From NCBI GenBank assembly GCA_029266615.1, contig JAQSWN010000043.1, forward strand, positions 1 through 64,000: a stretch of DNA of 64,000 bases. The letters run 5' to 3'. Below the pieces are notes generated by a model, which saw only the letters and a program-made list of their open reading frames with translations, was not told where the DNA came from and did not search any database. This DNA is from Polyangiaceae bacterium (lineage in GTDB: Bacteria > Myxococcota_A > Polyangia > Polyangiales > Polyangiaceae). The position numbers were made by a program, and so were the translations under genes. Positions 1-64,000 of the stretch are shown in pieces (position 1 is the stretch's first letter; every line of letters begins with the position of its first letter).

Positions 1-617
1 CGCGCATCGCGCTCTACGAAGCCGGCGCCTCCGCCGAGCTCGTGGAGGTGGATCCAAAGACGAAGCGCACCGCAGGCGGCCGCGACTACCACGAGGTGCA
101 CCCGCTCGGGCTCGTGCCCGCGCTCGAGCTCGCGGACGGCAAGCTCATTACCGAAAACGCGGCCGTGCTCCAGTACATGGCCCGCGCCTTCCCGGCCGCA
201 GAGCTCGCGCCGACGGACGCGGAGGGCCTCGCGGACTTGCAGCAGTGGCTGTGCTTCATCGGCACGGAGCTGCACAAGGCAACGTTCACGCCGCTGCTCG
301 TAGAGCAGGCGGGGCCAGACGCGAAGGCGTACGCGCTCGGGCTCGCGGAGTCTCGGCTACGCCACGTCAGCTCTCACCTCACCGGCCGCGAATACTTGCT
401 GGAACGCTTCAGCGTCGCGGATGCCTACCTGCTCGCGATTCTCAACTGGAGCCAGGCCACGCCGGTCGATTTGAAGCTCTGGCCGGTGCTCGCCGCCTAC
501 CGGGCGCGGCTTCTGGAGCGGCCCCACGTGGCGCGAGCGGTCGCGGAGGAGTGGGAGCTTTACCGCAACGAGCAGGCGCGACACGCCAAACCAGAGCCGC
601 GCGGCACCGCGCCGTGA
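1..617 (+). CDS. Glutathione S-transferase family protein (5' end lies outside the window)
   Basis: Frame is open from base 3 (RIALYEAGASAELVEVDPKTK...), followed by GST-like 'HPLGLVPALELADGKLITENAAVLQYMA' and a C-terminal helical domain. Confidence 0.85.
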   Translation, partial: RIALYEAGASAELVEVDPKTKRTAGGRDYHEVHPLGLVPALELADGKLITENAAVLQYMARAFPAAELAPTDAEGLADLQQWLCFIGTELHKATFTPLLVEQAGPDAKAYALGLAESRLRHVSSHLTGREYLLERFSVADAYLLAILNWSQATPVDLKLWPVLAAYRARLLERPHVARAVAEEWELYRNEQARHAKPEPRGTAP

Positions 618-625
618 TCGAGCGC

Positions 626-1405
626 TCACTCGATGATGCGTTGCCGAGCGCCCCGCGCGATATCCAAGTGGAAGTGATCGCGGTGCGCAGCGTCGTGGTT
701 CGGCGTCAGGATGTGATGAAACGTGCCGGACCGCGCGACGTCGCAGATCAAGTTGCGAAGCGCGCTCGCGTCGTCGGAGAGCTCCGCCCGCGCGCTCACT
801 CCGCACACGGGCTCGCCAATCGCGCCCTGGAAGTCGCGCTCCACGACCAACTCCGTGCCGTCCGCGCGCTTGACACGCGTCAGGTCGATAGCGAGGCCGT
901 ACGAGTGTTGGCTCGGCTTCTTCTTGCCCGGCAGATGGGCGCGCGGGCGATACATGTTGTCTACCTGGACCTGAACGACGTCGTGCCGTTTGAGCACGAT
1001 GGCCAGGTCTGCGAGCGCCAACGCCAAGCGACAATCCAAGATGCCGTAGGGGCTCTTCTTGCCGGGGGTCAGGAACTTCACGCCTTCGATCGGTCCCGTC
1101 ACCCGCACCGGCAAAGCGACGCCGGTTGCCGCCCCTTTGACGCGAGTTACCCCGAGCTTGCGACGCGCAGTTTCGGCCCAACATTGCGACCCCGAGAGGC
1201 TCGCCCAGCGCGAGGCAGGTGAGGTCTTGCTCACGGGCGTCGGCGGCAGCGGCGCCTGGTAAGACGCCACCTCGGTCGCTGCGGCTCCATCCGCGAGCCC
1301 AACGGAGGGCCACGCCAGCGCGAGCGCGCCCCAGAGCGCATGGCTTGTCCTGCGGGCGCCACCGACCATGGCTCGATCCTTGGCACGGCCAACAGGAGGT
1401 GCCAA
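626..1405 (-). CDS. Extensin-like C-terminal domain (M15-like fold) secreted protein
   Basis: Signal-peptide-like N-terminus; 'SQHSYGLAIDL' and 'HRDHFHLDI' metal-site-like motifs typical of the extensin-like/M15 fold; exact start uncertain. Confidence 0.7.
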   Translation of the reverse strand: MAPPVGRAKDRAMVGGARRTSHALWGALALAWPSVGLADGAAATEVASYQAPLPPTPVSKTSPASRWASLSGSQCWAETARRKLGVTRVKGAATGVALPVRVTGPIEGVKFLTPGKKSPYGILDCRLALALADLAIVLKRHDVVQVQVDNMYRPRAHLPGKKKPSQHSYGLAIDLTRVKRADGTELVVERDFQGAIGEPVCGVSARAELSDDASALRNLICDVARSGTFHHILTPNHDAAHRDHFHLDIARGARQRIIE

Positions 1406-1442
1406 CTTCGGCGAAGTTCTGCGCTAGACTGCGCGGGTAGCC

Positions 1443-1559
1443 ATGTACTTCCCCGCCGGCATTCCGCTCGTCGCCCTGCTCGCTCTCATCGCCTGGAACA
1501 TGCGGCAAGAAGCCGAGCGACAGCGAGCAGCAGGCGAGCCGAGCCGCAAGGCGCGCTGA
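1443..1559 (+). CDS. Putative 38-aa small membrane protein (MYFPAGIPLVALLALIAWNMRQEAERQRAAGEPSRKAR)
   Basis: Below the ORF-track length cutoff; one hydrophobic helix followed by a charged tail, in a gap between two minus-strand genes. Confidence 0.4.
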   Translation: MYFPAGIPLVALLALIAWNMRQEAERQRAAGEPSRKAR

Positions 1560-1579
1560 GCCGCGGCTACATCCTCGAG

Positions 1580-1617
1580 GCGCGGGCTCCGCGAGCCCGC
1601 GCGAAGCTCAGGCTTCG
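1580..1617. terminator. Double hairpin, likely bidirectional terminator at the 3' end of tatA
   Basis: gcgcgggct-ccgcg-agcccgcgc (9-bp perfect stem, 1580-1602) followed by cgaagc-tcag-gcttcg (1602-1617). Confidence 0.45.
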
Positions 1618-1814
1618 TCTTTCTTCTCGGAGAGCTGCGTCTTGGGGCTGTTGGCCTTGTCGTCCTCCGGGGTCGCGTCTTCGTTGATCCCCTTCTTGAA
1701 CTGACGAATGCCTTCACCGAGGCCCTTGCCGACCCCGGCGAGTCGCCCAGGGCCGAAGACCAGGAGGACGATGACGATGACGATGAGCCAGTGAACGGGG
1801 GAGAAAGAACCCAT
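1608..1814 (-). CDS. tatA: Sec-independent translocase TatA/E-like protein
   Basis: Short protein with N-terminal TM, 'FGPGRLAGVGKGLGEGIRQFKKGI' amphipathic helix typical of TatA, and charged tail. Confidence 0.9.
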   Translation of the reverse strand: MGSFSPVHWLIVIVIVLLVFGPGRLAGVGKGLGEGIRQFKKGINEDATPEDDKANSPKTQLSEKKDEA

Positions 1815-1946
1815 GATTTAGGCCTCCGGGCGGCGGGGACAGTGCCGTAGTGCGGAGCGAAAGGACCATAGCATTGTGGCCCCCAGAAGCCATGCTCGCC
1901 ACCTTTCATTCCCGGCCCGTCTCGGTAGCGGCCGCAGGGCGCCGCG

Positions 1947-2522
1947 TCAGAGCTTGAAACGTATTTCTCGTTCCGCTTCGGGCGCGTCCAACAATACCTC
2001 GTAGGAGCGCGAAATCGCGCCGAGTCGTGCGCCGAGCCGGACCCGCACGGGGGGCGCCTCACCGCCCAGGGATTCCAGTCTCAGCCGCAACCGGTACTCT
2101 CCTTTTATGGGCTGCCCTTCCGCGAGGTAGACGTTCTCCAGGTTTCGGCCTTGGCATTCGCTGGCCCGGCCGGGGCAGTCGCGGTCCTTGGTGAGGCCGC
2201 TGCGCGCCACCCGACCGACTTCGATAAGCTCGCCGTTCGGATCCACCACCCGCAGATCCACGTCCGCCTTGGCGGCGTCCCAACCGGCGAGAAACTGCAC
2301 GAGGCCGAGCGAGAGCCCGCAGCCTTCGTCGAACAGCCCGTTCTGGTTGTCGTCGGTCGCGTTGCTGCACAGCTCGGGGCCGGTGGCGAGCGTCGCGCTC
2401 ACCACCGTCGCGTCGTCTTCCGCTGCGCTCTCCGTAGTGCGCGGGGCGGGTTTCGCGGCGCCGCAGGCGGCCAGTGCGAGGCAGAGCCCGCACCCAAGGC
2501 CGCCACGGCGCCACGCCATCAC
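1947..2522 (-). CDS. Hypothetical secreted lipoprotein
   Basis: Lipobox-like 'GLCLALAACG'; overlaps the upstream HEAT-gene 3' segment by 4 bp. Confidence 0.6.
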   Translation of the reverse strand: MMAWRRGGLGCGLCLALAACGAAKPAPRTTESAAEDDATVVSATLATGPELCSNATDDNQNGLFDEGCGLSLGLVQFLAGWDAAKADVDLRVVDPNGELIEVGRVARSGLTKDRDCPGRASECQGRNLENVYLAEGQPIKGEYRLRLRLESLGGEAPPVRVRLGARLGAISRSYEVLLDAPEAEREIRFKL

Positions 2523-5097
2523 TCGCCCTTCTTGGCGTCGTCCGGAACCTTCACGCCGTCCAGCACGACCTTCGGGTTCAACAGCTCGAAGTACGCGGCG
2601 CGAGCCAGCTGCCCCGCGGGGCCGCTCACGTCACGGAGCGCGAGCAGCACGCCCTGCTCCTTCATGAACTTCAGAGCGCGGATCGCGCCTTCGCGCTTGG
2701 CCTGATCGTCACCCTGCGCCATCTGCCACAGGCGGTGACGGAGCACTACGCGCGTGAAGGAGTGCGGACCGTTGTCGAAGTCCAGGTTCTCGAGCTGCTT
2801 CATCAGCATGACGCGAGCCCACTCTTGCTGGGTCATGCGGATGCTGAGCTTGCTGACGGCCTCGGCGTTGTCCACGAACGCGCGGCCTTGGGTTTGTTGG
2901 CGTACAGCGCGACGGCGCGCGACGCCGTATCCGGCGATCCGCCGAGCATGAGCGCGAGCGCGGCGTCGTTAACGAGCGCCTCGTTCTCCATCATCTTGAA
3001 GAGCTGAGCTTCAATCGACGCGTCGAAGCCGCCCTTGGCGATGGCGCGCGCCACCTGATGCCGCGTCTCCACCGCGCTGCTCACGGTCATGAGCGACATG
3101 AGCGCGCTGGCGGTGCCGGGCACGGGGCGCTGAATGAGCGTCTCCAGCAAGCACGCGCGACGGATTTGGTCCTTCTTCTCGTCGCTCGAATACTCCTGGA
3201 TCTTCTTGGCGACCTCGATGAAGTCTTCCTTCTCGGCGACCCAGGCCAGCGCCGCGCACGCCTGCATGCGCGACTGTTCGTTGTTCTTCGGCTCCTGCAC
3301 GTAGTCGAACAGGGGCTTGAACGCCTTGTGGTCGCGCCACTCGGAGAAGCCGTCCGCCGCGCCCATGCCGAGCGCGCGCAACGTCATGCCCAAGATCGCT
3401 ACGCCGCCGACGTTGAGGCCTTCCATGGTGACGTCCAGCTCCTTGGGACGCGCGGTGAGCGCGCGCTCCAAGACGCCCCACGAGCGCTGATCCTTCAGCC
3501 AGCCGACGTAGCGCATCGCGCTTTGAGCGATCACCCACTCTTCGGGCATCGGCGGCTGCTGACCTTCCTTGGGCAGCGGCACGTTCGGGTTCGCCCACTT
3601 GCGCAGGGCGTCGATGTCCTTCGTGGACTCCATGGCCGCCAGCGCGCGGAGGCCGTTCGCGTGCGGCGAAGGCTGCTCGTGAATCCAGAAGATGATCGCG
3701 TCTTCCGCCTGCTCGGCGATCTTCGCGCGCTTCTCGGGGTGCAGCATCGCAAGATCCGCGATCATGCGCGAGGCGACGACGCGCTCGGCGTCGTCGCGCT
3801 TGAGCATCATCTCCCAGTCGTACTGGTCGCTGTAGATCTTCAGCGGATCCATGCGCAGGCGCTTGGCCAGCGTCGGCACGGCCCGCACGTCACCGATGGA
3901 GGCGAGCGCGATCGCGGCGCGAGTTTGGTAATGGATGTGGGGCTTGGTCTCGATGAACTGATAGAGCGGGTCGCCACCGCGCGGATCGTTCAGAGCCTGA
4001 ATCATGTCGAAGATCTGCTTCTTCTGGTACCAGGAGAGCTTCTCGTCTTCTTGATTGACGGCGGACAAGCCGACGACCAAGCCGGCGGTGCCGATACCGT
4101 CGCGCAGCGCCTCCAGGTACTTGTTGCGGCTGTCCTTGTCGGCCGTCTTCATGGCTTCGACCAGCGGATCGCGCGCGCGCGCCTCGCCGATTTTGCCGAG
4201 CCCTGGCGCCGCCTGACGCGCGACCTCCGCGTCCTTGTCCTGCACCAGCTTGATGAGGGTGTCGGTCCACTTCGGCTCCGCATTCGCGGACAGCACCGTG
4301 GCGACCAACTGGCGCACGGCCGGGCTCTCGTCGCCGGCCATGCCCGCGAGGCGATCCACGCTGATCAGCTGCACGACCTTCTCCGTGTCGAAGGCGACGC
4401 CGCCGCCCAAGCGCTGCACCTTGGAAAGGTGCCCGAGGCGATACATCTGCATCACCTCGTCCAGCGCACGCGTGTCGCCGAGCACGACCAGCGCCCAGGC
4501 GATCTGCGGCTTGGCGCCGGGGCCCGCCTTCTTCAGCGCCGCGAGCAGCGCGTCGCGCGCCGGCTCGGCCATGGGCCGCCCGTACTCGGCAAGCGCGGTT
4601 GCGGCCATTGCTTGCATGGGCTCGGTCGGATAGCTGAGGGCGGCGATGGCGTCTTTGACGCCTTCCGGATCCTTCGCCCAGGCCAGCTGCTTGAGCGCCT
4701 CCATGCGAACTTCTTCGCTCGCGGCGCCCTTCTCGGGCGTGGCCCACTCGCGCCACTTCGGCAGCTGCTCGGTCTTGGGCAGCACGAAGATGTCCTTCTT
4801 TACCTGCTCGCTTTGTTCGACGGTGAGCTTCTCGGACTCTTGCTTCGCGCCGAGCGCCAAGAACGCCCCGAGCCCGCCCAAGGCGAGCACGCCGACCAGG
4901 ATCGCGATCGGCGCCGTGCGCCCCTTCTTGAAATTACCGTCACCGGAATCGTACCCGCCGCCGGCCGGGACACCGCCACCGCCCGCGGGGATACCCGGTA
5001 CGTCATCGTCCGGCGGCCACTTCGCAAAATCGACCCGCGGTGACGGCGGGTTCGGGTTACGAGCCGGAGTAATTTCAGGCAGATTCGGATCGAGCAT
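2519..5097 (-). CDS. HEAT-repeat membrane protein, apparently interrupted by a frameshift near 2875-2890
   Basis: 754-aa ORF (2833..5097) with one TM and many HEAT-like helices ends in a non-homologous tail '[15 protein letters not shown]'; coherent sequence 'FVDNAEAVSKLSIRMTQQEW...' resumes in another frame (ORF 2519..2875). Confidence 0.65.
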
Positions 5098-5217
5098 GGG
5101 TCCTCGCGGTGAGAGCAGTAACCGACGCGCCGACGGCGAATGGCGCGCCGGAGTGGGGCGCGACCTTAACCCAGACTGGAAATCCGTGGGAGGTCCGCCC
5201 GCTGAGACTAGAAAACA

Positions 5218-5937
5218 ATGTTCGCCTCCAGCCGGAAAATTGCCGTGAGCCCGCCGACCGGACTGCTGCGAGCGCTTGGCGTGGCCGCGCTCGTGACCGC
5301 ACTCGCGACCGCCTGCTCCTATCTCCTACCGGACGGCTGGGCGGCGTATGGCGTCGGGCTCACGTTCTTGGGCGCCGCGTACTGGCTCGTCGTGCGGGGA
5401 GACGACGACCTGCGCATCCGCGAGCATGGGCTCTCGCTCGGCGGCGTCGTAGAGCTCGCGCCGCTGTCTTGGCCGCGCATCGCCAAGCACACGTTGCGCG
5501 CACTCGCCTATGCGCTCGGCGCCGCGCTGCTCATCTACCCGTTCTTTTGGCTCGGCTTTCGACTTTGGTGGAACGTGGATCACTTTCATCCAGCGCCGTT
5601 TCGCCCCGTGCTCAACGACGCGGGAGGCCAGCTCCTCATGATCGCGCTTCCCGAAGAAGCCTTCTACCGAGGCTACCTTCAAACGACGCTCGAGCGAGAG
5701 CTCGATAAGTCCGTCACGATCTTTGGTACTCGCGTCGGATGGGGCATCGTCCTCACCAGCGCCATCTTCGCGGTTGGTCACCTCCTCACGGAGCTGAACC
5801 CCGCGCGGCTCGCCGTCTTCTTCCCGTCGCTGGTATTCGGCATCCTGCGCGCGCGCACGGGCGGCATCGGAGCCTCCGTGCTGTTCCACGCCATGTGCAA
5901 CTTGTTCTCGGCGTACCTCATCCGCAGCTACCTGTAG
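5218..5937 (+). CDS. CPBP/CAAX-type intramembrane protease (possibly myxosortase-like)
   Basis: Multiple TM segments, 'EEAFYRGYLQ' motif, 'FAVGHLL' and 'GASVLFHAMCN' motifs of the CPBP/Abi family. Confidence 0.8.
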   Translation: MFASSRKIAVSPPTGLLRALGVAALVTALATACSYLLPDGWAAYGVGLTFLGAAYWLVVRGDDDLRIREHGLSLGGVVELAPLSWPRIAKHTLRALAYALGAALLIYPFFWLGFRLWWNVDHFHPAPFRPVLNDAGGQLLMIALPEEAFYRGYLQTTLERELDKSVTIFGTRVGWGIVLTSAIFAVGHLLTELNPARLAVFFPSLVFGILRARTGGIGASVLFHAMCNLFSAYLIRSYL

Positions 5938-5976
5938 CGAGGGGCTCCGCGCAGCTGAACGCGTCACCGCGTACTC

Positions 5977-5994
5977 CCCAGGATACGTCCTGGG
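5977..5994. terminator. Hairpin downstream of the CPBP protease gene
   Basis: cccagga-tacg-tcctggg, 7-bp perfect stem, 40 bp after the stop codon. Confidence 0.35.
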
Positions 5995-6201
5995 CACGCC
6001 TGTTTTCGCCCAAAGTGCCGCTTGGGGCCTCGCGTCCGATCGACTGGCTCTGCGCAATGCGGTCCAGAAGGCCCGTGGCGTATGCCAGAGAATACAGAGT
6101 CTCCCCGACCTCGGCTTCCGGACGTCGGTCGCGAGCCCAAGACATGCCGAGCCGATTCCGCTCCGGCTCGGCCAATCCAGAGCTCGCGGGCTCAATGAAG
6201 G

Positions 6202-7278
6202 ATGACCATGAAAACTTTGTCTTGGATGTCGATGACACTGGTTCTGTCCCAGGGCTTGTTCGCCTGCAGTAGCGACGACCCCGTAAGCGGCCCCGGAGCA
6301 GCCGGAAGCAGCGCCATCGGCGGCACCGGCACCAGCACCGCCGGCACCGCCGGAACGGGAACGACGACGGGTGGCACCGGAACCGCGGGAAGCGGAGGGA
6401 CCAACGCGAGCGCCGGAACGCCGAGCACGGCCGGAACGGGCGGCTCTGGAGGCGGCACTGCGGGCGCTGGCGGCTCCGGCAACGCTGCGCTGAAAGACAT
6501 CGTCGACACCGCGGTTGCGGCCGGTACGTTCACCAAGCTGGCCGAGGCGCTGACGAAGGCGGAGCTAGTGACGGCGCTCAAGGGCGCAGGGCCATTCACC
6601 GTCTTCGCGCCGACGGACCAAGCGTTCATGGATTTCGAGGCCGCTAACCCGGGCGTGCTCGCCGGGCTTTCGAAGGAAGACCTCGCCGCGGTGCTTCAGT
6701 ATCACGTGGTCTCGGGAGCGGCAGTCGCATCCACCCAGCTGAAGGACGACCAAGTCTTCAAGACGCTCAACGGCTCACCCGTGCTCGTCGACCTGACCGG
6801 CGGCGTGAAAGTTGGCGCGGCGACCGTCACGACCCCCGACGTCAAAGCCAGCAACGGCGTCATCCACGTCATCGACAAGATCATCTTGCCCCCGAAGGAC
6901 GACATCGTGGCGACCGCCATTGCCGCCGGAATGTTCACGAAGCTCGCGGGCGCGCTCACGTCCGCCATGTTGGTCGAGACGCTCAAGGGTCCGGGCCCTT
7001 TCACCGTGTTTGCTCCGACGGACGCCGCGTTCGACAAGCTCGGTACCGCGCCCACCGGCGACGCTCTCAAGAACGTGCTTCTCTATCACGTCGTATCGGG
7101 AGCGGTGGGCTCCGGAGACCTCACGGCAGGAATGGTACCGACCCTCCTCGACACGAAGACGCTGACGGTGGCGCTCACGGGAGGCGTGACCGTGAACAAC
7201 GCGAAGGTGACGACCGCCAACATCATCGCCAAAAACGGCGTGATTCATGTGGTGGACACGGTGCTCGTTCCCCAGTGA
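6202..7278 (+). CDS. Lipoprotein with two fasciclin (FAS1) domains and a Gly/Thr-rich linker
   Basis: Lipobox 'GLFACSS'; '[15 protein letters not shown]' and '[15 protein letters not shown]' with '[13 protein letters not shown]'/'[13 protein letters not shown]'. Confidence 0.9.
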
Positions 7279-7367
7279 GCCCTCGAGCCGCGCCTCGGCG
7301 CCTGCGCGAACGAGGACGGACAATCGCATTTGAACTTCGTGACGCGTATCTAGAAAGGTCGACGACG

Positions 7368-7916
7368 ATGAAGACGGTATCTCAGCTCGCATTCATTCTA
7401 TTGCTCAGCGCCGCTGCTTGCGGCGGAGAAAAGGCGCAGGAACCTCCGGCCACGCCGGACTCGGCAATGGCCGAGTCCTCACCGCCTCCCGCCGCCGAGT
7501 CCACCTCCAACATCTTGCAAACCGCGGCGGCCGCCGGGTCCTTCTCCACCCTGTCGGCGGCGATCAAGGCCGCCGGTCTCGAAGAGACCCTCTCGGGACC
7601 GGGGCCCTTCACCGTGTTTGCCCCGACGGACGACGCATTCGCGAAGCTCCCCGCCGGTACCGTGGACAACCTGCTCAAGCCGGAGAACAAGGCGAAGCTC
7701 GTCGCGGTGTTGACGTACCACGTGGTGCCCGGGAACATGATGGCCAAGGACGTCGTCGCCTCGACCAAGCTCAAGTCCGTCCAAGGGCAAGACTTGAGCG
7801 TCGTGGTTCAGGGCAGCAACGTGACCGTCGACGGCGCCAAGGTCGTCAAGACGGACATAGCGGCATCCAACGGCGTCATTCACGTGCTGGACACGGTCTT
7901 GATGCCCAAGGGCTGA
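7368..7916 (+). CDS. Single fasciclin (FAS1) domain lipoprotein
   Basis: Start trimmed to [20 protein letters not shown]; '[15 protein letters not shown]' and '[13 protein letters not shown]'. Confidence 0.9.
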
Positions 7917-8070
7917 AAGAGGCTGACGACGCGACCGGTACTCGGAACGTCAGCGTGAAAGACTTACGGCCCGCGTGGCGCTTTCCTCCTCCGGGGCGCC
8001 ATTGCGGGCCGTTCTGCTGTGTGACGCATGGCCGGGAGCGACAAAACGCCGGCGTGGCGAAACCCGCGGG

Positions 8071-8129
8071 CGCCGCAGCGACTTGATTCGGCAGAGGTCG
8101 AACGCGCCGCCGCAGCGACTTGATTCGGC
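8071..8129. repeat. Two copies of cgccgcagcgacttgattcggc with 37-bp period
   Basis: Exact 22-bp copies at 8071-8092 and 8108-8129; similarity extends imperfectly into (a/g)gag(g/a)tcg. Confidence 0.85.
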
Positions 8130-8142
8130 GGAGATCGCGGGG

Positions 8143-8160
8143 CGGGCCCAGCTGGGCCCG
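8143..8160. repeat. Perfect 18-bp palindrome cgggcccagctgggcccg
   Basis: Read directly; self-reverse-complementary. Confidence 0.9.
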
Positions 8161-8355
8161 GCGCGCGCGGCGGTGGGCGGAAGTGGCAGCGGAGACGACG
8201 GACGTGGCGGCCGCGCCAGGAACCTCGGCCTACCACATGCCGAGAAGTAGCCTTTTGACAGCTCGCTGCCGTTCTCTCGGAGGCGCGTTCTCGAAGCGCG
8301 TTGTGACTTTCATCAACTGGTTGAAGGTCGAGCACCGCTGCGTCACCCTGGGCCC

Positions 8356-10680
8356 ATGGAACTGAGGGTGTGCGTGAAGCGAGTGGCAACGGGTGCGCTG
8401 GTGCTCGGAGCATTGGCAGCGGGTTGCTCCGATGGCGACAGCACCCCACCCGATAACTCGGGCGCGGGCGAGCATTCCGCGGGCGGTGAAGGGGGCGGAG
8501 GCGGAGGTGGGAGTGGAAACGTAGCGGGGACGAGCGGGGAACAAGGTGGCGAAGCGGGTACGAGCGCTCTCGCGGGCGCGCCGTCATCGGCGGGAGCCGG
8601 AGGCGCCGGTAGCGGCGGCAGCGCGACGGACGCCGGTCATGCGAACGGCGGTGAGGTTGCGGGTGGCAGCGATGCAGGCGGCGCTCCGCCGTCACCTCCT
8701 ACGGACGTGACCCACGCGGACGTGCTGCCACTGATCACGACGGATGAGCCGGTGCTGGCGACGGAGCTTTCGATCTCGCACATCGCGACCTCGGGTGACG
8801 GGTGGCTCGTCGTTCATCGCGATGGGAGCTTGCGCCTAGGCGCGCGAGTGCTTGCAAAGGACGGTACTCCCTCCGGACCTGGATTCGACGTCACGACGGA
8901 GGGCGAGGCGACCGCCGCTGGGGTCGCGTTCGACGGCGAGGCGTACGTGGTCGTTTGGATCGAAGAGCGCCCTATCGCCCGCATCCTCAAGTACCGCCGC
9001 GTCGGTACCGACGGGCAATTGCTGGGCCCTGCCGTCGAGCTACGCAGCGGAGGCACGGGGGTGATAAGTCAGGTCGCGGTAGCAAGCGGCGACGAGGGGA
9101 CCCTCGTGATCAATTGTGGCGTCGGAGAAGCCGCTGGCTGCGAGCCGTTCCTGATTGATGGCACCACGACGAGTGGCGGCTTCGTGAGCCTCGCTGAAGG
9201 GCCCGCCAACGTGAGCCTCGCCTACTCCGACGGGGCGTGGCTTTTAGCTCTGGGCTCCTACGATGCGCCGAAAACGTCACTCTGGCGGGTGGGCGCGAAT
9301 GGCTCGTTCACAGAAGCGGCTCCCCTCGCTTTGGCGACGGGCGGCCAGGAAGCGTTCCCGACCGTCGCGCCCTATGAGGAAGGGTTCCTGGTCGCCTGGA
9401 ACGCGGGCAAGGAAGTCCTGGGGGCAAACGTCGCCTCGACCGGTTCCGTCACCGCCCTGTCCAAGCCGATTGCGACATGGCTGACGAAAATAGACACGGC
9501 ATTCGAGCTGATGAGCAGCGCGGGCGGTCTGGCCTTGTTTTCGCCTGGCTCCGGCGTTCATTGGTTGAAGGCGGACCTCACCGTGGACGAAAACTTCGTC
9601 GGTGTCGCCGGCACCGCCGCGGCCATGGACGCGACGTCGCTCATCAGCGCCGCAGGGCCCCGCGTCAACCGGGTCGGCATCGGCACGAGCAACGTGACCT
9701 TCGATATTCCGATCGTCATGCGGCAGCCCAACCAGATCTTGCAGGGCGTCGCGGCGGGGCCCCATGGTTACTTGGTCGCCTATTTTTCGGAGGGAAGGCT
9801 GTTCGTGAGTCGACGCGCCGGAGACGGCAGTCCCTCCGCCCCACCCATTCTGATCAGCAATTACGACGACGTCCCCATCCAGGATATGGTCGGGACGGAC
9901 GACGGTTGGCTCCTTTCCTATCGCTACAACGACAAGCAAGCGATACAGCGCGTGGCGGCGGATGGGTCTTTGCAGCCGTTCGTTGCCGCTTCGGCGGGAC
10001 TCTCCTTTCACGGCGCGCTCGCGAAGCGGCCGGGCGGAGCTTTACTCGTCTATGAGCAAGCCGATGGTGCGAATCTGGTGATTCGAGCCGCACCCATCGC
10101 GGCTTCGGGCATGGTGGGTCCCTCTGAGCTCGTCGCGTCGGTCCCCCAATCACCTTCGAGCTTCAGGCTCACCGCCTTTCGGACGCCCAACGGCCACGAG
10201 GTCGTCTGGTCGACGCGAGAGCAAGGCCTGTGGAGCGCTCGCTTGAACGCGGACGGAGTAATGGAAGGAAGCCCCGCCCAGCTGAGCGAGGCTGGGAGTA
10301 GCGCGCGCACGGTTTCGGGCGTTACGGCGAGGAATGGCCGCTGGCTGGCGTGGGCCGACTCGAGCGGCGACTACGTCCGGCCGCCCGCAGGACAGACGCA
10401 CGAGCTTTCCGGCTCAGCCTCTCTGCAAGTGCTGGATGGAACGGCGATTGTCGCTTGGGCGAGCCCGCCTCAGGTGCACGTCGCGTTGGGCGCGCCGAAC
10501 GGCGAGCTCGCCGAGGTGGAAGCGATCGACGGCGCGTCTTTCAACTCGGGGTCGGCCTACCCTCGTCCCTTCCTTTCCGAACCGCGCGGGAGACAGTTCC
10601 TCTGCGCATTTACGCAGATTCAACGCGAGTACGGGAACGTCAGCCGGCGCGCTGTGCTGTCCGTGCTCGAAGCCAACTGA
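8356..10680 (+). CDS. Large hypothetical lipoprotein with Gly/Ser-rich linker and beta-rich repeat region
   Basis: Lipobox 'LGALAAGCSDG', linker GEHSAGGEGGGGGGGSGN..., recurrent 'DGxWLV/DGEAYVVVW'-type repeats. Confidence 0.7.
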   Translation: MELRVCVKRVATGALVLGALAAGCSDGDSTPPDNSGAGEHSAGGEGGGGGGGSGNVAGTSGEQGGEAGTSALAGAPSSAGAGGAGSGGSATDAGHANGGEVAGGSDAGGAPPSPPTDVTHADVLPLITTDEPVLATELSISHIATSGDGWLVVHRDGSLRLGARVLAKDGTPSGPGFDVTTEGEATAAGVAFDGEAYVVVWIEERPIARILKYRRVGTDGQLLGPAVELRSGGTGVISQVAVASGDEGTLVINCGVGEAAGCEPFLIDGTTTSGGFVSLAEGPANVSLAYSDGAWLLALGSYDAPKTSLWRVGANGSFTEAAPLALATGGQEAFPTVAPYEEGFLVAWNAGKEVLGANVASTGSVTALSKPIATWLTKIDTAFELMSSAGGLALFSPGSGVHWLKADLTVDENFVGVAGTAAAMDATSLISAAGPRVNRVGIGTSNVTFDIPIVMRQPNQILQGVAAGPHGYLVAYFSEGRLFVSRRAGDGSPSAPPILISNYDDVPIQDMVGTDDGWLLSYRYNDKQAIQRVAADGSLQPFVAASAGLSFHGALAKRPGGALLVYEQADGANLVIRAAPIAASGMVGPSELVASVPQSPSSFRLTAFRTPNGHEVVWSTREQGLWSARLNADGVMEGSPAQLSEAGSSARTVSGVTARNGRWLAWADSSGDYVRPPAGQTHELSGSASLQVLDGTAIVAWASPPQVHVALGAPNGELAEVEAIDGASFNSGSAYPRPFLSEPRGRQFLCAFTQIQREYGNVSRRAVLSVLEAN

Positions 10681-10735
10681 GACGGACCCCGAAACATTTG
10701 TTCGCCAGCGAGCGGCGCACTAAGTTTCGGCCACC

Positions 10736-11581
10736 TTGATTGCCGATTTTTTACTGAACGAGCTCGTGGACCGCGCTTTGGCCGAGGACCTTTCCGGAGG
10801 CGACGTGACGAGCGCGGCGTGCGTTGCCGAAGAGGAGCGCGCGGTCGCGAAGGCGGTGGCCCACGCGCCGCTCGTGGTGTGCGGCGGGGCCGCGTTCGCT
10901 CGCGCCTTCTATCGTGTGGACCCGGGCTTGCGCGTCGAGGAAAAGCTCGCGGACGGTAGTCGCGCGGAGCCGGGCGAGGTGCTTTGGATCGTCGAAGGGT
11001 CGGCGCGCTCCATCTTGATGGCGGAACGGGTCGGGTTGAACTTCGCGCAGCGGCTTTCGGGCGTGGCGACGTTGACGCGAACGTTCGTGGACGCGATTCC
11101 GGCGGGGTCGAAGCTGCGCATCGCGGACACGCGCAAGACGACGCCCGGCTTGCGCGTCTTGGAGCGCTACGCCGTGCGGGTTGGCGGCGGCCACAATCAT
11201 CGTGACTGCTTGGGATCCGCGGTGCTCATCAAGGACAATCACATCGTGGCCGCGGGCGGCATCACGCAGGCGCTTTCGCGGGCGCGCGCGTACGCTCCCC
11301 ACACGTCGCGGCTCGAGATAGAGGTAGAGTCGCTCGAGCAGCTGGACGAAGCGCTCGCGGCAGGGGCGGAGATCGTGATGTTGGACAACTTCGACTCGGC
11401 GGCCCTGCGGGTCGCGGTCGAGAAAGCGCACGATCGCGCCATCGTCGAGGTTTCGGGCGGGCTGACGCTGACGCGAGTAAAAGAGCTGGGCGAGCTGGGG
11501 GTGGACGTGGCGAGCGTGGGCGCGCTGACTCACTCCGCCCCCGCGGCCGACATCGGCTTGGACATCGAGAGGATCGGATGA
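10736..11581 (+). CDS. nadC: Nicotinate-nucleotide diphosphorylase (carboxylating)
   Basis: 'LSGGDVTS', 'RLSGVATLTR', 'ADTRKTTPGLRVLERYAVRVGGGHNHR', 'IKDNHI', 'VMLDNF', 'EVSGGL' motifs. Confidence 0.97.
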   Translation: MIADFLLNELVDRALAEDLSGGDVTSAACVAEEERAVAKAVAHAPLVVCGGAAFARAFYRVDPGLRVEEKLADGSRAEPGEVLWIVEGSARSILMAERVGLNFAQRLSGVATLTRTFVDAIPAGSKLRIADTRKTTPGLRVLERYAVRVGGGHNHRDCLGSAVLIKDNHIVAAGGITQALSRARAYAPHTSRLEIEVESLEQLDEALAAGAEIVMLDNFDSAALRVAVEKAHDRAIVEVSGGLTLTRVKELGELGVDVASVGALTHSAPAADIGLDIERIG

Positions 11582-12351
11582 GCTTCGATTTAGCGCTGTT
11601 CGAAGCGGAGGTCGCGACGCGCGGGCTCGCGCTCGGCAGCCGAGTGAGCTGGAGCGACGAGACGACTTCCACGAACGACGACGCGCTCGCCGCTGCCAAG
11701 GCCGGCGCGCTGCACGGCACGTTGTTCGGCGCGGAGACTCAGTCCCGCGGGCGCGGGCGTCGCGGGAACGAATGGGTCTCGACGCCCGGTGCGGGGCTCT
11801 GGTTCTCGCTCTTGCTTCGTCCGGAGCTGCGCCCGGAGCTGGCGCCCGGGCTCGCGCTGTGCGCCGGCCTTGCCGTGCGGCACGCATTAGCGGCGCGGGT
11901 TGCGGCAAAGGTGCTGGTGAAATGGCCGAACGACGTGCTGGCTGGCGGAAAGAAAGTGGCCGGCATCTTGGTGGAGAGCCAATTCACGAGCGCGCAGGTG
12001 ACGTGCGTCGTCGTCGGCGTAGGCATCAACGTCACGCAAGCAGCGTTTCCAGAGCCGATCGCGGAGCTGGCGACGTCTTTGTCGCTGCTAGGCGCGGCTG
12101 AGCTCGGACGCGAGCGCTTGCTTTCGGACGTGCTGGAAGCGCTCGAGGGCGAGCTGTCCCGCATCGGAACTTACGGGTTGTCCGCGGTCGCGGAGGCGTT
12201 ACGGCCCCACGACGCCCTCTTCGAGCGGCGGCTACGGGTCGGGGACGTGGAAGGAGAAGGCGCCGGTATCGACGCGTCCGGCGCACTGCTCGTGCGGCGC
12301 CAGGCGGGTGACGTGACGGCGGTGGTCTCGGGGCACGTGGAGCTTCTTTGA
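11578..12351 (+). CDS. birA: Biotin--[acetyl-CoA-carboxylase] ligase (BirA without an apparent N-terminal HTH)
   Basis: 'ETTSTNDDA', 'QSRGRGRRGNEWVSTPGAGLWFSLLLRP', 'VKWPNDVLAGGKKVAGILVE', 'VGVGINV'; 4-bp overlap with nadC. Confidence 0.95.
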   Translation: MSFDLALFEAEVATRGLALGSRVSWSDETTSTNDDALAAAKAGALHGTLFGAETQSRGRGRRGNEWVSTPGAGLWFSLLLRPELRPELAPGLALCAGLAVRHALAARVAAKVLVKWPNDVLAGGKKVAGILVESQFTSAQVTCVVVGVGINVTQAAFPEPIAELATSLSLLGAAELGRERLLSDVLEALEGELSRIGTYGLSAVAEALRPHDALFERRLRVGDVEGEGAGIDASGALLVRRQAGDVTAVVSGHVELL

Positions 12352-12764
12352 TCGGAGCTTTCGGGTTGCTCGCGCTGGGCTACGGCGCTTACTCGTCATG
12401 GCGGCTTCGGAGATGGTACGGGGCGGCGCTGGTGGCGCTGGGCGCGGCGCTGCTCGGGCTGGAGGTCTACGCGCGAATTCATCCGGAGCCACCGCCCGCC
12501 GCCGAGCTGCGCTTGAGCGGCGCAGAGCAAGCGGCGATGCGGATTCAGCTCGCGCAGAGCGAGCTTCGCGCGGCCGGCTTCGCGGTGCCGCGCACCGGTG
12601 ACGCGGGAAGCGGCGTGACCGCGGTGGACGGCGACTTTACCGCGCGCATCAGCCGTCGAGGCGATGGGTTCCGTCTCGAGCGCACCGGGTATCCACCGCT
12701 CGAGGGGGTGACGCTGCCAGAGGCTTTGGCCAAGATTCGGGAAGCGCGCACCCCCAAGCCGTGA
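12348..12764 (+). CDS. Hypothetical membrane-anchored protein
   Basis: Overlaps the birA stop by 4 bp; N-terminal TM helices. Confidence 0.6.
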   Translation: MIGAFGLLALGYGAYSSWRLRRWYGAALVALGAALLGLEVYARIHPEPPPAAELRLSGAEQAAMRIQLAQSELRAAGFAVPRTGDAGSGVTAVDGDFTARISRRGDGFRLERTGYPPLEGVTLPEALAKIREARTPKP

Positions 12765-12767
12765 GGC

Positions 12768-13694
12768 TCACTGCACCGGGCAAACCATCTGGCAGCTGCC
12801 GTTCACGCAGGCTTGTACCGCGCACATGTCGTTCAGCTCGCACTTGATGCACTGGTCGAAGGCGACGGGGCAGTCCTTCACGGTCGTGCACTCGGGCTCG
12901 GGGTTGGGTGGGCACGCGAAGACGCACTTGTTCTCGATGCACTCGAACGTCGCACAGGTGTCGTTGCCGCATGCAACGCAGACGGGCGGAGGCGCGCCGC
13001 AATCCATGGTCGTCTTGCACGTACCGGGGTCGAAGCATTGCGGCACACCGGCTTGGCACTTGCCGTCCAGGTTGCAGTAGCCGACGGAGGAGTCGTCGCA
13101 CATGTCACCGGGGGCGCACGCCTTGCAAGCGCTGCCGCACGTTTGGCCCTTGCACTGTGCCTCGCCGCCGCAGCTCGGGAGCGAGTTTTGACAGACGCCC
13201 ATCAAGCACGTGGCGCTCGGACAAGACTTGGTGCCGTCTCCGCAATCCTCACAGGGCACGTCCTGCACCGGACAGTCCCGGTCCCTTCCGCATTCGACCG
13301 CACAAGTGTCGCGCGTGTGCACGCAAAGGCCCTTGGGCCCGCAGTACGTTTTGTTGCACGCGTAGGAGCCGTCCGCGCACGGCTCGCACGGTGCGCCGTA
13401 GTCAGGACAGTCCATGTCGGAGCTGCACATTTCCACGCCTGGCCCCGCGCCGGTTCCGGCAACGCCCGGATCCCTGCCGGCGGCTGCGCCCATGCCGACC
13501 GCGCCGGTCGTCCCCGCGCCCGCACCGGTAGCACCTTCACCCTTCGTGCCACCGGTACCGGTCGTCGAGCTGCCGGAGCTCCCCATTCCGGGGTCTTCCC
13601 CACTGCCGATGGACGAGGCCCCACCGCACGCCCCGAGCACGCTCACACTCACGCTCACCAGCAGACCCCAACGCACGACCTTCTTCGACTTCAT
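12768..13694 (-). CDS. Cysteine-rich repeat lipoprotein
   Basis: Lipobox 'VSVLGACGG', Gly/Ala-rich linker, then regularly spaced Cys pairs ('CSDMDCPDYGAPCEPCADGSYACN...'). Confidence 0.75.
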   Translation of the reverse strand: MKSKKVVRWGLLVSVSVSVLGACGGASSIGSGEDPGMGSSGSSTTGTGGTKGEGATGAGAGTTGAVGMGAAAGRDPGVAGTGAGPGVEMCSSDMDCPDYGAPCEPCADGSYACNKTYCGPKGLCVHTRDTCAVECGRDRDCPVQDVPCEDCGDGTKSCPSATCLMGVCQNSLPSCGGEAQCKGQTCGSACKACAPGDMCDDSSVGYCNLDGKCQAGVPQCFDPGTCKTTMDCGAPPPVCVACGNDTCATFECIENKCVFACPPNPEPECTTVKDCPVAFDQCIKCELNDMCAVQACVNGSCQMVCPVQ

Positions 13695-13743
13695 CGTAAG
13701 CCCTTCCTTTCCAAGAGTGATCCCCGGCGGCGGCGGCGAGCGA

Positions 13744-14529
13744 TCACGGAAAGTTCACTTCGAGCGCCGCGCGCGCGCGAGCGGCGTGCGGGCTCTTCGG
13801 AAACCCGGACGCGAGTCGCTCCGCGGCACGTCGCGCTTCCTTCGTGCGACCGAGGCGCTGGTAGCTTTCGAGCTGGAGGAATAGGACCTCCGGTAAGAGC
13901 CGCGCTTCGGGGAACTCACGTTCGTAGCGAGACAGCTGCGCGAGCCCGGCCTCCGATCGCCCCGCAGCGAGCAAGCTTCGCGCGTCGTCCACGAACGCGA
14001 CTTCCGCGGCCAGAGGCGCCCCGACGTCGGGCCGGGGTTCGACCGCGGGCTCCCGCCCGGTGGCGCTCGTTCGCGGCGGCGCGGACGGCGAGGCCGCGGG
14101 GATGGCCGGCTCGGGCGCGGGAGCCGAGACGCGTGGCTCGGAGCTTGCGCGGCTCACCGCCGGGGCCCGAACCGCCTGCGGCTTCGGGGCTGAAACCGCG
14201 GGCGGCGGAGCCTGGAAGGGCGCCGCCACCAGAGTGGCGGCGCCGGCAAGGCCGACCCCTCCAACGACCCCAACGCCTACCCACTTGAGCAAAAGAGCGC
14301 CCGTAACCGCTTTGCCGGCGCTGGCGGAGACGGCACTCGCCAACTTCGCGCCGCTCGCGGCCGCAGCGGCGCCGGCCGCGCTGGTCGTGGTGAGCACGGC
14401 GCTGGAGACGCCGAGCGCCGTCAACGTTCGCTGCACGCCCGCGTCGCTCGGTTGCTCGTCGGCGCTGGCTCGAAGCAGCTCCGCCGCCAAGCCGCCTCTA
14501 CGCCCGGAGATTCGTTCGGGATCCGTCAT
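13744..14529 (-). CDS. Membrane protein with C-terminal TPR-like segment, sigma-factor partner (possible anti-sigma)
   Basis: 4-bp overlap with the upstream ECF sigma gene; single TM, Pro/Ala linker, TPR-like C-terminus. Confidence 0.55.
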   Translation of the reverse strand: MTDPERISGRRGGLAAELLRASADEQPSDAGVQRTLTALGVSSAVLTTTSAAGAAAAASGAKLASAVSASAGKAVTGALLLKWVGVGVVGGVGLAGAATLVAAPFQAPPPAVSAPKPQAVRAPAVSRASSEPRVSAPAPEPAIPAASPSAPPRTSATGREPAVEPRPDVGAPLAAEVAFVDDARSLLAAGRSEAGLAQLSRYEREFPEARLLPEVLFLQLESYQRLGRTKEARRAAERLASGFPKSPHAARARAALEVNFP

Positions 14530-15101
14530 CGCTCGCCTCCAGAAAAACGACGACGCGCTTCCTCGCGCGCGGCTCGCTGTTCGAAATCTTCACGCGCGCG
14601 ACGCAAGCGCGAGGCGGCCGTACCGACCGGGATCTGGCACAGCTCCGCGATCTCCGGCGTCGACAGCTCCTCCAGCTCGAAGAGCACGAAGACGACGCGC
14701 AACTCCTCCGGCATCTCGTCGAGTAGTCGGTCGAGCAACGCGCGCGCTTGCCGCTTCTCCAACACCTGTTCGGCGTTCGGCTCGCGTGTTTCACGCTCCG
14801 CCGCCGCTTCGAGCGGCTCCTCGCGTCGGCGGCCCAGGCTGCGACGCGCTCGCGCACCCACGTTCAGCGCGACTCCGTACAGGAACGCGCGCTCCCGCCG
14901 CGGCTCGATCGCGCCGAGCTTGGCGGCTGCATTCAAGAAGACGTGCTGGGCCGCGTCGTCCGCGTCGCCGCTGCCGAGCCCCAAGCGCCGCAGCAAACGC
15001 CACACGAAGGCGTAGTGTTGACGCACCAGAGCCGCGACGCGCTCCGGCGGCACGGGGGGTGACGAAGCGGGGTCGTCCACAGCGGCTGCCTCGGCTGCCA
15101 C
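14526..15101 (-). CDS. ECF-type RNA polymerase sigma factor
   Basis: 'DADDAAQHVFLNAAAKL' (region 2) and 'LSTPEIAELCQIPVGTAASRLRRAREDF' (region 4). Confidence 0.9.
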   Translation of the reverse strand: MAAEAAAVDDPASSPPVPPERVAALVRQHYAFVWRLLRRLGLGSGDADDAAQHVFLNAAAKLGAIEPRRERAFLYGVALNVGARARRSLGRRREEPLEAAAERETREPNAEQVLEKRQARALLDRLLDEMPEELRVVFVLFELEELSTPEIAELCQIPVGTAASRLRRAREDFEQRAAREEARRRFSGGER

Positions 15102-15133
15102 GTCGATTTATCCCCGACGTACCCCGACGCCGA

Positions 15134-16129
15134 TCACCAAAAGCGCACGCCGCCAGAGAGTCCCGCGGAAGCCGCGAAGGGCGGAGCTAAGTATGCGTCT
15201 TTGCGAGGGTTCTCGAAGGTAAAACGGTAGCCTTGGCGCAACGGCAAAAGCCCGGCGACCCGGATCTCTGCCCAAAAAGCGGACCGAGGCTCCCAAGCCA
15301 GACGCAGCTCCGCACCGGCCGCCGCCCAGAAGATGCCCTGCCCGCTCGCCGAGGTGAGCTGCGAGTCGCGCACGCCTGCCACGTGCAGGTATCCCAAATC
15401 CAAGAGCGCACAGGGCGCGATCGCCAGATCACGGGGACCGTAGCGCCAGGGACAGACGCTGGTCTCGATGCCCTGGGTGCGGAGCTTGGCGCGGCGCCCT
15501 TGGTCGTCTGCGACGAAGTCGTCCCAGCCGTAGTGCGCCGCGAGTCGGAGCGCCCACCCTCCACGAAAATCCAGCTGGCCGAGCAGACCGAGGCTCGGCG
15601 CGTGCACGGCTCCCGCGTAACCGCCGGTCAGGCCGATGCGCATGCTGGTGACCCTACGCGGGGGCGACGCCGTCGCACGGAAAGCACGCGGCGGCTCCCA
15701 CTTCGGGGGGTGCCGCGCCGGCCGCGGGCGCGGGGACGACGAGGTCATCACCGGTAAAGGCAGGACGCGCGAGTCTTCATCGAGGGTTGCGTCCAGAGCT
15801 AGGGCGGTGATCAGCGCCAAGCTGCTCACGACGGCGTCGCACTGCTCGCCACGCACGCTGCGACTGACCGCGGCGCCGGCGTCGTCCAAAAATTCGATAC
15901 GTCCCAAGAATCCGCCCGCATCCTCCGCGATCGCGACGCGAAAGGTGCGCGCCAGCTCTTCCGGAGCCGCCAAGCGACCGCGCGCGGTGCGCTCACGGAC
16001 GCGCGCCACGAAAGCGTCCGCTTCCGGGCAAGCGTGAGGCGCCCCGTAGCGAAACCGCACTGCTTCTTCGGCGCCAGCCGCGCCGAAAGGCCAGATCAGG
16101 ACGACCAGCAGAAGCCACCACCGCAACAC
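15134..16129 (-). CDS. Hypothetical secreted/outer-membrane-like protein
   Basis: Start trimmed to GTG at 16129 (VLRWWLLLVVLIWPFGAAGA signal peptide); beta-rich C-terminus. Confidence 0.6.
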   Translation of the reverse strand: MLRWWLLLVVLIWPFGAAGAEEAVRFRYGAPHACPEADAFVARVRERTARGRLAAPEELARTFRVAIAEDAGGFLGRIEFLDDAGAAVSRSVRGEQCDAVVSSLALITALALDATLDEDSRVLPLPVMTSSSPRPRPARHPPKWEPPRAFRATASPPRRVTSMRIGLTGGYAGAVHAPSLGLLGQLDFRGGWALRLAAHYGWDDFVADDQGRRAKLRTQGIETSVCPWRYGPRDLAIAPCALLDLGYLHVAGVRDSQLTSASGQGIFWAAAGAELRLAWEPRSAFWAEIRVAGLLPLRQGYRFTFENPRKDAYLAPPFAASAGLSGGVRFW

Positions 16130-16143
16130 GCGCCGAGCCTCGC

Positions 16144-16770
16144 TCAAGCGCTGCCGGAGCCGTGCTGGTTTTCTTCGTCTTCTTCGGATCCCTGCGTTTT
16201 CGCGAGTCCGGGGCGTTGCTGGGTGAGCGTTCGTGACAGCGCTTCTGCGTCCTCTTCGCTCAGCTCCGGGGTCAGGCGCCGCACACGCGAAAGCACGTCC
16301 GCGGTGCCGAGGTACGCTTCGGCGCACTCGGCGTGGATGGTGCCGATGGGGTTCGGACGTCCCTCTTCGAACGTCTGCAGCGCGAAGCGCCAGTCGCCCT
16401 TGGCGATGAGCTCGCGGCAGGAGCGACAGTGCGCTCGGCCCGAGCTGGCGCGTTCAGCGCGAACCAAGCGCGCTAAGCGCGGGTGCTCGCTGCCGACCCG
16501 AACGCACTCCTCGAGAAATGACCGCTCGGGCAGCTCTTCGCTCTGGGACTCGAGCACGGGGCCGAGCTTCTCCGGGCGCATCAAAGCGCCGCACGCGAGG
16601 TGAAACCAAGTCGTGGCTTCGCCTTCGCCGTAAGAGTTGGGGCCGCTTTCGCCAAAGCGCAGCTCGCCTTTGGCGATGGGCTTGCCGCAGCCGCGACATT
16701 TCGCACGTCCGGTCGGCGCCGCTTGAATCGAGTCAGGCACGGCGCCAATTTTGGCGGAGCCGTGCGCCAA
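16144..16770 (-). CDS. Protein with two tandem PARP-type zinc-finger domains
   Basis: 'RAKCRGCGKPIAKGELRFGES...TTWFHLACG' and 'RAHCRSCRELIAKGDWRFALQ...GTIHAECA': two CxxC...HxxC modules with zf-PARP-like spacing. Confidence 0.7.
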   Translation of the reverse strand: MAHGSAKIGAVPDSIQAAPTGRAKCRGCGKPIAKGELRFGESGPNSYGEGEATTWFHLACGALMRPEKLGPVLESQSEELPERSFLEECVRVGSEHPRLARLVRAERASSGRAHCRSCRELIAKGDWRFALQTFEEGRPNPIGTIHAECAEAYLGTADVLSRVRRLTPELSEEDAEALSRTLTQQRPGLAKTQGSEEDEENQHGSGSA

Positions 16771-16811
16771 GGGTCAAGTTTCGCGTTCCGGGACCTGCAC
16801 ATCCGCCGCGC

Positions 16812-18299
16812 TCAGGGCGTCAGCGAGCTCACCCACGCCGTAACGGCCGCGATACCGCCGTGAACGTCCGGCTGCTTGGTGCTGTTGCTGTTGTACGGCG
16901 GCATCTGCAGGCCTTCGATGCCGCGGGCGTGAAGTCGCACCAAGATTCCACTAGCTTCGGGCGTTTCGGGGTCGATGCGGTCTTTCCCGGCGAGCGCCGG
17001 GAGGCCGCTCCGCACCGGGACGCCCACGGTAGTCCGCACCGCGTCCGTCTGCGCGTAGTCGGTCTGCGCCACGCGCAGCCGCAAGACCATCGGCGACTCT
17101 GGATCCGGCAGCTTGCCGTCTTGGTCGTGACAGCCGCCGCAGTTGCCGTGCAAGTAACCGAGCGCCGCCCGCTGCACGTCGTTGCCCGGCACTCGAAAAT
17201 CCTCCGGGGCCGGTACCGTCAGCCAACCGAGGCGACTGATGCGACCGAGTGATAAGTCTGCGCCGCGCGCCTCATGACTCAGCTGGATCGCGCTGAAGCC
17301 GAGCGACCGCTCCTTGCGACCATCGTGACACTGCTTACAGTTCCCGTTGCCGGGGATGTCGTGGCCAGTACCGTTCGCGTCCGGGACGACCGCGCCGCCC
17401 GTCCACGTCGCCTTCGAAGCGTCGCCGGGCGCGAGCGGATCCCATTGGTAAGCCGCGTACAGCCAATCCGCCGGACCAGGGCCGTACCGATGAGTGAGCC
17501 GTGTCTCGATGGCGACACCACTCTGCGCGAACGTCTTCCACAGGCGCGTGCCGACCGGAAACTTCCATTCGTCCATGTCACTCGTGTCGATGGTCGCGCA
17601 GCCCGGGACGAAGACGAGGCGCTCCTTCTCCAAACCATCCGACCAGAGCGGGAACTCGGGCGTGTAGGAGTAGACGTCCGGCAGCGAGTACAAGCCAGTT
17701 TCGGCGAGCGTGAGCGGTGCCTCGGTTAGCAGCGGGGGCGGCTCCGACGCGACGCAGCTGCTTTTTCCGCACGCGCCGAGGGCCGTGCATTCGCGCGCCT
17801 CGCACAGGCAAGTGTAAACGGCCGGCAACAGACGCCGTGCATCGCCGAAGGTCTCGTCGCAGTCGTCGGCGCACGCGGCATCCCCGCAGGCGGTTAGGCA
17901 CGCTAGCCACGGCCCGCACTCCGGATTGTCGACGCAGCTCGTGAGCGTGGCCGCGCACTCGCTGGCCGCGACGCACTGGGCGCCGAGCGTCGGCGTGAAC
18001 GGCACGCCGCCCTCACCTCCGACCCCGGCGCTCGCTTCACCGGCTGCACCTGCACTCGCATCTGCACCGGCACCCGAACTTGCAGGCACGCCGCCACTCG
18101 GAGCTCCCGCGTTGACGAAGCCGCCGGCATGGCTCGCCTCGCCCCCGGCGCTCGGCCCTTGCGGAGCACCGGAGCTTTCGCCGCCGCTCTCGCCCGCGGC
18201 GCCCGCTCCCAGCGATGGGCTCGTCGGAGCGTTCCCTTCATCCGAGCACGAAGCGACCCAGACTGCCCCGAGCGCCGCCCACGGGAGCCAGCGGCGCAT
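16812..18299 (-). CDS. Lipoprotein with two CxxCH motifs (diheme cytochrome-c-like)
   Basis: Lipobox 'GAVWVASCSDE', Gly/Ala linker, 'GNCKQCHDG' and 'GNCGGCHDQDG'. Confidence 0.75.
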   Translation of the reverse strand: MRRWLPWAALGAVWVASCSDEGNAPTSPSLGAGAAGESGGESSGAPQGPSAGGEASHAGGFVNAGAPSGGVPASSGAGADASAGAAGEASAGVGGEGGVPFTPTLGAQCVAASECAATLTSCVDNPECGPWLACLTACGDAACADDCDETFGDARRLLPAVYTCLCEARECTALGACGKSSCVASEPPPLLTEAPLTLAETGLYSLPDVYSYTPEFPLWSDGLEKERLVFVPGCATIDTSDMDEWKFPVGTRLWKTFAQSGVAIETRLTHRYGPGPADWLYAAYQWDPLAPGDASKATWTGGAVVPDANGTGHDIPGNGNCKQCHDGRKERSLGFSAIQLSHEARGADLSLGRISRLGWLTVPAPEDFRVPGNDVQRAALGYLHGNCGGCHDQDGKLPDPESPMVLRLRVAQTDYAQTDAVRTTVGVPVRSGLPALAGKDRIDPETPEASGILVRLHARGIEGLQMPPYNSNSTKQPDVHGGIAAVTAWVSSLTP

Positions 18300-19607
<1,308 letters not shown>

Positions 19608-19722
19608 GGCGGGCCCGAACAGCTCTTGGGCAGCTTTTCGTCTGCGCTCGGTTGAGGGCGTGACGATTCGGTGAATATTGCTACAACGCCGCGGCGCGCG
19701 CGGACGACTGCAGTTTGAGGGT

Positions 19723-19771
19723 GCAACCAGCGGTTGCCAACCGTTGGTTGCGATGCACGCACCGCGGTGCG
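19723..19771. promoter_or_regulatory. Two dyads in the divergent promoter region (candidate activator binding sites)
   Basis: gcaaccagcggt-tgcca-accgttggttgc (12-bp arms, 1 mismatch, 19723-19751) and perfect cgcaccgcggtgcg (19758-19771). Confidence 0.5.
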
Positions 19772-19803
19772 CGAGAAACGTCGCCGTGCCGCAGAAATCA
19801 GCG

Positions 19804-19818
19804 TGGCACGGCCCGTGT
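19804..19818 (+). promoter_or_regulatory. Candidate sigma54 -24/-12 element TGGCACGgcccgTGt
   Basis: Perfect TGGCACG -24 box next to a sigma54-activator gene; -12 box is imperfect (GTGT instead of TTGC). Confidence 0.3.
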
Positions 19819-19832
19819 ATCTGCGCCGCGCC

Positions 19833-20477
19833 GTGAACCGAAACCGCTCGTTGTTCGTCCTTGGCATGGCGCTCGGCGTCGTGGCGTGCGGCCGTCAGAC
19901 CGAGGCCAAGAGCTACGACCTCGCGGTGCGTGTCGAAGCCGATCCGGGGGAGCCTCTGCCGGGCGCCAAGCTCCTGCACGCAGGCAAAGAGCTCGGCAGC
20001 ACGAACGAAGACGGCCGAGTTGTCATCCGCGCCACCGGCAAAGAGGGCGAGCGCATCGACCTGGACCTCGTCTGCCCGGCTGGTTTTCGCGTCCCGGCGG
20101 CGCCCCTCGCGGTAACGCTACGTCGTAGCGCGGAGCGCCCCGAATACTTTGCGTCGTGCCCGCCACTGGCGCGCAAGCTTGTGATCGCGGCGCGCCTCGA
20201 GCACGGCGCGGGGCTGCCGCTTCGCTACCTGGGGAGAGAAGTCGCGCGCGCAGATGCTTCCGGCGTCGCGCACTTGGTGGTGGAAGCGGAGAGCGACAAG
20301 ACCATCGAGCTCACGGTCGACACCAGCGAGCAGCCGTCGCTCCGACCGAAGAGTCCCACGGCGCGTTTTCGCATGCCCAACCGCGACGACGTCGTGGTGC
20401 TCGAGCAGTCGTTTCAGGCCGCCCGCAAGCCAGCGGTGCGCATCCAGCGCGCCAGCGGCCCCGTGAGGATCCGTTGA
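19833..20477 (+). CDS. Hypothetical lipoprotein, first gene of the tad-like operon
   Basis: GTG start VNRNRSLFVLGMALGVVACG lipoprotein signal; immediately precedes the pilin genes. Confidence 0.6.
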   Translation: MNRNRSLFVLGMALGVVACGRQTEAKSYDLAVRVEADPGEPLPGAKLLHAGKELGSTNEDGRVVIRATGKEGERIDLDLVCPAGFRVPAAPLAVTLRRSAERPEYFASCPPLARKLVIAARLEHGAGLPLRYLGREVARADASGVAHLVVEAESDKTIELTVDTSEQPSLRPKSPTARFRMPNRDDVVVLEQSFQAARKPAVRIQRASGPVRIR

Positions 20478-20479
20478 AC

Positions 20480-20656
20480 ATGTCCAAACAAGCTCCGAAG
20501 TTGGTCCGAGACACGCGCGGCAGCGTGCTGCTCGAGTACCTGATCGTCGCCGCGTTCGCGGGTTTGATCGTGGCGGTAGGGCTCGCGACCATCGGGCCCA
20601 AAGTCGTCCGCAACTACTCCGGCCAACGCGCCGCGCTCTATCTCTCCAACCCCTGA
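20480..20656 (+). CDS. Flp-like small pilin (58 aa)
   Basis: MSKQAPKLVRDTRGSVLLEYLIVAAFAGLIVAVGLATIG: prepilin-like G|xxxxE site followed by a hydrophobic helix. Confidence 0.8.
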   Translation: MSKQAPKLVRDTRGSVLLEYLIVAAFAGLIVAVGLATIGPKVVRNYSGQRAALYLSNP

Positions 20657-20680
20657 AGAACCAAGAAAGATACGTGATTC

Positions 20681-20863
20681 ATGTCGATCAAGATCCGTCA
20701 GCTCAAAGACCTCGCTCGTGACACCCGCGGCGCGGGCTTCGTCGAGTACATCATCCTCGTCGGCCTCGTGGCCCTGTTCTGCATCGTTGCCTACCAGGCG
20801 TTCGGCAAGGCCGTCACCGCCAAGGTGCAAGACCAGGCCTCCGCGGTCGGGAACATCAAGTGA
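20681..20863 (+). CDS. Flp family type IVb pilin (60 aa)
   Basis: LARDTRGAGFVEYIILVGLVALFCIVAYQAFG, the canonical Flp motif. Confidence 0.9.
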   Translation: MSIKIRQLKDLARDTRGAGFVEYIILVGLVALFCIVAYQAFGKAVTAKVQDQASAVGNIK

Positions 20864-20921
20864 ACGCCTGGGCGGGGCTGCGAGCTGATTCGGAGCCCCG
20901 TCCGCTTTCATCGGAGCAACC

Positions 20922-21488
20922 ATGAACGCGACTCAAATCGTGCTCGGTGGGCTGCTGGTATTCACGGCGCTCTGCGGCGCGGTGGACTACCGCACGGGCC
21001 ATATCCCGAACCGTTTGGTCGCGTTCGGGGCCCTCGTCGGGCTCGTCACCCACTTCGCGGTGCACGCGCTCTTCCTGAGTCAACCAGGTCAACCCTGGAC
21101 GGAGCCGTTCGGAAGCGCCGCCGCCAACATCGCGGTGGGCTTGCTGACTTGCAGCACCGTGCCCCTCCTTCTCTACCGGGCCAACGCGATGGGCGGCGGG
21201 GACGTGAAGTTGCTCGCCGCCTGCGGCATTTGGGCCGGCCCCATCATCGGGCTACAAGTCGAGCTCTACGCGTTCGTGGTCGCCGCTATCTACGCGCCCG
21301 CCCGCCTCGCCTACCAGGGCGAGCTATTTCGCCTGCTCGGCAACTCCGCGGCACTGATTCGCAATCCGTTTTTGCCCAAGGACAAGCGCCGGGAAGTGCC
21401 GCCGGCGCTGCTCACGGAGCTGCGCTTCGGGCCTTCCGTCTTCGTAGCCACGGCGCTCGTCGCGCTCGTACGTTGGAGGATGGGATGA
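20922..21488 (+). CDS. cpaA: A24-family prepilin peptidase (CpaA/TadV)
   Basis: 'DYRTGHIPNRLV' and 'GGGDVKLLAACGIWAG' (two Asp motifs of A24 peptidases). Confidence 0.93.
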   Translation: MNATQIVLGGLLVFTALCGAVDYRTGHIPNRLVAFGALVGLVTHFAVHALFLSQPGQPWTEPFGSAAANIAVGLLTCSTVPLLLYRANAMGGGDVKLLAACGIWAGPIIGLQVELYAFVVAAIYAPARLAYQGELFRLLGNSAALIRNPFLPKDKRREVPPALLTELRFGPSVFVATALVALVRWRMG

Positions 21489-21961
21489 ACGGCGCACGAC
21501 TCTCCAACGACTCTCGAGGGGCCGTCTTCGTCGAGCACATCATCGCTTACCTGCCGGTGATGTTCTTCTTCCTCGCCACCTGGCAGCTGCTGGAAATGTG
21601 CGCGGCGCACCTGATTTTGAAGCGCGCCGCGTCGGCGGCAGCGCGCGCCGCGGTCGTCGTGCTGCCGGACGACCCCGCCTACTACAGGCAAATGCCGAAG
21701 AACCGTTTCGACGGTAAGCGCAAGGAAGACATCGAGTTCGCGGCCGCCCTCATCCTCGGCGCCAATCCTCACTTCGTCGACAAGTTCGAGGTAAAGGTGA
21801 ACGAGACCAGCGCGTCGAACCCGCTGACCGCGACCGTGAGCGCCAACTTCTCCTGCTTCGCGGGTTGGGTAAGCCTGGTCTGCGGCCCCGGCGGCAAGCG
21901 GCTGCTCACGGCCAAGTCCACGTACGCCTACCAAGGCGCCTCCTATAATTACGAGCTTTGA
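21485..21961 (+). CDS. TadE-like pseudopilin
   Basis: 'RGAVFVEHIIAYLPVMFFFLATWQL' N-terminus; 4-bp overlap with cpaA. Confidence 0.75.
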   Translation: MNGARLSNDSRGAVFVEHIIAYLPVMFFFLATWQLLEMCAAHLILKRAASAAARAAVVVLPDDPAYYRQMPKNRFDGKRKEDIEFAAALILGANPHFVDKFEVKVNETSASNPLTATVSANFSCFAGWVSLVCGPGGKRLLTAKSTYAYQGASYNYEL

Positions 21962-21964
21962 GCC

Positions 21965-23650
21965 ATGCGCGACGGAAACTCTCAAGATCTCGTCAAGGAC
22001 ACCAGCGGCGCCATCATGGTCCTCGGGATCGTTTTCGGCGCGCTGCTGGTCGGCTCCCTATGGCACATCGCCGCCATCGGTGACGCCATGGCTTGGCGCG
22101 AACGAGCGCAAGACGCGGCCGACGCGGGCGCCTTCGAAAACGCAGTCTGGCACGCGCGCGGCATGAACGTCATCGTCGCGATCAACATCGTGATGTCGCT
22201 GGTGCTCGGCGTGCTCGTGCTGTGGCGCATCATCCTGATTTTGGTCACGGTCGCGCTCATCGTGGCGGCCATCTTGTGTGTGGTGACGCTGGGAACGGGC
22301 TGCGGCTTCGCAGGTGCCGTCGCGCGCGTAGAAGCGCGCATGCTCTCCAAAGATCAGAAGCTCGCTGAAAACATCATTCGCATCCTCTCCGCGATGAGCG
22401 CGGCCGAGGTCGCCGTCGCGACCGTAACGCCCGTCGTCGCGTGGGGCACTGCCGCCAGCAACACGAGCGGCGCGTACGACGTCTCCAGCGCGGCGACCCA
22501 GAGCGCGTCCCTGCTGCCGAACATCGACATGAAGACGATTCAGACGTTGAAGACCTGCTTCAAGGGCAAGAGCAACGCGGATTTGACGAAGGCCCAAAAT
22601 CTTCACAAGCAGTACCAGGACTTCCTCGCGAACCCCCGGCTCGGCATCGGGGTCAGCCTCCCGGTGCAAGCCGAGTCGTACTCGGCGCTCTGCCAGAAGG
22701 CGGGCGAAGGGCTGATGGACAACCTCGCGGCGGTGATGGAGATCATGCACATGCCCTCCGGCGCCGTCCAAGGCATCGACAAGGCCAAGGGCTTCTTGGG
22801 TCCCCTCGTCGGCAGCTTCCCCGGCATTTTCTGCGCGCCGGTCGGTGCCTCCAAAGATCCACCGGGCCTCGACGACTTGATCGGCAAGCAGGCGGTGGAG
22901 TCCTGCAAGTCACAGCTGGAAGGCGCGCGCGTCTTCGTCGGCGACACGCAGGGCAACAACGAAATCAAGTACCGAGACGACGACGGCAAGGTCGTGAGCG
23001 AAGACGACTACGTCAAGAAGTGCACAAAGAAGAAGAGCAAGGAAGCCAAAGACAAGATCAAGGGCTCCATCAACCCGCACAAGCAGTACGACCGGGCCGA
23101 GTGCGGCGCCCCGGCCAAGGTTTGGGAGTGGGCGGTGAATGGCAACGTCTTCATGCGTAGCTTCGCGCAGGTGGAGAAGGCGAAGACCATGTCCTCGCGC
23201 GACGACAAGGGCATCGAAGTCGCGGACGGCAGCGCGACCGGCAACACCCAAGCTCTGGAGGACGACGACGTCGTTGCGCACGCGGAGATGTACTTCGAGT
23301 GCGGCGACCCGCGGTGGATGGATTGCCGCAGCCAAGCGCCTTGGCAGTTGCAGTGGCGGGCGCGCCTCCGCAGAATTCAGCCGGTAGAGCGCTTGGTCGC
23401 CTCCGCCATCGAGCCGGCGATCGTCGCGACCCTGACCCAAATGTTCAACGGCGCCGCCGACAAGTACGGCGGCAAGCTCTTGAAGAAAATGGGCATTCCC
23501 GAGGTGGTCGTCCCCAAGCTCAAGGACACCTGGTACTTCCGCGAATTCAGCCGCAACTACGTCCAACGCGGCCTGTACGGCAGCGGCGCCTTCGACGGAG
23601 TGGGCAACTTCATCATCAGTCATTCGGACAACGACATGACGGTTCACTGA
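21965..23650 (+). CDS. Tad-associated large membrane protein with TadG-like N-terminus
   Basis: 'DTSGAIMVLGIVFGALLVGSLWHIAAIGDAMAWRERAQDAADAGAFENA'; position in operon. Confidence 0.65.
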   Translation: MRDGNSQDLVKDTSGAIMVLGIVFGALLVGSLWHIAAIGDAMAWRERAQDAADAGAFENAVWHARGMNVIVAINIVMSLVLGVLVLWRIILILVTVALIVAAILCVVTLGTGCGFAGAVARVEARMLSKDQKLAENIIRILSAMSAAEVAVATVTPVVAWGTAASNTSGAYDVSSAATQSASLLPNIDMKTIQTLKTCFKGKSNADLTKAQNLHKQYQDFLANPRLGIGVSLPVQAESYSALCQKAGEGLMDNLAAVMEIMHMPSGAVQGIDKAKGFLGPLVGSFPGIFCAPVGASKDPPGLDDLIGKQAVESCKSQLEGARVFVGDTQGNNEIKYRDDDGKVVSEDDYVKKCTKKKSKEAKDKIKGSINPHKQYDRAECGAPAKVWEWAVNGNVFMRSFAQVEKAKTMSSRDDKGIEVADGSATGNTQALEDDDVVAHAEMYFECGDPRWMDCRSQAPWQLQWRARLRRIQPVERLVASAIEPAIVATLTQMFNGAADKYGGKLLKKMGIPEVVVPKLKDTWYFREFSRNYVQRGLYGSGAFDGVGNFIISHSDNDMTVH

Positions 23651-23659
23651 GGAACGACC

Positions 23660-24151
23660 ATGCGCGCTCTTTCCCGCTCCCGAATCTCCATCTCGCGGCG
23701 CCGCCGCCAGCAACGCGGCGCCGTGTTCGTCGAGGCGATCGTCGTCTCATCCATGCTGATGATGTTCATGGCCGGCGGTCTGTTCATGCACCGCCTCTAC
23801 GTGGCGCAGCACAAGGCGCTCGAGCAAGCGCGGTTAGCCGCGTGGTCGCAAGGGCTGAAAGGCTGCGCCTCGCCCGTGGATCTGCCCGCCATCTGGAGCG
23901 CGACGGGCGAGAACGAAGCCTCGGTGGACGTGGAGGCGGAGACGGCGCCGGGCTTCTTCGGCACCGTCGCGCACACCAGCGCTGGCGCGAGCGAGACCGC
24001 CAGCGCCCACGCGCGTATCGGCGGCGGCAGCTTCACCACCAGCGCGAGTGACAGCGTCGCCTGCAATGAAATTGCGCAGGATCCGAAAGGCCGAGTTGCG
24101 AAAAACCTCATCGGCTACATCTCCTCCAATCTCTTGCCGAGCATGCTCTGA
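23660..24151 (+). CDS. TadE/TadF-like pseudopilin
   Basis: 'QRGAVFVEAIVVSSMLMMFMAGGLFMHRLYV'. Confidence 0.7.
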   Translation: MRALSRSRISISRRRRQQRGAVFVEAIVVSSMLMMFMAGGLFMHRLYVAQHKALEQARLAAWSQGLKGCASPVDLPAIWSATGENEASVDVEAETAPGFFGTVAHTSAGASETASAHARIGGGSFTTSASDSVACNEIAQDPKGRVAKNLIGYISSNLLPSML

Positions 24152-25158
24152 TGCTCAAGCGCCTCTATCGTAGTTCTCGCGTCCGCGGTGTCTTTCGGGT
24201 CGCGACGTTCCTCGCGTTTGCCAACTTGGCGTTCACCGCCGTATCGCTGCCGATGGCGCGGGCCAGCGCGGACGAAGCGGTCAAACGCGGCGGCCTGGCG
24301 CTGCTCGAGCAGCTCGGCCCGACGTTGATTGGCGACCCCCAAGTCGCGACCATCAACGGCCAGCGCATGTCGCTCGCCTCCAAGAGCACCCCGCTCGCGG
24401 TGACGGACGTGCTCGGTCGCCTCGAACAGTACTGCCACGACAACTCGGGCGGTCTCGGGGAAGAGCTGCGCGCGATCCCAAGCACTGCCGCTGCGTTGCA
24501 AACCCTGCCCAACGGCCTGCGCGATCCCTCCGCGTGGCTCACGTCGCGACAGACCGCGGCCGACGGCAAAGCTGGTCAGGTGGCGTGTGTTGCTCGCAAA
24601 AACAGCGGTGAAGGCGGCTTGCAGGGGCTCACGAATCGCATCCTGGCCTTCGCGGACAGCGGTGACGTCTCCCAGCTGGGTGACGCTCGCTACGTGGTCG
24701 CGCGTCGCGACGAAAAGGCCGGCAGCACCCATGTCCTGGCGATGTGGACCGAAGGCACCTTCAACATCCCGGCCATGTTTCCGGAAGAGGGCGACGCCCC
24801 CGGCAGCGACTCGCGTTACCTGCCTCGTCCGCCCGCATCACGACGCGTGCTCACGGCCGAGATCAGCGACCACCCGTACGCCCTTCGCATGTACGACACA
24901 CGAAAGGCACATGCCGAGGTGCTGAAATTCTATGAGGCGCAGATGCTCCCCAAGGGCTTCCGGCAGCACGAGCTCCCCGTCACGGAGGCTTCGGGCGAGC
25001 TCGATTTGAACGAGCACGTGCGTGCGTTCAGCAAGGGCGGCGTCGCCGTGATCGTGGTAACGACGCAAACGCCCGACGAGCAGACGGGCGTCTCATTGAT
25101 CGAGATGGGCAGCCTCGGGTTCGCCAAGGCGACGGCCCAGGCCGAAGGAATCTTCTAA
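24151..25158 (+). CDS. Hypothetical tad-cluster protein
   Basis: N-terminal signal/TM; sits between TadE-like and CpaB genes; no family recognised. Confidence 0.6.
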   Translation: MLKRLYRSSRVRGVFRVATFLAFANLAFTAVSLPMARASADEAVKRGGLALLEQLGPTLIGDPQVATINGQRMSLASKSTPLAVTDVLGRLEQYCHDNSGGLGEELRAIPSTAAALQTLPNGLRDPSAWLTSRQTAADGKAGQVACVARKNSGEGGLQGLTNRILAFADSGDVSQLGDARYVVARRDEKAGSTHVLAMWTEGTFNIPAMFPEEGDAPGSDSRYLPRPPASRRVLTAEISDHPYALRMYDTRKAHAEVLKFYEAQMLPKGFRQHELPVTEASGELDLNEHVRAFSKGGVAVIVVTTQTPDEQTGVSLIEMGSLGFAKATAQAEGIF

Positions 25159-25962
25159 ATGAACAAACGCGCGCTCGTCGTCTCTCTGGTGATGGCGCTG
25201 CTCGGCACTGCGCTCTTGCTGCTCTATTTGCGCAAATTCGAGCGAGAAATGTCCGGCGGCGAGCCGGTCGAGCTGCTCATGGTGCAAAAGCCCATCGAGC
25301 GCGGCAAGGTCATCACGGACGACATGCTGACGACTCGCAGCGTGCCGCTCGCGTACGTGGAAGATCGCGCCATCAAGTCCGCGGAGCGTAGCAAGGTGCT
25401 CGGCCTGCAGACCTCCGTCGCGCTCTATCCCCAGCAGTCTTTGATGTGGACGGACCTCGCGATTACGACCGAAGACCGCGATTTGAGCTCGCTGATCCAG
25501 CCCGGCAAGCGTGCGATCGCGGTGCGCGCGTCCACGGGCCAGGACGACACGCGCGGCAACCAGCTGATTCGTCCAGGAGACTACGTCGACGTGATCGCGA
25601 CGTTCCACGGTGACCAGAACCAAGGCGAGCAGTCGTCGGCGGTCCTGCTCCAGCGGGTGCTCGTGCTCGCGGTTGGCATCGAGACCCAATCCGTTTCGGA
25701 CGCCAAGACGCGCGGCGACGAGCGCCGCGACAAGCAGCTCACGCTCAGCTTGAGCCTGCCGGAGGCGCAGCTGCTTGCCCTCGCAAGCGAGCGTGGTCGC
25801 CTTTCCGTTGCCGTGCGCCCCCCCGGCGACCCGGGCACCTTGGACGACCTGCCCGACTTGAAAGCCTCCGCGCTGATGGACACGAAGGTTCGCGCCGACG
25901 TGCAGCGCCGCCCCTCCACTCCGCAGGCCCCCGTGCGTATCGAGGCCTCGAACATCCGATGA
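25159..25962 (+). CDS. cpaB: Flp pilus assembly protein CpaB/RcpC
   Basis: N-terminal TM, SAF-like region 'VMVQKPIERGKVITDDMLTTRSVP'-type sequence, 'GKRAIAVRAS...LIRPGDYVDVIATF'. Confidence 0.9.
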   Translation: MNKRALVVSLVMALLGTALLLLYLRKFEREMSGGEPVELLMVQKPIERGKVITDDMLTTRSVPLAYVEDRAIKSAERSKVLGLQTSVALYPQQSLMWTDLAITTEDRDLSSLIQPGKRAIAVRASTGQDDTRGNQLIRPGDYVDVIATFHGDQNQGEQSSAVLLQRVLVLAVGIETQSVSDAKTRGDERRDKQLTLSLSLPEAQLLALASERGRLSVAVRPPGDPGTLDDLPDLKASALMDTKVRADVQRRPSTPQAPVRIEASNIR

Positions 25963-27323
25963 CCGCTCGCCTCCGCCTCGCCGCCTTCGCGTGCCTCTTG
26001 CTCGCCATCGCGCTGCCCGCCGCCGCGCAGAAGAAAGAGCCGGCCAAGAACGGCAAAGAGGCCGAAAAGCCCGCCGCGCCCGAGCAAGTTCAGCTCGAGC
26101 AGAACGAAGAGCTGAGCCTCGCCGTCGGCGAGAACCGAACGCTCTCCGCAATGGACGTAAAGAGCTTCGCGGAAGGTGTGAAGGGCATCGCGGACGTGCG
26201 GCTCACCCCCGACAGCTCGCAGTTCGTGATCGTCGGACAGAAGCCAGGCAGCACGACGCTGCTCTTGCTGAAGAACGACAGGACACAAGTAAACTATCAA
26301 ATCAACGTCTCTCCTCGACCGATGCAGAGCGTCGAGCGCGAGCTGCTGCAGCTCTTGGAAGGGACCACGGGCGTGCGCGTGCGTCGGGTCGGCGCGCGTC
26401 TCTTCATCGAAGGCGGCGTGAGCACGGAGCCGGAGCTCAAGCGCATCGCGCAGATCGCGTCTCTGTTCCCTGGTCAGGTGGAGTCCTTGGTCGTGCTCGG
26501 CGGCGCAGCCGCGGAGAGCAAGCTCAACATCCGCGTAGACTTTCTGTTCGTGCAGTTCGACCGCACGAAGGGCTACCAAGCCGGCGTGAGCTGGCCGGGC
26601 AAGTTCGGCGGCTTGAAGCTCAGCAAGTTCTCCGGCGAGTTGGATTTGCTCGCGGGCGCGGCGACCTCGGCGCAGGCCAGCGTTATCGACCAACCGTTGC
26701 CGGGCTTGGATCTCGCCGCGACGAAAGGCTGGGCCAAGGTGCTCAAGCACTCCACGGTCATCGCCTCCAATGGCACGGAGGCGACGTTCTCGAGCGGAGG
26801 CGAGCAGAACTACCTCGTGACTACCGGTTTCGCGGCGACGCTGACCCAAATCCGCTTCGGTACCAACGTGAAGGTGCTGCCGCGCTTCGACTCGACCAGC
26901 AAGGAGCTGCGCGTTCAGCTGGAAGCAGAGGTCATGGATCTCACGCCGCCGGTCGCCACCGGCGCCGATCTGCCCGGGCGCAACGTGTCCAAGCTCAACA
27001 CCGCGGTCGCGCTCAGGCTCGGCCAGTCGATCGTGCTTTCCGGCATCCGCTCCCGGTCGCAACGCCACTCGGTCGGCGGCTTGCCCCTGCTCAGCGAGAT
27101 TCCTCTGCTCGGCTTGCTGTTCGGCTCTCATGGGGACGCGCAAGAAGAGGTGGAGGGCGCCATCTTCGTCGTACCGAGCGTGATCGAATCGATCCCGAAG
27201 GGCGCGCAAGAGGTGCTCGACGGCGCGCTCCAGGACTACCAAGAGTTCAGCGGAGACATGAACGACGTCAACGCTTGGGAGAAGAATCCGGCCACCGCGC
27301 CCGGGGTGAGGACTCAGCCATGA
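25959..27323 (+). CDS. cpaC: CpaC/RcpA-type secretin
   Basis: 'LAVGENRTLSAMDVKSF', 'NIRVDFLFVQFDRTKGYQAGVSWPG', secretin C-terminal region 'VALRLGQSIVLSGIRSR...LPLLSEIPLLGLLF'. Confidence 0.93.
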   Translation: MTARLRLAAFACLLLAIALPAAAQKKEPAKNGKEAEKPAAPEQVQLEQNEELSLAVGENRTLSAMDVKSFAEGVKGIADVRLTPDSSQFVIVGQKPGSTTLLLLKNDRTQVNYQINVSPRPMQSVERELLQLLEGTTGVRVRRVGARLFIEGGVSTEPELKRIAQIASLFPGQVESLVVLGGAAAESKLNIRVDFLFVQFDRTKGYQAGVSWPGKFGGLKLSKFSGELDLLAGAATSAQASVIDQPLPGLDLAATKGWAKVLKHSTVIASNGTEATFSSGGEQNYLVTTGFAATLTQIRFGTNVKVLPRFDSTSKELRVQLEAEVMDLTPPVATGADLPGRNVSKLNTAVALRLGQSIVLSGIRSRSQRHSVGGLPLLSEIPLLGLLFGSHGDAQEEVEGAIFVVPSVIESIPKGAQEVLDGALQDYQEFSGDMNDVNAWEKNPATAPGVRTQP

Positions 27324-29071
27324 ACTTGGAGGTCGTGGTCGAAGCCAGCACCGGTCATCGCCACGTCGCCCACATGCTGGCGCAAGGCCCCCTCTCGGTC
27401 GGCCGCGGCGAAGAGTGTGACGTCCAGCTGGACGACAACCACATCTCACGGCGTCATGTGCTGCTCACGGCGCAGCCCGGCGTCCTGCGCGTGCAGGACA
27501 TCTCCACCAATGGCACGCTCGCGGGGGACCAGCTGCTGCGCGGCGGAAGCGTCGACGTAGCCTACGGCACTCCCATTCTGCTGGGTTTTCACACGATTTA
27601 CGTGCGCAACCTCGAGTCAGGGGCGCGCAACTCGGCGGCGCCCGACGAGCCCGCCATCGTCAACCAGACGGTCGTGTTGGCTCCGGTCGTGCCGCTCCAT
27701 CCGGTCGCGAAGACCGAGCCGGCGCCGGCGGCGGCGCCGAGCATCTCCCTGGTTCCTCCGCTCGCGCCTGCCGCCCCTCGCGTCGAGGGTGCGCTCGCGC
27801 TCCCCGAGGCGGACGGCCCGCTCCGTCGCGAGATCCATCGCCGCCTGCTCGAGCATCTCGATCTCGCGATGACCGAGACCTCACGCCTGGACGACCCGTC
27901 GTTCAGGCCCCGCGTGCTCACCGCCCTCCGGCGCATCGTCAAGCTGCTGGAGGATCGCATCCCGGCGGGAGTGGATCGGGATCGGCTCGTCGGCGAGATG
28001 GCGGACGAAGCGCTCGGTCTGGGGCCGCTCGAACACCTCCTGAGCGACCCGGCCGTGTCCGAGATCATGGTGATCGACGCCGACACGATTTACGTGGAGC
28101 GCGCCGGGAAGATCACCAAGAGCGTTCAGCATTTTACGGACGAAGAGCGCGTGCGCGCGGTGATCGAGCGCATCGTTACCCCGCTCGGTCGGCGCATCGA
28201 CGAGTCCTCGCCGCTCGTCGACGCGCGCTTGCCGGACGGCTCGCGCGTCAACGCCATCATCAAGCCGCTCGCGCTCAAGGGCTCTTGCATCACGATCCGC
28301 AAGTTCCCGAAGAGCGCGCTGGATTTGAAGCGCCTCTATGAGCTCTCTGCGCTCTCCCCGGCCATGGGCACGTTCCTGACCCGGAGCGTCATCGCCAAGA
28401 AGAACATCGTCATCTCCGGCGGCACCGGCAGCGGTAAGACCACGCTGCTCAACGTGCTCTCCGCGTTCATCCCGAACGACGAGCGCATCGTCACGATCGA
28501 AGACTCCGCGGAGCTCCGGTTGGAACAGCCGCACGTGGTCTCGCTCGAGACCCGACCGCCCAACATGGAGGGCAAGGGCCAGTACACGATCCGTGACCTG
28601 GTCAAGAACGCGCTCCGCATGCGCCCGGACCGGATCGTCGTCGGCGAGTGCCGCGGCGGAGAAGCGCTGGACATGCTGCAGGCCATGAATACCGGCCACG
28701 ACGGCTCGCTCACCACGACCCACGCGAACTCGCCGGCGGAGGCGCTCGCTCGCTTGGAGACGCTCTGCTTGATGGCAGGCGTGGAGCTGCCGTCGCGCGC
28801 CATCCGCGAGCAAATCGCGAGCAGCATACAGCTGATCGTGCAGCAGACGCGCCTGTCGGACGGAACGCGCAAGGTGGTCGCCATTAGCGAGGTGTGCGGG
28901 CTGGACCAGCGCGGCGACTTCGAGCTGCGTCGCATCTACGGGTTCGACCGCCAAGGGACCGGACCCAACGGAGAGGTATTGGGCAATTTCCTCGCCAGCG
29001 GCTACTTGCCGAGCTTTTTGGACGAGCTCATCGTGCGGGGCTTGATCAAGCCGGGGGAGCGCTACCTGTGA
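27320..29071 (+). CDS. cpaF: FHA domain fused to a CpaF/TadA secretion ATPase
   Basis: Start trimmed to [13 protein letters not shown] '[22 protein letters not shown]'; ATPase '[14 protein letters not shown]', '[36 protein letters not shown]'. Confidence 0.95.
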
Positions 29072-29925
29072 GCGAGCTCTTGGTGCTCAAGGCGGGGGCG
29101 AGTTTGCTCCTCGGCTTCGCGCTGCTCTCCGGCGTGTTCCTCACCGCGCGAGATCCGGGCTCGTTGCCGTACCGCTACTGGTCGCTCTACGAAGCCTATC
29201 TGAACCGCAAGCTACGGCAGATGTTCATGCCGACGCACGGCCGGGTCATCATTTGGTGCCAGGTCGCTTCCATTGCCGTGAGCTTGTGCATCGGCCTCGT
29301 GCTGGCCAGCGGGGCCGCGTACGGCGCCGTGATACCAATCGCGTTCGGCCCCGCCCTCTACATCGAGCAGCTACGTCGCCTGCGCGTGCGCGCCATCGAG
29401 TCCAAAATCGACGGCTTCGTGCTGACATTGGCCAATGCGCTCAAGGCGACGCCGAGCATCGGCAACGCGCTCGCCTACACCCAGCCGCTCTTGGCCGCGC
29501 CGTTGGACGCGGAGGTCGCGCTCGCCCTGAAGGAGATGCGGCTCGGTAACACCGTCGACCAGGCGCTGCTCAGCATGGCTGGTCGGATACGCAGCACGCA
29601 GCTGGACGCCGCGCTTTCGGGCTTGCTAATCGGGCGCCAAGTCGGCGGGGATTTACCCAAAATTCTAGAAAAGACCGCGGAAACGCTGCGGGAGATGGCG
29701 CGCCTTCAGGGTGTTGTTCGGTCGAAGACCGCGGAGGGCAAGGCCCAGCTCGCGGTACTCGCCATCTTCCCGGCCGTCATCCTGCTGATGTTCGACACGG
29801 TCAGCAAAGGCTACTTCGATCCACTCACACAGTCCGTGATCGGCTGGGCCATCATCGCGCTGTCGGTAGGGTTGTGGATCGCGTCGTTACTCACTGCACG
29901 CAAAGTGCTGGCGGTGGACATATGA
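29068..29925 (+). CDS. tadB: TadB-like inner-membrane platform protein
   Basis: GTG start overlapping the cpaF stop; T2SSF-type sequence 'GFVLTLANALKATPSIGNALAYTQPLL...' and C-terminal TMs. Confidence 0.85.
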   Translation: MSELLVLKAGASLLLGFALLSGVFLTARDPGSLPYRYWSLYEAYLNRKLRQMFMPTHGRVIIWCQVASIAVSLCIGLVLASGAAYGAVIPIAFGPALYIEQLRRLRVRAIESKIDGFVLTLANALKATPSIGNALAYTQPLLAAPLDAEVALALKEMRLGNTVDQALLSMAGRIRSTQLDAALSGLLIGRQVGGDLPKILEKTAETLREMARLQGVVRSKTAEGKAQLAVLAIFPAVILLMFDTVSKGYFDPLTQSVIGWAIIALSVGLWIASLLTARKVLAVDI

Positions 29926-30833
29926 GTCTCGCGCCGTTCCTGCTGCGGGTGACGATATCGTGCACCACGTTCGCGACGCTATTTTTGGTGACGTACACGG
30001 TCGCCAGCGTGCCCTCGGCTCTGCCCAGCTACCTCGGCGTGCGCGGGCTGAAGCGCCTCCGAGCGGAGCAGAAGAACGGGCTATTTCGCTCGATCGAGCC
30101 GATTTTGCGCTGGCTAGGCGCTCGCATCAGACCCCTCCTGAGCGACACTTTCCGCGGCCGCATCGATCGCCAGATCACGCTCTCGGGCGACTTCTGGGGG
30201 TTGCAACCCGAGGAGTGCGTCGCGCTCACGATCTTCTCTCTTCTAGCCGGGCTGAGCGCAGGCGCGGTCTATGGCACGCTGCTTTCACGCGGGTTTCTGT
30301 ACGTGCTCCTGGGCGGAATGATCGGCGGAATGCTGCCCTATCTGCAGCTCACCGGCATCGAGCAGGAGCGACGCAAGCGAGTTCAAAACGGCTTACCCTA
30401 CGTCATCGACTTGCTCTCGCTCGGTCTTTCCGCGGGTCTAGATTTCCCGGGTGCGCTCCGACAAGTGATCGACAAGAGCAGCAGCAGCGGCGACGCGTTG
30501 ATCGAAGAGCTGAACCTCATTCTGCAGGAGTTGCAGGTCGGTAAGACCCGCAAGCAGGCGCTGGAGCAACTCGTGACGCGGGTGCCGTGCGAGGTCGTGC
30601 GCGAGTTCGTAGGCGCCGTGACTCAAGCCGAGGAGCGCGGTAACCCGCTCGGCCACGTCTTGGAGATTCAAGCCGAGGCCTCCCGGCAACGTCGATCCAC
30701 GCGCGCGGAAGAGGCGGCGTCTCGCGCCAGCGTGAAGATGCTGGGGCCGATGGTGCTGGTGTTCGCGGCCATCCTGCTGCTCATCGTTTCGCCGATGTTT
30801 TTGCAGATTCAAGACGCGTTCCAGGGCGACTGA
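29922..30833 (+). CDS. tadC: TadC-like inner-membrane platform protein
   Basis: ATG at 29922 overlapping tadB; 'LPYVIDLLSLGLSAGLDFPGALRQVIDKS', 'RASVKMLGPMVLVFAAILLLIVSPMF'. Confidence 0.88.
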   Translation: MSLAPFLLRVTISCTTFATLFLVTYTVASVPSALPSYLGVRGLKRLRAEQKNGLFRSIEPILRWLGARIRPLLSDTFRGRIDRQITLSGDFWGLQPEECVALTIFSLLAGLSAGAVYGTLLSRGFLYVLLGGMIGGMLPYLQLTGIEQERRKRVQNGLPYVIDLLSLGLSAGLDFPGALRQVIDKSSSSGDALIEELNLILQELQVGKTRKQALEQLVTRVPCEVVREFVGAVTQAEERGNPLGHVLEIQAEASRQRRSTRAEEAASRASVKMLGPMVLVFAAILLLIVSPMFLQIQDAFQGD

Positions 30834-30835
30834 CG

Positions 30836-31726
30836 ATGAACGAAGTTCCAATCCTCAAGCTCAGCGTGCGCCACGACGACGGTACACGGCAGGACCTCAC
30901 CGTCGACGCGACGCAAGCGCTGATCGGCAGCGGGTCTCACTGCGAGATCCGCCTTCCGGCGGAGGACTCGGCCGTCGAGCAGCTGCTCATCTCCGTGGAT
31001 GGCACGGGCATATTCGGTCAGGTGCGCAGCATGGAGCGCCCGGTCACGCTCAATGGCGTGCCATTCGTGGAGGGCCGGCTGCTCGCGGACGGGCTGCTCC
31101 GCATCGGCCGCGTGGAGATTTTCGTGTCGATCGCTGAGTCCGGAGCCGCGCGCAGCGCCACCGGCTCGAAGAAGGATGGCGGCGGTAGCCCCGCCATCTA
31201 CGCGATGGCGGCGGTCGGGTTTCCGCTGGGCTTCTACTTACTCCTGACTCAAAGCCCTGCCGACGCCGCGCTCCCGACGGAGGTGCAGCCACCGCCGCTG
31301 TTCGCGGCCGCCAGCGCGACGCGCTGCCCGGAAGCAGCCCCCGAATCCGCGCTCGCGCTGGGGCACGAGGAGCTGCGGCGGGCGGAGACGGCGCGCGAGC
31401 GAGCGCCTTTCAGCGGGCAAGACGCGGTGGTCGCGGTGAACACCTTTCAACGCGCGGCCGCCTGTTTCACCCGCGCGGAAGCGCCGGAGCGGTTCCGCGA
31501 CGCAACGCTCCAAAGCGAGAACATGCAGAAGAGCGTGGAGCTGGACTTCCACGTTCACCGCGTGCGTTTGGAGCGCGCGCTCGCGACCAAGAGCTACGAG
31601 GAGGCGCGCACGGAGGTGCGGCTACTCCTCTCTTACGTCGGCCGCCAAACGACTCCCTACTCCAGCTGGCTCAACTCGCTCGACCGCCAAATCGAGCTCA
31701 AGTTCGCCGGGAAGAAGCGTCAATGA
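30836..31726 (+). CDS. FHA-like N-terminal domain, single-TM protein
   Basis: 'ALIGSGSHCEIRLPAEDSAVEQLLISV...PVTLNGVPFVEGRLLADGLLRIGRVEIFV' resembles FHA; TM 'AIYAMAAVGFPLGFYLLL'. Confidence 0.65.
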   Translation: MNEVPILKLSVRHDDGTRQDLTVDATQALIGSGSHCEIRLPAEDSAVEQLLISVDGTGIFGQVRSMERPVTLNGVPFVEGRLLADGLLRIGRVEIFVSIAESGAARSATGSKKDGGGSPAIYAMAAVGFPLGFYLLLTQSPADAALPTEVQPPPLFAAASATRCPEAAPESALALGHEELRRAETARERAPFSGQDAVVAVNTFQRAAACFTRAEAPERFRDATLQSENMQKSVELDFHVHRVRLERALATKSYEEARTEVRLLLSYVGRQTTPYSSWLNSLDRQIELKFAGKKRQ

Positions 31727-32295
31727 TTCGTACCCTGACTTTGCTCCTTGCGGCGGTGCTCGCCACCGGCTGCGCTCGCGGCCCCTCGATGGAAGCGGCG
31801 ACGCCGGCCGAGCAAGCCGCCGAAAACGAACGCGAGAAGAGCCTGCTGATGGATCGCGCTCGGGCCGCCTACGCGCGCGCCGACTACACGCGCGCCGAGC
31901 AGTACTTGAACCTCGCCCGCGAGAGCGGCATGGACCAACGCGAGATCACGCCGCTGCTGATCGACGTTTGCGTGAAGGACCAACGCTACCGCGCGGCGCT
32001 CCAGTACAGCCAAGAGCACTTGCGCCGTCACCCGCGCGCCTACCGGCTGCGCTTCGTCCAAGCCACGCTCTTGGCCGCGGTGGGAGACATAGCGCGAGCG
32101 CGCGAGGAGCTGGAGCGCGTGCTCAGCGCCAAGCCACAACACGCGGATGCGCACTACAGCCTTGCCGTGTTGCTCCGCGACGAGCTCGGCAACCGCTTGG
32201 AGGCCGACGAGCACTTTCGCGACTACCTGCGCCTGGCGCCCAGCGGCGTCCACGCCGAGGAAGCCGGGGAGTCCTTGCTGGAGGCCGTACCGTGA
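31723..32295 (+). CDS. tadD: TadD-like TPR lipoprotein
   Basis: Lipobox 'LAAVLATGCARG'; TPR-like helices; position in operon. Confidence 0.75.
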   Translation: MIRTLTLLLAAVLATGCARGPSMEAATPAEQAAENEREKSLLMDRARAAYARADYTRAEQYLNLARESGMDQREITPLLIDVCVKDQRYRAALQYSQEHLRRHPRAYRLRFVQATLLAAVGDIARAREELERVLSAKPQHADAHYSLAVLLRDELGNRLEADEHFRDYLRLAPSGVHAEEAGESLLEAVP

Positions 32296-33437
32296 TCGCT
32301 CCCAGCGTCTACGCCGAAACACTGCTCGGCTTCCTGGAGCCGGTCCGAAAGTTTTTGGACGACCCTAGCGTCTCGGAAATCATGATCAACGGGCCGAGCG
32401 TCGTCTTCATCGAGCGGCGCGGCCAGCTAGAGGCGACCGACGCGCGCTTCGAGAGCCGTGAAGCGATCCTGTGCGCGCTCAGAAACGCGGCCCAGTTCGT
32501 CGGCAAGCACGTGGACGAGCTGCACCCCATCTTGGAAGCGCGCATGCCGGACGGCTCGCGCCTGCAAGCCGTCATCCCGCCCGCCGCGCCGGACGGCCCT
32601 TATGTCTCCATTCGACGCTTCTCCAAAGACAGCTTCAGCTTGAGTCGCCTTCTGGACCTCGGGACGTTGACGCAAGACGCGCACGACTCCTTGGACGCGA
32701 TGGTTCACTCGAAGCTGAACGTGATGATCGCGGGCGGCACCGGCAGTGGCAAGACCTCGCTCCTCAACGCATTCACCCACTTCATCCCGCGCGGCGAGCG
32801 CATCGCCGTCATCGAGGACTCGAAAGAAGTGCAGGTGCAGCACCCCCACGTCGTACAGCTGGAAGCACGCCCGGCCGACCCGCAAGGCCGCGGCGCCGTA
32901 AGCATCCGTGACCTCTTCCGCGCCACCTTGCGTATGCGGCCGGATCGCATCGTGATCGGCGAAATCCGCGGCGGGGAGGCCCTGGACATCATTCAGGCGA
33001 TGGTCAGCGGTCACGGCGGCTGCTTGGGCACGCTCCACGCTACTTACCCGCGCGACACGCTCACGCGCTTGGAGACGATGGCCATGATGAGTGACGTCGA
33101 GCTGCCGCTGGCGGCGCTACGGCTACAGATCGCGTCGGGCGTGAACGTCATCGTGCAAGTCTCCCGATTGAGCGACGGCTCCCGCAAGTTGACGCACATC
33201 ACGGAAGTTGCCGGCTTCGACATGCACAGTGGTCGCTACGAGCTGCACGACATTTTCGCGCGGCAGTACTACGGGCAAGACTCGCATGGACGCATCCAGA
33301 GCGACCTTCTGCCGACCGGCTACGTGCCGAGCTTCGTCTCGATGTTGCGCGACCACGGCAAGGATCTCCCGGCCGCCGTTTACGACGCCGCGGAGCGCCG
33401 CATCGCCGGGCAAGCGCCGCAGGAGTCAAAGCCGTGA
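32292..33437 (+). CDS. Second CpaF/TadA-type secretion ATPase (no FHA domain)
   Basis: GTG start VIAPSVYAETLLG; '[14 protein letters not shown]', 'MRPDRIVIGEIRGGEALDIIQAMVSGHGGCLGTLHAT'. Confidence 0.93.
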   Translation: MIAPSVYAETLLGFLEPVRKFLDDPSVSEIMINGPSVVFIERRGQLEATDARFESREAILCALRNAAQFVGKHVDELHPILEARMPDGSRLQAVIPPAAPDGPYVSIRRFSKDSFSLSRLLDLGTLTQDAHDSLDAMVHSKLNVMIAGGTGSGKTSLLNAFTHFIPRGERIAVIEDSKEVQVQHPHVVQLEARPADPQGRGAVSIRDLFRATLRMRPDRIVIGEIRGGEALDIIQAMVSGHGGCLGTLHATYPRDTLTRLETMAMMSDVELPLAALRLQIASGVNVIVQVSRLSDGSRKLTHITEVAGFDMHSGRYELHDIFARQYYGQDSHGRIQSDLLPTGYVPSFVSMLRDHGKDLPAAVYDAAERRIAGQAPQESKP

Positions 33438-34114
33438 GCGGACGAGGACCCCATCATGACGCCTTCGACAGCGAAGAGAGCTCCGGAGTAACGACCATGG
33501 CGCCAGTACCAGCCAAGACTTTACGGCTCAGCGAGCTCGACGAGAGCGACCGCACCGCCTACTTCTCGGTGACCGCGCTCATGGAACGCGGCAAGGCCGT
33601 CGCCGCCCGCACGCAGCCGCCCCCGCCCATCGCGGAGCCTGCGCGGCTCGCCTCGGAGCCCCCGCTGGCGGCGCCCGTCACGACCAGTGCGCCCCCCCAA
33701 GCCAAGCCGAGCATCTTGGAGCAACTCCGAGACGCGTCGATGGCGCGCAAGGCGACTCTCGTCATCATGCCGCTCTTGATTGGCTTCATCGCAATGAACC
33801 CCGTCTTCGAAGCGGAGATGACCGGGGGCGCCTCGCCGCAGCCATCCGCCAGCCACGCCCCCGCGTTGCCGCAGCACGTCGGCGAGTCGGACGCTCAGAC
33901 TCGGTTGGCGCCCACACCCGCCGAACCCCCGCCGGTGTTGCCCAAGGGAGTCACCTTGGAGCGCGCGGCCGCCGACGCGATCGCGGGCGGTGACTTCCAA
34001 CGCGCCCTCGGTTTCTACCGCGAGCTATCGCGCCGCAGTCCCGAGAACGCGTCGTACCGTGAGGCCGCCCGCATCCTGGAGCGGCGTGCGCTTGCGCTTG
34101 GGAAGCAGCCGTGA
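33434..34114 (+). CDS. Hypothetical single-TM, Pro-rich TPR-like protein
   Basis: Overlaps flanking genes by 4 bp; internal TM and C-terminal helical repeat. Confidence 0.6.
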   Translation: MSGRGPHHDAFDSEESSGVTTMAPVPAKTLRLSELDESDRTAYFSVTALMERGKAVAARTQPPPPIAEPARLASEPPLAAPVTTSAPPQAKPSILEQLRDASMARKATLVIMPLLIGFIAMNPVFEAEMTGGASPQPSASHAPALPQHVGESDAQTRLAPTPAEPPPVLPKGVTLERAAADAIAGGDFQRALGFYRELSRRSPENASYREAARILERRALALGKQP

Positions 34115-34656
34115 AGCGCGCATCGCTCGCCGCCCTGCTCTTGCTCACCGCCGGGTGCGACACCTCCGGCTTTCGCGACGCATACATGTCGCTGGATTCG
34201 TCCGGGGACCGTAAGCGCGAGCGCTTCTTCACGGACACGGAGACCATCTACTGCATCGCCGAGATTGCGAGCGGTGTGGACGACGTGACGGTGAGCGCGC
34301 GGCTCCGGGCCCAGCAGATTTACGATCCGCGTGACGGCCGGGTCACCAACGTCGACTACGACCTCGGGATTTCCGAAGAAGCTCCGGGCCAGGGGGAGGT
34401 CATCACCATATCCTTCGAGCTCGAACGACCCGACGCGGACGGGCCCTACGCGGCGGGGCGCTTCGTGTGCGAGCTTGCGATCGATGGTGAAGTGAAGGAG
34501 CGCGTGCCGTTCGAAGTCGCGATCCCAGACTGCCCGGCCGCGCCCATTTTTTCCGGCGGAGTTTGCGCCGGTTTCGTGTTGGACGGCGCGCGTTGTGCGG
34601 GCGCGTTGGGCGACGAATGCGCGTGCGGCAGCGACGGACTTTGGTCATGCGAATAA
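34111..34656 (+). CDS. Hypothetical lipoprotein
   Basis: Lipobox 'LLLLTAGCDTS'; overlaps the upstream gene by 4 bp. Confidence 0.6.
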   Translation: MKRASLAALLLLTAGCDTSGFRDAYMSLDSSGDRKRERFFTDTETIYCIAEIASGVDDVTVSARLRAQQIYDPRDGRVTNVDYDLGISEEAPGQGEVITISFELERPDADGPYAAGRFVCELAIDGEVKERVPFEVAIPDCPAAPIFSGGVCAGFVLDGARCAGALGDECACGSDGLWSCE

Positions 34657-34952
34657 CGATGATGTGGGGAGTGCTGAGCGCGTTGGTCGGGTCACTCGCC
34701 TGCAGCGACGACCACTACGAGGGCGGAGGCCGGCGCCAAGAAGTGCCGACCAAGGAGGAGTCGACCCAAGGTCCCAATATCGGCCCGGGCAAAGGGACGA
34801 GCACGGAGGCCGGCGCCTCCACCTTGGGTGGCAGCGCGGGCGCGGCCGGGCAGAGCGCTGCCGGCGTCGGAGGCACCCTGTTCCCGTTCCCTTTTCCGCT
34901 CGGCGGGGCCGCGAGTAGCGGCGCCGCGGGTAGCGGCGGCACTGGCGGCTAA
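34647..34952 (+). CDS. Small lipoprotein made almost entirely of Gly/Ala/Ser linker
   Basis: MRITMMWGVLSALVGSLACSDD... then low-complexity tail ending GAAGSGGTGG. Confidence 0.5.
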   Translation: MRITMMWGVLSALVGSLACSDDHYEGGGRRQEVPTKEESTQGPNIGPGKGTSTEAGASTLGGSAGAAGQSAAGVGGTLFPFPFPLGGAASSGAAGSGGTGG

Positions 34953-34958
34953 GCTCGG

Positions 34959-35750
34959 TTAGAAACGCCCGCGCGCACCGAGAAGGACGGCGCGCTCACG
35001 CACGCCTTCTTCTTCACCCGTGTTCGTGATCAGCAGGTAGGCGCTGGTGCCGAGCGCGGCCGCCGACAGACCGAGCAGCACGTCCGCGATCAAGTAGCTG
35101 CGGCGCATCGCGTCCACCTCCGAGCGATCCGAGCAGCGCGGCGCGCAAGTCTCCAAATCACCCTGACGACGCCGGCCGTCATAAGCGAAGGCGCCCCACG
35201 CACCGAGCCCGATGATACCGGCGCCGCCGATGATGTAAGCGAGCGCGTTGCCACCCGCCGCGGCCTTGGGCTCGAGCGGCTTGGGGGCTTCGAAGCGAGC
35301 GATCGCGGGTCGCGCCTTTTCTCCGTAAGACAGGCTTAGATGAACGGTTTGGCGACGGCCGTCGGGGAGCGAAACGTCGATCTGGTGCACGCCCGGATCC
35401 AGCGAGATGGCCGTGCCATCCAGCTTCGGCAGCTCGCGCCCGGCGTCGATGCTGGCCCGCGCCCCGGGAATCGCCTGGCCGCGGGTGTCTTCGGCTTTGA
35501 CGACCAAGCTCGGTGTTTGTGCCTCGAGCGTCGCGCCGAGGTCGGTGCACTCTTTGCGGATGACGGCGGGACACGCTTCGACCGCGCAGGCGCGAAAGCG
35601 CTCGCTCGCGCGCAGGAGTCGCCCCGCGTCGCGCTCCACTTGCCCCTCCGCGTGCGCATCGATGCAGGCGCGCGAGGGTTTGGCGGCTTCGCTAGGTGAG
35701 GAGAGGAAAGCGGCGGCGAGGAGGAGCGCCGCGGCGTGCGTCAGGCGCAT
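34959..35750 (-). CDS. PEGA-like/carrier-type secreted membrane protein downstream of a kinase
   Basis: Signal peptide MRLTHAAALLLAAAFLSSPSEA; 'SLDPGVHQIDVSLPDGRRQTVHLSL'; C-terminal TMs; TGATG coupling to the kinase gene. Confidence 0.6.
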   Translation of the reverse strand: MRLTHAAALLLAAAFLSSPSEAAKPSRACIDAHAEGQVERDAGRLLRASERFRACAVEACPAVIRKECTDLGATLEAQTPSLVVKAEDTRGQAIPGARASIDAGRELPKLDGTAISLDPGVHQIDVSLPDGRRQTVHLSLSYGEKARPAIARFEAPKPLEPKAAAGGNALAYIIGGAGIIGLGAWGAFAYDGRRRQGDLETCAPRCSDRSEVDAMRRSYLIADVLLGLSAAALGTSAYLLITNTGEEEGVRERAVLLGARGRF

Positions 35751-37339
35751 CAAAAGCACGCCTCTTTGAAGCGCTTTACGCCGCGCTTGTCTACCGTGTA
35801 CGGCACGTCGCATGGCCCGGCCGCAGGTTTGGCGGCCGGCGTAGGAACAGGCGCGAGCACGGTCGGCTTGAGCGCTGCGGGCGGACGACGGGGAGCGGGT
35901 GCCGCGACACTGGGGCTCCCCTCCGCGACGTCGGCAACCGGCGCCTCGACCACGCGAGGCGTGAGCTGAGCAGCCTGGGTCGGCAGCTCGACGCGCTTTG
36001 GAGGCGGAGGCAGCGCTACCAGGGACGGCCCCGCCGCGCTCGCGTCCGCCGCCGGCCCTTGGCTCCGCGTCCAAAGCAGGAAGCCGCCGGTGAGGAGGAC
36101 TAGCGCCGCCGCGGGCAAGATCAGCCATTTCTTGAGCCCAGAGGAGCGCGTTGATGACTCGCGCACCGAGATCGAAGAAGGCTCGAGACTCTCGACGGGC
36201 GGCGGCTCCGCCCCTTGCGCTGCCACGGGAGGCGGGGTCCGGGCCAGCGCGTGACCACGCGTGAAATCGTCGAAGCTGAGCGCCTCCACGTCGAGCACCA
36301 AGTCGGCGCGTGCGGCCAGCTCGTCCCCGGCGCGCTCTTCCACCCAGGCCGCGAGCTCGAGCATGCTGGCCGGTCGTATCGCGTAGTCGAGCGCCTGAGC
36401 CATCGCGCGGGCGTTGCAGAAGCGTTCGTCGGTGGAGCGCGCGAGCGCGGCCATCACGACGTCGTCCAAATCGGGCGGTAGGGATGGGACGATGCTGGTC
36501 GGGGGGGGGACCGGGCGCTCCATCAGCTTCTGCAGCACGTCGGCCGGGTTGTCGCCGTCGAACAGGCGCTGACCGGTGAGCATCTCCCACAACACTACGC
36601 CGACCGCGAACACGTCCACCCGGCGATCCACCGCTTCTTGGTTGATCTGCTCGGGCGACATGTAGCCAAGCTTGCCTTTGAGCATTCCGCGCTCGGTCTG
36701 CGCGGAACGCGCCTTGGCCTTGGCGATGCCGAAGTCCACCACTTTGGCGACGCCGTCCTTCGTCACCATGATGTTGTGGGGGGTCACGTCACGGTGCACG
36801 AGCTCCAGCGTCTCGCCGCTTTCGCCGGTTGCTTCGTGCGCGGCGTGCAGGCCCAGCAGCACCTGGCCAATGATGGCGGCCGCAATGCGAGGCTGCACCG
36901 GCTCCCCCGCGCGGCTTTTGAGTAACCGCGACAGCGCCTCACCGTGGACGTAATCCATGACCATGAACAGGTCCGGCGGGTGCGAGATCACGTCCAGCGG
37001 GGAGACGACGTTGGGGTGATGCACGCGCGAAGCGAGCCGTGCCTCGTCCAGGAACATGGCGACGAACTTCGGGTCGTGCGCGTACTGCGGGTGCAGCTGC
37101 TTGATCGCGACGGTGCGAGAGAAGCCCTCCGGACCCATCAGCCGCCCGAGGTGCAGTGTCGCCATGCCGCCCGAAGCGAACACGTCGCACAGCAAGTAGC
37201 GACCGACCACGCGCGGCGCGAACGGCACGCCGTTGGGGCGGACAGGCGGCGGGCGCACGCTGGGCCGCTCCCCCGAGCCAGCCTTCAGGGCGCGCACCAT
37301 GATCGGAAGCCTGGCCGTGACGTTCGAGCGAGTGGACAT
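35750..37339 (-). CDS. Serine/threonine protein kinase (Hanks type) with C-terminal TM
   Basis: 'FASGGMATLHLG', 'TVAIKQLHP', 'LVHRDVTPHNIMV', 'VVDFGIAKA', 'GYMSPEQ', 'DVFAVGVVLWEMLTG'; TM near 'KKWLILPAAALVLLTGGFLLW'. Confidence 0.95.
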   Translation of the reverse strand: MSTRSNVTARLPIMVRALKAGSGERPSVRPPPVRPNGVPFAPRVVGRYLLCDVFASGGMATLHLGRLMGPEGFSRTVAIKQLHPQYAHDPKFVAMFLDEARLASRVHHPNVVSPLDVISHPPDLFMVMDYVHGEALSRLLKSRAGEPVQPRIAAAIIGQVLLGLHAAHEATGESGETLELVHRDVTPHNIMVTKDGVAKVVDFGIAKAKARSAQTERGMLKGKLGYMSPEQINQEAVDRRVDVFAVGVVLWEMLTGQRLFDGDNPADVLQKLMERPVPPPTSIVPSLPPDLDDVVMAALARSTDERFCNARAMAQALDYAIRPASMLELAAWVEERAGDELAARADLVLDVEALSFDDFTRGHALARTPPPVAAQGAEPPPVESLEPSSISVRESSTRSSGLKKWLILPAAALVLLTGGFLLWTRSQGPAADASAAGPSLVALPPPPKRVELPTQAAQLTPRVVEAPVADVAEGSPSVAAPAPRRPPAALKPTVLAPVPTPAAKPAAGPCDVPYTVDKRGVKRFKEACF

Positions 37340-38373
37340 CAGTTGGCCGCCGGGATCTCGCCCGGCCCGGGTTTGGTTTTGACGGGTGGCTCGTAGCTCC
37401 ACTTGTTTTGCAGGTAGAGGTGCACGGCGAGGCGCTCGGTGGTGTCGAGCGCGCGCGAGTAGAGAATGATTTCCCCGATTCGGCCGTGGAAGGGCTCGCA
37501 GCCTTGGTACAAGGAGCGGCCGATGAAGTTGTTGGTTCGCTCCTTCACCTCCGGCAAGGCGGTGAACGTGCCCGTCTCCATGTGCATGGCGTTCAGCTGA
37601 AGCTCCGGGTTCTTGCCGGGGGCGTGAGTTACGCCGACGAGCACGAGCTGCTGCAAGGCGAAGCTATCGTCCTCACCCCACACGTCGTCTTCCGCGACCT
37701 CGTAATGCACGGCGCCGTGGAAGCGACCGACCTCCACGTCTTGAGCCTCCGGCTCGTTGGAGAGCTGGAGCAAGCTGGGGCACCCCTGGTCGCTGGACTG
37801 GCTGGCGATGATGAACACGCTCAGGCCTGCGCTGAAGTCTGCGAACCCAGACGGCAACGACAGCCGATCGTCCACGCCGTCGAACTCGAGAAGGGGAAGG
37901 GAGCCTCGCGCGTTCGGGACCAGCTTGGGTTGCAAGGACCCGAGCGACTGCTTGGCGTCCGACTCGTTGACCGAGAAGTCGGACCAAACTGCGACCGCGC
38001 CGCCCTCGACCTCGCCGATTCCGTGATCGGCCATCAGCCAAAGGGCCAGTCCGTCCTGGGGGATGAGCGACGAGAAGTCCGAGTTGCCGCGTTCGCCGCC
38101 GGCTCCCGGCAGCGAGCCGTCCCCCCCGAGAGGAGGCAGCTCGGTCTCGCCCGCGCCCCCGAGGGAGCCAGAGCTGCCGCTGTTCGCGCCCCCCTTCGTA
38201 ACGGCGCCGCCGTTGCTCTCTCCGGACCCGTCGCTGCCCGCATTCGAGCTCGTGGGCCGCGTCATCTTGCCCAGGAGCTCGGCGTCGCTAGGCGCCATGA
38301 GGCTGCACGCGCCGCTGGTGAGCAGCACCGCCGAAACGGGTAGAGCTAGAGCTCGCAACGAAGGCAGGGCTCG
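37339..38373 (-). CDS. LamG/concanavalin-like lipoprotein
   Basis: Lipobox 'LLTSGACSL', Gly/Ser linker, 'WLMADHGI...WSDFSVN...LEFDGVDDRLSLPSGFADFSAGLSVFIIA' and a C-terminal 'NFIGRSLYQGCEPFHGRIGEIILYSRALDTTER'. Confidence 0.75.
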   Translation of the reverse strand, partial: RALPSLRALALPVSAVLLTSGACSLMAPSDAELLGKMTRPTSSNAGSDGSGESNGGAVTKGGANSGSSGSLGGAGETELPPLGGDGSLPGAGGERGNSDFSSLIPQDGLALWLMADHGIGEVEGGAVAVWSDFSVNESDAKQSLGSLQPKLVPNARGSLPLLEFDGVDDRLSLPSGFADFSAGLSVFIIASQSSDQGCPSLLQLSNEPEAQDVEVGRFHGAVHYEVAEDDVWGEDDSFALQQLVLVGVTHAPGKNPELQLNAMHMETGTFTALPEVKERTNNFIGRSLYQGCEPFHGRIGEIILYSRALDTTERLAVHLYLQNKWSYEPPVKTKPGPGEIPAAN

Positions 38374-38587
38374 CATGACCGGGCGAATCACGCTAGCACG
38401 ACGAGACGCCTCCGCTGTCCTGCCGCGCGTCTCCCCTCAACGTCAGCTCACGATCGTGTTGATCGAGATTCCGCCGCATCGTTTGAGAAACAATTCGATG
38501 ACGAAGGCGCTGGTCGCCGACGGATCTACATCTTGACCTTGGACAAATCTGCCACGCCCCCGCGGGCACTTCATCGTCAGCGCAATC

Positions 38588-39244
38588 TCACGCTGCTTGT
38601 GGCACGTCGAAGGACAACTGGCCGGCGAGCAACCGCCGGCCGCGGTGAAGGCGGCTCATGACGGTTCCGATCGGAACGCCGAGCTGTTCCGCTGCCTCCC
38701 CGTAGCTCAAGTCCTCCAAATCCACGAGCACCACGACGGCGCCGAACTGGCGCGGTAGCGCCGCGATGGCGCGCTTCACCGGCGGGCTCAAGCCTTCGTT
38801 CGGCCGATTCGGCTCACGGTCACCGCACCAGAGGTTCGGGTCCGTCGCGTGCTCCAGCAAGAAGCGATGGCTCCGACGACGACGACGACAGCGCGTCACG
38901 AACACGCTGAACAGGATTTGATGGAGCCAAGCCTTGAGGTTGGTGTCGCTCTTGTAGCTGCCTTCGAAGGAGAGCGCTCGCAGCGCGGTCTCTTGCAGCA
39001 GGTCGTCCGCCAGCTCTCGATCACGGCATAGCTTGAGCGCTCGGAGCCGCAGCTGCGGCAACAGCTCCGCAAGCTTCTCGCGCACTTCGCTCACCTTGTT
39101 CATCTCGCTCGACCGACCCTGGACCGCGCTCGCTGACATCACTTCGAACCTCCGATGGGGAAACGTCATCGCAAGGCTCATGCCAAGGTCCGCTTCCGCA
39201 CAAAAGCCGGTATTTGCGAGGATTCCGCGCGTCTTTCCCGACAC
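38588..39244 (-). CDS. ECF-type RNA polymerase sigma factor (start uncertain)
   Basis: 'DRELADDLLQETALRAL' and 'LSYGEAAEQLGVPIGTVMSRLHRGRRLL'. Confidence 0.9.
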   Translation of the reverse strand: MSGKTRGILANTGFCAEADLGMSLAMTFPHRRFEVMSASAVQGRSSEMNKVSEVREKLAELLPQLRLRALKLCRDRELADDLLQETALRALSFEGSYKSDTNLKAWLHQILFSVFVTRCRRRRRSHRFLLEHATDPNLWCGDREPNRPNEGLSPPVKRAIAALPRQFGAVVVLVDLEDLSYGEAAEQLGVPIGTVMSRLHRGRRLLAGQLSFDVPQAA

Positions 39245-39430
39245 ACGCCGGGTGTCAAACTGTCAGCAACCTGGGAGCGCCTGCCAACCCGACAGACGCG
39301 GGGCCCCGCTCAGCTCCCCCCCCAGGCGAGGTTCATCGCCCTCGCGGGGGCTCACCCAGCGGCGCGGCGGCCGTCCGCTGATTGGACGATCCTTCGGCGC
39401 GTCCGGGCCCTGTGGGCTACCTTGCCCGCC

Positions 39431-39829
39431 GTGTCTGAAGCCGTGATCGCTCGCACCGTTGCCTGGCTCGAAAGCGCCGTGATCGGTCTAAATCTCTGCC
39501 CGTTTGCCAAGGCCGTCCACCTGCGCGGGCAGATTCGGTACGTGGTGAGCGAAGCGACTGGCGACGCGCTGCTCGAGGAGCTGGAGCTGGACGGCACGCT
39601 GCAGATCGCCAGCTTCCATCCGGACTACTGCTTTGCGGACGCGGCGACGGACGACCCAGCGAACTACAGCAATCGTTCGCCGTACCCCATGCTGCACTTG
39701 CTGCGCGAAGAGAGCGTCACGCGGGCGGTGGATGCGTTCCCGGATACGAGCAAGATTTACGAACGCAACATCGAGACGTTGCGGGGCCTCTCGGCCGAGC
39801 GGCTGCGCGCGCTAGTCGAAAGCGACTGA
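39431..39829 (+). CDS. DUF1415-family protein, apparently internally shortened
   Basis: GTG start; 'VIGLNLCPFAKAVHLRGQIRYVVSEAT' and 'LQIASFHPDYCFADAATDDPANYSNRSPYPMLHLLREESV'; the usual middle segment is absent. Confidence 0.8.
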   Translation: MSEAVIARTVAWLESAVIGLNLCPFAKAVHLRGQIRYVVSEATGDALLEELELDGTLQIASFHPDYCFADAATDDPANYSNRSPYPMLHLLREESVTRAVDAFPDTSKIYERNIETLRGLSAERLRALVESD

Positions 39830-41350
39830 GCGGAGCTCACCCAAAGCCTGCGGCAACGCGTCGGCGATTTCGTGCGCCAGAAGCCCGCGATCTGCGCCGC
39901 GTGACTTGGCCCACGCGTCCGCCGCGGCGCCGTGCAAGTACGCGCCCGCGTAGGCGGCTTCGCGCGTCGGGAGCTCACAGCACAACGCGGCGATGATGCC
40001 GGAGAGAACGTCGCCCGAGCCGCCCGTCGCCAGCACGGGGCCGCCGGTGGGGTTCACGACGGGGAGGGCGCCCGGCGCGGCCACGATGCTGAAACGCCCT
40101 TTGAGCAGCACGACCGCACCCGTGAGCGCCACCGCGCGCGCGACCGCACCGAAACGATCTTCCTCGACCTGCTGGTACGGCACCCCCAACAAGCGCCCGA
40201 GCTCTCCGGCGTGGGGCGTGAGCACCACCCCTTTCGCCTTGCGCAGCTCCTCGGCGCGGCCCGCGAAGTGCGAGATGCCGTCGGCGTCCACGACCTTCGG
40301 ACCTTCATGCCCGAACACCACGCCGTCCACGAAGCGCCGTGCCGCGGCGTCCAGCCCGAGACCGGGGCCGACGACCGCGACGTCGCAGCGTTGGAGCGCG
40401 CCTTTCAGCGCGTCGTCCGAGTCCAGTCGTGCCGTCATGGCTTCGAGCACGCGCATGTCGAGCGCGTCCGCGGCGGCCGGGGCGGTCGCGATCGTGACGA
40501 GACCCGCTCCGCCGCGCTGGGCTCCGTGCGCCGAAAGCAGGGCCGCGCCGAGCTTACCCGGCGACCCCGCGACGACCAGCACGCGCCCGGCCGAGCTCTT
40601 GTGCACGGTGCTGCCCCGAACCGGCAGCAGCCGCAGCACGTCCGCGCGCTCCACGAGGCTGGCGGAGACGCCGGTAGCGCTCGGATCCTGGGACTCTAGG
40701 ATGGGGCACACCTCCACCCTGCCCGCGTGGGCGGAGCCGACCGGTGTGCACAGCCCGAGCTTATGGTGCGCGAACGTGAAGGTATGGTCTGCCTGCACCG
40801 CGACGCCGAGCACGCGCCCCGTGTCCGCCTCGATACCAGACGGCATGTCGAGGGATACCTTGCAGCACTCGGCCGCGTCAATTGCCCCCACGACTTGCGC
40901 GAAGAAGCCGCTTACTTCCCGCGTGAGGCCGGTTCCGAACAGCGCGTCCACCACGACGTTGGCCGACGCTAGCGCGGCCGCGAGGGGCGCGACGTCCTCG
41001 TTCAGCTCGGTCACTTTGGCGCCCGCGTCGACGAGCGCGCGGTAGTTGGTGAGCGCGTCTCCGGTCAGCTTCTCCGCCGGTACGGCCAACAAGGTTTTGG
41101 CCTTGATGCCGGCGCCGAGCAGGCGGCGCGCAACTACGAACCCGTCCCCGCCGTTGTTACCCCCGCCCGCGAGGACGACCACGATGGCCGACTTGCTCTG
41201 GCTCACGACGGGAAGGCGCTGAATGCCTTCAGTCGCGCCCCGTCCCGCGTTCTCCATCAGCTCCAGGCTCGGCACGCCGTGAACCTCCGTGGCGTGGCGA
41301 TCGAACGCGCGCATCTGCTGGGCGGAGAGCACCGGAAGCATCGCGATCAA
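39812..41350 (-). CDS. nnr: Bifunctional NAD(P)H-hydrate epimerase / ADP-dependent dehydratase
   Basis: 'AGGGNNGGDGFVVARRL' (epimerase), 'SSAGRVLVVAGSPGKLGAALLSAHGAQRGGAGLVT' and 'NPTGGPVLATGGSGDVLSGIIAAL' (dehydratase). Confidence 0.95.
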   Translation of the reverse strand: MIAMLPVLSAQQMRAFDRHATEVHGVPSLELMENAGRGATEGIQRLPVVSQSKSAIVVVLAGGGNNGGDGFVVARRLLGAGIKAKTLLAVPAEKLTGDALTNYRALVDAGAKVTELNEDVAPLAAALASANVVVDALFGTGLTREVSGFFAQVVGAIDAAECCKVSLDMPSGIEADTGRVLGVAVQADHTFTFAHHKLGLCTPVGSAHAGRVEVCPILESQDPSATGVSASLVERADVLRLLPVRGSTVHKSSAGRVLVVAGSPGKLGAALLSAHGAQRGGAGLVTIATAPAAADALDMRVLEAMTARLDSDDALKGALQRCDVAVVGPGLGLDAAARRFVDGVVFGHEGPKVVDADGISHFAGRAEELRKAKGVVLTPHAGELGRLLGVPYQQVEEDRFGAVARAVALTGAVVLLKGRFSIVAAPGALPVVNPTGGPVLATGGSGDVLSGIIAALCCELPTREAAYAGAYLHGAAADAWAKSRGADRGLLAHEIADALPQALGELRSVAFD

Positions 41351-41415
41351 TCTGACAGGGTCACGCCCGGCTGTCGACGCTCACGGCTCGGTACTATGAT
41401 GAGCCCTCGGTCCCC

Positions 41416-44400
41416 TTGCACGCACTGACAGAATTTTCCGCGCCCGTGCGCCACTGGTTTTCGAAGAGCTTTCGCGCTCCCACGCGCGCGCAGAGCCTGG
41501 GCTGGGCCGCGATTCGCGAAGGAAAATCCACGCTGCTCTTGGCGCCCACCGGCTCCGGCAAGACGCTCGCGGCATTTTTGTCGTCGCTCGACCGGCTCAT
41601 GACACAGCCGGTGGAGGGGGAAGGGTTGAAAGTCCTCTATGTCTCCCCGCTCAAAGCGCTCGCGGTGGACGTGGATCGCAATTTGCGGGCGCCAATCGCG
41701 GGAATTCGCGCCGCCGCGGCCGAGCTCTCCGTTCCAGTGCGAGAGCTGGACGTCGCGACCCGCTCCGGCGACACCTCGGTGAAAGATCGCTCCCGTTTCC
41801 AGCGTTCCGGGGCAGATTTGCTGATCACGACGCCGGAGTCGCTGTACCTGCTGCTGACCTCGCAAGCCGCTCGCCATTTCGCCTCGCTGCAGACCGTCAT
41901 CATCGACGAGATTCACGCGCTCTTGCCAACGAAGCGCGGAGCGCACTTGTTTTTGTCCTTGGAGCGATTGGAGGCGATGCGCACGAGTGACAAGCCGCTC
42001 CAGCGCATCGGCCTCTCCGCCACCCAGCGCCCCTTGGACGAAGCCGCGCGCTTGCTCGGCGGTTACTTCTTCGCGCCGGGCAACGAGCACCCCCAACCCC
42101 GCCCGGTGGAGATCGTGGACGCGCGGATGCCGCCCCGCTTGCACGTGGAAGTCCGAGCAGCGGCCCGCAGTGCGGGGGAGCCCACGGCTGCCGATCCGAA
42201 TGCGCTGTCGGCTCCGCCCGCCGCGGCCTCGCCTAAATCGAACTGGCCGGAGATTCACGCGCCCTTGTTGGCGTTGATTCAAGAGCACCGTTCGACGCTC
42301 ATTTTCGTGAATAGCCGGCGGCTGGCGGAACGCCTCGCGCAAAGCTTGAACGAGCTAGCCGGCAGCGAAATCGCGCTCGCGCATCACGGCTCGCTCGCCA
42401 AAGACCAGCGCGCCTTCGTCGAAGATCAGCTCAAGCTCGGCAAGCTACGCGCCCTCGTGGCGACGTCTTCGCTCGAGCTCGGCATCGACATGGGCGCCAT
42501 CGACTTGGTGGTGCAGGTCGAGGCGCCGCCCACGGTCGCGTCCGGCTTGCAGCGCATCGGCCGCGCCGGCCACAGCGTGGGCGAAACGTCGCACGGCATC
42601 GTGTTCCCCAAGCACAAGGGGGAGCTGCCAGCGGCAGCCGTCGTCGCGCGCGGCATGCACGAAGGCGCGGTGGAAGCGACGCGCTACCCGCGCAATCCGC
42701 TGGACGTGCTGGCGCAGCAAATCGTGGCCGCGGTCGCCAACGCGCCGCTCACGGACGGCGCCATCTACGACTTGTGTCGGCAGGCGGCGCCCTTCGCGGA
42801 GCTGCCGCGCGCCTCGTTCGACGGCGTGCTGGAGCTGTTGGCCGGGCGCTACCCTTCGGACGAGTTTTCGGAGCTGCGGCCGCGCATCACTTGGGATCGG
42901 GTCAGCGGCGAAATCAGCGCCCGCGCCGGGGCCAAGCGCATCGCGATCGTGAGCGGCGGCACCATCCCCGATCAGGGCCTTTATGGCGTGTTTTTGTCCA
43001 ACTCCGAAAAGCCGGTGCGCGTCGGGGAGCTGGACGAAGAGATGGTGTTCGAGTCGCGCGCGGGCGACGTATTTTTGCTCGGCGCAAGCTCTTGGCACAT
43101 CGACGAGATCACCCATGACCGTGTGCTCGTGAGCCCGGCGCCGGGCCAACCGGGGAAGATGCCGTTCTGGCGCGGTGGGGGTCCGGGCCGACCCGTGGAG
43201 CTCGGGCGAAAGATTGGCGCCCTGACGCGCGAGCTGCTGGACATTCCGCTCTTGCGCGCAGCGGAGGTACTGAAAGAGCAGCACGGGTTCGACAGCGGCG
43301 CGAGCCAGACCTTGCTCGAGTACTTCTACGAGCAGCGCGCGGCGACGTCCGTGGTACCGAACGACCGCGCCATCGTGGTGGAGCGGTTCAAGGACGAAGT
43401 CGGAGATTTCCGAGTCTGCATTTTGAGCCCCTTCGGGCGCCGTGTGCACGCGCCGTGGGCGATGGCCCTGGCGGAAGGCTTTCGTAACCGCTCGGGCGCG
43501 GAGCTCGACGCGGTGTGGTCGGATGACGGAATCGTGCTCCGTCTACCGGACACGGAGGAGCAGCTCTCGGCCGAAGAGTTCGCGCCGGATCCGGACGAAG
43601 TCGAGGCACTCGTGGTGCAGGCGCTCGCCAAGAGCTCGCTATTCGCCGCGCATTTTCGCGAGAACGCGGGACGGGCTTTGCTGCTCCCGAAGCGAGACCC
43701 CAGGCGCCGCACGCCGCTCTGGGCCCAGCGCCGCCGCGCTTCGGACCTACTGCGCGTCGCCAGCCAGTACCCGTCGTTTCCGATGATTTTGGAGACGTAC
43801 CGCGAATGCTTGCGAGACGTCTTCGATCTACCGGCGCTCGTGGAGCTACTCCTTCAGATCCGTCGGCGCGAGGTGGCGCTGGTGCCGGTGGACTCACAGA
43901 GCCCGTCGCCTTTCGCCAGCACGCTCTTGTTCTCGTACGTCGGCAATTTCATCTACGACGGGGACGCGCCGCTCGCGGAAAGACGCGCGCAGGCGCTGGT
44001 CTTGGATCAGGCAGAGCTTCGTGGCTTGCTGGGCGAAGCGGAGCTCCGCGAGCTGTTCGACGCGGAGACGATCGAAAGCGTGGAGCGCGACTTGCTCAAG
44101 CTGCGCGAGCCGAGCCTCCGCCACGGGGACGACGTGCACGACTTGCTGCTCCTGCTCGGCGATCTCACGCTCGCAGATTTGGAGGCAAGGGCCCACGACC
44201 CCGCGGCCCTGCCCGCCATCTTGCACGAGCTCCAAGCCGCGCGACGCGTCGCGCGCGCCCACATCGCCGGGGAAGAGCGCTATTTCGCGGCAGAAGATGC
44301 GGGCAAGTTGCGGGACGCGCTCGGGGTCATGCCCCCGGCCGGCTTGCCCAGCACGTTCCTCGCTCCGACGACGGACGCGCTGCGCGAGCTGATTTCCCGC

Positions 44401-45858
44401 TTCGCTCGCACGCACGCACCCTTCACCAGCGACGTGCCAGCGCGCCGCTACGGCTTGGGTCGCGGGGTCGTGGAATCCGCCCTGGTTCAGCTGGAGGACG
44501 CCGGGCGCGTCGTGCGTGGCGAGTTCCTACCTGGCGGCCACGAGCGAGAGTGGTGCGACAAGAACGTGCTGCGGCAGATCAAGCAGCGCAGCTTGGCCAA
44601 GCTCCGGCGCGCCATCGAGCCGGTACCGCCGGAGGCTTTCGCGCGGCTCGCGCTCGCCTGGCAAGGAGCGCAAGAGCCGTCCCGCTCGACGGACGCGCTC
44701 GAGCGTGCCATCGATCAGTTGCAGGGTGTGCCCATCGCCGGCTCCGTGCTGGTGCAAGACGTGCTACCGGCGCGCGTGCGCGGGTTTAGCCCTTCGGATT
44801 TGGACAGCTTGCTCGCCACCGGGGAGCTTACTTGGGTCGGCGTGGAGCCGCACGGCTCGAGCGACGGCAAGGTTGCGCTTTACCGCAACGACAAGCTCGC
44901 GCTGCTGGCGGCCGTGCCCGTCCCGGCGCCGGGCGAATTGCACGCCAAGCTGCGCGCGGAGCTCAGCCAAGGTGGAGCGCTATTCTTCGCGGATCTCGCG
45001 CGGCGCGTCGGCGGTTTCCCGCGGGACTTACTGGGCGCGCTGTGGGACCTGGTTTGGTCGGGCGAGGTGACCAACGACACGCTCGCGCCGCTTCGCTCGC
45101 TGCAAGCCGCCGCCAAGGCGCCGCGCGGCCGCCCCGATCCCCGCGCGCGCCGAAGCCAGATGCCCGGCAGCGAAGGCCGCTGGTCACTGATACGGCGCGA
45201 CGCCGCCGGCAGCGTCGCGGAGCAACGCGCGGCGCGCGTACGCTTGCTCTTGGATCGACACGGCATCTTGAGCCGCGAGATCGTGAACGCGGACGGCATG
45301 GGCAGCTTCGCTGAGCTCTACCCGGTGCTCAAGGCGATGGAGGACGCGGGCAAGGTGCGGCGCGGCTACTTCATCGCCGGCTTGGGCGGCGCGCAGTTCG
45401 CGCAACCCGGCGCCGACGAGCGGCTGCGCCTGAAGCCGGACGACAAGCCCGCGGTCGTGCTTGCCGCCACGGATCCGGCCAACCCTTACGGCGCTTCCCT
45501 CCCCTGGCCCCCCGGTGAAGCGCGCCCCCAACGCGCCCCCGGAGCGCTGGTCGTGATTCGCCAGGGGCGGTTGCTCGGCTACCTCGGCAAGAGCGACCGT
45601 TCGCTGTCCTTGTTTCTCGCCGAAGAGGAGCCTGAGCGCGGGCATCAGCTCTCCGCCCTCCTCGCCGCGCTCAAGACGCTCGTCGGGCCAAGCAAGCGCC
45701 GCGTGCTCTTGATTCAGACCATCGATCGCGAAGACGCGCCGCGCTCGCGTTTTGCGCCCGCGTTCTTGGCGGCCGGGTTCGGCACGGGCGCCTCGGGTCT
45801 CAGCCTGCGGCGTGGTCTCGCACCGGTAGACGACGAAGACGAGCTGGAAGACGCGTAA
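41416..45858 (+). CDS. lhr: Lhr-like ATP-dependent helicase (large helicase-related protein)
   Basis: 'LAPTGSGKTLAAFLSSLDRL', 'VIIDEIHAL', 'GLSATQRPL', 'SLELGIDMGAIDLVVQVEAPPTVASGLQRIGRAGH', about 1480 aa. Confidence 0.95.
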   Translation: MHALTEFSAPVRHWFSKSFRAPTRAQSLGWAAIREGKSTLLLAPTGSGKTLAAFLSSLDRLMTQPVEGEGLKVLYVSPLKALAVDVDRNLRAPIAGIRAAAAELSVPVRELDVATRSGDTSVKDRSRFQRSGADLLITTPESLYLLLTSQAARHFASLQTVIIDEIHALLPTKRGAHLFLSLERLEAMRTSDKPLQRIGLSATQRPLDEAARLLGGYFFAPGNEHPQPRPVEIVDARMPPRLHVEVRAAARSAGEPTAADPNALSAPPAAASPKSNWPEIHAPLLALIQEHRSTLIFVNSRRLAERLAQSLNELAGSEIALAHHGSLAKDQRAFVEDQLKLGKLRALVATSSLELGIDMGAIDLVVQVEAPPTVASGLQRIGRAGHSVGETSHGIVFPKHKGELPAAAVVARGMHEGAVEATRYPRNPLDVLAQQIVAAVANAPLTDGAIYDLCRQAAPFAELPRASFDGVLELLAGRYPSDEFSELRPRITWDRVSGEISARAGAKRIAIVSGGTIPDQGLYGVFLSNSEKPVRVGELDEEMVFESRAGDVFLLGASSWHIDEITHDRVLVSPAPGQPGKMPFWRGGGPGRPVELGRKIGALTRELLDIPLLRAAEVLKEQHGFDSGASQTLLEYFYEQRAATSVVPNDRAIVVERFKDEVGDFRVCILSPFGRRVHAPWAMALAEGFRNRSGAELDAVWSDDGIVLRLPDTEEQLSAEEFAPDPDEVEALVVQALAKSSLFAAHFRENAGRALLLPKRDPRRRTPLWAQRRRASDLLRVASQYPSFPMILETYRECLRDVFDLPALVELLLQIRRREVALVPVDSQSPSPFASTLLFSYVGNFIYDGDAPLAERRAQALVLDQAELRGLLGEAELRELFDAETIESVERDLLKLREPSLRHGDDVHDLLLLLGDLTLADLEARAHDPAALPAILHELQAARRVARAHIAGEERYFAAEDAGKLRDALGVMPPAGLPSTFLAPTTDALRELISRFARTHAPFTSDVPARRYGLGRGVVESALVQLEDAGRVVRGEFLPGGHEREWCDKNVLRQIKQRSLAKLRRAIEPVPPEAFARLALAWQGAQEPSRSTDALERAIDQLQGVPIAGSVLVQDVLPARVRGFSPSDLDSLLATGELTWVGVEPHGSSDGKVALYRNDKLALLAAVPVPAPGELHAKLRAELSQGGALFFADLARRVGGFPRDLLGALWDLVWSGEVTNDTLAPLRSLQAAAKAPRGRPDPRARRSQMPGSEGRWSLIRRDAAGSVAEQRAARVRLLLDRHGILSREIVNADGMGSFAELYPVLKAMEDAGKVRRGYFIAGLGGAQFAQPGADERLRLKPDDKPAVVLAATDPANPYGASLPWPPGEARPQRAPGALVVIRQGRLLGYLGKSDRSLSLFLAEEEPERGHQLSALLAALKTLVGPSKRRVLLIQTIDREDAPRSRFAPAFLAAGFGTGASGLSLRRGLAPVDDEDELEDA

Positions 45859-45859
45859 C

Positions 45860-47509
45860 TCACACTTGAAGCCCGAAAATCCGCTCAATGACGCTACGAG
45901 CGGCGCCGGCCCCTTCCGTCTGGGCTTGCACGTCGGCAGGGCTGAACGCGACACCTTCACCATCGAACGGGTAGATGCCGAGCGCTAGCAGCGCGGCGAT
46001 GCGATTCTCGGCTGGGGTCGCGAACGTCGTCGCGTTGCCGGCCTCGTCGATGTGCCCATGGCATCCGGCGCCACCCTCCCGGATGGGACCGCCGATGTAG
46101 ATCTGCGCGAAGCCGTGGGGCCAGTGAGCCCGGCCCATCCTTCCCGGCGACTGCGGTCCGGGAGAACGCCCGAACTCCGTGTTCAAGATGATGAGTGTCT
46201 TGTCCAAGCTCAGCTTGCGCGGATCCGCCTGCCCGGGCGCGTTGACGAAGCCGAGTAAGTGTTCGAGCAGGTTGTTGAGGTTGCTAGCTTGACGCCACGG
46301 GCCTTCGGAGTGGACGTCGTAACCGCCGCCGCCGTCCGCCTGCTTGACGCCAATGTCCGAGACAACGCAGTACTTGGCCGGGTGCGTCGGGTGGGTGAGC
46401 AGCCGCGTCGCGAGCGCCAGACCCATCGCCGGAAGATTCCCCCCGTTTCCGGGGGAGGTTCCGTCACCATTGACGAATTGGGGTTCGCCGTCGAGCCCGG
46501 CGACTACCTGCCGACACATGGCCGGTGTCATCAAAGGCGCGACCTCATTTTCCAGGACGACGCCCCGAATGAGGTCAGTCTGCGCTTGTTTCGAGAACGC
46601 CTGACGCAAATCTTCGAACTGCGGAGCTCGCAAAATCTCCCCGCCCGCACGCGGCCGCAAGCTCTGTTCGTACTGATGGAAGTACTCCTCGATGAGCGCG
46701 TCGTACCGCCCCCGCTCCGTCGTCGTCCCCACGTTCGGGCGAGCGAGTAGCCGCTGCATTCGGGCGAGGTCGTCGACGCGAATCTGAAGCGGGCGAGCTC
46801 GGCTCGGGTGCAGTCCCTGCGCCGCAAATCCGATCGGGACCCCGGCCGTGAAGGTCCCCCCACCGGTGGAAAGATCATACGCGTAGGGCAGCACGCGATT
46901 CGAGCTCGAGTCGCGGTCGACGAAGTAGCGGTTGACGTGCGTGGTCAGACCGGCCCCGGCCGGGTTGCCAAACGCGCGACCGGTCGAGGCGAGCGCGCTG
47001 CCGTACTCGTGCAACACGTCGCGGTGACGGGTAATCACTACCCGTAGGCGCTTCATCACGTCTGGTCGCGTGAGCAGCCGGCGCATGTAAGGGCCGAAGA
47101 AGATCTCTTCCTGCGCCGAGTCTTTGGCAAAGTAAGTGAATGGCTCCGATCCCGCGTTGTCGAATCCGCAGCCCTCGGAGGCTTTGATGAGGTGGTCGTA
47201 GGCCGTGTAGGCGAACGTCCCGCCGACCTCGCCGAGGCCGGGCCGACAGTAGAAGCTGTCCCACGGGTCAAGGCCGCCGAAGAGGTAGCATTCGAGCACG
47301 TTCTCCACGCGCAGGGCCGCGGGCAGCAGCGAGCTTTGGGCGAGGGTCGGGACTTCTCCGAAAGTAAGGGCGTTACCGCGGCGCGCCCAGGTGGCAGCTC
47401 CGAAGGAGGCGGCCCCGCCGAGCGCGGATGCCCGCAAGAAGTCTCTTCGGTTCACCCGGGCTCCGGCGGTAATCACGGTCGCCATAGGAGCCGATCTCGT
47501 GAGTCTCAT
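45860..47509 (-). CDS. DUF1501-family secreted protein with Tat-like signal
   Basis: 'NRRDFLRASALGGAASFGAATWA' twin-arginine signal; 'VVSDIGVKQADGGGGYDVHSEG', 'TLIILNTEFGRSP', 'WPHGFAQIYIGGPI'. Confidence 0.8.
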   Translation of the reverse strand: MRLTRSAPMATVITAGARVNRRDFLRASALGGAASFGAATWARRGNALTFGEVPTLAQSSLLPAALRVENVLECYLFGGLDPWDSFYCRPGLGEVGGTFAYTAYDHLIKASEGCGFDNAGSEPFTYFAKDSAQEEIFFGPYMRRLLTRPDVMKRLRVVITRHRDVLHEYGSALASTGRAFGNPAGAGLTTHVNRYFVDRDSSSNRVLPYAYDLSTGGGTFTAGVPIGFAAQGLHPSRARPLQIRVDDLARMQRLLARPNVGTTTERGRYDALIEEYFHQYEQSLRPRAGGEILRAPQFEDLRQAFSKQAQTDLIRGVVLENEVAPLMTPAMCRQVVAGLDGEPQFVNGDGTSPGNGGNLPAMGLALATRLLTHPTHPAKYCVVSDIGVKQADGGGGYDVHSEGPWRQASNLNNLLEHLLGFVNAPGQADPRKLSLDKTLIILNTEFGRSPGPQSPGRMGRAHWPHGFAQIYIGGPIREGGAGCHGHIDEAGNATTFATPAENRIAALLALGIYPFDGEGVAFSPADVQAQTEGAGAARSVIERIFGLQV

Positions 47510-47779
47510 CGGTTTCTAACGAGTCACACGCCGACAATGGCGCCACGCGCGTTTCCTCTACCCCGCGAAACGCTCGTCATAAGACGGGGTTCATCGCCTC
47601 CCCGCACGCCACCACAGCGAGTAGGTCTTTTGTTAACGTCACCTTTCAACCGTTAGAGCCGCCGATGCCGTCGCGCTGCCGCCCGATCGCGACGCGCTAC
47701 GACGAAGTCCGCAACTGAGCCGGCGATCTGCCCGAGGGGAAGGTATCGGCGCAAGTGCCGCCATTCGGAGAAAGTACCT

Positions 47780-49027
47780 ATGTCTGCACGACAACCCTTG
47801 CTCATCGTCGCTCCCCTTCTCGCCAGCTTGGCTTGCGGCGGCTCACCCCGCGGACAATCCGCCGCTTCCCCCGTCCTCCATGCCACCGACGCCGCCACCT
47901 GTGAGGTCGCGGGACTGACCACGGCTCAGGTGCAGCTGCTCGCCGGCGCGGCGACCGTGCTGGTGCGCACCGAGCAGGGCACCGGTAGCGGCTTCCTCAT
48001 TGGCAGCGGGGACGACCAGCTCGTCGTCAGCAACTACCATGTGGTGGCCAGCGGTTCGCAGCACGTCGCCGAGCTCACCCTCGCCGACGGAACCCAGCGC
48101 CGCGCCGAGTTGGAGGTCGTGAAGGTTTCGCGCGAACAAGACTTGGCTCTGCTTCGGCCGCTCGGTGTTCTCGGCTCGGCGGGGCTACCGGTGCGCACGG
48201 AAACGCCCGCCGTGGGCGCGAGCGTGGCGGTCCTCGGCTACCCCGGCGTAGCTGGAAGCGCGCCTGTGCTCACCCTGGAGCCGGGCACCGTCACCGCGAG
48301 CTCCCGCCAACTCGGTGCGACGGACTTCATTCAGACCAACGCCAACATCAACCCCGGTAACAGCGGTGGTCCGCTGGTGGACAGCTGCGGGCGCGTGCTG
48401 GGCGTGGTCACCGGGAGGCACACGTCGACGGAGCGGCTCGGCCTCGCCATCCCCGCTCGGGTCGTGAACGACTTGCTCGCCGAGTACAAAAAGCCGGCTC
48501 CCGCGCCGGAGAAAGCCGCGGAGTCGCAGTTGCAGCGCTTGCTGACCGAGGTGAAGTTCCGACGCAGCGACAAAGCGTCGCAATTCTTCGCTCGCGAGTA
48601 CGTCGACAAACGCGCGAAAGAAGAGCTCCTCCAGGTAAACGACCGCGGCCAAGCCAAGCTTCTGGAGCTGGCGGCCAGTCAACGCAAGAAGGGGCGGGAC
48701 TTCGCCAAGCTCCCCGAGCCGGAGCGGAGCAAGCTGGTGCTCGCCAAGCTCACCGCGAACGAGGTCTACGCGGTGGGCCTGGTCACGCGCGTCGCCAAAA
48801 AGGAGCTCGGCCCGTACGAAGCCGCGCAAGCTTGGCTCGGCTTCGGCGCGGCGGACTTGTTCGGCCCGCTCGATGACGTGTGGCTCGAAAACGTCAGCCT
48901 CACCAAGGGCGGCTGCATGGACGCCTACGCGACGGTCGCGGACGCGGGGCAAACGCGCCGTTACGTCGTGCACCTCCACCACCAAAACGGGGAGTGGCTG
49001 GTGAATGACCTCAAGCAAACACGCTGA
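47780..49027 (+). CDS. Trypsin-like serine protease lipoprotein (HtrA-like catalytic domain, no PDZ evident)
   Basis: Lipobox 'LLASLACGG'; 'VVSNYHVV', 'EQDLALLRP', 'INPGNSGGPLVD'. Confidence 0.85.
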   Translation: MSARQPLLIVAPLLASLACGGSPRGQSAASPVLHATDAATCEVAGLTTAQVQLLAGAATVLVRTEQGTGSGFLIGSGDDQLVVSNYHVVASGSQHVAELTLADGTQRRAELEVVKVSREQDLALLRPLGVLGSAGLPVRTETPAVGASVAVLGYPGVAGSAPVLTLEPGTVTASSRQLGATDFIQTNANINPGNSGGPLVDSCGRVLGVVTGRHTSTERLGLAIPARVVNDLLAEYKKPAPAPEKAAESQLQRLLTEVKFRRSDKASQFFAREYVDKRAKEELLQVNDRGQAKLLELAASQRKKGRDFAKLPEPERSKLVLAKLTANEVYAVGLVTRVAKKELGPYEAAQAWLGFGAADLFGPLDDVWLENVSLTKGGCMDAYATVADAGQTRRYVVHLHHQNGEWLVNDLKQTR

Positions 49028-49143
49028 GGCGCCGTAGCGAAAGTGTGGTGTTTCGTCCCTGCTGGGGAGCGTCGCGGCCCTTTCGCCGCGGCTCCGCGAG
49101 CCGGCTGCACGTCTCGCCATCTTGCGCCAAGCTTCTCCGCAGC

Positions 49144-49965
49144 ATGCCTGAAGGCGATTCGCTGTTCATCGCGGCCCGCAACGTCGGCGCGGTGCTCACG
49201 GGCCGTACCGTCACGCGCTTCGAGTCACCGCTTCCCGAGCTCAAAGAGCAGGGCCTGGAGGGTCACGTCGTCAGCGCGGTGCGGGCGCAGGGAAAACACC
49301 TGGTCATCGACTTCGACGACGGGCGAAGCTTCTTGAGTCACCTGCGCATGCAGGGGAATTGGTTCGCGCGGGAAAAAGTCGCGCTCTCCCAGCGGCAGCT
49401 CGAAAAGACCGCGCGTGACGTGAGCTGGGACGACGAGAACACCACGCTCATCATCGAGACCGAGTCCAGCGTCGCGGTGCTGACGCGCGGCGCTATCGCG
49501 GTGCTGGACACACGCGAAAAGATCGAGCGGCGCCTGTCCAGCCTCGGCCCGGATCTGCTCAGCCCGGACTACGATCAGGCGGAAGTGATGGCGCGGCTGC
49601 GCGAGCACCCGGACACCACGATCGCCGAGGCACTGATGCTGCAGTCGATCGTGGCCGGTATCGGCAACGTGTACAAATCCGAGATTCTCTTCTTGGAGAA
49701 GGTCTCGCCCTTTCTGAAGGTGGACGAGCTGGACGACGCTACTCTGGAGCGGCTATTGAAACGCGGCCGCGACTTGATGCGCCGCAACCTGCAGCGCGGC
49801 GCGCGCCGCACCACCTTCGGCACCTTCGCGGGCCAGAACTCCTACGTGTACAACCGCAGCGGGGAGCACTGCCTGAAATGCGACACGAAGGTTCGCATGC
49901 TCCGCCAGGGCAATTTGCAGCGCTCCACCTATTTTTGTCCCGAGTGCCAGCACGTGGAGAGCTGA
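49144..49965 (+). CDS. nei: Fpg/Nei-family DNA glycosylase (endonuclease VIII-like)
   Basis: Start trimmed to MPEGDSLFIAARN; 'SHLRMQGNW', 'QSIVAGIGNVYKSEILFL', C-terminal zinc finger 'CLKCDTKVRMLRQGNLQRSTYFCPEC'. Confidence 0.92.
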   Translation: MPEGDSLFIAARNVGAVLTGRTVTRFESPLPELKEQGLEGHVVSAVRAQGKHLVIDFDDGRSFLSHLRMQGNWFAREKVALSQRQLEKTARDVSWDDENTTLIIETESSVAVLTRGAIAVLDTREKIERRLSSLGPDLLSPDYDQAEVMARLREHPDTTIAEALMLQSIVAGIGNVYKSEILFLEKVSPFLKVDELDDATLERLLKRGRDLMRRNLQRGARRTTFGTFAGQNSYVYNRSGEHCLKCDTKVRMLRQGNLQRSTYFCPECQHVES

Positions 49966-50123
49966 GGCCCGCTCTTCTTCAAGAACCAATTCCCGAGCCA
50001 TCGCTACCTGCGTCTCGAGTAACTCGGCGGCTCCTGTCTCCGCGCCTCGCTGGGCCCGCGCCCCGCTCTCGCTCGTCGCGCGAAAAAACCTTCGCCACGA
50101 AAAAAAGGCACCTCGTAGACTCG

Positions 50124-50254
50124 AGTCGCAGTCGCAAAAGTCGCAAAAGTGACTAAGCTTCGCTAACGATTTCGAGAGCAGCGCGGGGGAAAGTCGATCA
50201 GTCGCATCGGTGACCATCGCCCGAAGCAGTCCTTGGATTGTCACCGCTGCGACT
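50124..50254. repeat. Cluster of AGTCGCA motifs with tandem GTCGCAAAA and a 15-bp dyad
   Basis: AGTCGCA at 50124, 50130, 50139 and 50200, and TGCGACT at 50248; dyad agtcgcatcggtgac (50200-50214) / gtcaccgctgcgact (50240-50254) with 14/15 pairing. Confidence 0.8.
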
Positions 50255-50436
50255 AAGCGGCGATGTGCGAGCGAGAGCCCAAAATCATTCAGCAAATTTA
50301 GTCTGAACCGCGACATCGTGCCGAGTCTCGAATACCCCTTCCTTTTTTGAAACGTCGGCAAGCAGCTTTAGGGTCCACAGCTGTCAGGCCGGCGGTTAGC
50401 GCGTTGGTCCCCGCGTTCGCTACGGCTACACGAGCG

Positions 50437-51324
50437 CTAAAGCGCGATCTCCACTTCCACGCGCTGGCCGAGCTTCAGCGGCATCGGCTCCGTGAGCTCG
50501 ATTTTGACGACCAGCACGCGCGTGTCCACCGGGCGTGAAGGGTCGAGCGCGCGCAGCGAGCGGGGCACGACTCGATTGGGAATTTCCGACACTCTTCCGC
50601 GCCACTTCGTTTCGTACCCCTCCGCGCGCACGGTCACGTCGGCGTGGAGACGGACGCGGCCGGCGTCGAACTCGCCCACCTCTGCTTCGACGCGTAGGTG
50701 GCTCAAGTCCGTGAGCGTGACGAGCGGGGTACCGGCGCTCACCATCTCCCCCGGATCCGCGAAGCGCTGGGTCACGGTAGCGTCGATGGGCGCGATGACC
50801 TTGGACTTGGAGATACTGGTGGAGATGCGCTCGGCGCCCGCCAGCAGCGAGGCGCGACGGGTCTCGGCCAGGCTGGAGTCGTGCACGCTGCGGTCGAGAG
50901 AGGCCTCCGCGACCACACGGCTGCGAAACAGCTGCTCGCTCCGCGCGCGCTCGCGCGCCGTGAAGTCCACGTCCGTTCTCGCTTCTTTGACGCGCGCCCA
51001 GGCTTCGTTCAACGCCGCGCGCTGCTCCTTCACGTCCACCTCGCCGAGCACGTCGCCCGCCTTCACCCGGTCCTGCTCCTTCACCGAGAGCTGCAGCAGC
51101 TTGCCGGAGAGCTCGGCTCCGAGCGTGATTTCGGCGCCAGGCGGCACCGCGACGCGCCCTTCTGCGAGCACGCTATGCAGCAAGGGGGACGCAGGCTGGG
51201 CCTCCGCCCGCGGGATAGCCTGGCCAGCTCGAAATTGCTTCCACTCGTAGGCTCCGACGCCGAGCAGGAGCGAGCCGAGGACGAACGTACTGGCGTGAGA
51301 CTTCAGGCGCTGAGCGATGGACAT
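50437..51324 (-). CDS. HlyD/MacA/DevB-type membrane fusion (adaptor) protein
   Basis: N-terminal TM, lipoyl-like 'PPGAEITLGAELSGKLLQLSVKEQDRVKAGDVLGEVD', 'VIAPIDATVTQRFADPGEMVSAGTPLVTLTDLSHL'. Confidence 0.9.
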   Translation of the reverse strand: MSIAQRLKSHASTFVLGSLLLGVGAYEWKQFRAGQAIPRAEAQPASPLLHSVLAEGRVAVPPGAEITLGAELSGKLLQLSVKEQDRVKAGDVLGEVDVKEQRAALNEAWARVKEARTDVDFTARERARSEQLFRSRVVAEASLDRSVHDSSLAETRRASLLAGAERISTSISKSKVIAPIDATVTQRFADPGEMVSAGTPLVTLTDLSHLRVEAEVGEFDAGRVRLHADVTVRAEGYETKWRGRVSEIPNRVVPRSLRALDPSRPVDTRVLVVKIELTEPMPLKLGQRVEVEIAL

Positions 51325-51338
51325 GCGGTTACTCCCCT

Positions 51339-52013
51339 TCAAGCTGTGATTGTTCCGTCTTCGATGCGCACGACGCGATCTGCGACGCGGCGGACCTTGG
51401 GGTCGTGCGTCACGATCAGGAGCGAGCGCCCTTCGCTACGCGAAAGCTCGCTGAAGAGATCCAAGATCTGGGTGGCGACGGTAGCGTCGAGGTTCGCGGT
51501 CGGCTCGTCCGCCAGGATCACGGCCGGCGCCGCCGCCAGCGCGCGCGCGATCGCGACGCGTTGCTTCTGCCCGCCCGACAGGTCGCGCGGCAAAAACCGA
51601 GCTCGATCGGAGAGGCCTACCCGACCGATGAGGGCCTCGGCTTGCGTGGTCGCCGACTCCCCGACAACGCCCTTGAGGTTGAGCGCGTACTCTACGTTTT
51701 CCTGGGCGGTGAGCGCCGGGAACAGGTTGAACTGCTGAAAAACGAAGCCAATGTGACGGCGACGCACCGCTTGCAGCTTGGACGGCTTCGTCGCGTCCAC
51801 CGCCTCCCCCGCGACCTCCACTCGGCCGCTGCTCGCACTGAGCAGGCAGCCCAAGATGGAGAGCAAGGTCGTCTTCCCGGAACCGGACGGCCCCTCCAGG
51901 GCCAACACTTCTCCCGGCGATAGATGCAGCGTCGCGCCCTTGAGCACGGTCACGCTCTCGCGCCCTTCGCGGAAGGTTTTGGTCACGTTCTCGGCTACGA
52001 GCTGGTACGTCAT
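51339..52013 (-). CDS. ABC transporter ATP-binding protein (LolD/MacB/DevA type)
   Basis: '[15 protein letters not shown]', 'LSGGQKQRVAIARALAAAPAVILADEPTANLD'. Confidence 0.95.
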   Translation of the reverse strand: MTYQLVAENVTKTFREGRESVTVLKGATLHLSPGEVLALEGPSGSGKTTLLSILGCLLSASSGRVEVAGEAVDATKPSKLQAVRRRHIGFVFQQFNLFPALTAQENVEYALNLKGVVGESATTQAEALIGRVGLSDRARFLPRDLSGGQKQRVAIARALAAAPAVILADEPTANLDATVATQILDLFSELSRSEGRSLLIVTHDPKVRRVADRVVRIEDGTITA

Positions 52014-52021
52014 GGGGCTCC

Positions 52022-53149
52022 TCAGGTTCGGAACACGAGCGCAGGGTCGATGGTGGCCACCTTGCGGAAGCTCACGATCGCCGACGCCAAGCAGAGCAGC
52101 AGCGTGCCGACCAGCACCACCGCCGTCACCTCCGGCTCGATGATGAGCTTGAGGCCCGCCGAGGCGATGACTGGCTTCAAGAGCTGCGCGGGCAAGTAAC
52201 CGAGCACGAACCCGAGTACCGCGCTCACGGTGGCTTGCTTGGCCAGCATCCGGTAAATGTCCAGATTGCTGCCGCCAATCGCCTTGACGGTGCCGAACTC
52301 TTTGAGGTGCTCCATCGTGGACGTGTAGAGGGTCTGCGCGACCACCACGACGCCCACCAAGCAGCCCAAAAATACCGTCAAAAATGCATTGAAACCAAGC
52401 CCGGTGTTCTCGATCCAGTAGCTGCGCGAGCGCTCCGCCCACTCGTGGGTCGTGAACACGTCGTTGTATGGCAAGCGCCGTGAAAGCTCCGCGCGCACCG
52501 CGGCCGGGTCCGCACCAGGCAAAAGCTTCACGACGATGTACGAGGTCTTGCCGCTCAAGAGCTCCGGCTGCAGCTCCTGGGCCCGGCGGAAGTCCATGAA
52601 CGCGAGGGGAGTCGTCGTGAAGCTCTTGGCCTCGCGCGAGGTGCCGATGACCTTCAGCCGTTGTCCATTCACTTCGCGGTAGTCACCGGTTCGGAACGGG
52701 CCGAAGCGCTTGCTCGCGGATTCGTCGAACATGACGAAGGAGCCGCGCTTCAAGTCGTCCAGATCCCCGGACGTGACCTGCCACGGCACGCCCCAGCGCT
52801 TGAAGTCGTTCATCGCGTAGACGATGGTCGTCTCCTCCGCGCCGGTCGGCAGGGCCACCTGCATGAAGGACAAGATCAAGTTATCGGCGCGCGCTACGCC
52901 CGGCACCGAGCGAGCCCGGTACAGGTTGCTGTCCGGGAACTGATGAACGAAGTCCAGATTCGGCGAGTTCTTGCTCGTGACCCACAAATCTGCGTCCAGC
53001 TTGCGGATGGTGATGGTCGAGTTGTCGAGCAGGCCAACGAACAACCCCACTTGCACCAAGACCAGCGTGACCGCGAAGGCCACCCCGGAGACGGTGATGA
53101 GGAAGCGCACTTTGTCGTGCAGCAGCGTTTTTAGCCCCAAATCGACCAT
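52022..53149 (-). CDS. FtsX-like permease (DevC-type)
   Basis: Four-TM FtsX pattern; 'DKVRFLITVSGVAFAVTLVLVQVGLF', 'LKEFGTVKAIGGSNLDIYRML'. Confidence 0.88.
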   Translation of the reverse strand: MVDLGLKTLLHDKVRFLITVSGVAFAVTLVLVQVGLFVGLLDNSTITIRKLDADLWVTSKNSPNLDFVHQFPDSNLYRARSVPGVARADNLILSFMQVALPTGAEETTIVYAMNDFKRWGVPWQVTSGDLDDLKRGSFVMFDESASKRFGPFRTGDYREVNGQRLKVIGTSREAKSFTTTPLAFMDFRRAQELQPELLSGKTSYIVVKLLPGADPAAVRAELSRRLPYNDVFTTHEWAERSRSYWIENTGLGFNAFLTVFLGCLVGVVVVAQTLYTSTMEHLKEFGTVKAIGGSNLDIYRMLAKQATVSAVLGFVLGYLPAQLLKPVIASAGLKLIIEPEVTAVVLVGTLLLCLASAIVSFRKVATIDPALVFRT

Positions 53150-53154
53150 ATTCG

Positions 53155-53895
53155 TTACCCCTTCTTGGCGGGCGCTCGGCGCGCGCTCTTGCTCTTGGGC
53201 TTGGCGCCGCCGAGCTCCCAGCTCGCGGTCAGTACCTCGGCGAGCACGCGCTCGGCCGCGGCGCTGTCCCGCATCATGGCTCGCACCAGCGCGCGCAGCG
53301 CCTCCGCGAAGCGGTCCTCGCGGGGCCTGAAATCGACCCACCCGGCCTGCTTTTCCATCACGAGCTCGAGCGAAGCCGCGCCGTGCACCATGGCCCAGAC
53401 CGTCTGCGCGGCCAGGTCCGGATCCGTCACGTCGTCCCGAAGGAAGCCTTCGCGCAACAGCTGCTCCACCAAACCGCGCAGAAAGACGTACGCGTTGCGA
53501 CGCGGATCATCCCGCTCGCCCTCGTCGGGAGGCGGCTCCGGCAGCGGCGTCATGAACATCAGCCGGTAGTGCTGAGGGAATTGCTCGGCGAAGCCCAAGT
53601 ACACGAGCCCTGCCTTCAATATGCTCTCCACCGGGCTCTTGCTGTCGACGACCGCCACCAAGAACCGCTGCGCAAAGTCCGAGAAGTCACGTCGGCACAG
53701 CTCGCGAACGAGCGCGTCTTTATCGGCGAAGTGGTTGTAAAGTGCGGTCGCCGAGTACTCGATCCGCTTGCCGATCTCGCGCATCGTGACCGCCTCGTAG
53801 CCGCGCTCCGCAAAGAGCAGCCGCGCCGCGTCCAGGATTTGTTCACGCATGGCTAGGCGCTCTCGGTCGCGCCGTTCGTTCGTGCCCATGCTCAT
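53155..53895 (-). CDS. TetR-family transcriptional regulator
   Basis: 'REQILDAARLLFAERGYEAVTMREIGKRIEYSATALYNHFADKDALVREL'; start trimmed to ATG at 53895. Confidence 0.95.
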   Translation of the reverse strand: MSMGTNERRDRERLAMREQILDAARLLFAERGYEAVTMREIGKRIEYSATALYNHFADKDALVRELCRRDFSDFAQRFLVAVVDSKSPVESILKAGLVYLGFAEQFPQHYRLMFMTPLPEPPPDEGERDDPRRNAYVFLRGLVEQLLREGFLRDDVTDPDLAAQTVWAMVHGAASLELVMEKQAGWVDFRPREDRFAEALRALVRAMMRDSAAAERVLAEVLTASWELGGAKPKSKSARRAPAKKG

Positions 53896-53900
53896 GCCTA

Positions 53901-53947
53901 AACGCTGTTCCAAGACTTAACAGCGTTAACCTGAGGAACGCTGTTAA
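53901..53947. promoter_or_regulatory. Triple half-site operator (candidate TetR binding site)
   Basis: AACGCTGTT (53901-53909), AACAGCGTT (53919-53927), AACGCTGTT (53937-53945): alternating orientation, exact 18-bp steps; the second pair extends to 11-bp arms TTAACAGCGTT/AACGCTGTTAA. Confidence 0.8.
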
Positions 53948-54015
53948 ATCGTCAAGGCCTGTGGAGAGTAAGACCTTGTTTTAATTCACTTAATTTCTTT
54001 GATACGCGAAGCATT

Positions 54016-55404
54016 GTGGCCACCCGAGGTCGAGGTTACGTACGCCGCCCCGCTTTGGAGCCGCCCGCCAACGCCCCGTCCGCCTCCGATCGCACGACGA
54101 CCGAGGCTTCGGCCCTGCTCGCCCTTTCCGCCCGTGCGCCGAAGCTCGAGTTGTCCACGCTGGACCTGTGCTTCTTGGCCACGCTGTACCTGCGGGGCCA
54201 GAGCTCCGGGCACTCATCCTTTGGAGAGGAGCAGCTGTTCGAGCACTTCGAGCAGGCGGCGCAGGTCGTGGAGCGGGACCCGAGCTCGGTACGCAAGCGG
54301 GCGACGCACGCCATCGCCCGCCTACGCGCCCAGCGGCTGCTCTCCCGAGTGGACGGCGCAGGCGTCATGCGCGCAGGCGAGTACGCATTGTCCCGGCTCG
54401 GGGCCGGCATCGTCAGCTTCTTCTTGGAAGAAGAGGTGCTCACGGCCGAGACGCTCACGCTCCTGACCCGCACGTTGGAGAACAGTCTGCGAGACGTGCT
54501 GGAAAAGGCACGCGCAGCCAAAGATTCGGCGGCGTTGGAAGGGGCGGTGGTCGGCCCGCTCAAGGTCACGGTGCACGAGCTCATGGAGGGCATCGAGCGG
54601 CGCCAGCGGGGGCTCGATCTGCAGCAAGAGCAGTTCCAAAAAGAAATCTCGTCGCTGCTGAGCGCGGACTGGTTCGGAGCCGTGGAAAGCTGCCAGGCAT
54701 TGCTGGAGAGCACCGCGTCGACGTTGCGCGATTTGAATCACGTGCTGCTCTCGGAGTCGCACCGCCTCCAGTCGCTGCTCGAAGACTTGCAGGAGCTTGC
54801 GCTCGCGACGCAGGCTGCCGCCGCCGAAGAGGCCATCCGCCGCGCGGCGGACCAAATCGACCGCATCGCAGCGTGGAGCTCTGGGCGGCAAAAGTCCTGG
54901 TCGGACTACTACCAGTACGTGCACCGCTACCTGCGGGACGTGGTCCGGCTCGATCCGAGCCGAGCGCTGACGGCGCGCCTTCGTGACCAGCTCAGCGGCA
55001 AAGCCGGTAAGCGCTTCACGCTCGCGGTCGCGCACACATCGGCGCCGCTCTTGCTGCGCGACGTCGAGCAGGCCCCCGATCGCCCACCGGTAAAACGGCC
55101 ACGCGCCGAGCGCGAAAAGCCGCCTGAAGAGCAAGCCGTGGAGGACCCGCACGCCGCGATGGAGGATGCGGTTCGGGCGCGACTCGACGCTGGCGCGGAG
55201 AGCTTGCGGGACGTCACTCAGCAGATCACCGCGGAGCTGCCGGAAGACCAGCGTTTTCGCGCCGCGGGCCGCGTTGCCCAAGCCGTCGCCAAGCTGGCGC
55301 GCACCAAGTCCTGCCGCGAGCGGCCCTGGCTCGCCGTCGACGAGAGCTTCGCGATCGAAGAGTGGACGTTGCCTCGCAAGGAGGGCGCCGGAGGGCGCGG
55401 TTAG
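54016..55404 (+). CDS. mukF: MukF-like kleisin of a MukBEF condensin
   Basis: N-terminal winged-helix-like region; 'KEISSLLSADWFGAVESCQALLESTASTLRDLNHVL' and 'QIDRIAAWSSGRQKSWSDYYQYVHRYLRDVVRLDPSRALTARLRDQL' align by eye with E. coli MukF. Confidence 0.9.
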   Translation: MATRGRGYVRRPALEPPANAPSASDRTTTEASALLALSARAPKLELSTLDLCFLATLYLRGQSSGHSSFGEEQLFEHFEQAAQVVERDPSSVRKRATHAIARLRAQRLLSRVDGAGVMRAGEYALSRLGAGIVSFFLEEEVLTAETLTLLTRTLENSLRDVLEKARAAKDSAALEGAVVGPLKVTVHELMEGIERRQRGLDLQQEQFQKEISSLLSADWFGAVESCQALLESTASTLRDLNHVLLSESHRLQSLLEDLQELALATQAAAAEEAIRRAADQIDRIAAWSSGRQKSWSDYYQYVHRYLRDVVRLDPSRALTARLRDQLSGKAGKRFTLAVAHTSAPLLLRDVEQAPDRPPVKRPRAEREKPPEEQAVEDPHAAMEDAVRARLDAGAESLRDVTQQITAELPEDQRFRAAGRVAQAVAKLARTKSCRERPWLAVDESFAIEEWTLPRKEGAGGRG

Positions 55405-55407
55405 AGC

Positions 55408-56388
55408 ATGGAGACGGAAACGCCCCGCACGTTCGAGGATTTGGCGCAGGTCGTGGAGCACGAGTTGTTCCCCGACGTGGATCTCGCGCTGCGCCGCGGC
55501 CGCCACGTAGACCGCGAAGACGGCGCCTGGTACGGCTTTTTGACGGACGCGCAGGCGCACCTCGAGCGCTTCTACCGACGCTACGGCGCGGAGTTGGTGC
55601 AGCGCACGGACGGGTTCTTCTTCCTGTTGCCGAGCGGTGACAAGCTCGGCCGGCGTCACCTCTCGCCGAGCGAGATGCTGGTCGGACAAGGGCTAACGCT
55701 GCTCTACCTCGAGCCCGCCACGGTGGAGCAAGGGGGCATGACGACGCGTGAGCATCTGCTCTCGCAGCTCTCCACGACGATGGGCACCGAACAGCTGATG
55801 GCCGCTTTCAACGGCGCCAAGAAGAAGCGAATCGACGAACGCGTCGCGCAGGAGATGGTGCGGGCGCGCGTGAGCGAGGCCGTGCGGCGCTTGGCAAGCC
55901 TTGGGTTCGTGGATCTACTGCCCGAGGACCGAATCCGTCTGCGCTCTTCGTTGATGCGCTTCGCCGAGCCCGTGCGCGGCAACGGCGCGGAGCTGGAGGC
56001 GCTCAATCGCCTGGTCGCTTCCGGCGAGATTTCGCTCACCGGCGGGGACGAATCCGACGAAGACGAGAGCGTCGCCGAGGCGGTGACGGAGCGCGCGCCG
56101 AAGCGTGGCGCGCAGGCCATGCCGGTCACGGAGTGGAACGAGGGCAGCGAGTGGGGCGCCTCTTTCGAGAACGAGTCGACCGAAGACGCGCCGCCGCCCG
56201 AGTACGTCGCCCGTGAGTCTGCGGAAACGCCTGCGGAAACGCCTGCGGAAACGCCGACAGAAACGCCTGCAGAACCGACTCCGCCAAGCCCAGAAGCGCC
56301 TCCCCCCGAAATAAGTCCGCTCCCGGGCGATGAAGAAGAGTGGTCATACGGTAGCGACGAAGAGCGCGAAGAAGAGGAGCTGCCGTGA
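55408..56388 (+). CDS. mukE: MukE-like condensin subunit with ETPA-repeat acidic tail
   Basis: 'LFPDVDLALRRGRHVDREDGAWYGFLTDAQAHLERFYRRYGAELVQRTDGFFFLLP' and 'ARVSEAVRRLASLGFVDLL' match MukE; acidic C-terminus. Confidence 0.9.
   Translation: METETPRTFEDLAQVVEHELFPDVDLALRRGRHVDREDGAWYGFLTDAQAHLERFYRRYGAELVQRTDGFFFLLPSGDKLGRRHLSPSEMLVGQGLTLLYLEPATVEQGGMTTREHLLSQLSTTMGTEQLMAAFNGAKKKRIDERVAQEMVRARVSEAVRRLASLGFVDLLPEDRIRLRSSLMRFAEPVRGNGAELEALNRLVASGEISLTGGDESDEDESVAEAVTERAPKRGAQAMPVTEWNEGSEWGASFENESTEDAPPPEYVARESAETPAETPAETPTETPAEPTPPSPEAPPPEISPLPGDEEEWSYGSDEEREEEELP
56221..56275 (+). repeat. 12-bp coding tandem repeat (ETPA units) in the mukE tail
   Basis: gcggaaacgcct repeated, giving AETPAETPAETPTETPAEP. 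Confidence 0.85.
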
Positions 56389-59300
56389 GCCGCGCGCGGG
56401 CCACGGCGCTCGCGCTGGTGAACTGGAAGGGCGTCTTCTACGAGCGCTACCAGCTCGACCGGCGCGTGACCGCGCTGGAAGGGTCGAACGGCGCGGGCAA
56501 GACGACGGTGATGATCGCCGCTTACATCGTGCTCTTGCCGGACATGACCCGGCTGCGCTTCACCAACCTGGGGGAGACGGCGGCAATCGGCGGCGATCGC
56601 GGCATTTGGGGCCGCTTGGGCGAGCCGACGCGTCCCTCGTACGCGGCGCTCGAGCTGGATCTCGGCGAAGGCAAGCGGGTGATCGCGGGCGTGCTGTTGA
56701 CGCGCAAGGCGGAGCCCACCTTGGAGCTTACGCCATTTTTAATCAGCGACCTCCAGCCCGGCGTGCGGCTTCAAGACTTGCTGCTGCTCGTCACGGGGGA
56801 AGAAGAAGCCGTTCCGGAGCTGCAAGAGGTTCGGGACAACGTCGCGGCCGCGCAGGCGCGCATCGAGGTGTTCCCCACCGCGAAAGAGTACTTCGCGGCG
56901 ATGTTCGAGCTCGGGATTGGCGCGCTGCGGCTTGCCAGCGACGAAGACCGCGGCCGTCTGGGCGACATGCTGCGCACCAGCATGACCGGCGGCATCTCTC
57001 GAGCCATCACCGCGGAGCTGCGCTCGTTCTTGCTGCGCGAACAGGGCAGCATCGGCGACACGCTGAGCCGCATGCGCGAAAACTTGAACGCGTGCCGTCG
57101 CACGCGCATCGAGGTGAGCGAGTCGCAGCTTCTCGAGCAGGAGATCTCCGGCGTGTACGACGCTGGCCAGGGCATGTTCGCCGCCGCCTTGCAGGCGACG
57201 CGCGAGCTGGCGCGTGAATCGCGCCTGGCCGCAGCGCGCCTGGAAGAGCACGCGGCGAGGGCCCGCAAGACGCTGGAAGAAGAAAAGCGCGCCGCGGACG
57301 CGCTGGAAGAGCGGGAAAACGAGCTTGCCGAGCAAGTGAAGGAGCGCCGCACGGCGCTCGAAGCGCTGCGTGAGCGCGCCCGCAAGTCCGCGAGCTTCGA
57401 GTCGCTGAGCGCGATTTTGCGTGACGTTACGCAGGAGCGAGGCGCGGCCGCGGAGCAGGTCGAGGTCGCTCGCAAAGGGCAGCAGCATGCCGCGGCTCAA
57501 CGCGAAGCGGAGAAGCAAAAGCGCGAAGCCGCGCGTCAAAATCAGGAGCGAGCCGCGTTCGGCCTCGCTGATTTGCAAGCCGGTCTGGACGAGCTGCATC
57601 GTCGCTCCAGCGCGTACCGTCAGGCCCAGCGCCTGCTAGCGGAAGTCGAGTCGCTTTTACCCGGCGAGCCCGCGAGCGCGGCGGACCTTCCCGAACGGCT
57701 GCAGGCCGCAGCCGCGCGGCTTTCCGAGCTCGACGCGGAACGACTGGGGCAGGAGCGTACGCTCGCCCTCGCCGAGCAGCGCCGCGCCGAGTGGACGCGC
57801 GCACTCGAGCTTTCGAAGGAGCTCGGGGCTACGGGCGAGCCTCCGTACGACGCCGCGCAGGGCGCGCTCGCGGAGCTGGCACGTGCCGAGCAGCGGCTAG
57901 CCGAGAAGCCGGCGCTTTCGCTGCGACAACGTGAGCACCAAAGGCTGCGCGAACGTCAGAGTGCGGTCCGCAAGGCAGCGTTTTCCCTCGGACTCGCGAC
58001 GCAAGCGGAAGTCGAGCAGCGCCTGGAGACGGCCGAGACCGAGCTGCAGAGCGTCGAAGCTCGCAAACGTGAGCACGAGGAAGCGCAGCGGCACCTCGCG
58101 GCAGAGCGGAAGCTCGCCGCGCAGCAGCTGGCGCAAGCTCAAGCCGGGGTCGGCAAGTTCCGTCGGCTGGAGCAGCGCGCCGAACGCATCAGCCAGAGCG
58201 CAGGCCCGTTCTCACCGACGCGGGACGCGCTCCTGCGCCTCCGTGACAGCCTGACCAGCGAACGCCAGGAGCTGTCCCTTGCGCTCGAGCAGGCCACCGC
58301 GGAGCGCGAGCAGTTGCTGCACGACGCGAATCACCTGGAAGCCTCGGGCGGGCAATTTTCGGCGGAGCTGCTCAAGCTGCGCGACGAGCTGGACGGCGAG
58401 CTCCTCGGCAATCGCTTCGAGGAGCTCAATGTCAAGGAAGCCGCGCGCCTGGAAGCGCTGCTCGGCCCCCTCGCGCAAGCCATCGTCGTGGACGACGTCG
58501 CGGTCGCGGTTGCGCAGCTGCGTGACAAGCCGCGGGAGCTTGCCGAAGTGCGGCTCGTTGCGGCCGGTACGGATCTGAGCTTTTTGGAGCCCGTCGCGGA
58601 CGAAGCGGGCAAGGACGCGTGCGTGAACGAAGGCCCCGCTCTCCGCGTCACGCGTCGGCCGGAAAAGCCGTCGCTCGGGCGAAAAGCGCGCGAAGCGCGC
58701 ATCGAAGAGCTGCGCCGCGAAGCCGTCAGCGGAGGCGTCGAGCTGGAGAAGCGCCAGGCCCGGCTCCGCGCGGTGACCGCCGCTTTGGCGGAGCTCGATC
58801 AGCTGCTGCCCGACGCGGAGCTGCTGGAGCGCGGCGATCCCTCGGAGCTAGCGAAGCAGCTGCAGGCTCGTGAAGCGCAGCTCGTAACCGAGGAGCAAGC
58901 CGCGGCCCAGGTCGTCGGCGAGCTTGCCGCCGCTGCCGATGAGTCTCGCGCGCTGACCGCTCGGCTACGCAGCTTGCTCCCGGAAGCGTTCCTGCTCGAC
59001 GCCGAAGACCACGCTGCGGCCGCGGGCGCCTTGGGCGAAGAGCTTTCGCGTTTGGAACGGCTCGCGACGGAGCTCGCTTCCAAGCAGCGCACTCGTCAAA
59101 AGCTCGCGGCGCTGGTGGAGGCGCTGCGCGTGCCACCGCCGAGCGATGAAGACTTGGCGCGGGTCGACGCCTCCCGTGACGAGCTCTCGCGCGAGCGGGA
59201 TCGCGTTTACCGGCTGGTGAACGTGCTCACCCAGCTCTGTCGGGACTTGCCCGCGCTGGGCTGGGAGGACGCGGAGCGGTCGCTCTCCAGCCGGGAGCAG

Positions 59301-60809
59301 GTCGCGCCCGCGCTCGAGGAGCAACACCAAGTCGCGCGCGCCGCCCTGCAAGCGGTCGAAGAGGCCGTGCAGCGCGCCGAGCAAGAGTGGGAGCACGCGA
59401 CGAGCGAGCTACAAAAGGCGGACGCGGCGCTATCCGCGGTGTCGGCGCACGAGAGTCGATTGAAGAGCGAGCTCGCGAGCCTGGGTCTCTCCGCCGACCT
59501 CACGCCGGAGCGGGCGGCCGCGGAGCTGTCCGAGCTGACCACCCTGACCGAGCGCCTCACGTTGGAAGAACGCGACCTGCTGGCCCGGCGCGGAGCCCAG
59601 GCCGAGCGCGTGCGACAGCTCGGCCAAGCGCTGGGTCAAGCCCAACGCGATCTGTCCGAAGCGCAAGCCGCGGCCGCGCCGGCCGAAGCGCGCTGGCAAG
59701 CCCTTCGCGCCCACGCGGAGCGCGCCTCGGTGCTGCACTCGGGCGAGTCCAGCGAGCACGACGAGCCTCGCTCGGCGTTACAGCTCGCCGCGGAGGCTCG
59801 GAGCCGCGCGGCGTTGCTGCGCGATCGACTCGACGCAGCGCGCGGTGGCGACGCCCTCGCGCGCGAGGTCGGCGAGCAGCGGCTCGAGCAAGACGACGAC
59901 TTTCTCGCCTTGTGGCTGCGCGTGCGCGAATGGCTGGCGCGGCGCGTCCCCGCCCAGGTCGCGCAAGTGGAGGACCCGCTGTTGGCGCTCGAACGCCTGC
60001 GCGGGCACCTGAGCGTGCTCGAGCAGCGCCTCGCTCATCAAGAAGCGGACTTGCGCGGTGCGTCCGAGGACGTGGCGCGCGGTATCGAGGTGCAGCTGCG
60101 GCGCGCCAAGGCTCAGGTGCGGCGTTTGAATCAGAACCTGACCGGCGTGTCGTTCGGCAGCATCGCCGGTATTCGTGTAGAGATGCGCCGCTCTCAGCAG
60201 ATGGAGCCGGTGCTGCGCGCGCTCGCGGAAGGAAGCGCTCAGGAGCTGCTATTCCAAAGCAGCTTGCCGACGGAAGAGGCCTTGAGTGAAATCTTGCGAC
60301 GATACGGCGGCGGACGGAGCGGGGGCGGGCGCGTATTGGACTACCGCGAATACCTGGAGCTCGTGGTGGAGGTGCAGCGCAAGGCCGACGGCAACTGGGA
60401 ACCTGCCAATCCTACCCGCCTATCCACGGGCGAAGCGATCGGCGTCGGCGCCGCGCTCATGATGGTCGTGCTCGCCGAGTGGGAGCGCGACGCCAACCTG
60501 CTGCGGGCCCGGCGTGGGCCCGGCTCCTTGCGCTTCTTGTTCTTGGACGAAGCGAACCGTCTCTCGCAAGACAATCTGGGCTCGCTCTTCGACTTGTGCG
60601 AGAGCCTGGATCTGCAGCTGCTCATCGCCGCCCCGGAGGTCGCGCGGGCCGAAGGCAACACGACGTATCGGCTCGTGCGCAAGGTGACCGAGGACGGGCG
60701 CGAAGAGGTGATCGTCTCCGGTCGCCGCGCGCTCGGAAGCGCGGAGCCTGAACCTGCCGTTGCGCCGCCTCTAGCTGCCGTTCAGCAGGGCTCTTTGTTC
60801 GAGAACTGA
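56385..60809 (+). CDS. mukB: MukB-like SMC ATPase
   Basis: GTG start overlapping the mukE stop; Walker A 'EGSNGAGKTT', hinge 'LLGPLAQAIVVDD...PSLGRKAREARIEEL', signature 'LSTGEAIGVG', Walker B 'LRFLFLDEANRL', end 'NTTYRLVRKV'; 1474 aa. Confidence 0.95.
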   Translation: MSRARATALALVNWKGVFYERYQLDRRVTALEGSNGAGKTTVMIAAYIVLLPDMTRLRFTNLGETAAIGGDRGIWGRLGEPTRPSYAALELDLGEGKRVIAGVLLTRKAEPTLELTPFLISDLQPGVRLQDLLLLVTGEEEAVPELQEVRDNVAAAQARIEVFPTAKEYFAAMFELGIGALRLASDEDRGRLGDMLRTSMTGGISRAITAELRSFLLREQGSIGDTLSRMRENLNACRRTRIEVSESQLLEQEISGVYDAGQGMFAAALQATRELARESRLAAARLEEHAARARKTLEEEKRAADALEERENELAEQVKERRTALEALRERARKSASFESLSAILRDVTQERGAAAEQVEVARKGQQHAAAQREAEKQKREAARQNQERAAFGLADLQAGLDELHRRSSAYRQAQRLLAEVESLLPGEPASAADLPERLQAAAARLSELDAERLGQERTLALAEQRRAEWTRALELSKELGATGEPPYDAAQGALAELARAEQRLAEKPALSLRQREHQRLRERQSAVRKAAFSLGLATQAEVEQRLETAETELQSVEARKREHEEAQRHLAAERKLAAQQLAQAQAGVGKFRRLEQRAERISQSAGPFSPTRDALLRLRDSLTSERQELSLALEQATAEREQLLHDANHLEASGGQFSAELLKLRDELDGELLGNRFEELNVKEAARLEALLGPLAQAIVVDDVAVAVAQLRDKPRELAEVRLVAAGTDLSFLEPVADEAGKDACVNEGPALRVTRRPEKPSLGRKAREARIEELRREAVSGGVELEKRQARLRAVTAALAELDQLLPDAELLERGDPSELAKQLQAREAQLVTEEQAAAQVVGELAAAADESRALTARLRSLLPEAFLLDAEDHAAAAGALGEELSRLERLATELASKQRTRQKLAALVEALRVPPPSDEDLARVDASRDELSRERDRVYRLVNVLTQLCRDLPALGWEDAERSLSSREQVAPALEEQHQVARAALQAVEEAVQRAEQEWEHATSELQKADAALSAVSAHESRLKSELASLGLSADLTPERAAAELSELTTLTERLTLEERDLLARRGAQAERVRQLGQALGQAQRDLSEAQAAAAPAEARWQALRAHAERASVLHSGESSEHDEPRSALQLAAEARSRAALLRDRLDAARGGDALAREVGEQRLEQDDDFLALWLRVREWLARRVPAQVAQVEDPLLALERLRGHLSVLEQRLAHQEADLRGASEDVARGIEVQLRRAKAQVRRLNQNLTGVSFGSIAGIRVEMRRSQQMEPVLRALAEGSAQELLFQSSLPTEEALSEILRRYGGGRSGGGRVLDYREYLELVVEVQRKADGNWEPANPTRLSTGEAIGVGAALMMVVLAEWERDANLLRARRGPGSLRFLFLDEANRLSQDNLGSLFDLCESLDLQLLIAAPEVARAEGNTTYRLVRKVTEDGREEVIVSGRRALGSAEPEPAVAPPLAAVQQGSLFEN

Positions 60810-60970
60810 GTGAGGCCTCCGACGCTCGTCGCGGAGGAGCTCAACCTGACCTTGAGCCGCTCGACGGCAGCGCGCAGCGAGCGCCACTGCGCCAGCACCT
60901 CCACCGTATGCGCATGAGCGTTGGCGGGTGGCCGAGCGCCGCGCTTCGCCACCTTCGAGAGCTCCGACAT
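60782..60970 (-). CDS. Putative 62-aa small protein convergent with mukB
   Basis: MSELSKVAKRGARPPANAHAHTVEVLAQWRSLRAAVERLKVRLSSSATSVGG...; plausible composition, no homology recognised. Confidence 0.25.
   Translation of the reverse strand: MSELSKVAKRGARPPANAHAHTVEVLAQWRSLRAAVERLKVRLSSSATSVGGLTQFSNKEPC
60816..60837. terminator. Hairpin just downstream of mukB
   Basis: cctccg-acgctcgtcg-cggagg beginning 7 bp after the mukB stop. Confidence 0.35.
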
Positions 60971-61260
60971 CGCACAGGTAACTCATCGCAGCGCCGTCCC
61001 CAGCAGAGAACGCGCCAATGAACGACCGGCGCAAATGAGGGAAAATAGGCTGAAATGGATTGAAGGAGGGCGCACCGTCCCCCAGACCTGACGCTAGCCG
61101 TCATCGTTCTGGCGCCTGCTCTCGCACGAGCCCTCGTTGCATCCACACGTTCAAGCGGGCTGGTCGACCTAGCTTTGGTTGAAGTTAAAAAGCTGGTCGT
61201 TGTCGCCGCACGAGCGCGCACTGACGCACGGGTTCTAGAGGAGTGCCGTCGTGAGCGTGC

Positions 61261-61335
61261 TCAGCGGAGTCCGAAGAAGGACAGCACCGCGATGACGACG
61301 ACGACCAAGCCCACGATGTAGATGATGTTATTCAT
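61261..61335 (-). CDS. 24-aa single-helix membrane protein (MNNIIYIVGLVVVVIAVLSFFGLR)
   Basis: Contained in a longer track ORF; sequence resembles short conserved hydrophobic proteins seen in several proteobacteria (from memory). Confidence 0.6.
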   Translation of the reverse strand: MNNIIYIVGLVVVVIAVLSFFGLR

Positions 61336-61591
61336 GCGACGCCCCACAGCAAGCGGAATGCCAAATGCGACAATCGCGCAAGAACGCGCTTTGGAGCGGA
61401 ACCTGAGTTTCGTACGAACATGAAATGCATGGCGGGATGCCACGGTGGTTGCAAAATGCTCCAACCGAGTGCGCTCTTCACACCCACTGCGAGCGAACGC
61501 GGCCCGTGAGACGGGCTCGCGTAACGCGCCACCGACCACGACCGCTCCGACGGTGGCACGCCTCCTGCTTTTCTCTCGTGCGAGGCCGGAC

Positions 61592-61900
61592 ATGTACTTT
61601 GACTATGCTGAAACCATCACTCGAGGCGCGCTCGTAGTCATGGGTGTTACCAGCTGCGACATGGCGGCGGCTGCCGACAACGGAGCCCGGCAAACTCGAA
61701 AGAAGGCGCCGGTCACGCCTGCCATCGTCGCCGCTAGTCAGCAGGTCTTGGCCGAGCACGCCGACGCGCCGATCGGCAGCGAGTTTCCCATCGAAGTGGA
61801 GGGCAAGGCCTACGTGGCGCGCCTCGAGGAGCATGACAATGCCTCGGGCTCGCCTTCCCGTCCGGAGGGAAAGCACCCGGGCGTGACCGTTTACGAATAG
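61592..61900 (+). CDS. Hypothetical small protein
   Basis: Start trimmed to MYFDYAETITRGALVVMGVTSCDM; no family recognised. Confidence 0.45.
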   Translation: MYFDYAETITRGALVVMGVTSCDMAAAADNGARQTRKKAPVTPAIVAASQQVLAEHADAPIGSEFPIEVEGKAYVARLEEHDNASGSPSRPEGKHPGVTVYE

Positions 61901-61973
61901 CGCTAGCGCAGCGCCGCTTCCCAAAGTTGCCGCTATCTCACATGCGCTAGTACTAGTGCCCCTCCGGCGCGCG

Positions 61974-62669
61974 TCACGAAACCGCGTGGCTCACGAGCGG
62001 GACGAAGCGGCAGCGAACGGATTCGTGAACCGAGAGCTCGCCCGCCGCGTCGCGCTGGTACGTCATCAAGAGCTGAGTGTCGGCGTCGCCGATAGGAGCG
62101 ACCAAGCGACCCAGCGGAGGAAGGAGCGCGAGTAGCGCGTCCGGCACCTTCGCGGCCGCCGCCGAGATCAGGATGCGGTCGAAGGGGCCGCGCGGCATGC
62201 AGGCGGCGCCGTCGCCGTGATAAACCGTAACGTTCGTGCGGCCGAGACGCGAGAGCGCGTTGCGCGCTCCTTGAGCGAGTTGCTGATGACGTTCCACAGC
62301 CTGCACGCTGTGGGCAAGGTGGCTCAGCAGACACGCCGCGTAGCCAGAGCCCGCCCCCACTTCGAGCACGCGTGAAGAGGCGTCCACCTCGAGCTCGCTC
62401 AACATGATGGCGACCATCGAAGGTTGGCTGATGGTCTGTCCGCAACCGATCGGCAGCGCGACGTCTTCGAACGAGCGAGAGGCCAGCCAGCGCGGAACGA
62501 ACGTGTCGCGGGGGACGCGGACGAACGCCTCCAAGATGCGCGGATCACGGATGCCGGCGGAGGCGATCGCGTCTAGCAGCTCTGCGATCCCAGCTCCGGC
62601 GCGGACCGCCTGAGCGGATCCCGGCGAGGACACCTCGAGCGACGGTTCTTGCGGCATTCGTGTCGCCAT
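61974..62669 (-). CDS. pcm: Protein-L-isoaspartate O-methyltransferase
   Basis: 'DTFVPRWLASRSFEDVALPIGCGQTISQPSMVAIML' and 'VLEVGAGSGYAACLLSHLA'; start trimmed to MATRMPQEP. Confidence 0.95.
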   Translation of the reverse strand: MATRMPQEPSLEVSSPGSAQAVRAGAGIAELLDAIASAGIRDPRILEAFVRVPRDTFVPRWLASRSFEDVALPIGCGQTISQPSMVAIMLSELEVDASSRVLEVGAGSGYAACLLSHLAHSVQAVERHQQLAQGARNALSRLGRTNVTVYHGDGAACMPRGPFDRILISAAAAKVPDALLALLPPLGRLVAPIGDADTQLLMTYQRDAAGELSVHESVRCRFVPLVSHAVS

Positions 62670-62755
62670 AAGCAACCTGCATGCCGCACGAACTGAGCTG
62701 AAAAAGCGTCGCGACCTGCTGCATTTTGTCCGGTGTGAGACAAAAATGAGGGGCG

Positions 62756-63994
62756 TTAACCGAGCGCGCTGAGCAGCACCTTCAGCTTCCAGCTCGTCTC
62801 GGCTAGCTCGCTGTCGCTGTCCGAGCCGCTCACGATGCCGGCGCCGACGTACAGATGGGCGAGCTTGCCGGTGATGACACCAGAGCGCAGCGCGACGGCG
62901 AACTCTGCGTCGCCGGCCGCGTCGATCCAGCCGATGGGGCCGGCGTACCAACCGCGCTCGTCCGGCTCGTGCTGGGCGATGAAGTCGAGGGCCGGGCGCG
63001 TCGGGTAGCCGCCCACCGCGGGCGTGGGATGGATGCGCGAGAGCAGGGACAGCGCGCTGTGCGGCTCGCGCAGCGTGGCACTGATCGGCGTCTTGAGGTG
63101 CCAGACGTTTCGCGCGCGATACGGGATAGGGTGCTCGGGGAGCGGATCGAGCTCGGCAAGCGGGCGCAAGCGCTCGAGCAGATCCTGCACCACCGGCGCG
63201 TGCTCGGCGAGGAGCTTGGCGTCACGCGTGAGCTGCTCGACGGCGCCGGGATCGCTGGCCGGCAACGTTCCGGCCACAGCCTCCGTTTCCAGGCGGGAGC
63301 CGCGCTTGACGAGCACGCGCTCCGGCGGTGAGCCGAGGAAGGTTGCGTCACCGACGCGAAACGCGAAGCGCGGCGCCATCGGCCCGGTTTCGCGCAAACG
63401 CGTCAGCGCCCGAGCGGGAGACAGCTCGCGAGCGAAGCGCGCCAGCACGCGTCGCGCGAGGACTACCTTTTGCACGCCGCCGGCAGAAATTGCCGCTTTT
63501 ACGCGGCGAATCTGCTCTCTCCACTCTTGCGCGTCTCGCTCTGCGAGCTCGTACGGGCCCGGAGCTTCCGGCTCCGGCAGGCGACTTGCCGAGCCCACTA
63601 GCTGCAGCGCTTCGTCCAGCAAGCGCGCGCGCTCGGCCGCGTTGCCGAGCTCATGCGGCGCCGCGACGAGCGTGAGCCAGGCGCGACCTTCGCGACGCGC
63701 GTACGTGACACGCGGGAGCAGAAGCTGCCCCTCACCGAAATCGCTCCACGGCGCATGCTCGGCCCGGCGAGTTTGAAACGCCAGCCCGCCCACGACGCGA
63801 GGCGCGGGCGCTCCCGCCTCCAGCGCCGCCGCGGGCTCGAGCGAGCTCCACAGCTGCTGTAGCTGGTGATCGAGTTGCTGAAACCGCTCCGAACCGCTGC
63901 CGAAGAGCCGCCGCGCGACGCCTAAGCCAACTAGCTCGTGGTCGCCGCCGCTCGACCAATACCAAGCGTCCACGCGGGGCGCGACCGCGAGCAA
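62756..63994 (-). CDS. Isochorismate synthase family (MenF/EntC-like); 5' end probably beyond the window
   Basis: 'AGGVQKVVLARRV', 'FLGSPPERVLVKRGSRLETEAVAGT', 'IHPTPAVGGYPTRPAL', 'GWYAGPIGW', 'YVGAGIVSGSDSDSELAET'. Confidence 0.9.
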   Translation of the reverse strand: MLAVAPRVDAWYWSSGGDHELVGLGVARRLFGSGSERFQQLDHQLQQLWSSLEPAAALEAGAPAPRVVGGLAFQTRRAEHAPWSDFGEGQLLLPRVTYARREGRAWLTLVAAPHELGNAAERARLLDEALQLVGSASRLPEPEAPGPYELAERDAQEWREQIRRVKAAISAGGVQKVVLARRVLARFARELSPARALTRLRETGPMAPRFAFRVGDATFLGSPPERVLVKRGSRLETEAVAGTLPASDPGAVEQLTRDAKLLAEHAPVVQDLLERLRPLAELDPLPEHPIPYRARNVWHLKTPISATLREPHSALSLLSRIHPTPAVGGYPTRPALDFIAQHEPDERGWYAGPIGWIDAAGDAEFAVALRSGVITGKLAHLYVGAGIVSGSDSDSELAETSWKLKVLLSALG

Positions 63995-64000
63995 CGACTC

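What the first reader, a model, noticed from the sequence alone, without database searches (positions are those of the whole stretch)
54016..60809. Complete mukF-mukE-mukB condensin operon outside the usual gammaproteobacterial setting
Sequence: three overlapping or adjacent genes in the E. coli order F-E-B. By eye, the MukF middle region (SADWFGAVESCQALLESTASTLRDLNHVL; WSDYYQYVHRYLRD), MukE (LFPDVDLALRRGRHVD...FLTDAQAHLERFYRRYGAEL) and the MukB head are much closer to classical MukBEF than to typical MksBEF. Knowledge: canonical MukBEF is mainly known from Gammaproteobacteria that also carry SeqA/Dam/MatP; other lineages use Smc-ScpAB or MksBEF/Wadjet. Inference: either horizontal acquisition or an under-described MukBEF clade, possibly alongside a normal Smc-ScpAB.
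Basis: partly seen in the sequence, partly recalled or inferred. Interest (0 to 1): 0.88.

Follow-up and report, generated by a model that had tools for sequence, protein, structure and literature searches.

The report
Nuclease-free MukBEF from a defence-like lineage
A bacterium far from E. coli carries, next to its ordinary chromosome-folding Smc protein, a true relative of E. coli's MukBEF, and that relative's closest cousins still carry a DNA-cutting subunit like the one used to destroy plasmids, which makes the idea that MukBEF began as a defence weapon directly testable.

Summary
In detail: mukF (54016-55404), mukE (55408-56388) and mukB (56385-60809) form a tight operon and match MukF, MukE and MukB profiles, not MksB/JetC. 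It is not a transfer from Gammaproteobacteria. The window's MukB belongs to a separate clade, found in this phylum, in a UBP9 MAG and on a Burkholderia megaplasmid, that is sister to gammaproteobacterial MukB; the two together stand apart from JetC and Smc. MukB is in 8/8 genomes of the window's genus and 25/108 of its family. Smc co-occurs in all 24 family members checked. SeqA and MatP are absent from all 34 MukB-bearing genomes searched. The unexpected part lies outside the window: in eleven relatives the operon has a fourth gene directly after mukB, a JetD/MksG-type Toprim nuclease with intact catalytic motifs, evolving in step with MukB (r = 0.96); the Burkholderia copy sits beside CBASS. 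The window belongs to a nuclease-free subclade with acidic MukE tails, under strong purifying selection. Best reading: a MukBEF loop extruder, from a lineage that largely works like Wadjet, which lost its nuclease and probably acts on the chromosome beside Smc. Function and direction of change are inferred.

The parts
54016..55404 (+). mukF (kleisin), 462 aa, GTG start
   Evidence: Pfam MukF_M and KicB; NCBIfam MukF full length 1.1e-86; PDB MukF 1e-32; dN/dS 0.063 against G423
55408..56388 (+). mukE (KITE), 326 aa
   Evidence: Pfam MukE 7.9e-34; PDB MukE 8e-29; core dN/dS 0.043
56038..56385 (+). acidic low-complexity C-terminal tail of MukE (116 aa, 35 D/E, 5 K/R), typical of the nuclease-free subclade
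   Evidence: dN/dS of the tail 0.24
56385..60809 (+). mukB (SMC ATPase), 1474 aa, GTG start overlapping the mukE stop
   Evidence: NCBIfam MukB 857 bits over cut-off 699; PDB MukB 1e-92 full length; dN/dS 0.091
56475..56507 (+). MukB Walker A (LEGSNGAGKTT region)
   Evidence: invariant columns in the MukB alignment; aligned with E. coli, JetC and Smc
58287..58730 (+). MukB hinge domain
   Evidence: PF16330 2.8e-30, residues 635-782
60420..60449 (+). MukB ABC signature LSTGEAIGVG, shared with E. coli (LSTGEAIGTG) and unlike JetC I (KSGGQKEKLA)
60534..60563 (+). MukB Walker B region (FLFLDEANRL)
60786..60800 (+). QGSLF near the MukB C-terminus, resembling a beta-clamp-binding pentapeptide (lead only)
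   Evidence: QGSLF here, QGTLF in G423, QEALF in G442, QQPLF in G398; none in the tails of nuclease-bearing MukBs
60810..61444 (.). position of the fourth (nuclease) gene in relatives; empty here, no remnant found
   Evidence: no match to the nuclease profile anywhere in G000

Best explanation
The operon encodes a complete MukBEF SMC complex: MukB ATPase, MukF kleisin, MukE KITE. It belongs to a non-gammaproteobacterial MukBEF clade whose other branches mostly carry a fourth subunit, a JetD/MksG-type Toprim nuclease, and so probably act like Wadjet: extrude DNA, and cut small circles once extrusion is complete. In the window's subclade the nuclease gene was lost, MukE gained an acidic tail, and the complex is kept under purifying selection beside Smc. 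It most likely works as an ATP-driven DNA loop extruder on the chromosome, as a second condensin, without the SeqA/MatP partners of E. coli. Shown here: gene content, family, clade, absence of a nuclease, presence of Smc, absence of SeqA and MatP, selection. Inferred: loop extrusion, chromosomal role, and loss rather than gain of the nuclease.
For: Family and completeness. Rooted head tree: gammaproteobacterial and non-gammaproteobacterial MukB together 93/99, non-gammaproteobacterial 99/99, window inside a nuclease-free set 99/91 that is sister to a nuclease-bearing set 100/98. Nuclease state needs 3 changes with JetC outgroups and 3 on the 38-row tree. Nuclease gene directly 3' of mukB in 11 systems, same order as JetABCD. 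PF09983 above cut-off, MksG 8b7f 7.6e-6, catalytic E, DxD and EQE conserved. MukB-nuclease distance correlation 0.956 over 55 pairs. No nuclease in G000, G339, G007, G311, G306, G184 or G201. 8/8 genomes of the genus have MukB; Smc in 24/24; SeqA 0/34 and MatP 0/34. dN/dS 0.06-0.12. The predicted intermediate is described as a hypothesis in PMC10586767.
Against: No experiment. Beyond the genus the operon is patchy (25/108 in the family, 16/379 in the phylum), unlike a housekeeping gene, and its genomic neighbourhood is not conserved except between very close species. Backbone nodes inside the clade are weakly supported. Gammaproteobacteria are represented by three sequences only. Long branches separate MukB from JetC and Smc, so the root is uncertain.
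Confidence: 0.58

Rival explanations
1. The window's operon is still a defence system, acting without cutting (compacting or silencing plasmid or phage DNA) or with a nuclease supplied in trans.
For: Patchy distribution and no conserved neighbourhood; nuclease-bearing cousins lie near defence genes: CBASS in Burkholderia, DUF1016/YhcG, Abi_2 and a ResIII/DUF3427 helicase in others.
Against: No JetD-like gene anywhere in the nuclease-free genomes tested; present in all 8 genomes of the genus; no defence gene among the annotated immediate neighbours in the window.
Confidence: 0.25
2. The ancestor of this clade was nuclease-free and a JetD-like gene was captured by some branches; the window keeps the old state.
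For: The gammaproteobacterial sister clade has no nuclease; branch order at the base of the non-gammaproteobacterial clade is unresolved.
Against: Most early-branching members carry it, all in the JetABCD gene order; MukB and nuclease distances track each other (r = 0.956); all JetC outgroups used have JetD, so loss is more parsimonious.
Confidence: 0.22
3. Recent horizontal acquisition of gammaproteobacterial MukBEF, or a contaminant contig.
For: MukBEF is usually reported from Gammaproteobacteria; G000 has an estimated 7% contamination.
Against: Head and hinge only about 30-35% identical to E. coli, Proteus and Aeromonas, against mostly 42-79% within the clade; separate clades; 8/8 congeners have it and G423 shares the upstream genes; codon composition like the rest of the window.
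Confidence: 0.02
4. It is an MksBEF or JetABC system misread as MukBEF.
For: MksE profile matches MukE as well as the MukE profile does; weak partial JetC hits.
Against: Full-length MukB equivalog over its cut-off, MukB hinge domain, MukB-type signature and Walker B, grouping with gammaproteobacterial MukB apart from JetC I, II and III.
Confidence: 0.04

Closest known systems
MukBEF of Gammaproteobacteria (E. coli, Photorhabdus)
   Same: Gene order F-E-B with adjoining or overlapping reading frames, MukB length (1474 against 1486 aa), hinge, signature LSTGEAIG, kleisin and KITE subunits, no nuclease gene
   Different: About 30-35% head and hinge identity, separate clade; Smc in the same genome; no SeqA or MatP; long acidic MukE tail; close relatives carry a nuclease
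Wadjet type I / MksBEFG (JetABCD)
   Same: In the window's relatives: four genes in the order kleisin-KITE-SMC-nuclease, the nuclease with JetD_C domain and catalytic E, DxD, EQE
   Different: SMC, kleisin and KITE are of Muk type and are missed or only weakly hit by the PADLOC Jet profiles; the nuclease is about 325 aa against about 390; the window itself lacks the nuclease
MksBEF without nuclease (as in Pseudomonas aeruginosa, after PMC10586767)
   Same: Nuclease-free second condensin beside Smc-ScpAB
   Different: Protein family is MukB, not MksB; coiled coil of full MukB length
mukF-mukE-mukB-DUF2220 operon of Burkholderia pyrrocinia pBPJTT (NZ_CP091309)
   Same: Same MukB clade (about 53% identity to the window MukB over 64% of it)
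   Different: Carries the nuclease, on a megaplasmid, next to CBASS genes

Membership tests
MukBEF | Full-length MukB with MukB N-terminal and MukB hinge domains | tested here: met
MukBEF | MukF kleisin and MukE KITE encoded in the order F-E-B | tested here: met
   MukF and MukE fall below the NCBIfam equivalog cut-offs
MukBEF | Phylogenetic grouping with gammaproteobacterial MukB apart from JetC/MksB and Smc | tested here: met
   93/99 in the rooted head tree; MksB proper not sampled
MukBEF | Replaces Smc-ScpAB (not in the same genome) | tested here: not met
   Smc in G000 and in 24/24 MukB-bearing family members. A usual trait of gammaproteobacterial owners rather than part of the protein definition
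MukBEF | Company of SeqA and MatP | tested here: not met
   0/34 for each, E. coli control positive. Genome company, not part of the protein definition; Dam and MutH not tested
MukBEF | ATP-dependent chromosome organisation | not testable with these tools
   needs experiments
Wadjet / MksBEFG | JetD/MksG nuclease in the operon | tested here: not met
   absent in the window and in the whole genome; present in 11 relatives
Wadjet / MksBEFG | JetC-type SMC | tested here: not met
   only weak partial PADLOC matches; grouped apart from JetC I, II and III
Wadjet / MksBEFG | Plasmid restriction | not testable with these tools
   needs experiments
MksBEF | MksB/MksF/MksE profiles score best | tested here: not met
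   NCBIfam: MukB and MukF equivalogs, no MksB or MksF; MksE only 0.0036. Pfam MksE is comparable to MukE

The most novel reading that the evidence does not exclude
MukBEF is a disarmed Wadjet: outside Gammaproteobacteria there is a four-subunit MukBEF-plus-nuclease defence system, and nuclease loss followed by use as a chromosomal condensin happened at least twice, once in Gammaproteobacteria and once in the window's lineage, where the older Smc is still present.
Probability: 0.5. Interest if true: 0.87.

Novelty: new variant of a known kind. Interest (0 to 1): 0.7.

Why it matters
Reviews state that MukBEF is confined to enterobacteria and related species (with 'some Deltaproteobacteria' mentioned once), that it lacks the MksG/JetD nuclease, and only speculate that it descends from a Wadjet-type defence system (PMC10586767, PMC7617805, PMC4255302). 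A clade of true MukB proteins in which some members keep the nuclease and others have lost it, sometimes both kinds in one genome (G410), supplies the intermediate and a natural pair for experiments. It also gives cases of MukBEF beside Smc and without SeqA or MatP, and points to a nuclease-armed system that Wadjet profiles would overlook.

Tried and rejected
Transfer from Gammaproteobacteria and contamination: rejected by trees and by the congeners. MksBEF/JetABC identity: rejected. Replacement of Smc by MukBEF in G184 and G201 (no Smc over cut-off): not upheld as a MukB effect, because four family members of G184 without MukB lack ScpB as well and the two genomes are only 85-86% complete. 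Single-sequence AlphaFold2 of the UBP9 nuclease: pLDDT 37.6, uninformative and not used. A first rooted tree with a spurious Smc ORF was discarded and rebuilt. The MukE tail value for G306 is missing (wrong hit). A nuclease remnant after the window's mukB: none. The supplement of PMC7617805 (Data S1), which may list these operons, could not be read; PMC3179180 is not held.

Full report
What is in the window. Three co-directional ORFs, 54016-55404, 55408-56388 and 56385-60809, with a 3-nt gap and a 4-nt overlap, encode MukF, MukE and MukB. Pfam finds MukF_M, KicB, MukE, MukB N-terminal and MukB_hinge; NCBIfam's MukB equivalog is passed (857 bits, cut-off 699) over the full length, MukF and MukE match their Muk equivalogs below cut-off. 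Solved MukB, MukF and MukE chains are the best PDB matches. Wadjet profiles give only weak partial hits.

Where it belongs. The genome (G000) is 8.88 Mb in 444 contigs, 98.2% complete, with 7% estimated contamination. Full-strength MukB heads occur in 16 of 379 genomes of the phylum, 25 of 108 of the family and, as far as the sorted table shows, 8 of 8 of the genus. A UBP9 MAG and a Burkholderia pyrrocinia megaplasmid have it too. Contamination is excluded by the congeners and by upstream genes shared with G423.

Phylogeny. Head plus hinge identity of the window MukB to E. coli, Proteus and Aeromonas is 31-33%, within the clade 43-67%. The non-gammaproteobacterial MukBs form one clade. With JetC types I, II, III and Smc as outgroups, gammaproteobacterial and non-gammaproteobacterial MukB join (93/99), the latter as a clade (99/99). 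So this is not a transfer from Gammaproteobacteria and not a JetABC system; MksB proper was not sampled.

The fourth gene. Downstream of mukB, overlapping or adjoining it, eleven systems carry a gene of about 325 aa: G081, G052, G008, G019, G215, G147 and UBP9, Burkholderia, G445, G410 and G444. Pfam JetD_C is over cut-off in four of the five first tested; PADLOC calls them JetD1 weakly; a profile of them finds MksG (8b7f) as its only PDB match at 7.6e-6 and aligns with a type I JetD. The Toprim glutamate, the DxD and the terminal EQE are conserved throughout. Distances of MukB and of the nuclease correlate at 0.956 over 55 pairs, which means joint descent. Gene order equals JetABCD. In Burkholderia the operon lies beside a CD-NTase, ThiF, JAB and SAVED genes, that is CBASS; flanks of other loci contain DUF1016/YhcG nucleases, an Abi_2 protein and a ResIII/DUF3427 helicase. 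The comparison with nuclease-free flanks is only rough.

The window's version. G000 has no such gene after mukB, no remnant and no match anywhere in the genome to either the clade's own profile or JetD_C. G339, G007, G311, G306, G184 and G201 are also without. The nuclease-free members of the window's family, with G306, form one group (99/91; weaker, 67/94, in the larger tree), next to the nuclease-bearing group of G081, G052, G445, G410a and Burkholderia. G410 has one operon of each kind. The nuclease-free group has acidic, low-complexity MukE tails of 30-289 aa, against 9-39 in nuclease-bearing and 22-34 in gammaproteobacterial MukE; the difference is shared by descent, so its p-value is not meaningful, and the separate nuclease-free pair G184/G201 has short tails. 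Against G423 dN/dS is 0.063 (F), 0.122 (E; core 0.043, tail 0.24) and 0.091 (B): the complex is under purifying selection.

Company. Smc over the cut-off is present in all 24 MukB-bearing family members checked, G000 included. ScpB is found in 11 of 20 genomes, in the congener G339 but not in G000, perhaps an assembly gap. SeqA and MatP are absent from all 34 (E. coli positive). Dam and MutH were not searched.

How it probably works. By homology MukBEF is an ATP-driven loop extruder. In nuclease-bearing relatives the likely mechanism is Wadjet-like (PMC10586767): extrusion of a small circle to completion activates the nuclease. Without the nuclease the window's complex can fold DNA but not cut it; conservation in the genus and purifying selection favour a chromosomal role beside Smc. 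Patchiness outside the genus leaves a non-cutting defence role open. The direction, loss rather than gain, rests on parsimony with JetC outgroups (3 changes) and on gene order.

Relation to the literature. PMC4255302 places MukBEF in some Gamma- and Deltaproteobacteria, with dam, seqA, mutH, matP. PMC10586767 calls it restricted to enterobacteria and relatives and speculates that Wadjet gave rise to it. PMC7617805 says MukBEF lacks MksG/JetD and built a Wadjet-group tree whose data file could not be read. I found no paper that describes MukB-type operons with a JetD nuclease, which is not proof that none exists.

Noticed in passing
L066:17865-18890 (Aeromonas caviae KAM479): An orphan homologue of the MukB-linked nuclease (341 aa, catalytic motifs intact) lies about 7 kb downstream of the canonical gammaproteobacterial mukB, with no SMC gene of its own nearby. 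Chance or a relic of an ancestral four-gene operon.
   Followed up: partly
L109 and L110 (G410): One genome carries both a nuclease-bearing and a nuclease-free MukBEF operon, besides Smc.
   Followed up: yes
window:60786-60800; MukB C-termini of G423, G442, G398: QxxLF pentapeptides near the MukB C-terminus in several nuclease-free MukBs resemble beta-clamp-binding motifs; none seen in the short tails of nuclease-bearing MukBs.
   Followed up: partly
L086 and L087 (G333, G359): Near-identical segments in two genomes of different families: a truncated MukB-linked-type nuclease next to a type III restriction subunit. Recent transfer or cross-contamination of MAGs.
   Followed up: partly
G184, G252, G234, G257, G284 (family f54): No ScpB in any of five genomes of this family, and no Smc over cut-off in G184; the family may have lost or strongly changed Smc-ScpAB, whether or not MukB is present.
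   Followed up: partly
L035:4889-5065 and MukE regions of other loci: Residues about 107-177 of the nuclease align weakly with part of MukE (best E 0.002), perhaps a shared winged-helix fold.
   Followed up: no
window:50440-53913: HlyD/ABC/MacB-type transporter and a TetR regulator sit between mukF and genes that lie directly next to mukF in G423, so they look like an insertion specific to the window's species.
   Followed up: partly
window:41416-45858: Lhr-type large helicase (1480 aa) upstream, followed by a DUF1501 protein, a trypsin-like protease and a Fapy-DNA glycosylase.
   Followed up: no
L038:10774-12803: In G019 about 2 kb of lower-GC3 ORFs (two tested, no Pfam match) lie between mukE and mukB of a nuclease-bearing operon.
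   Followed up: no
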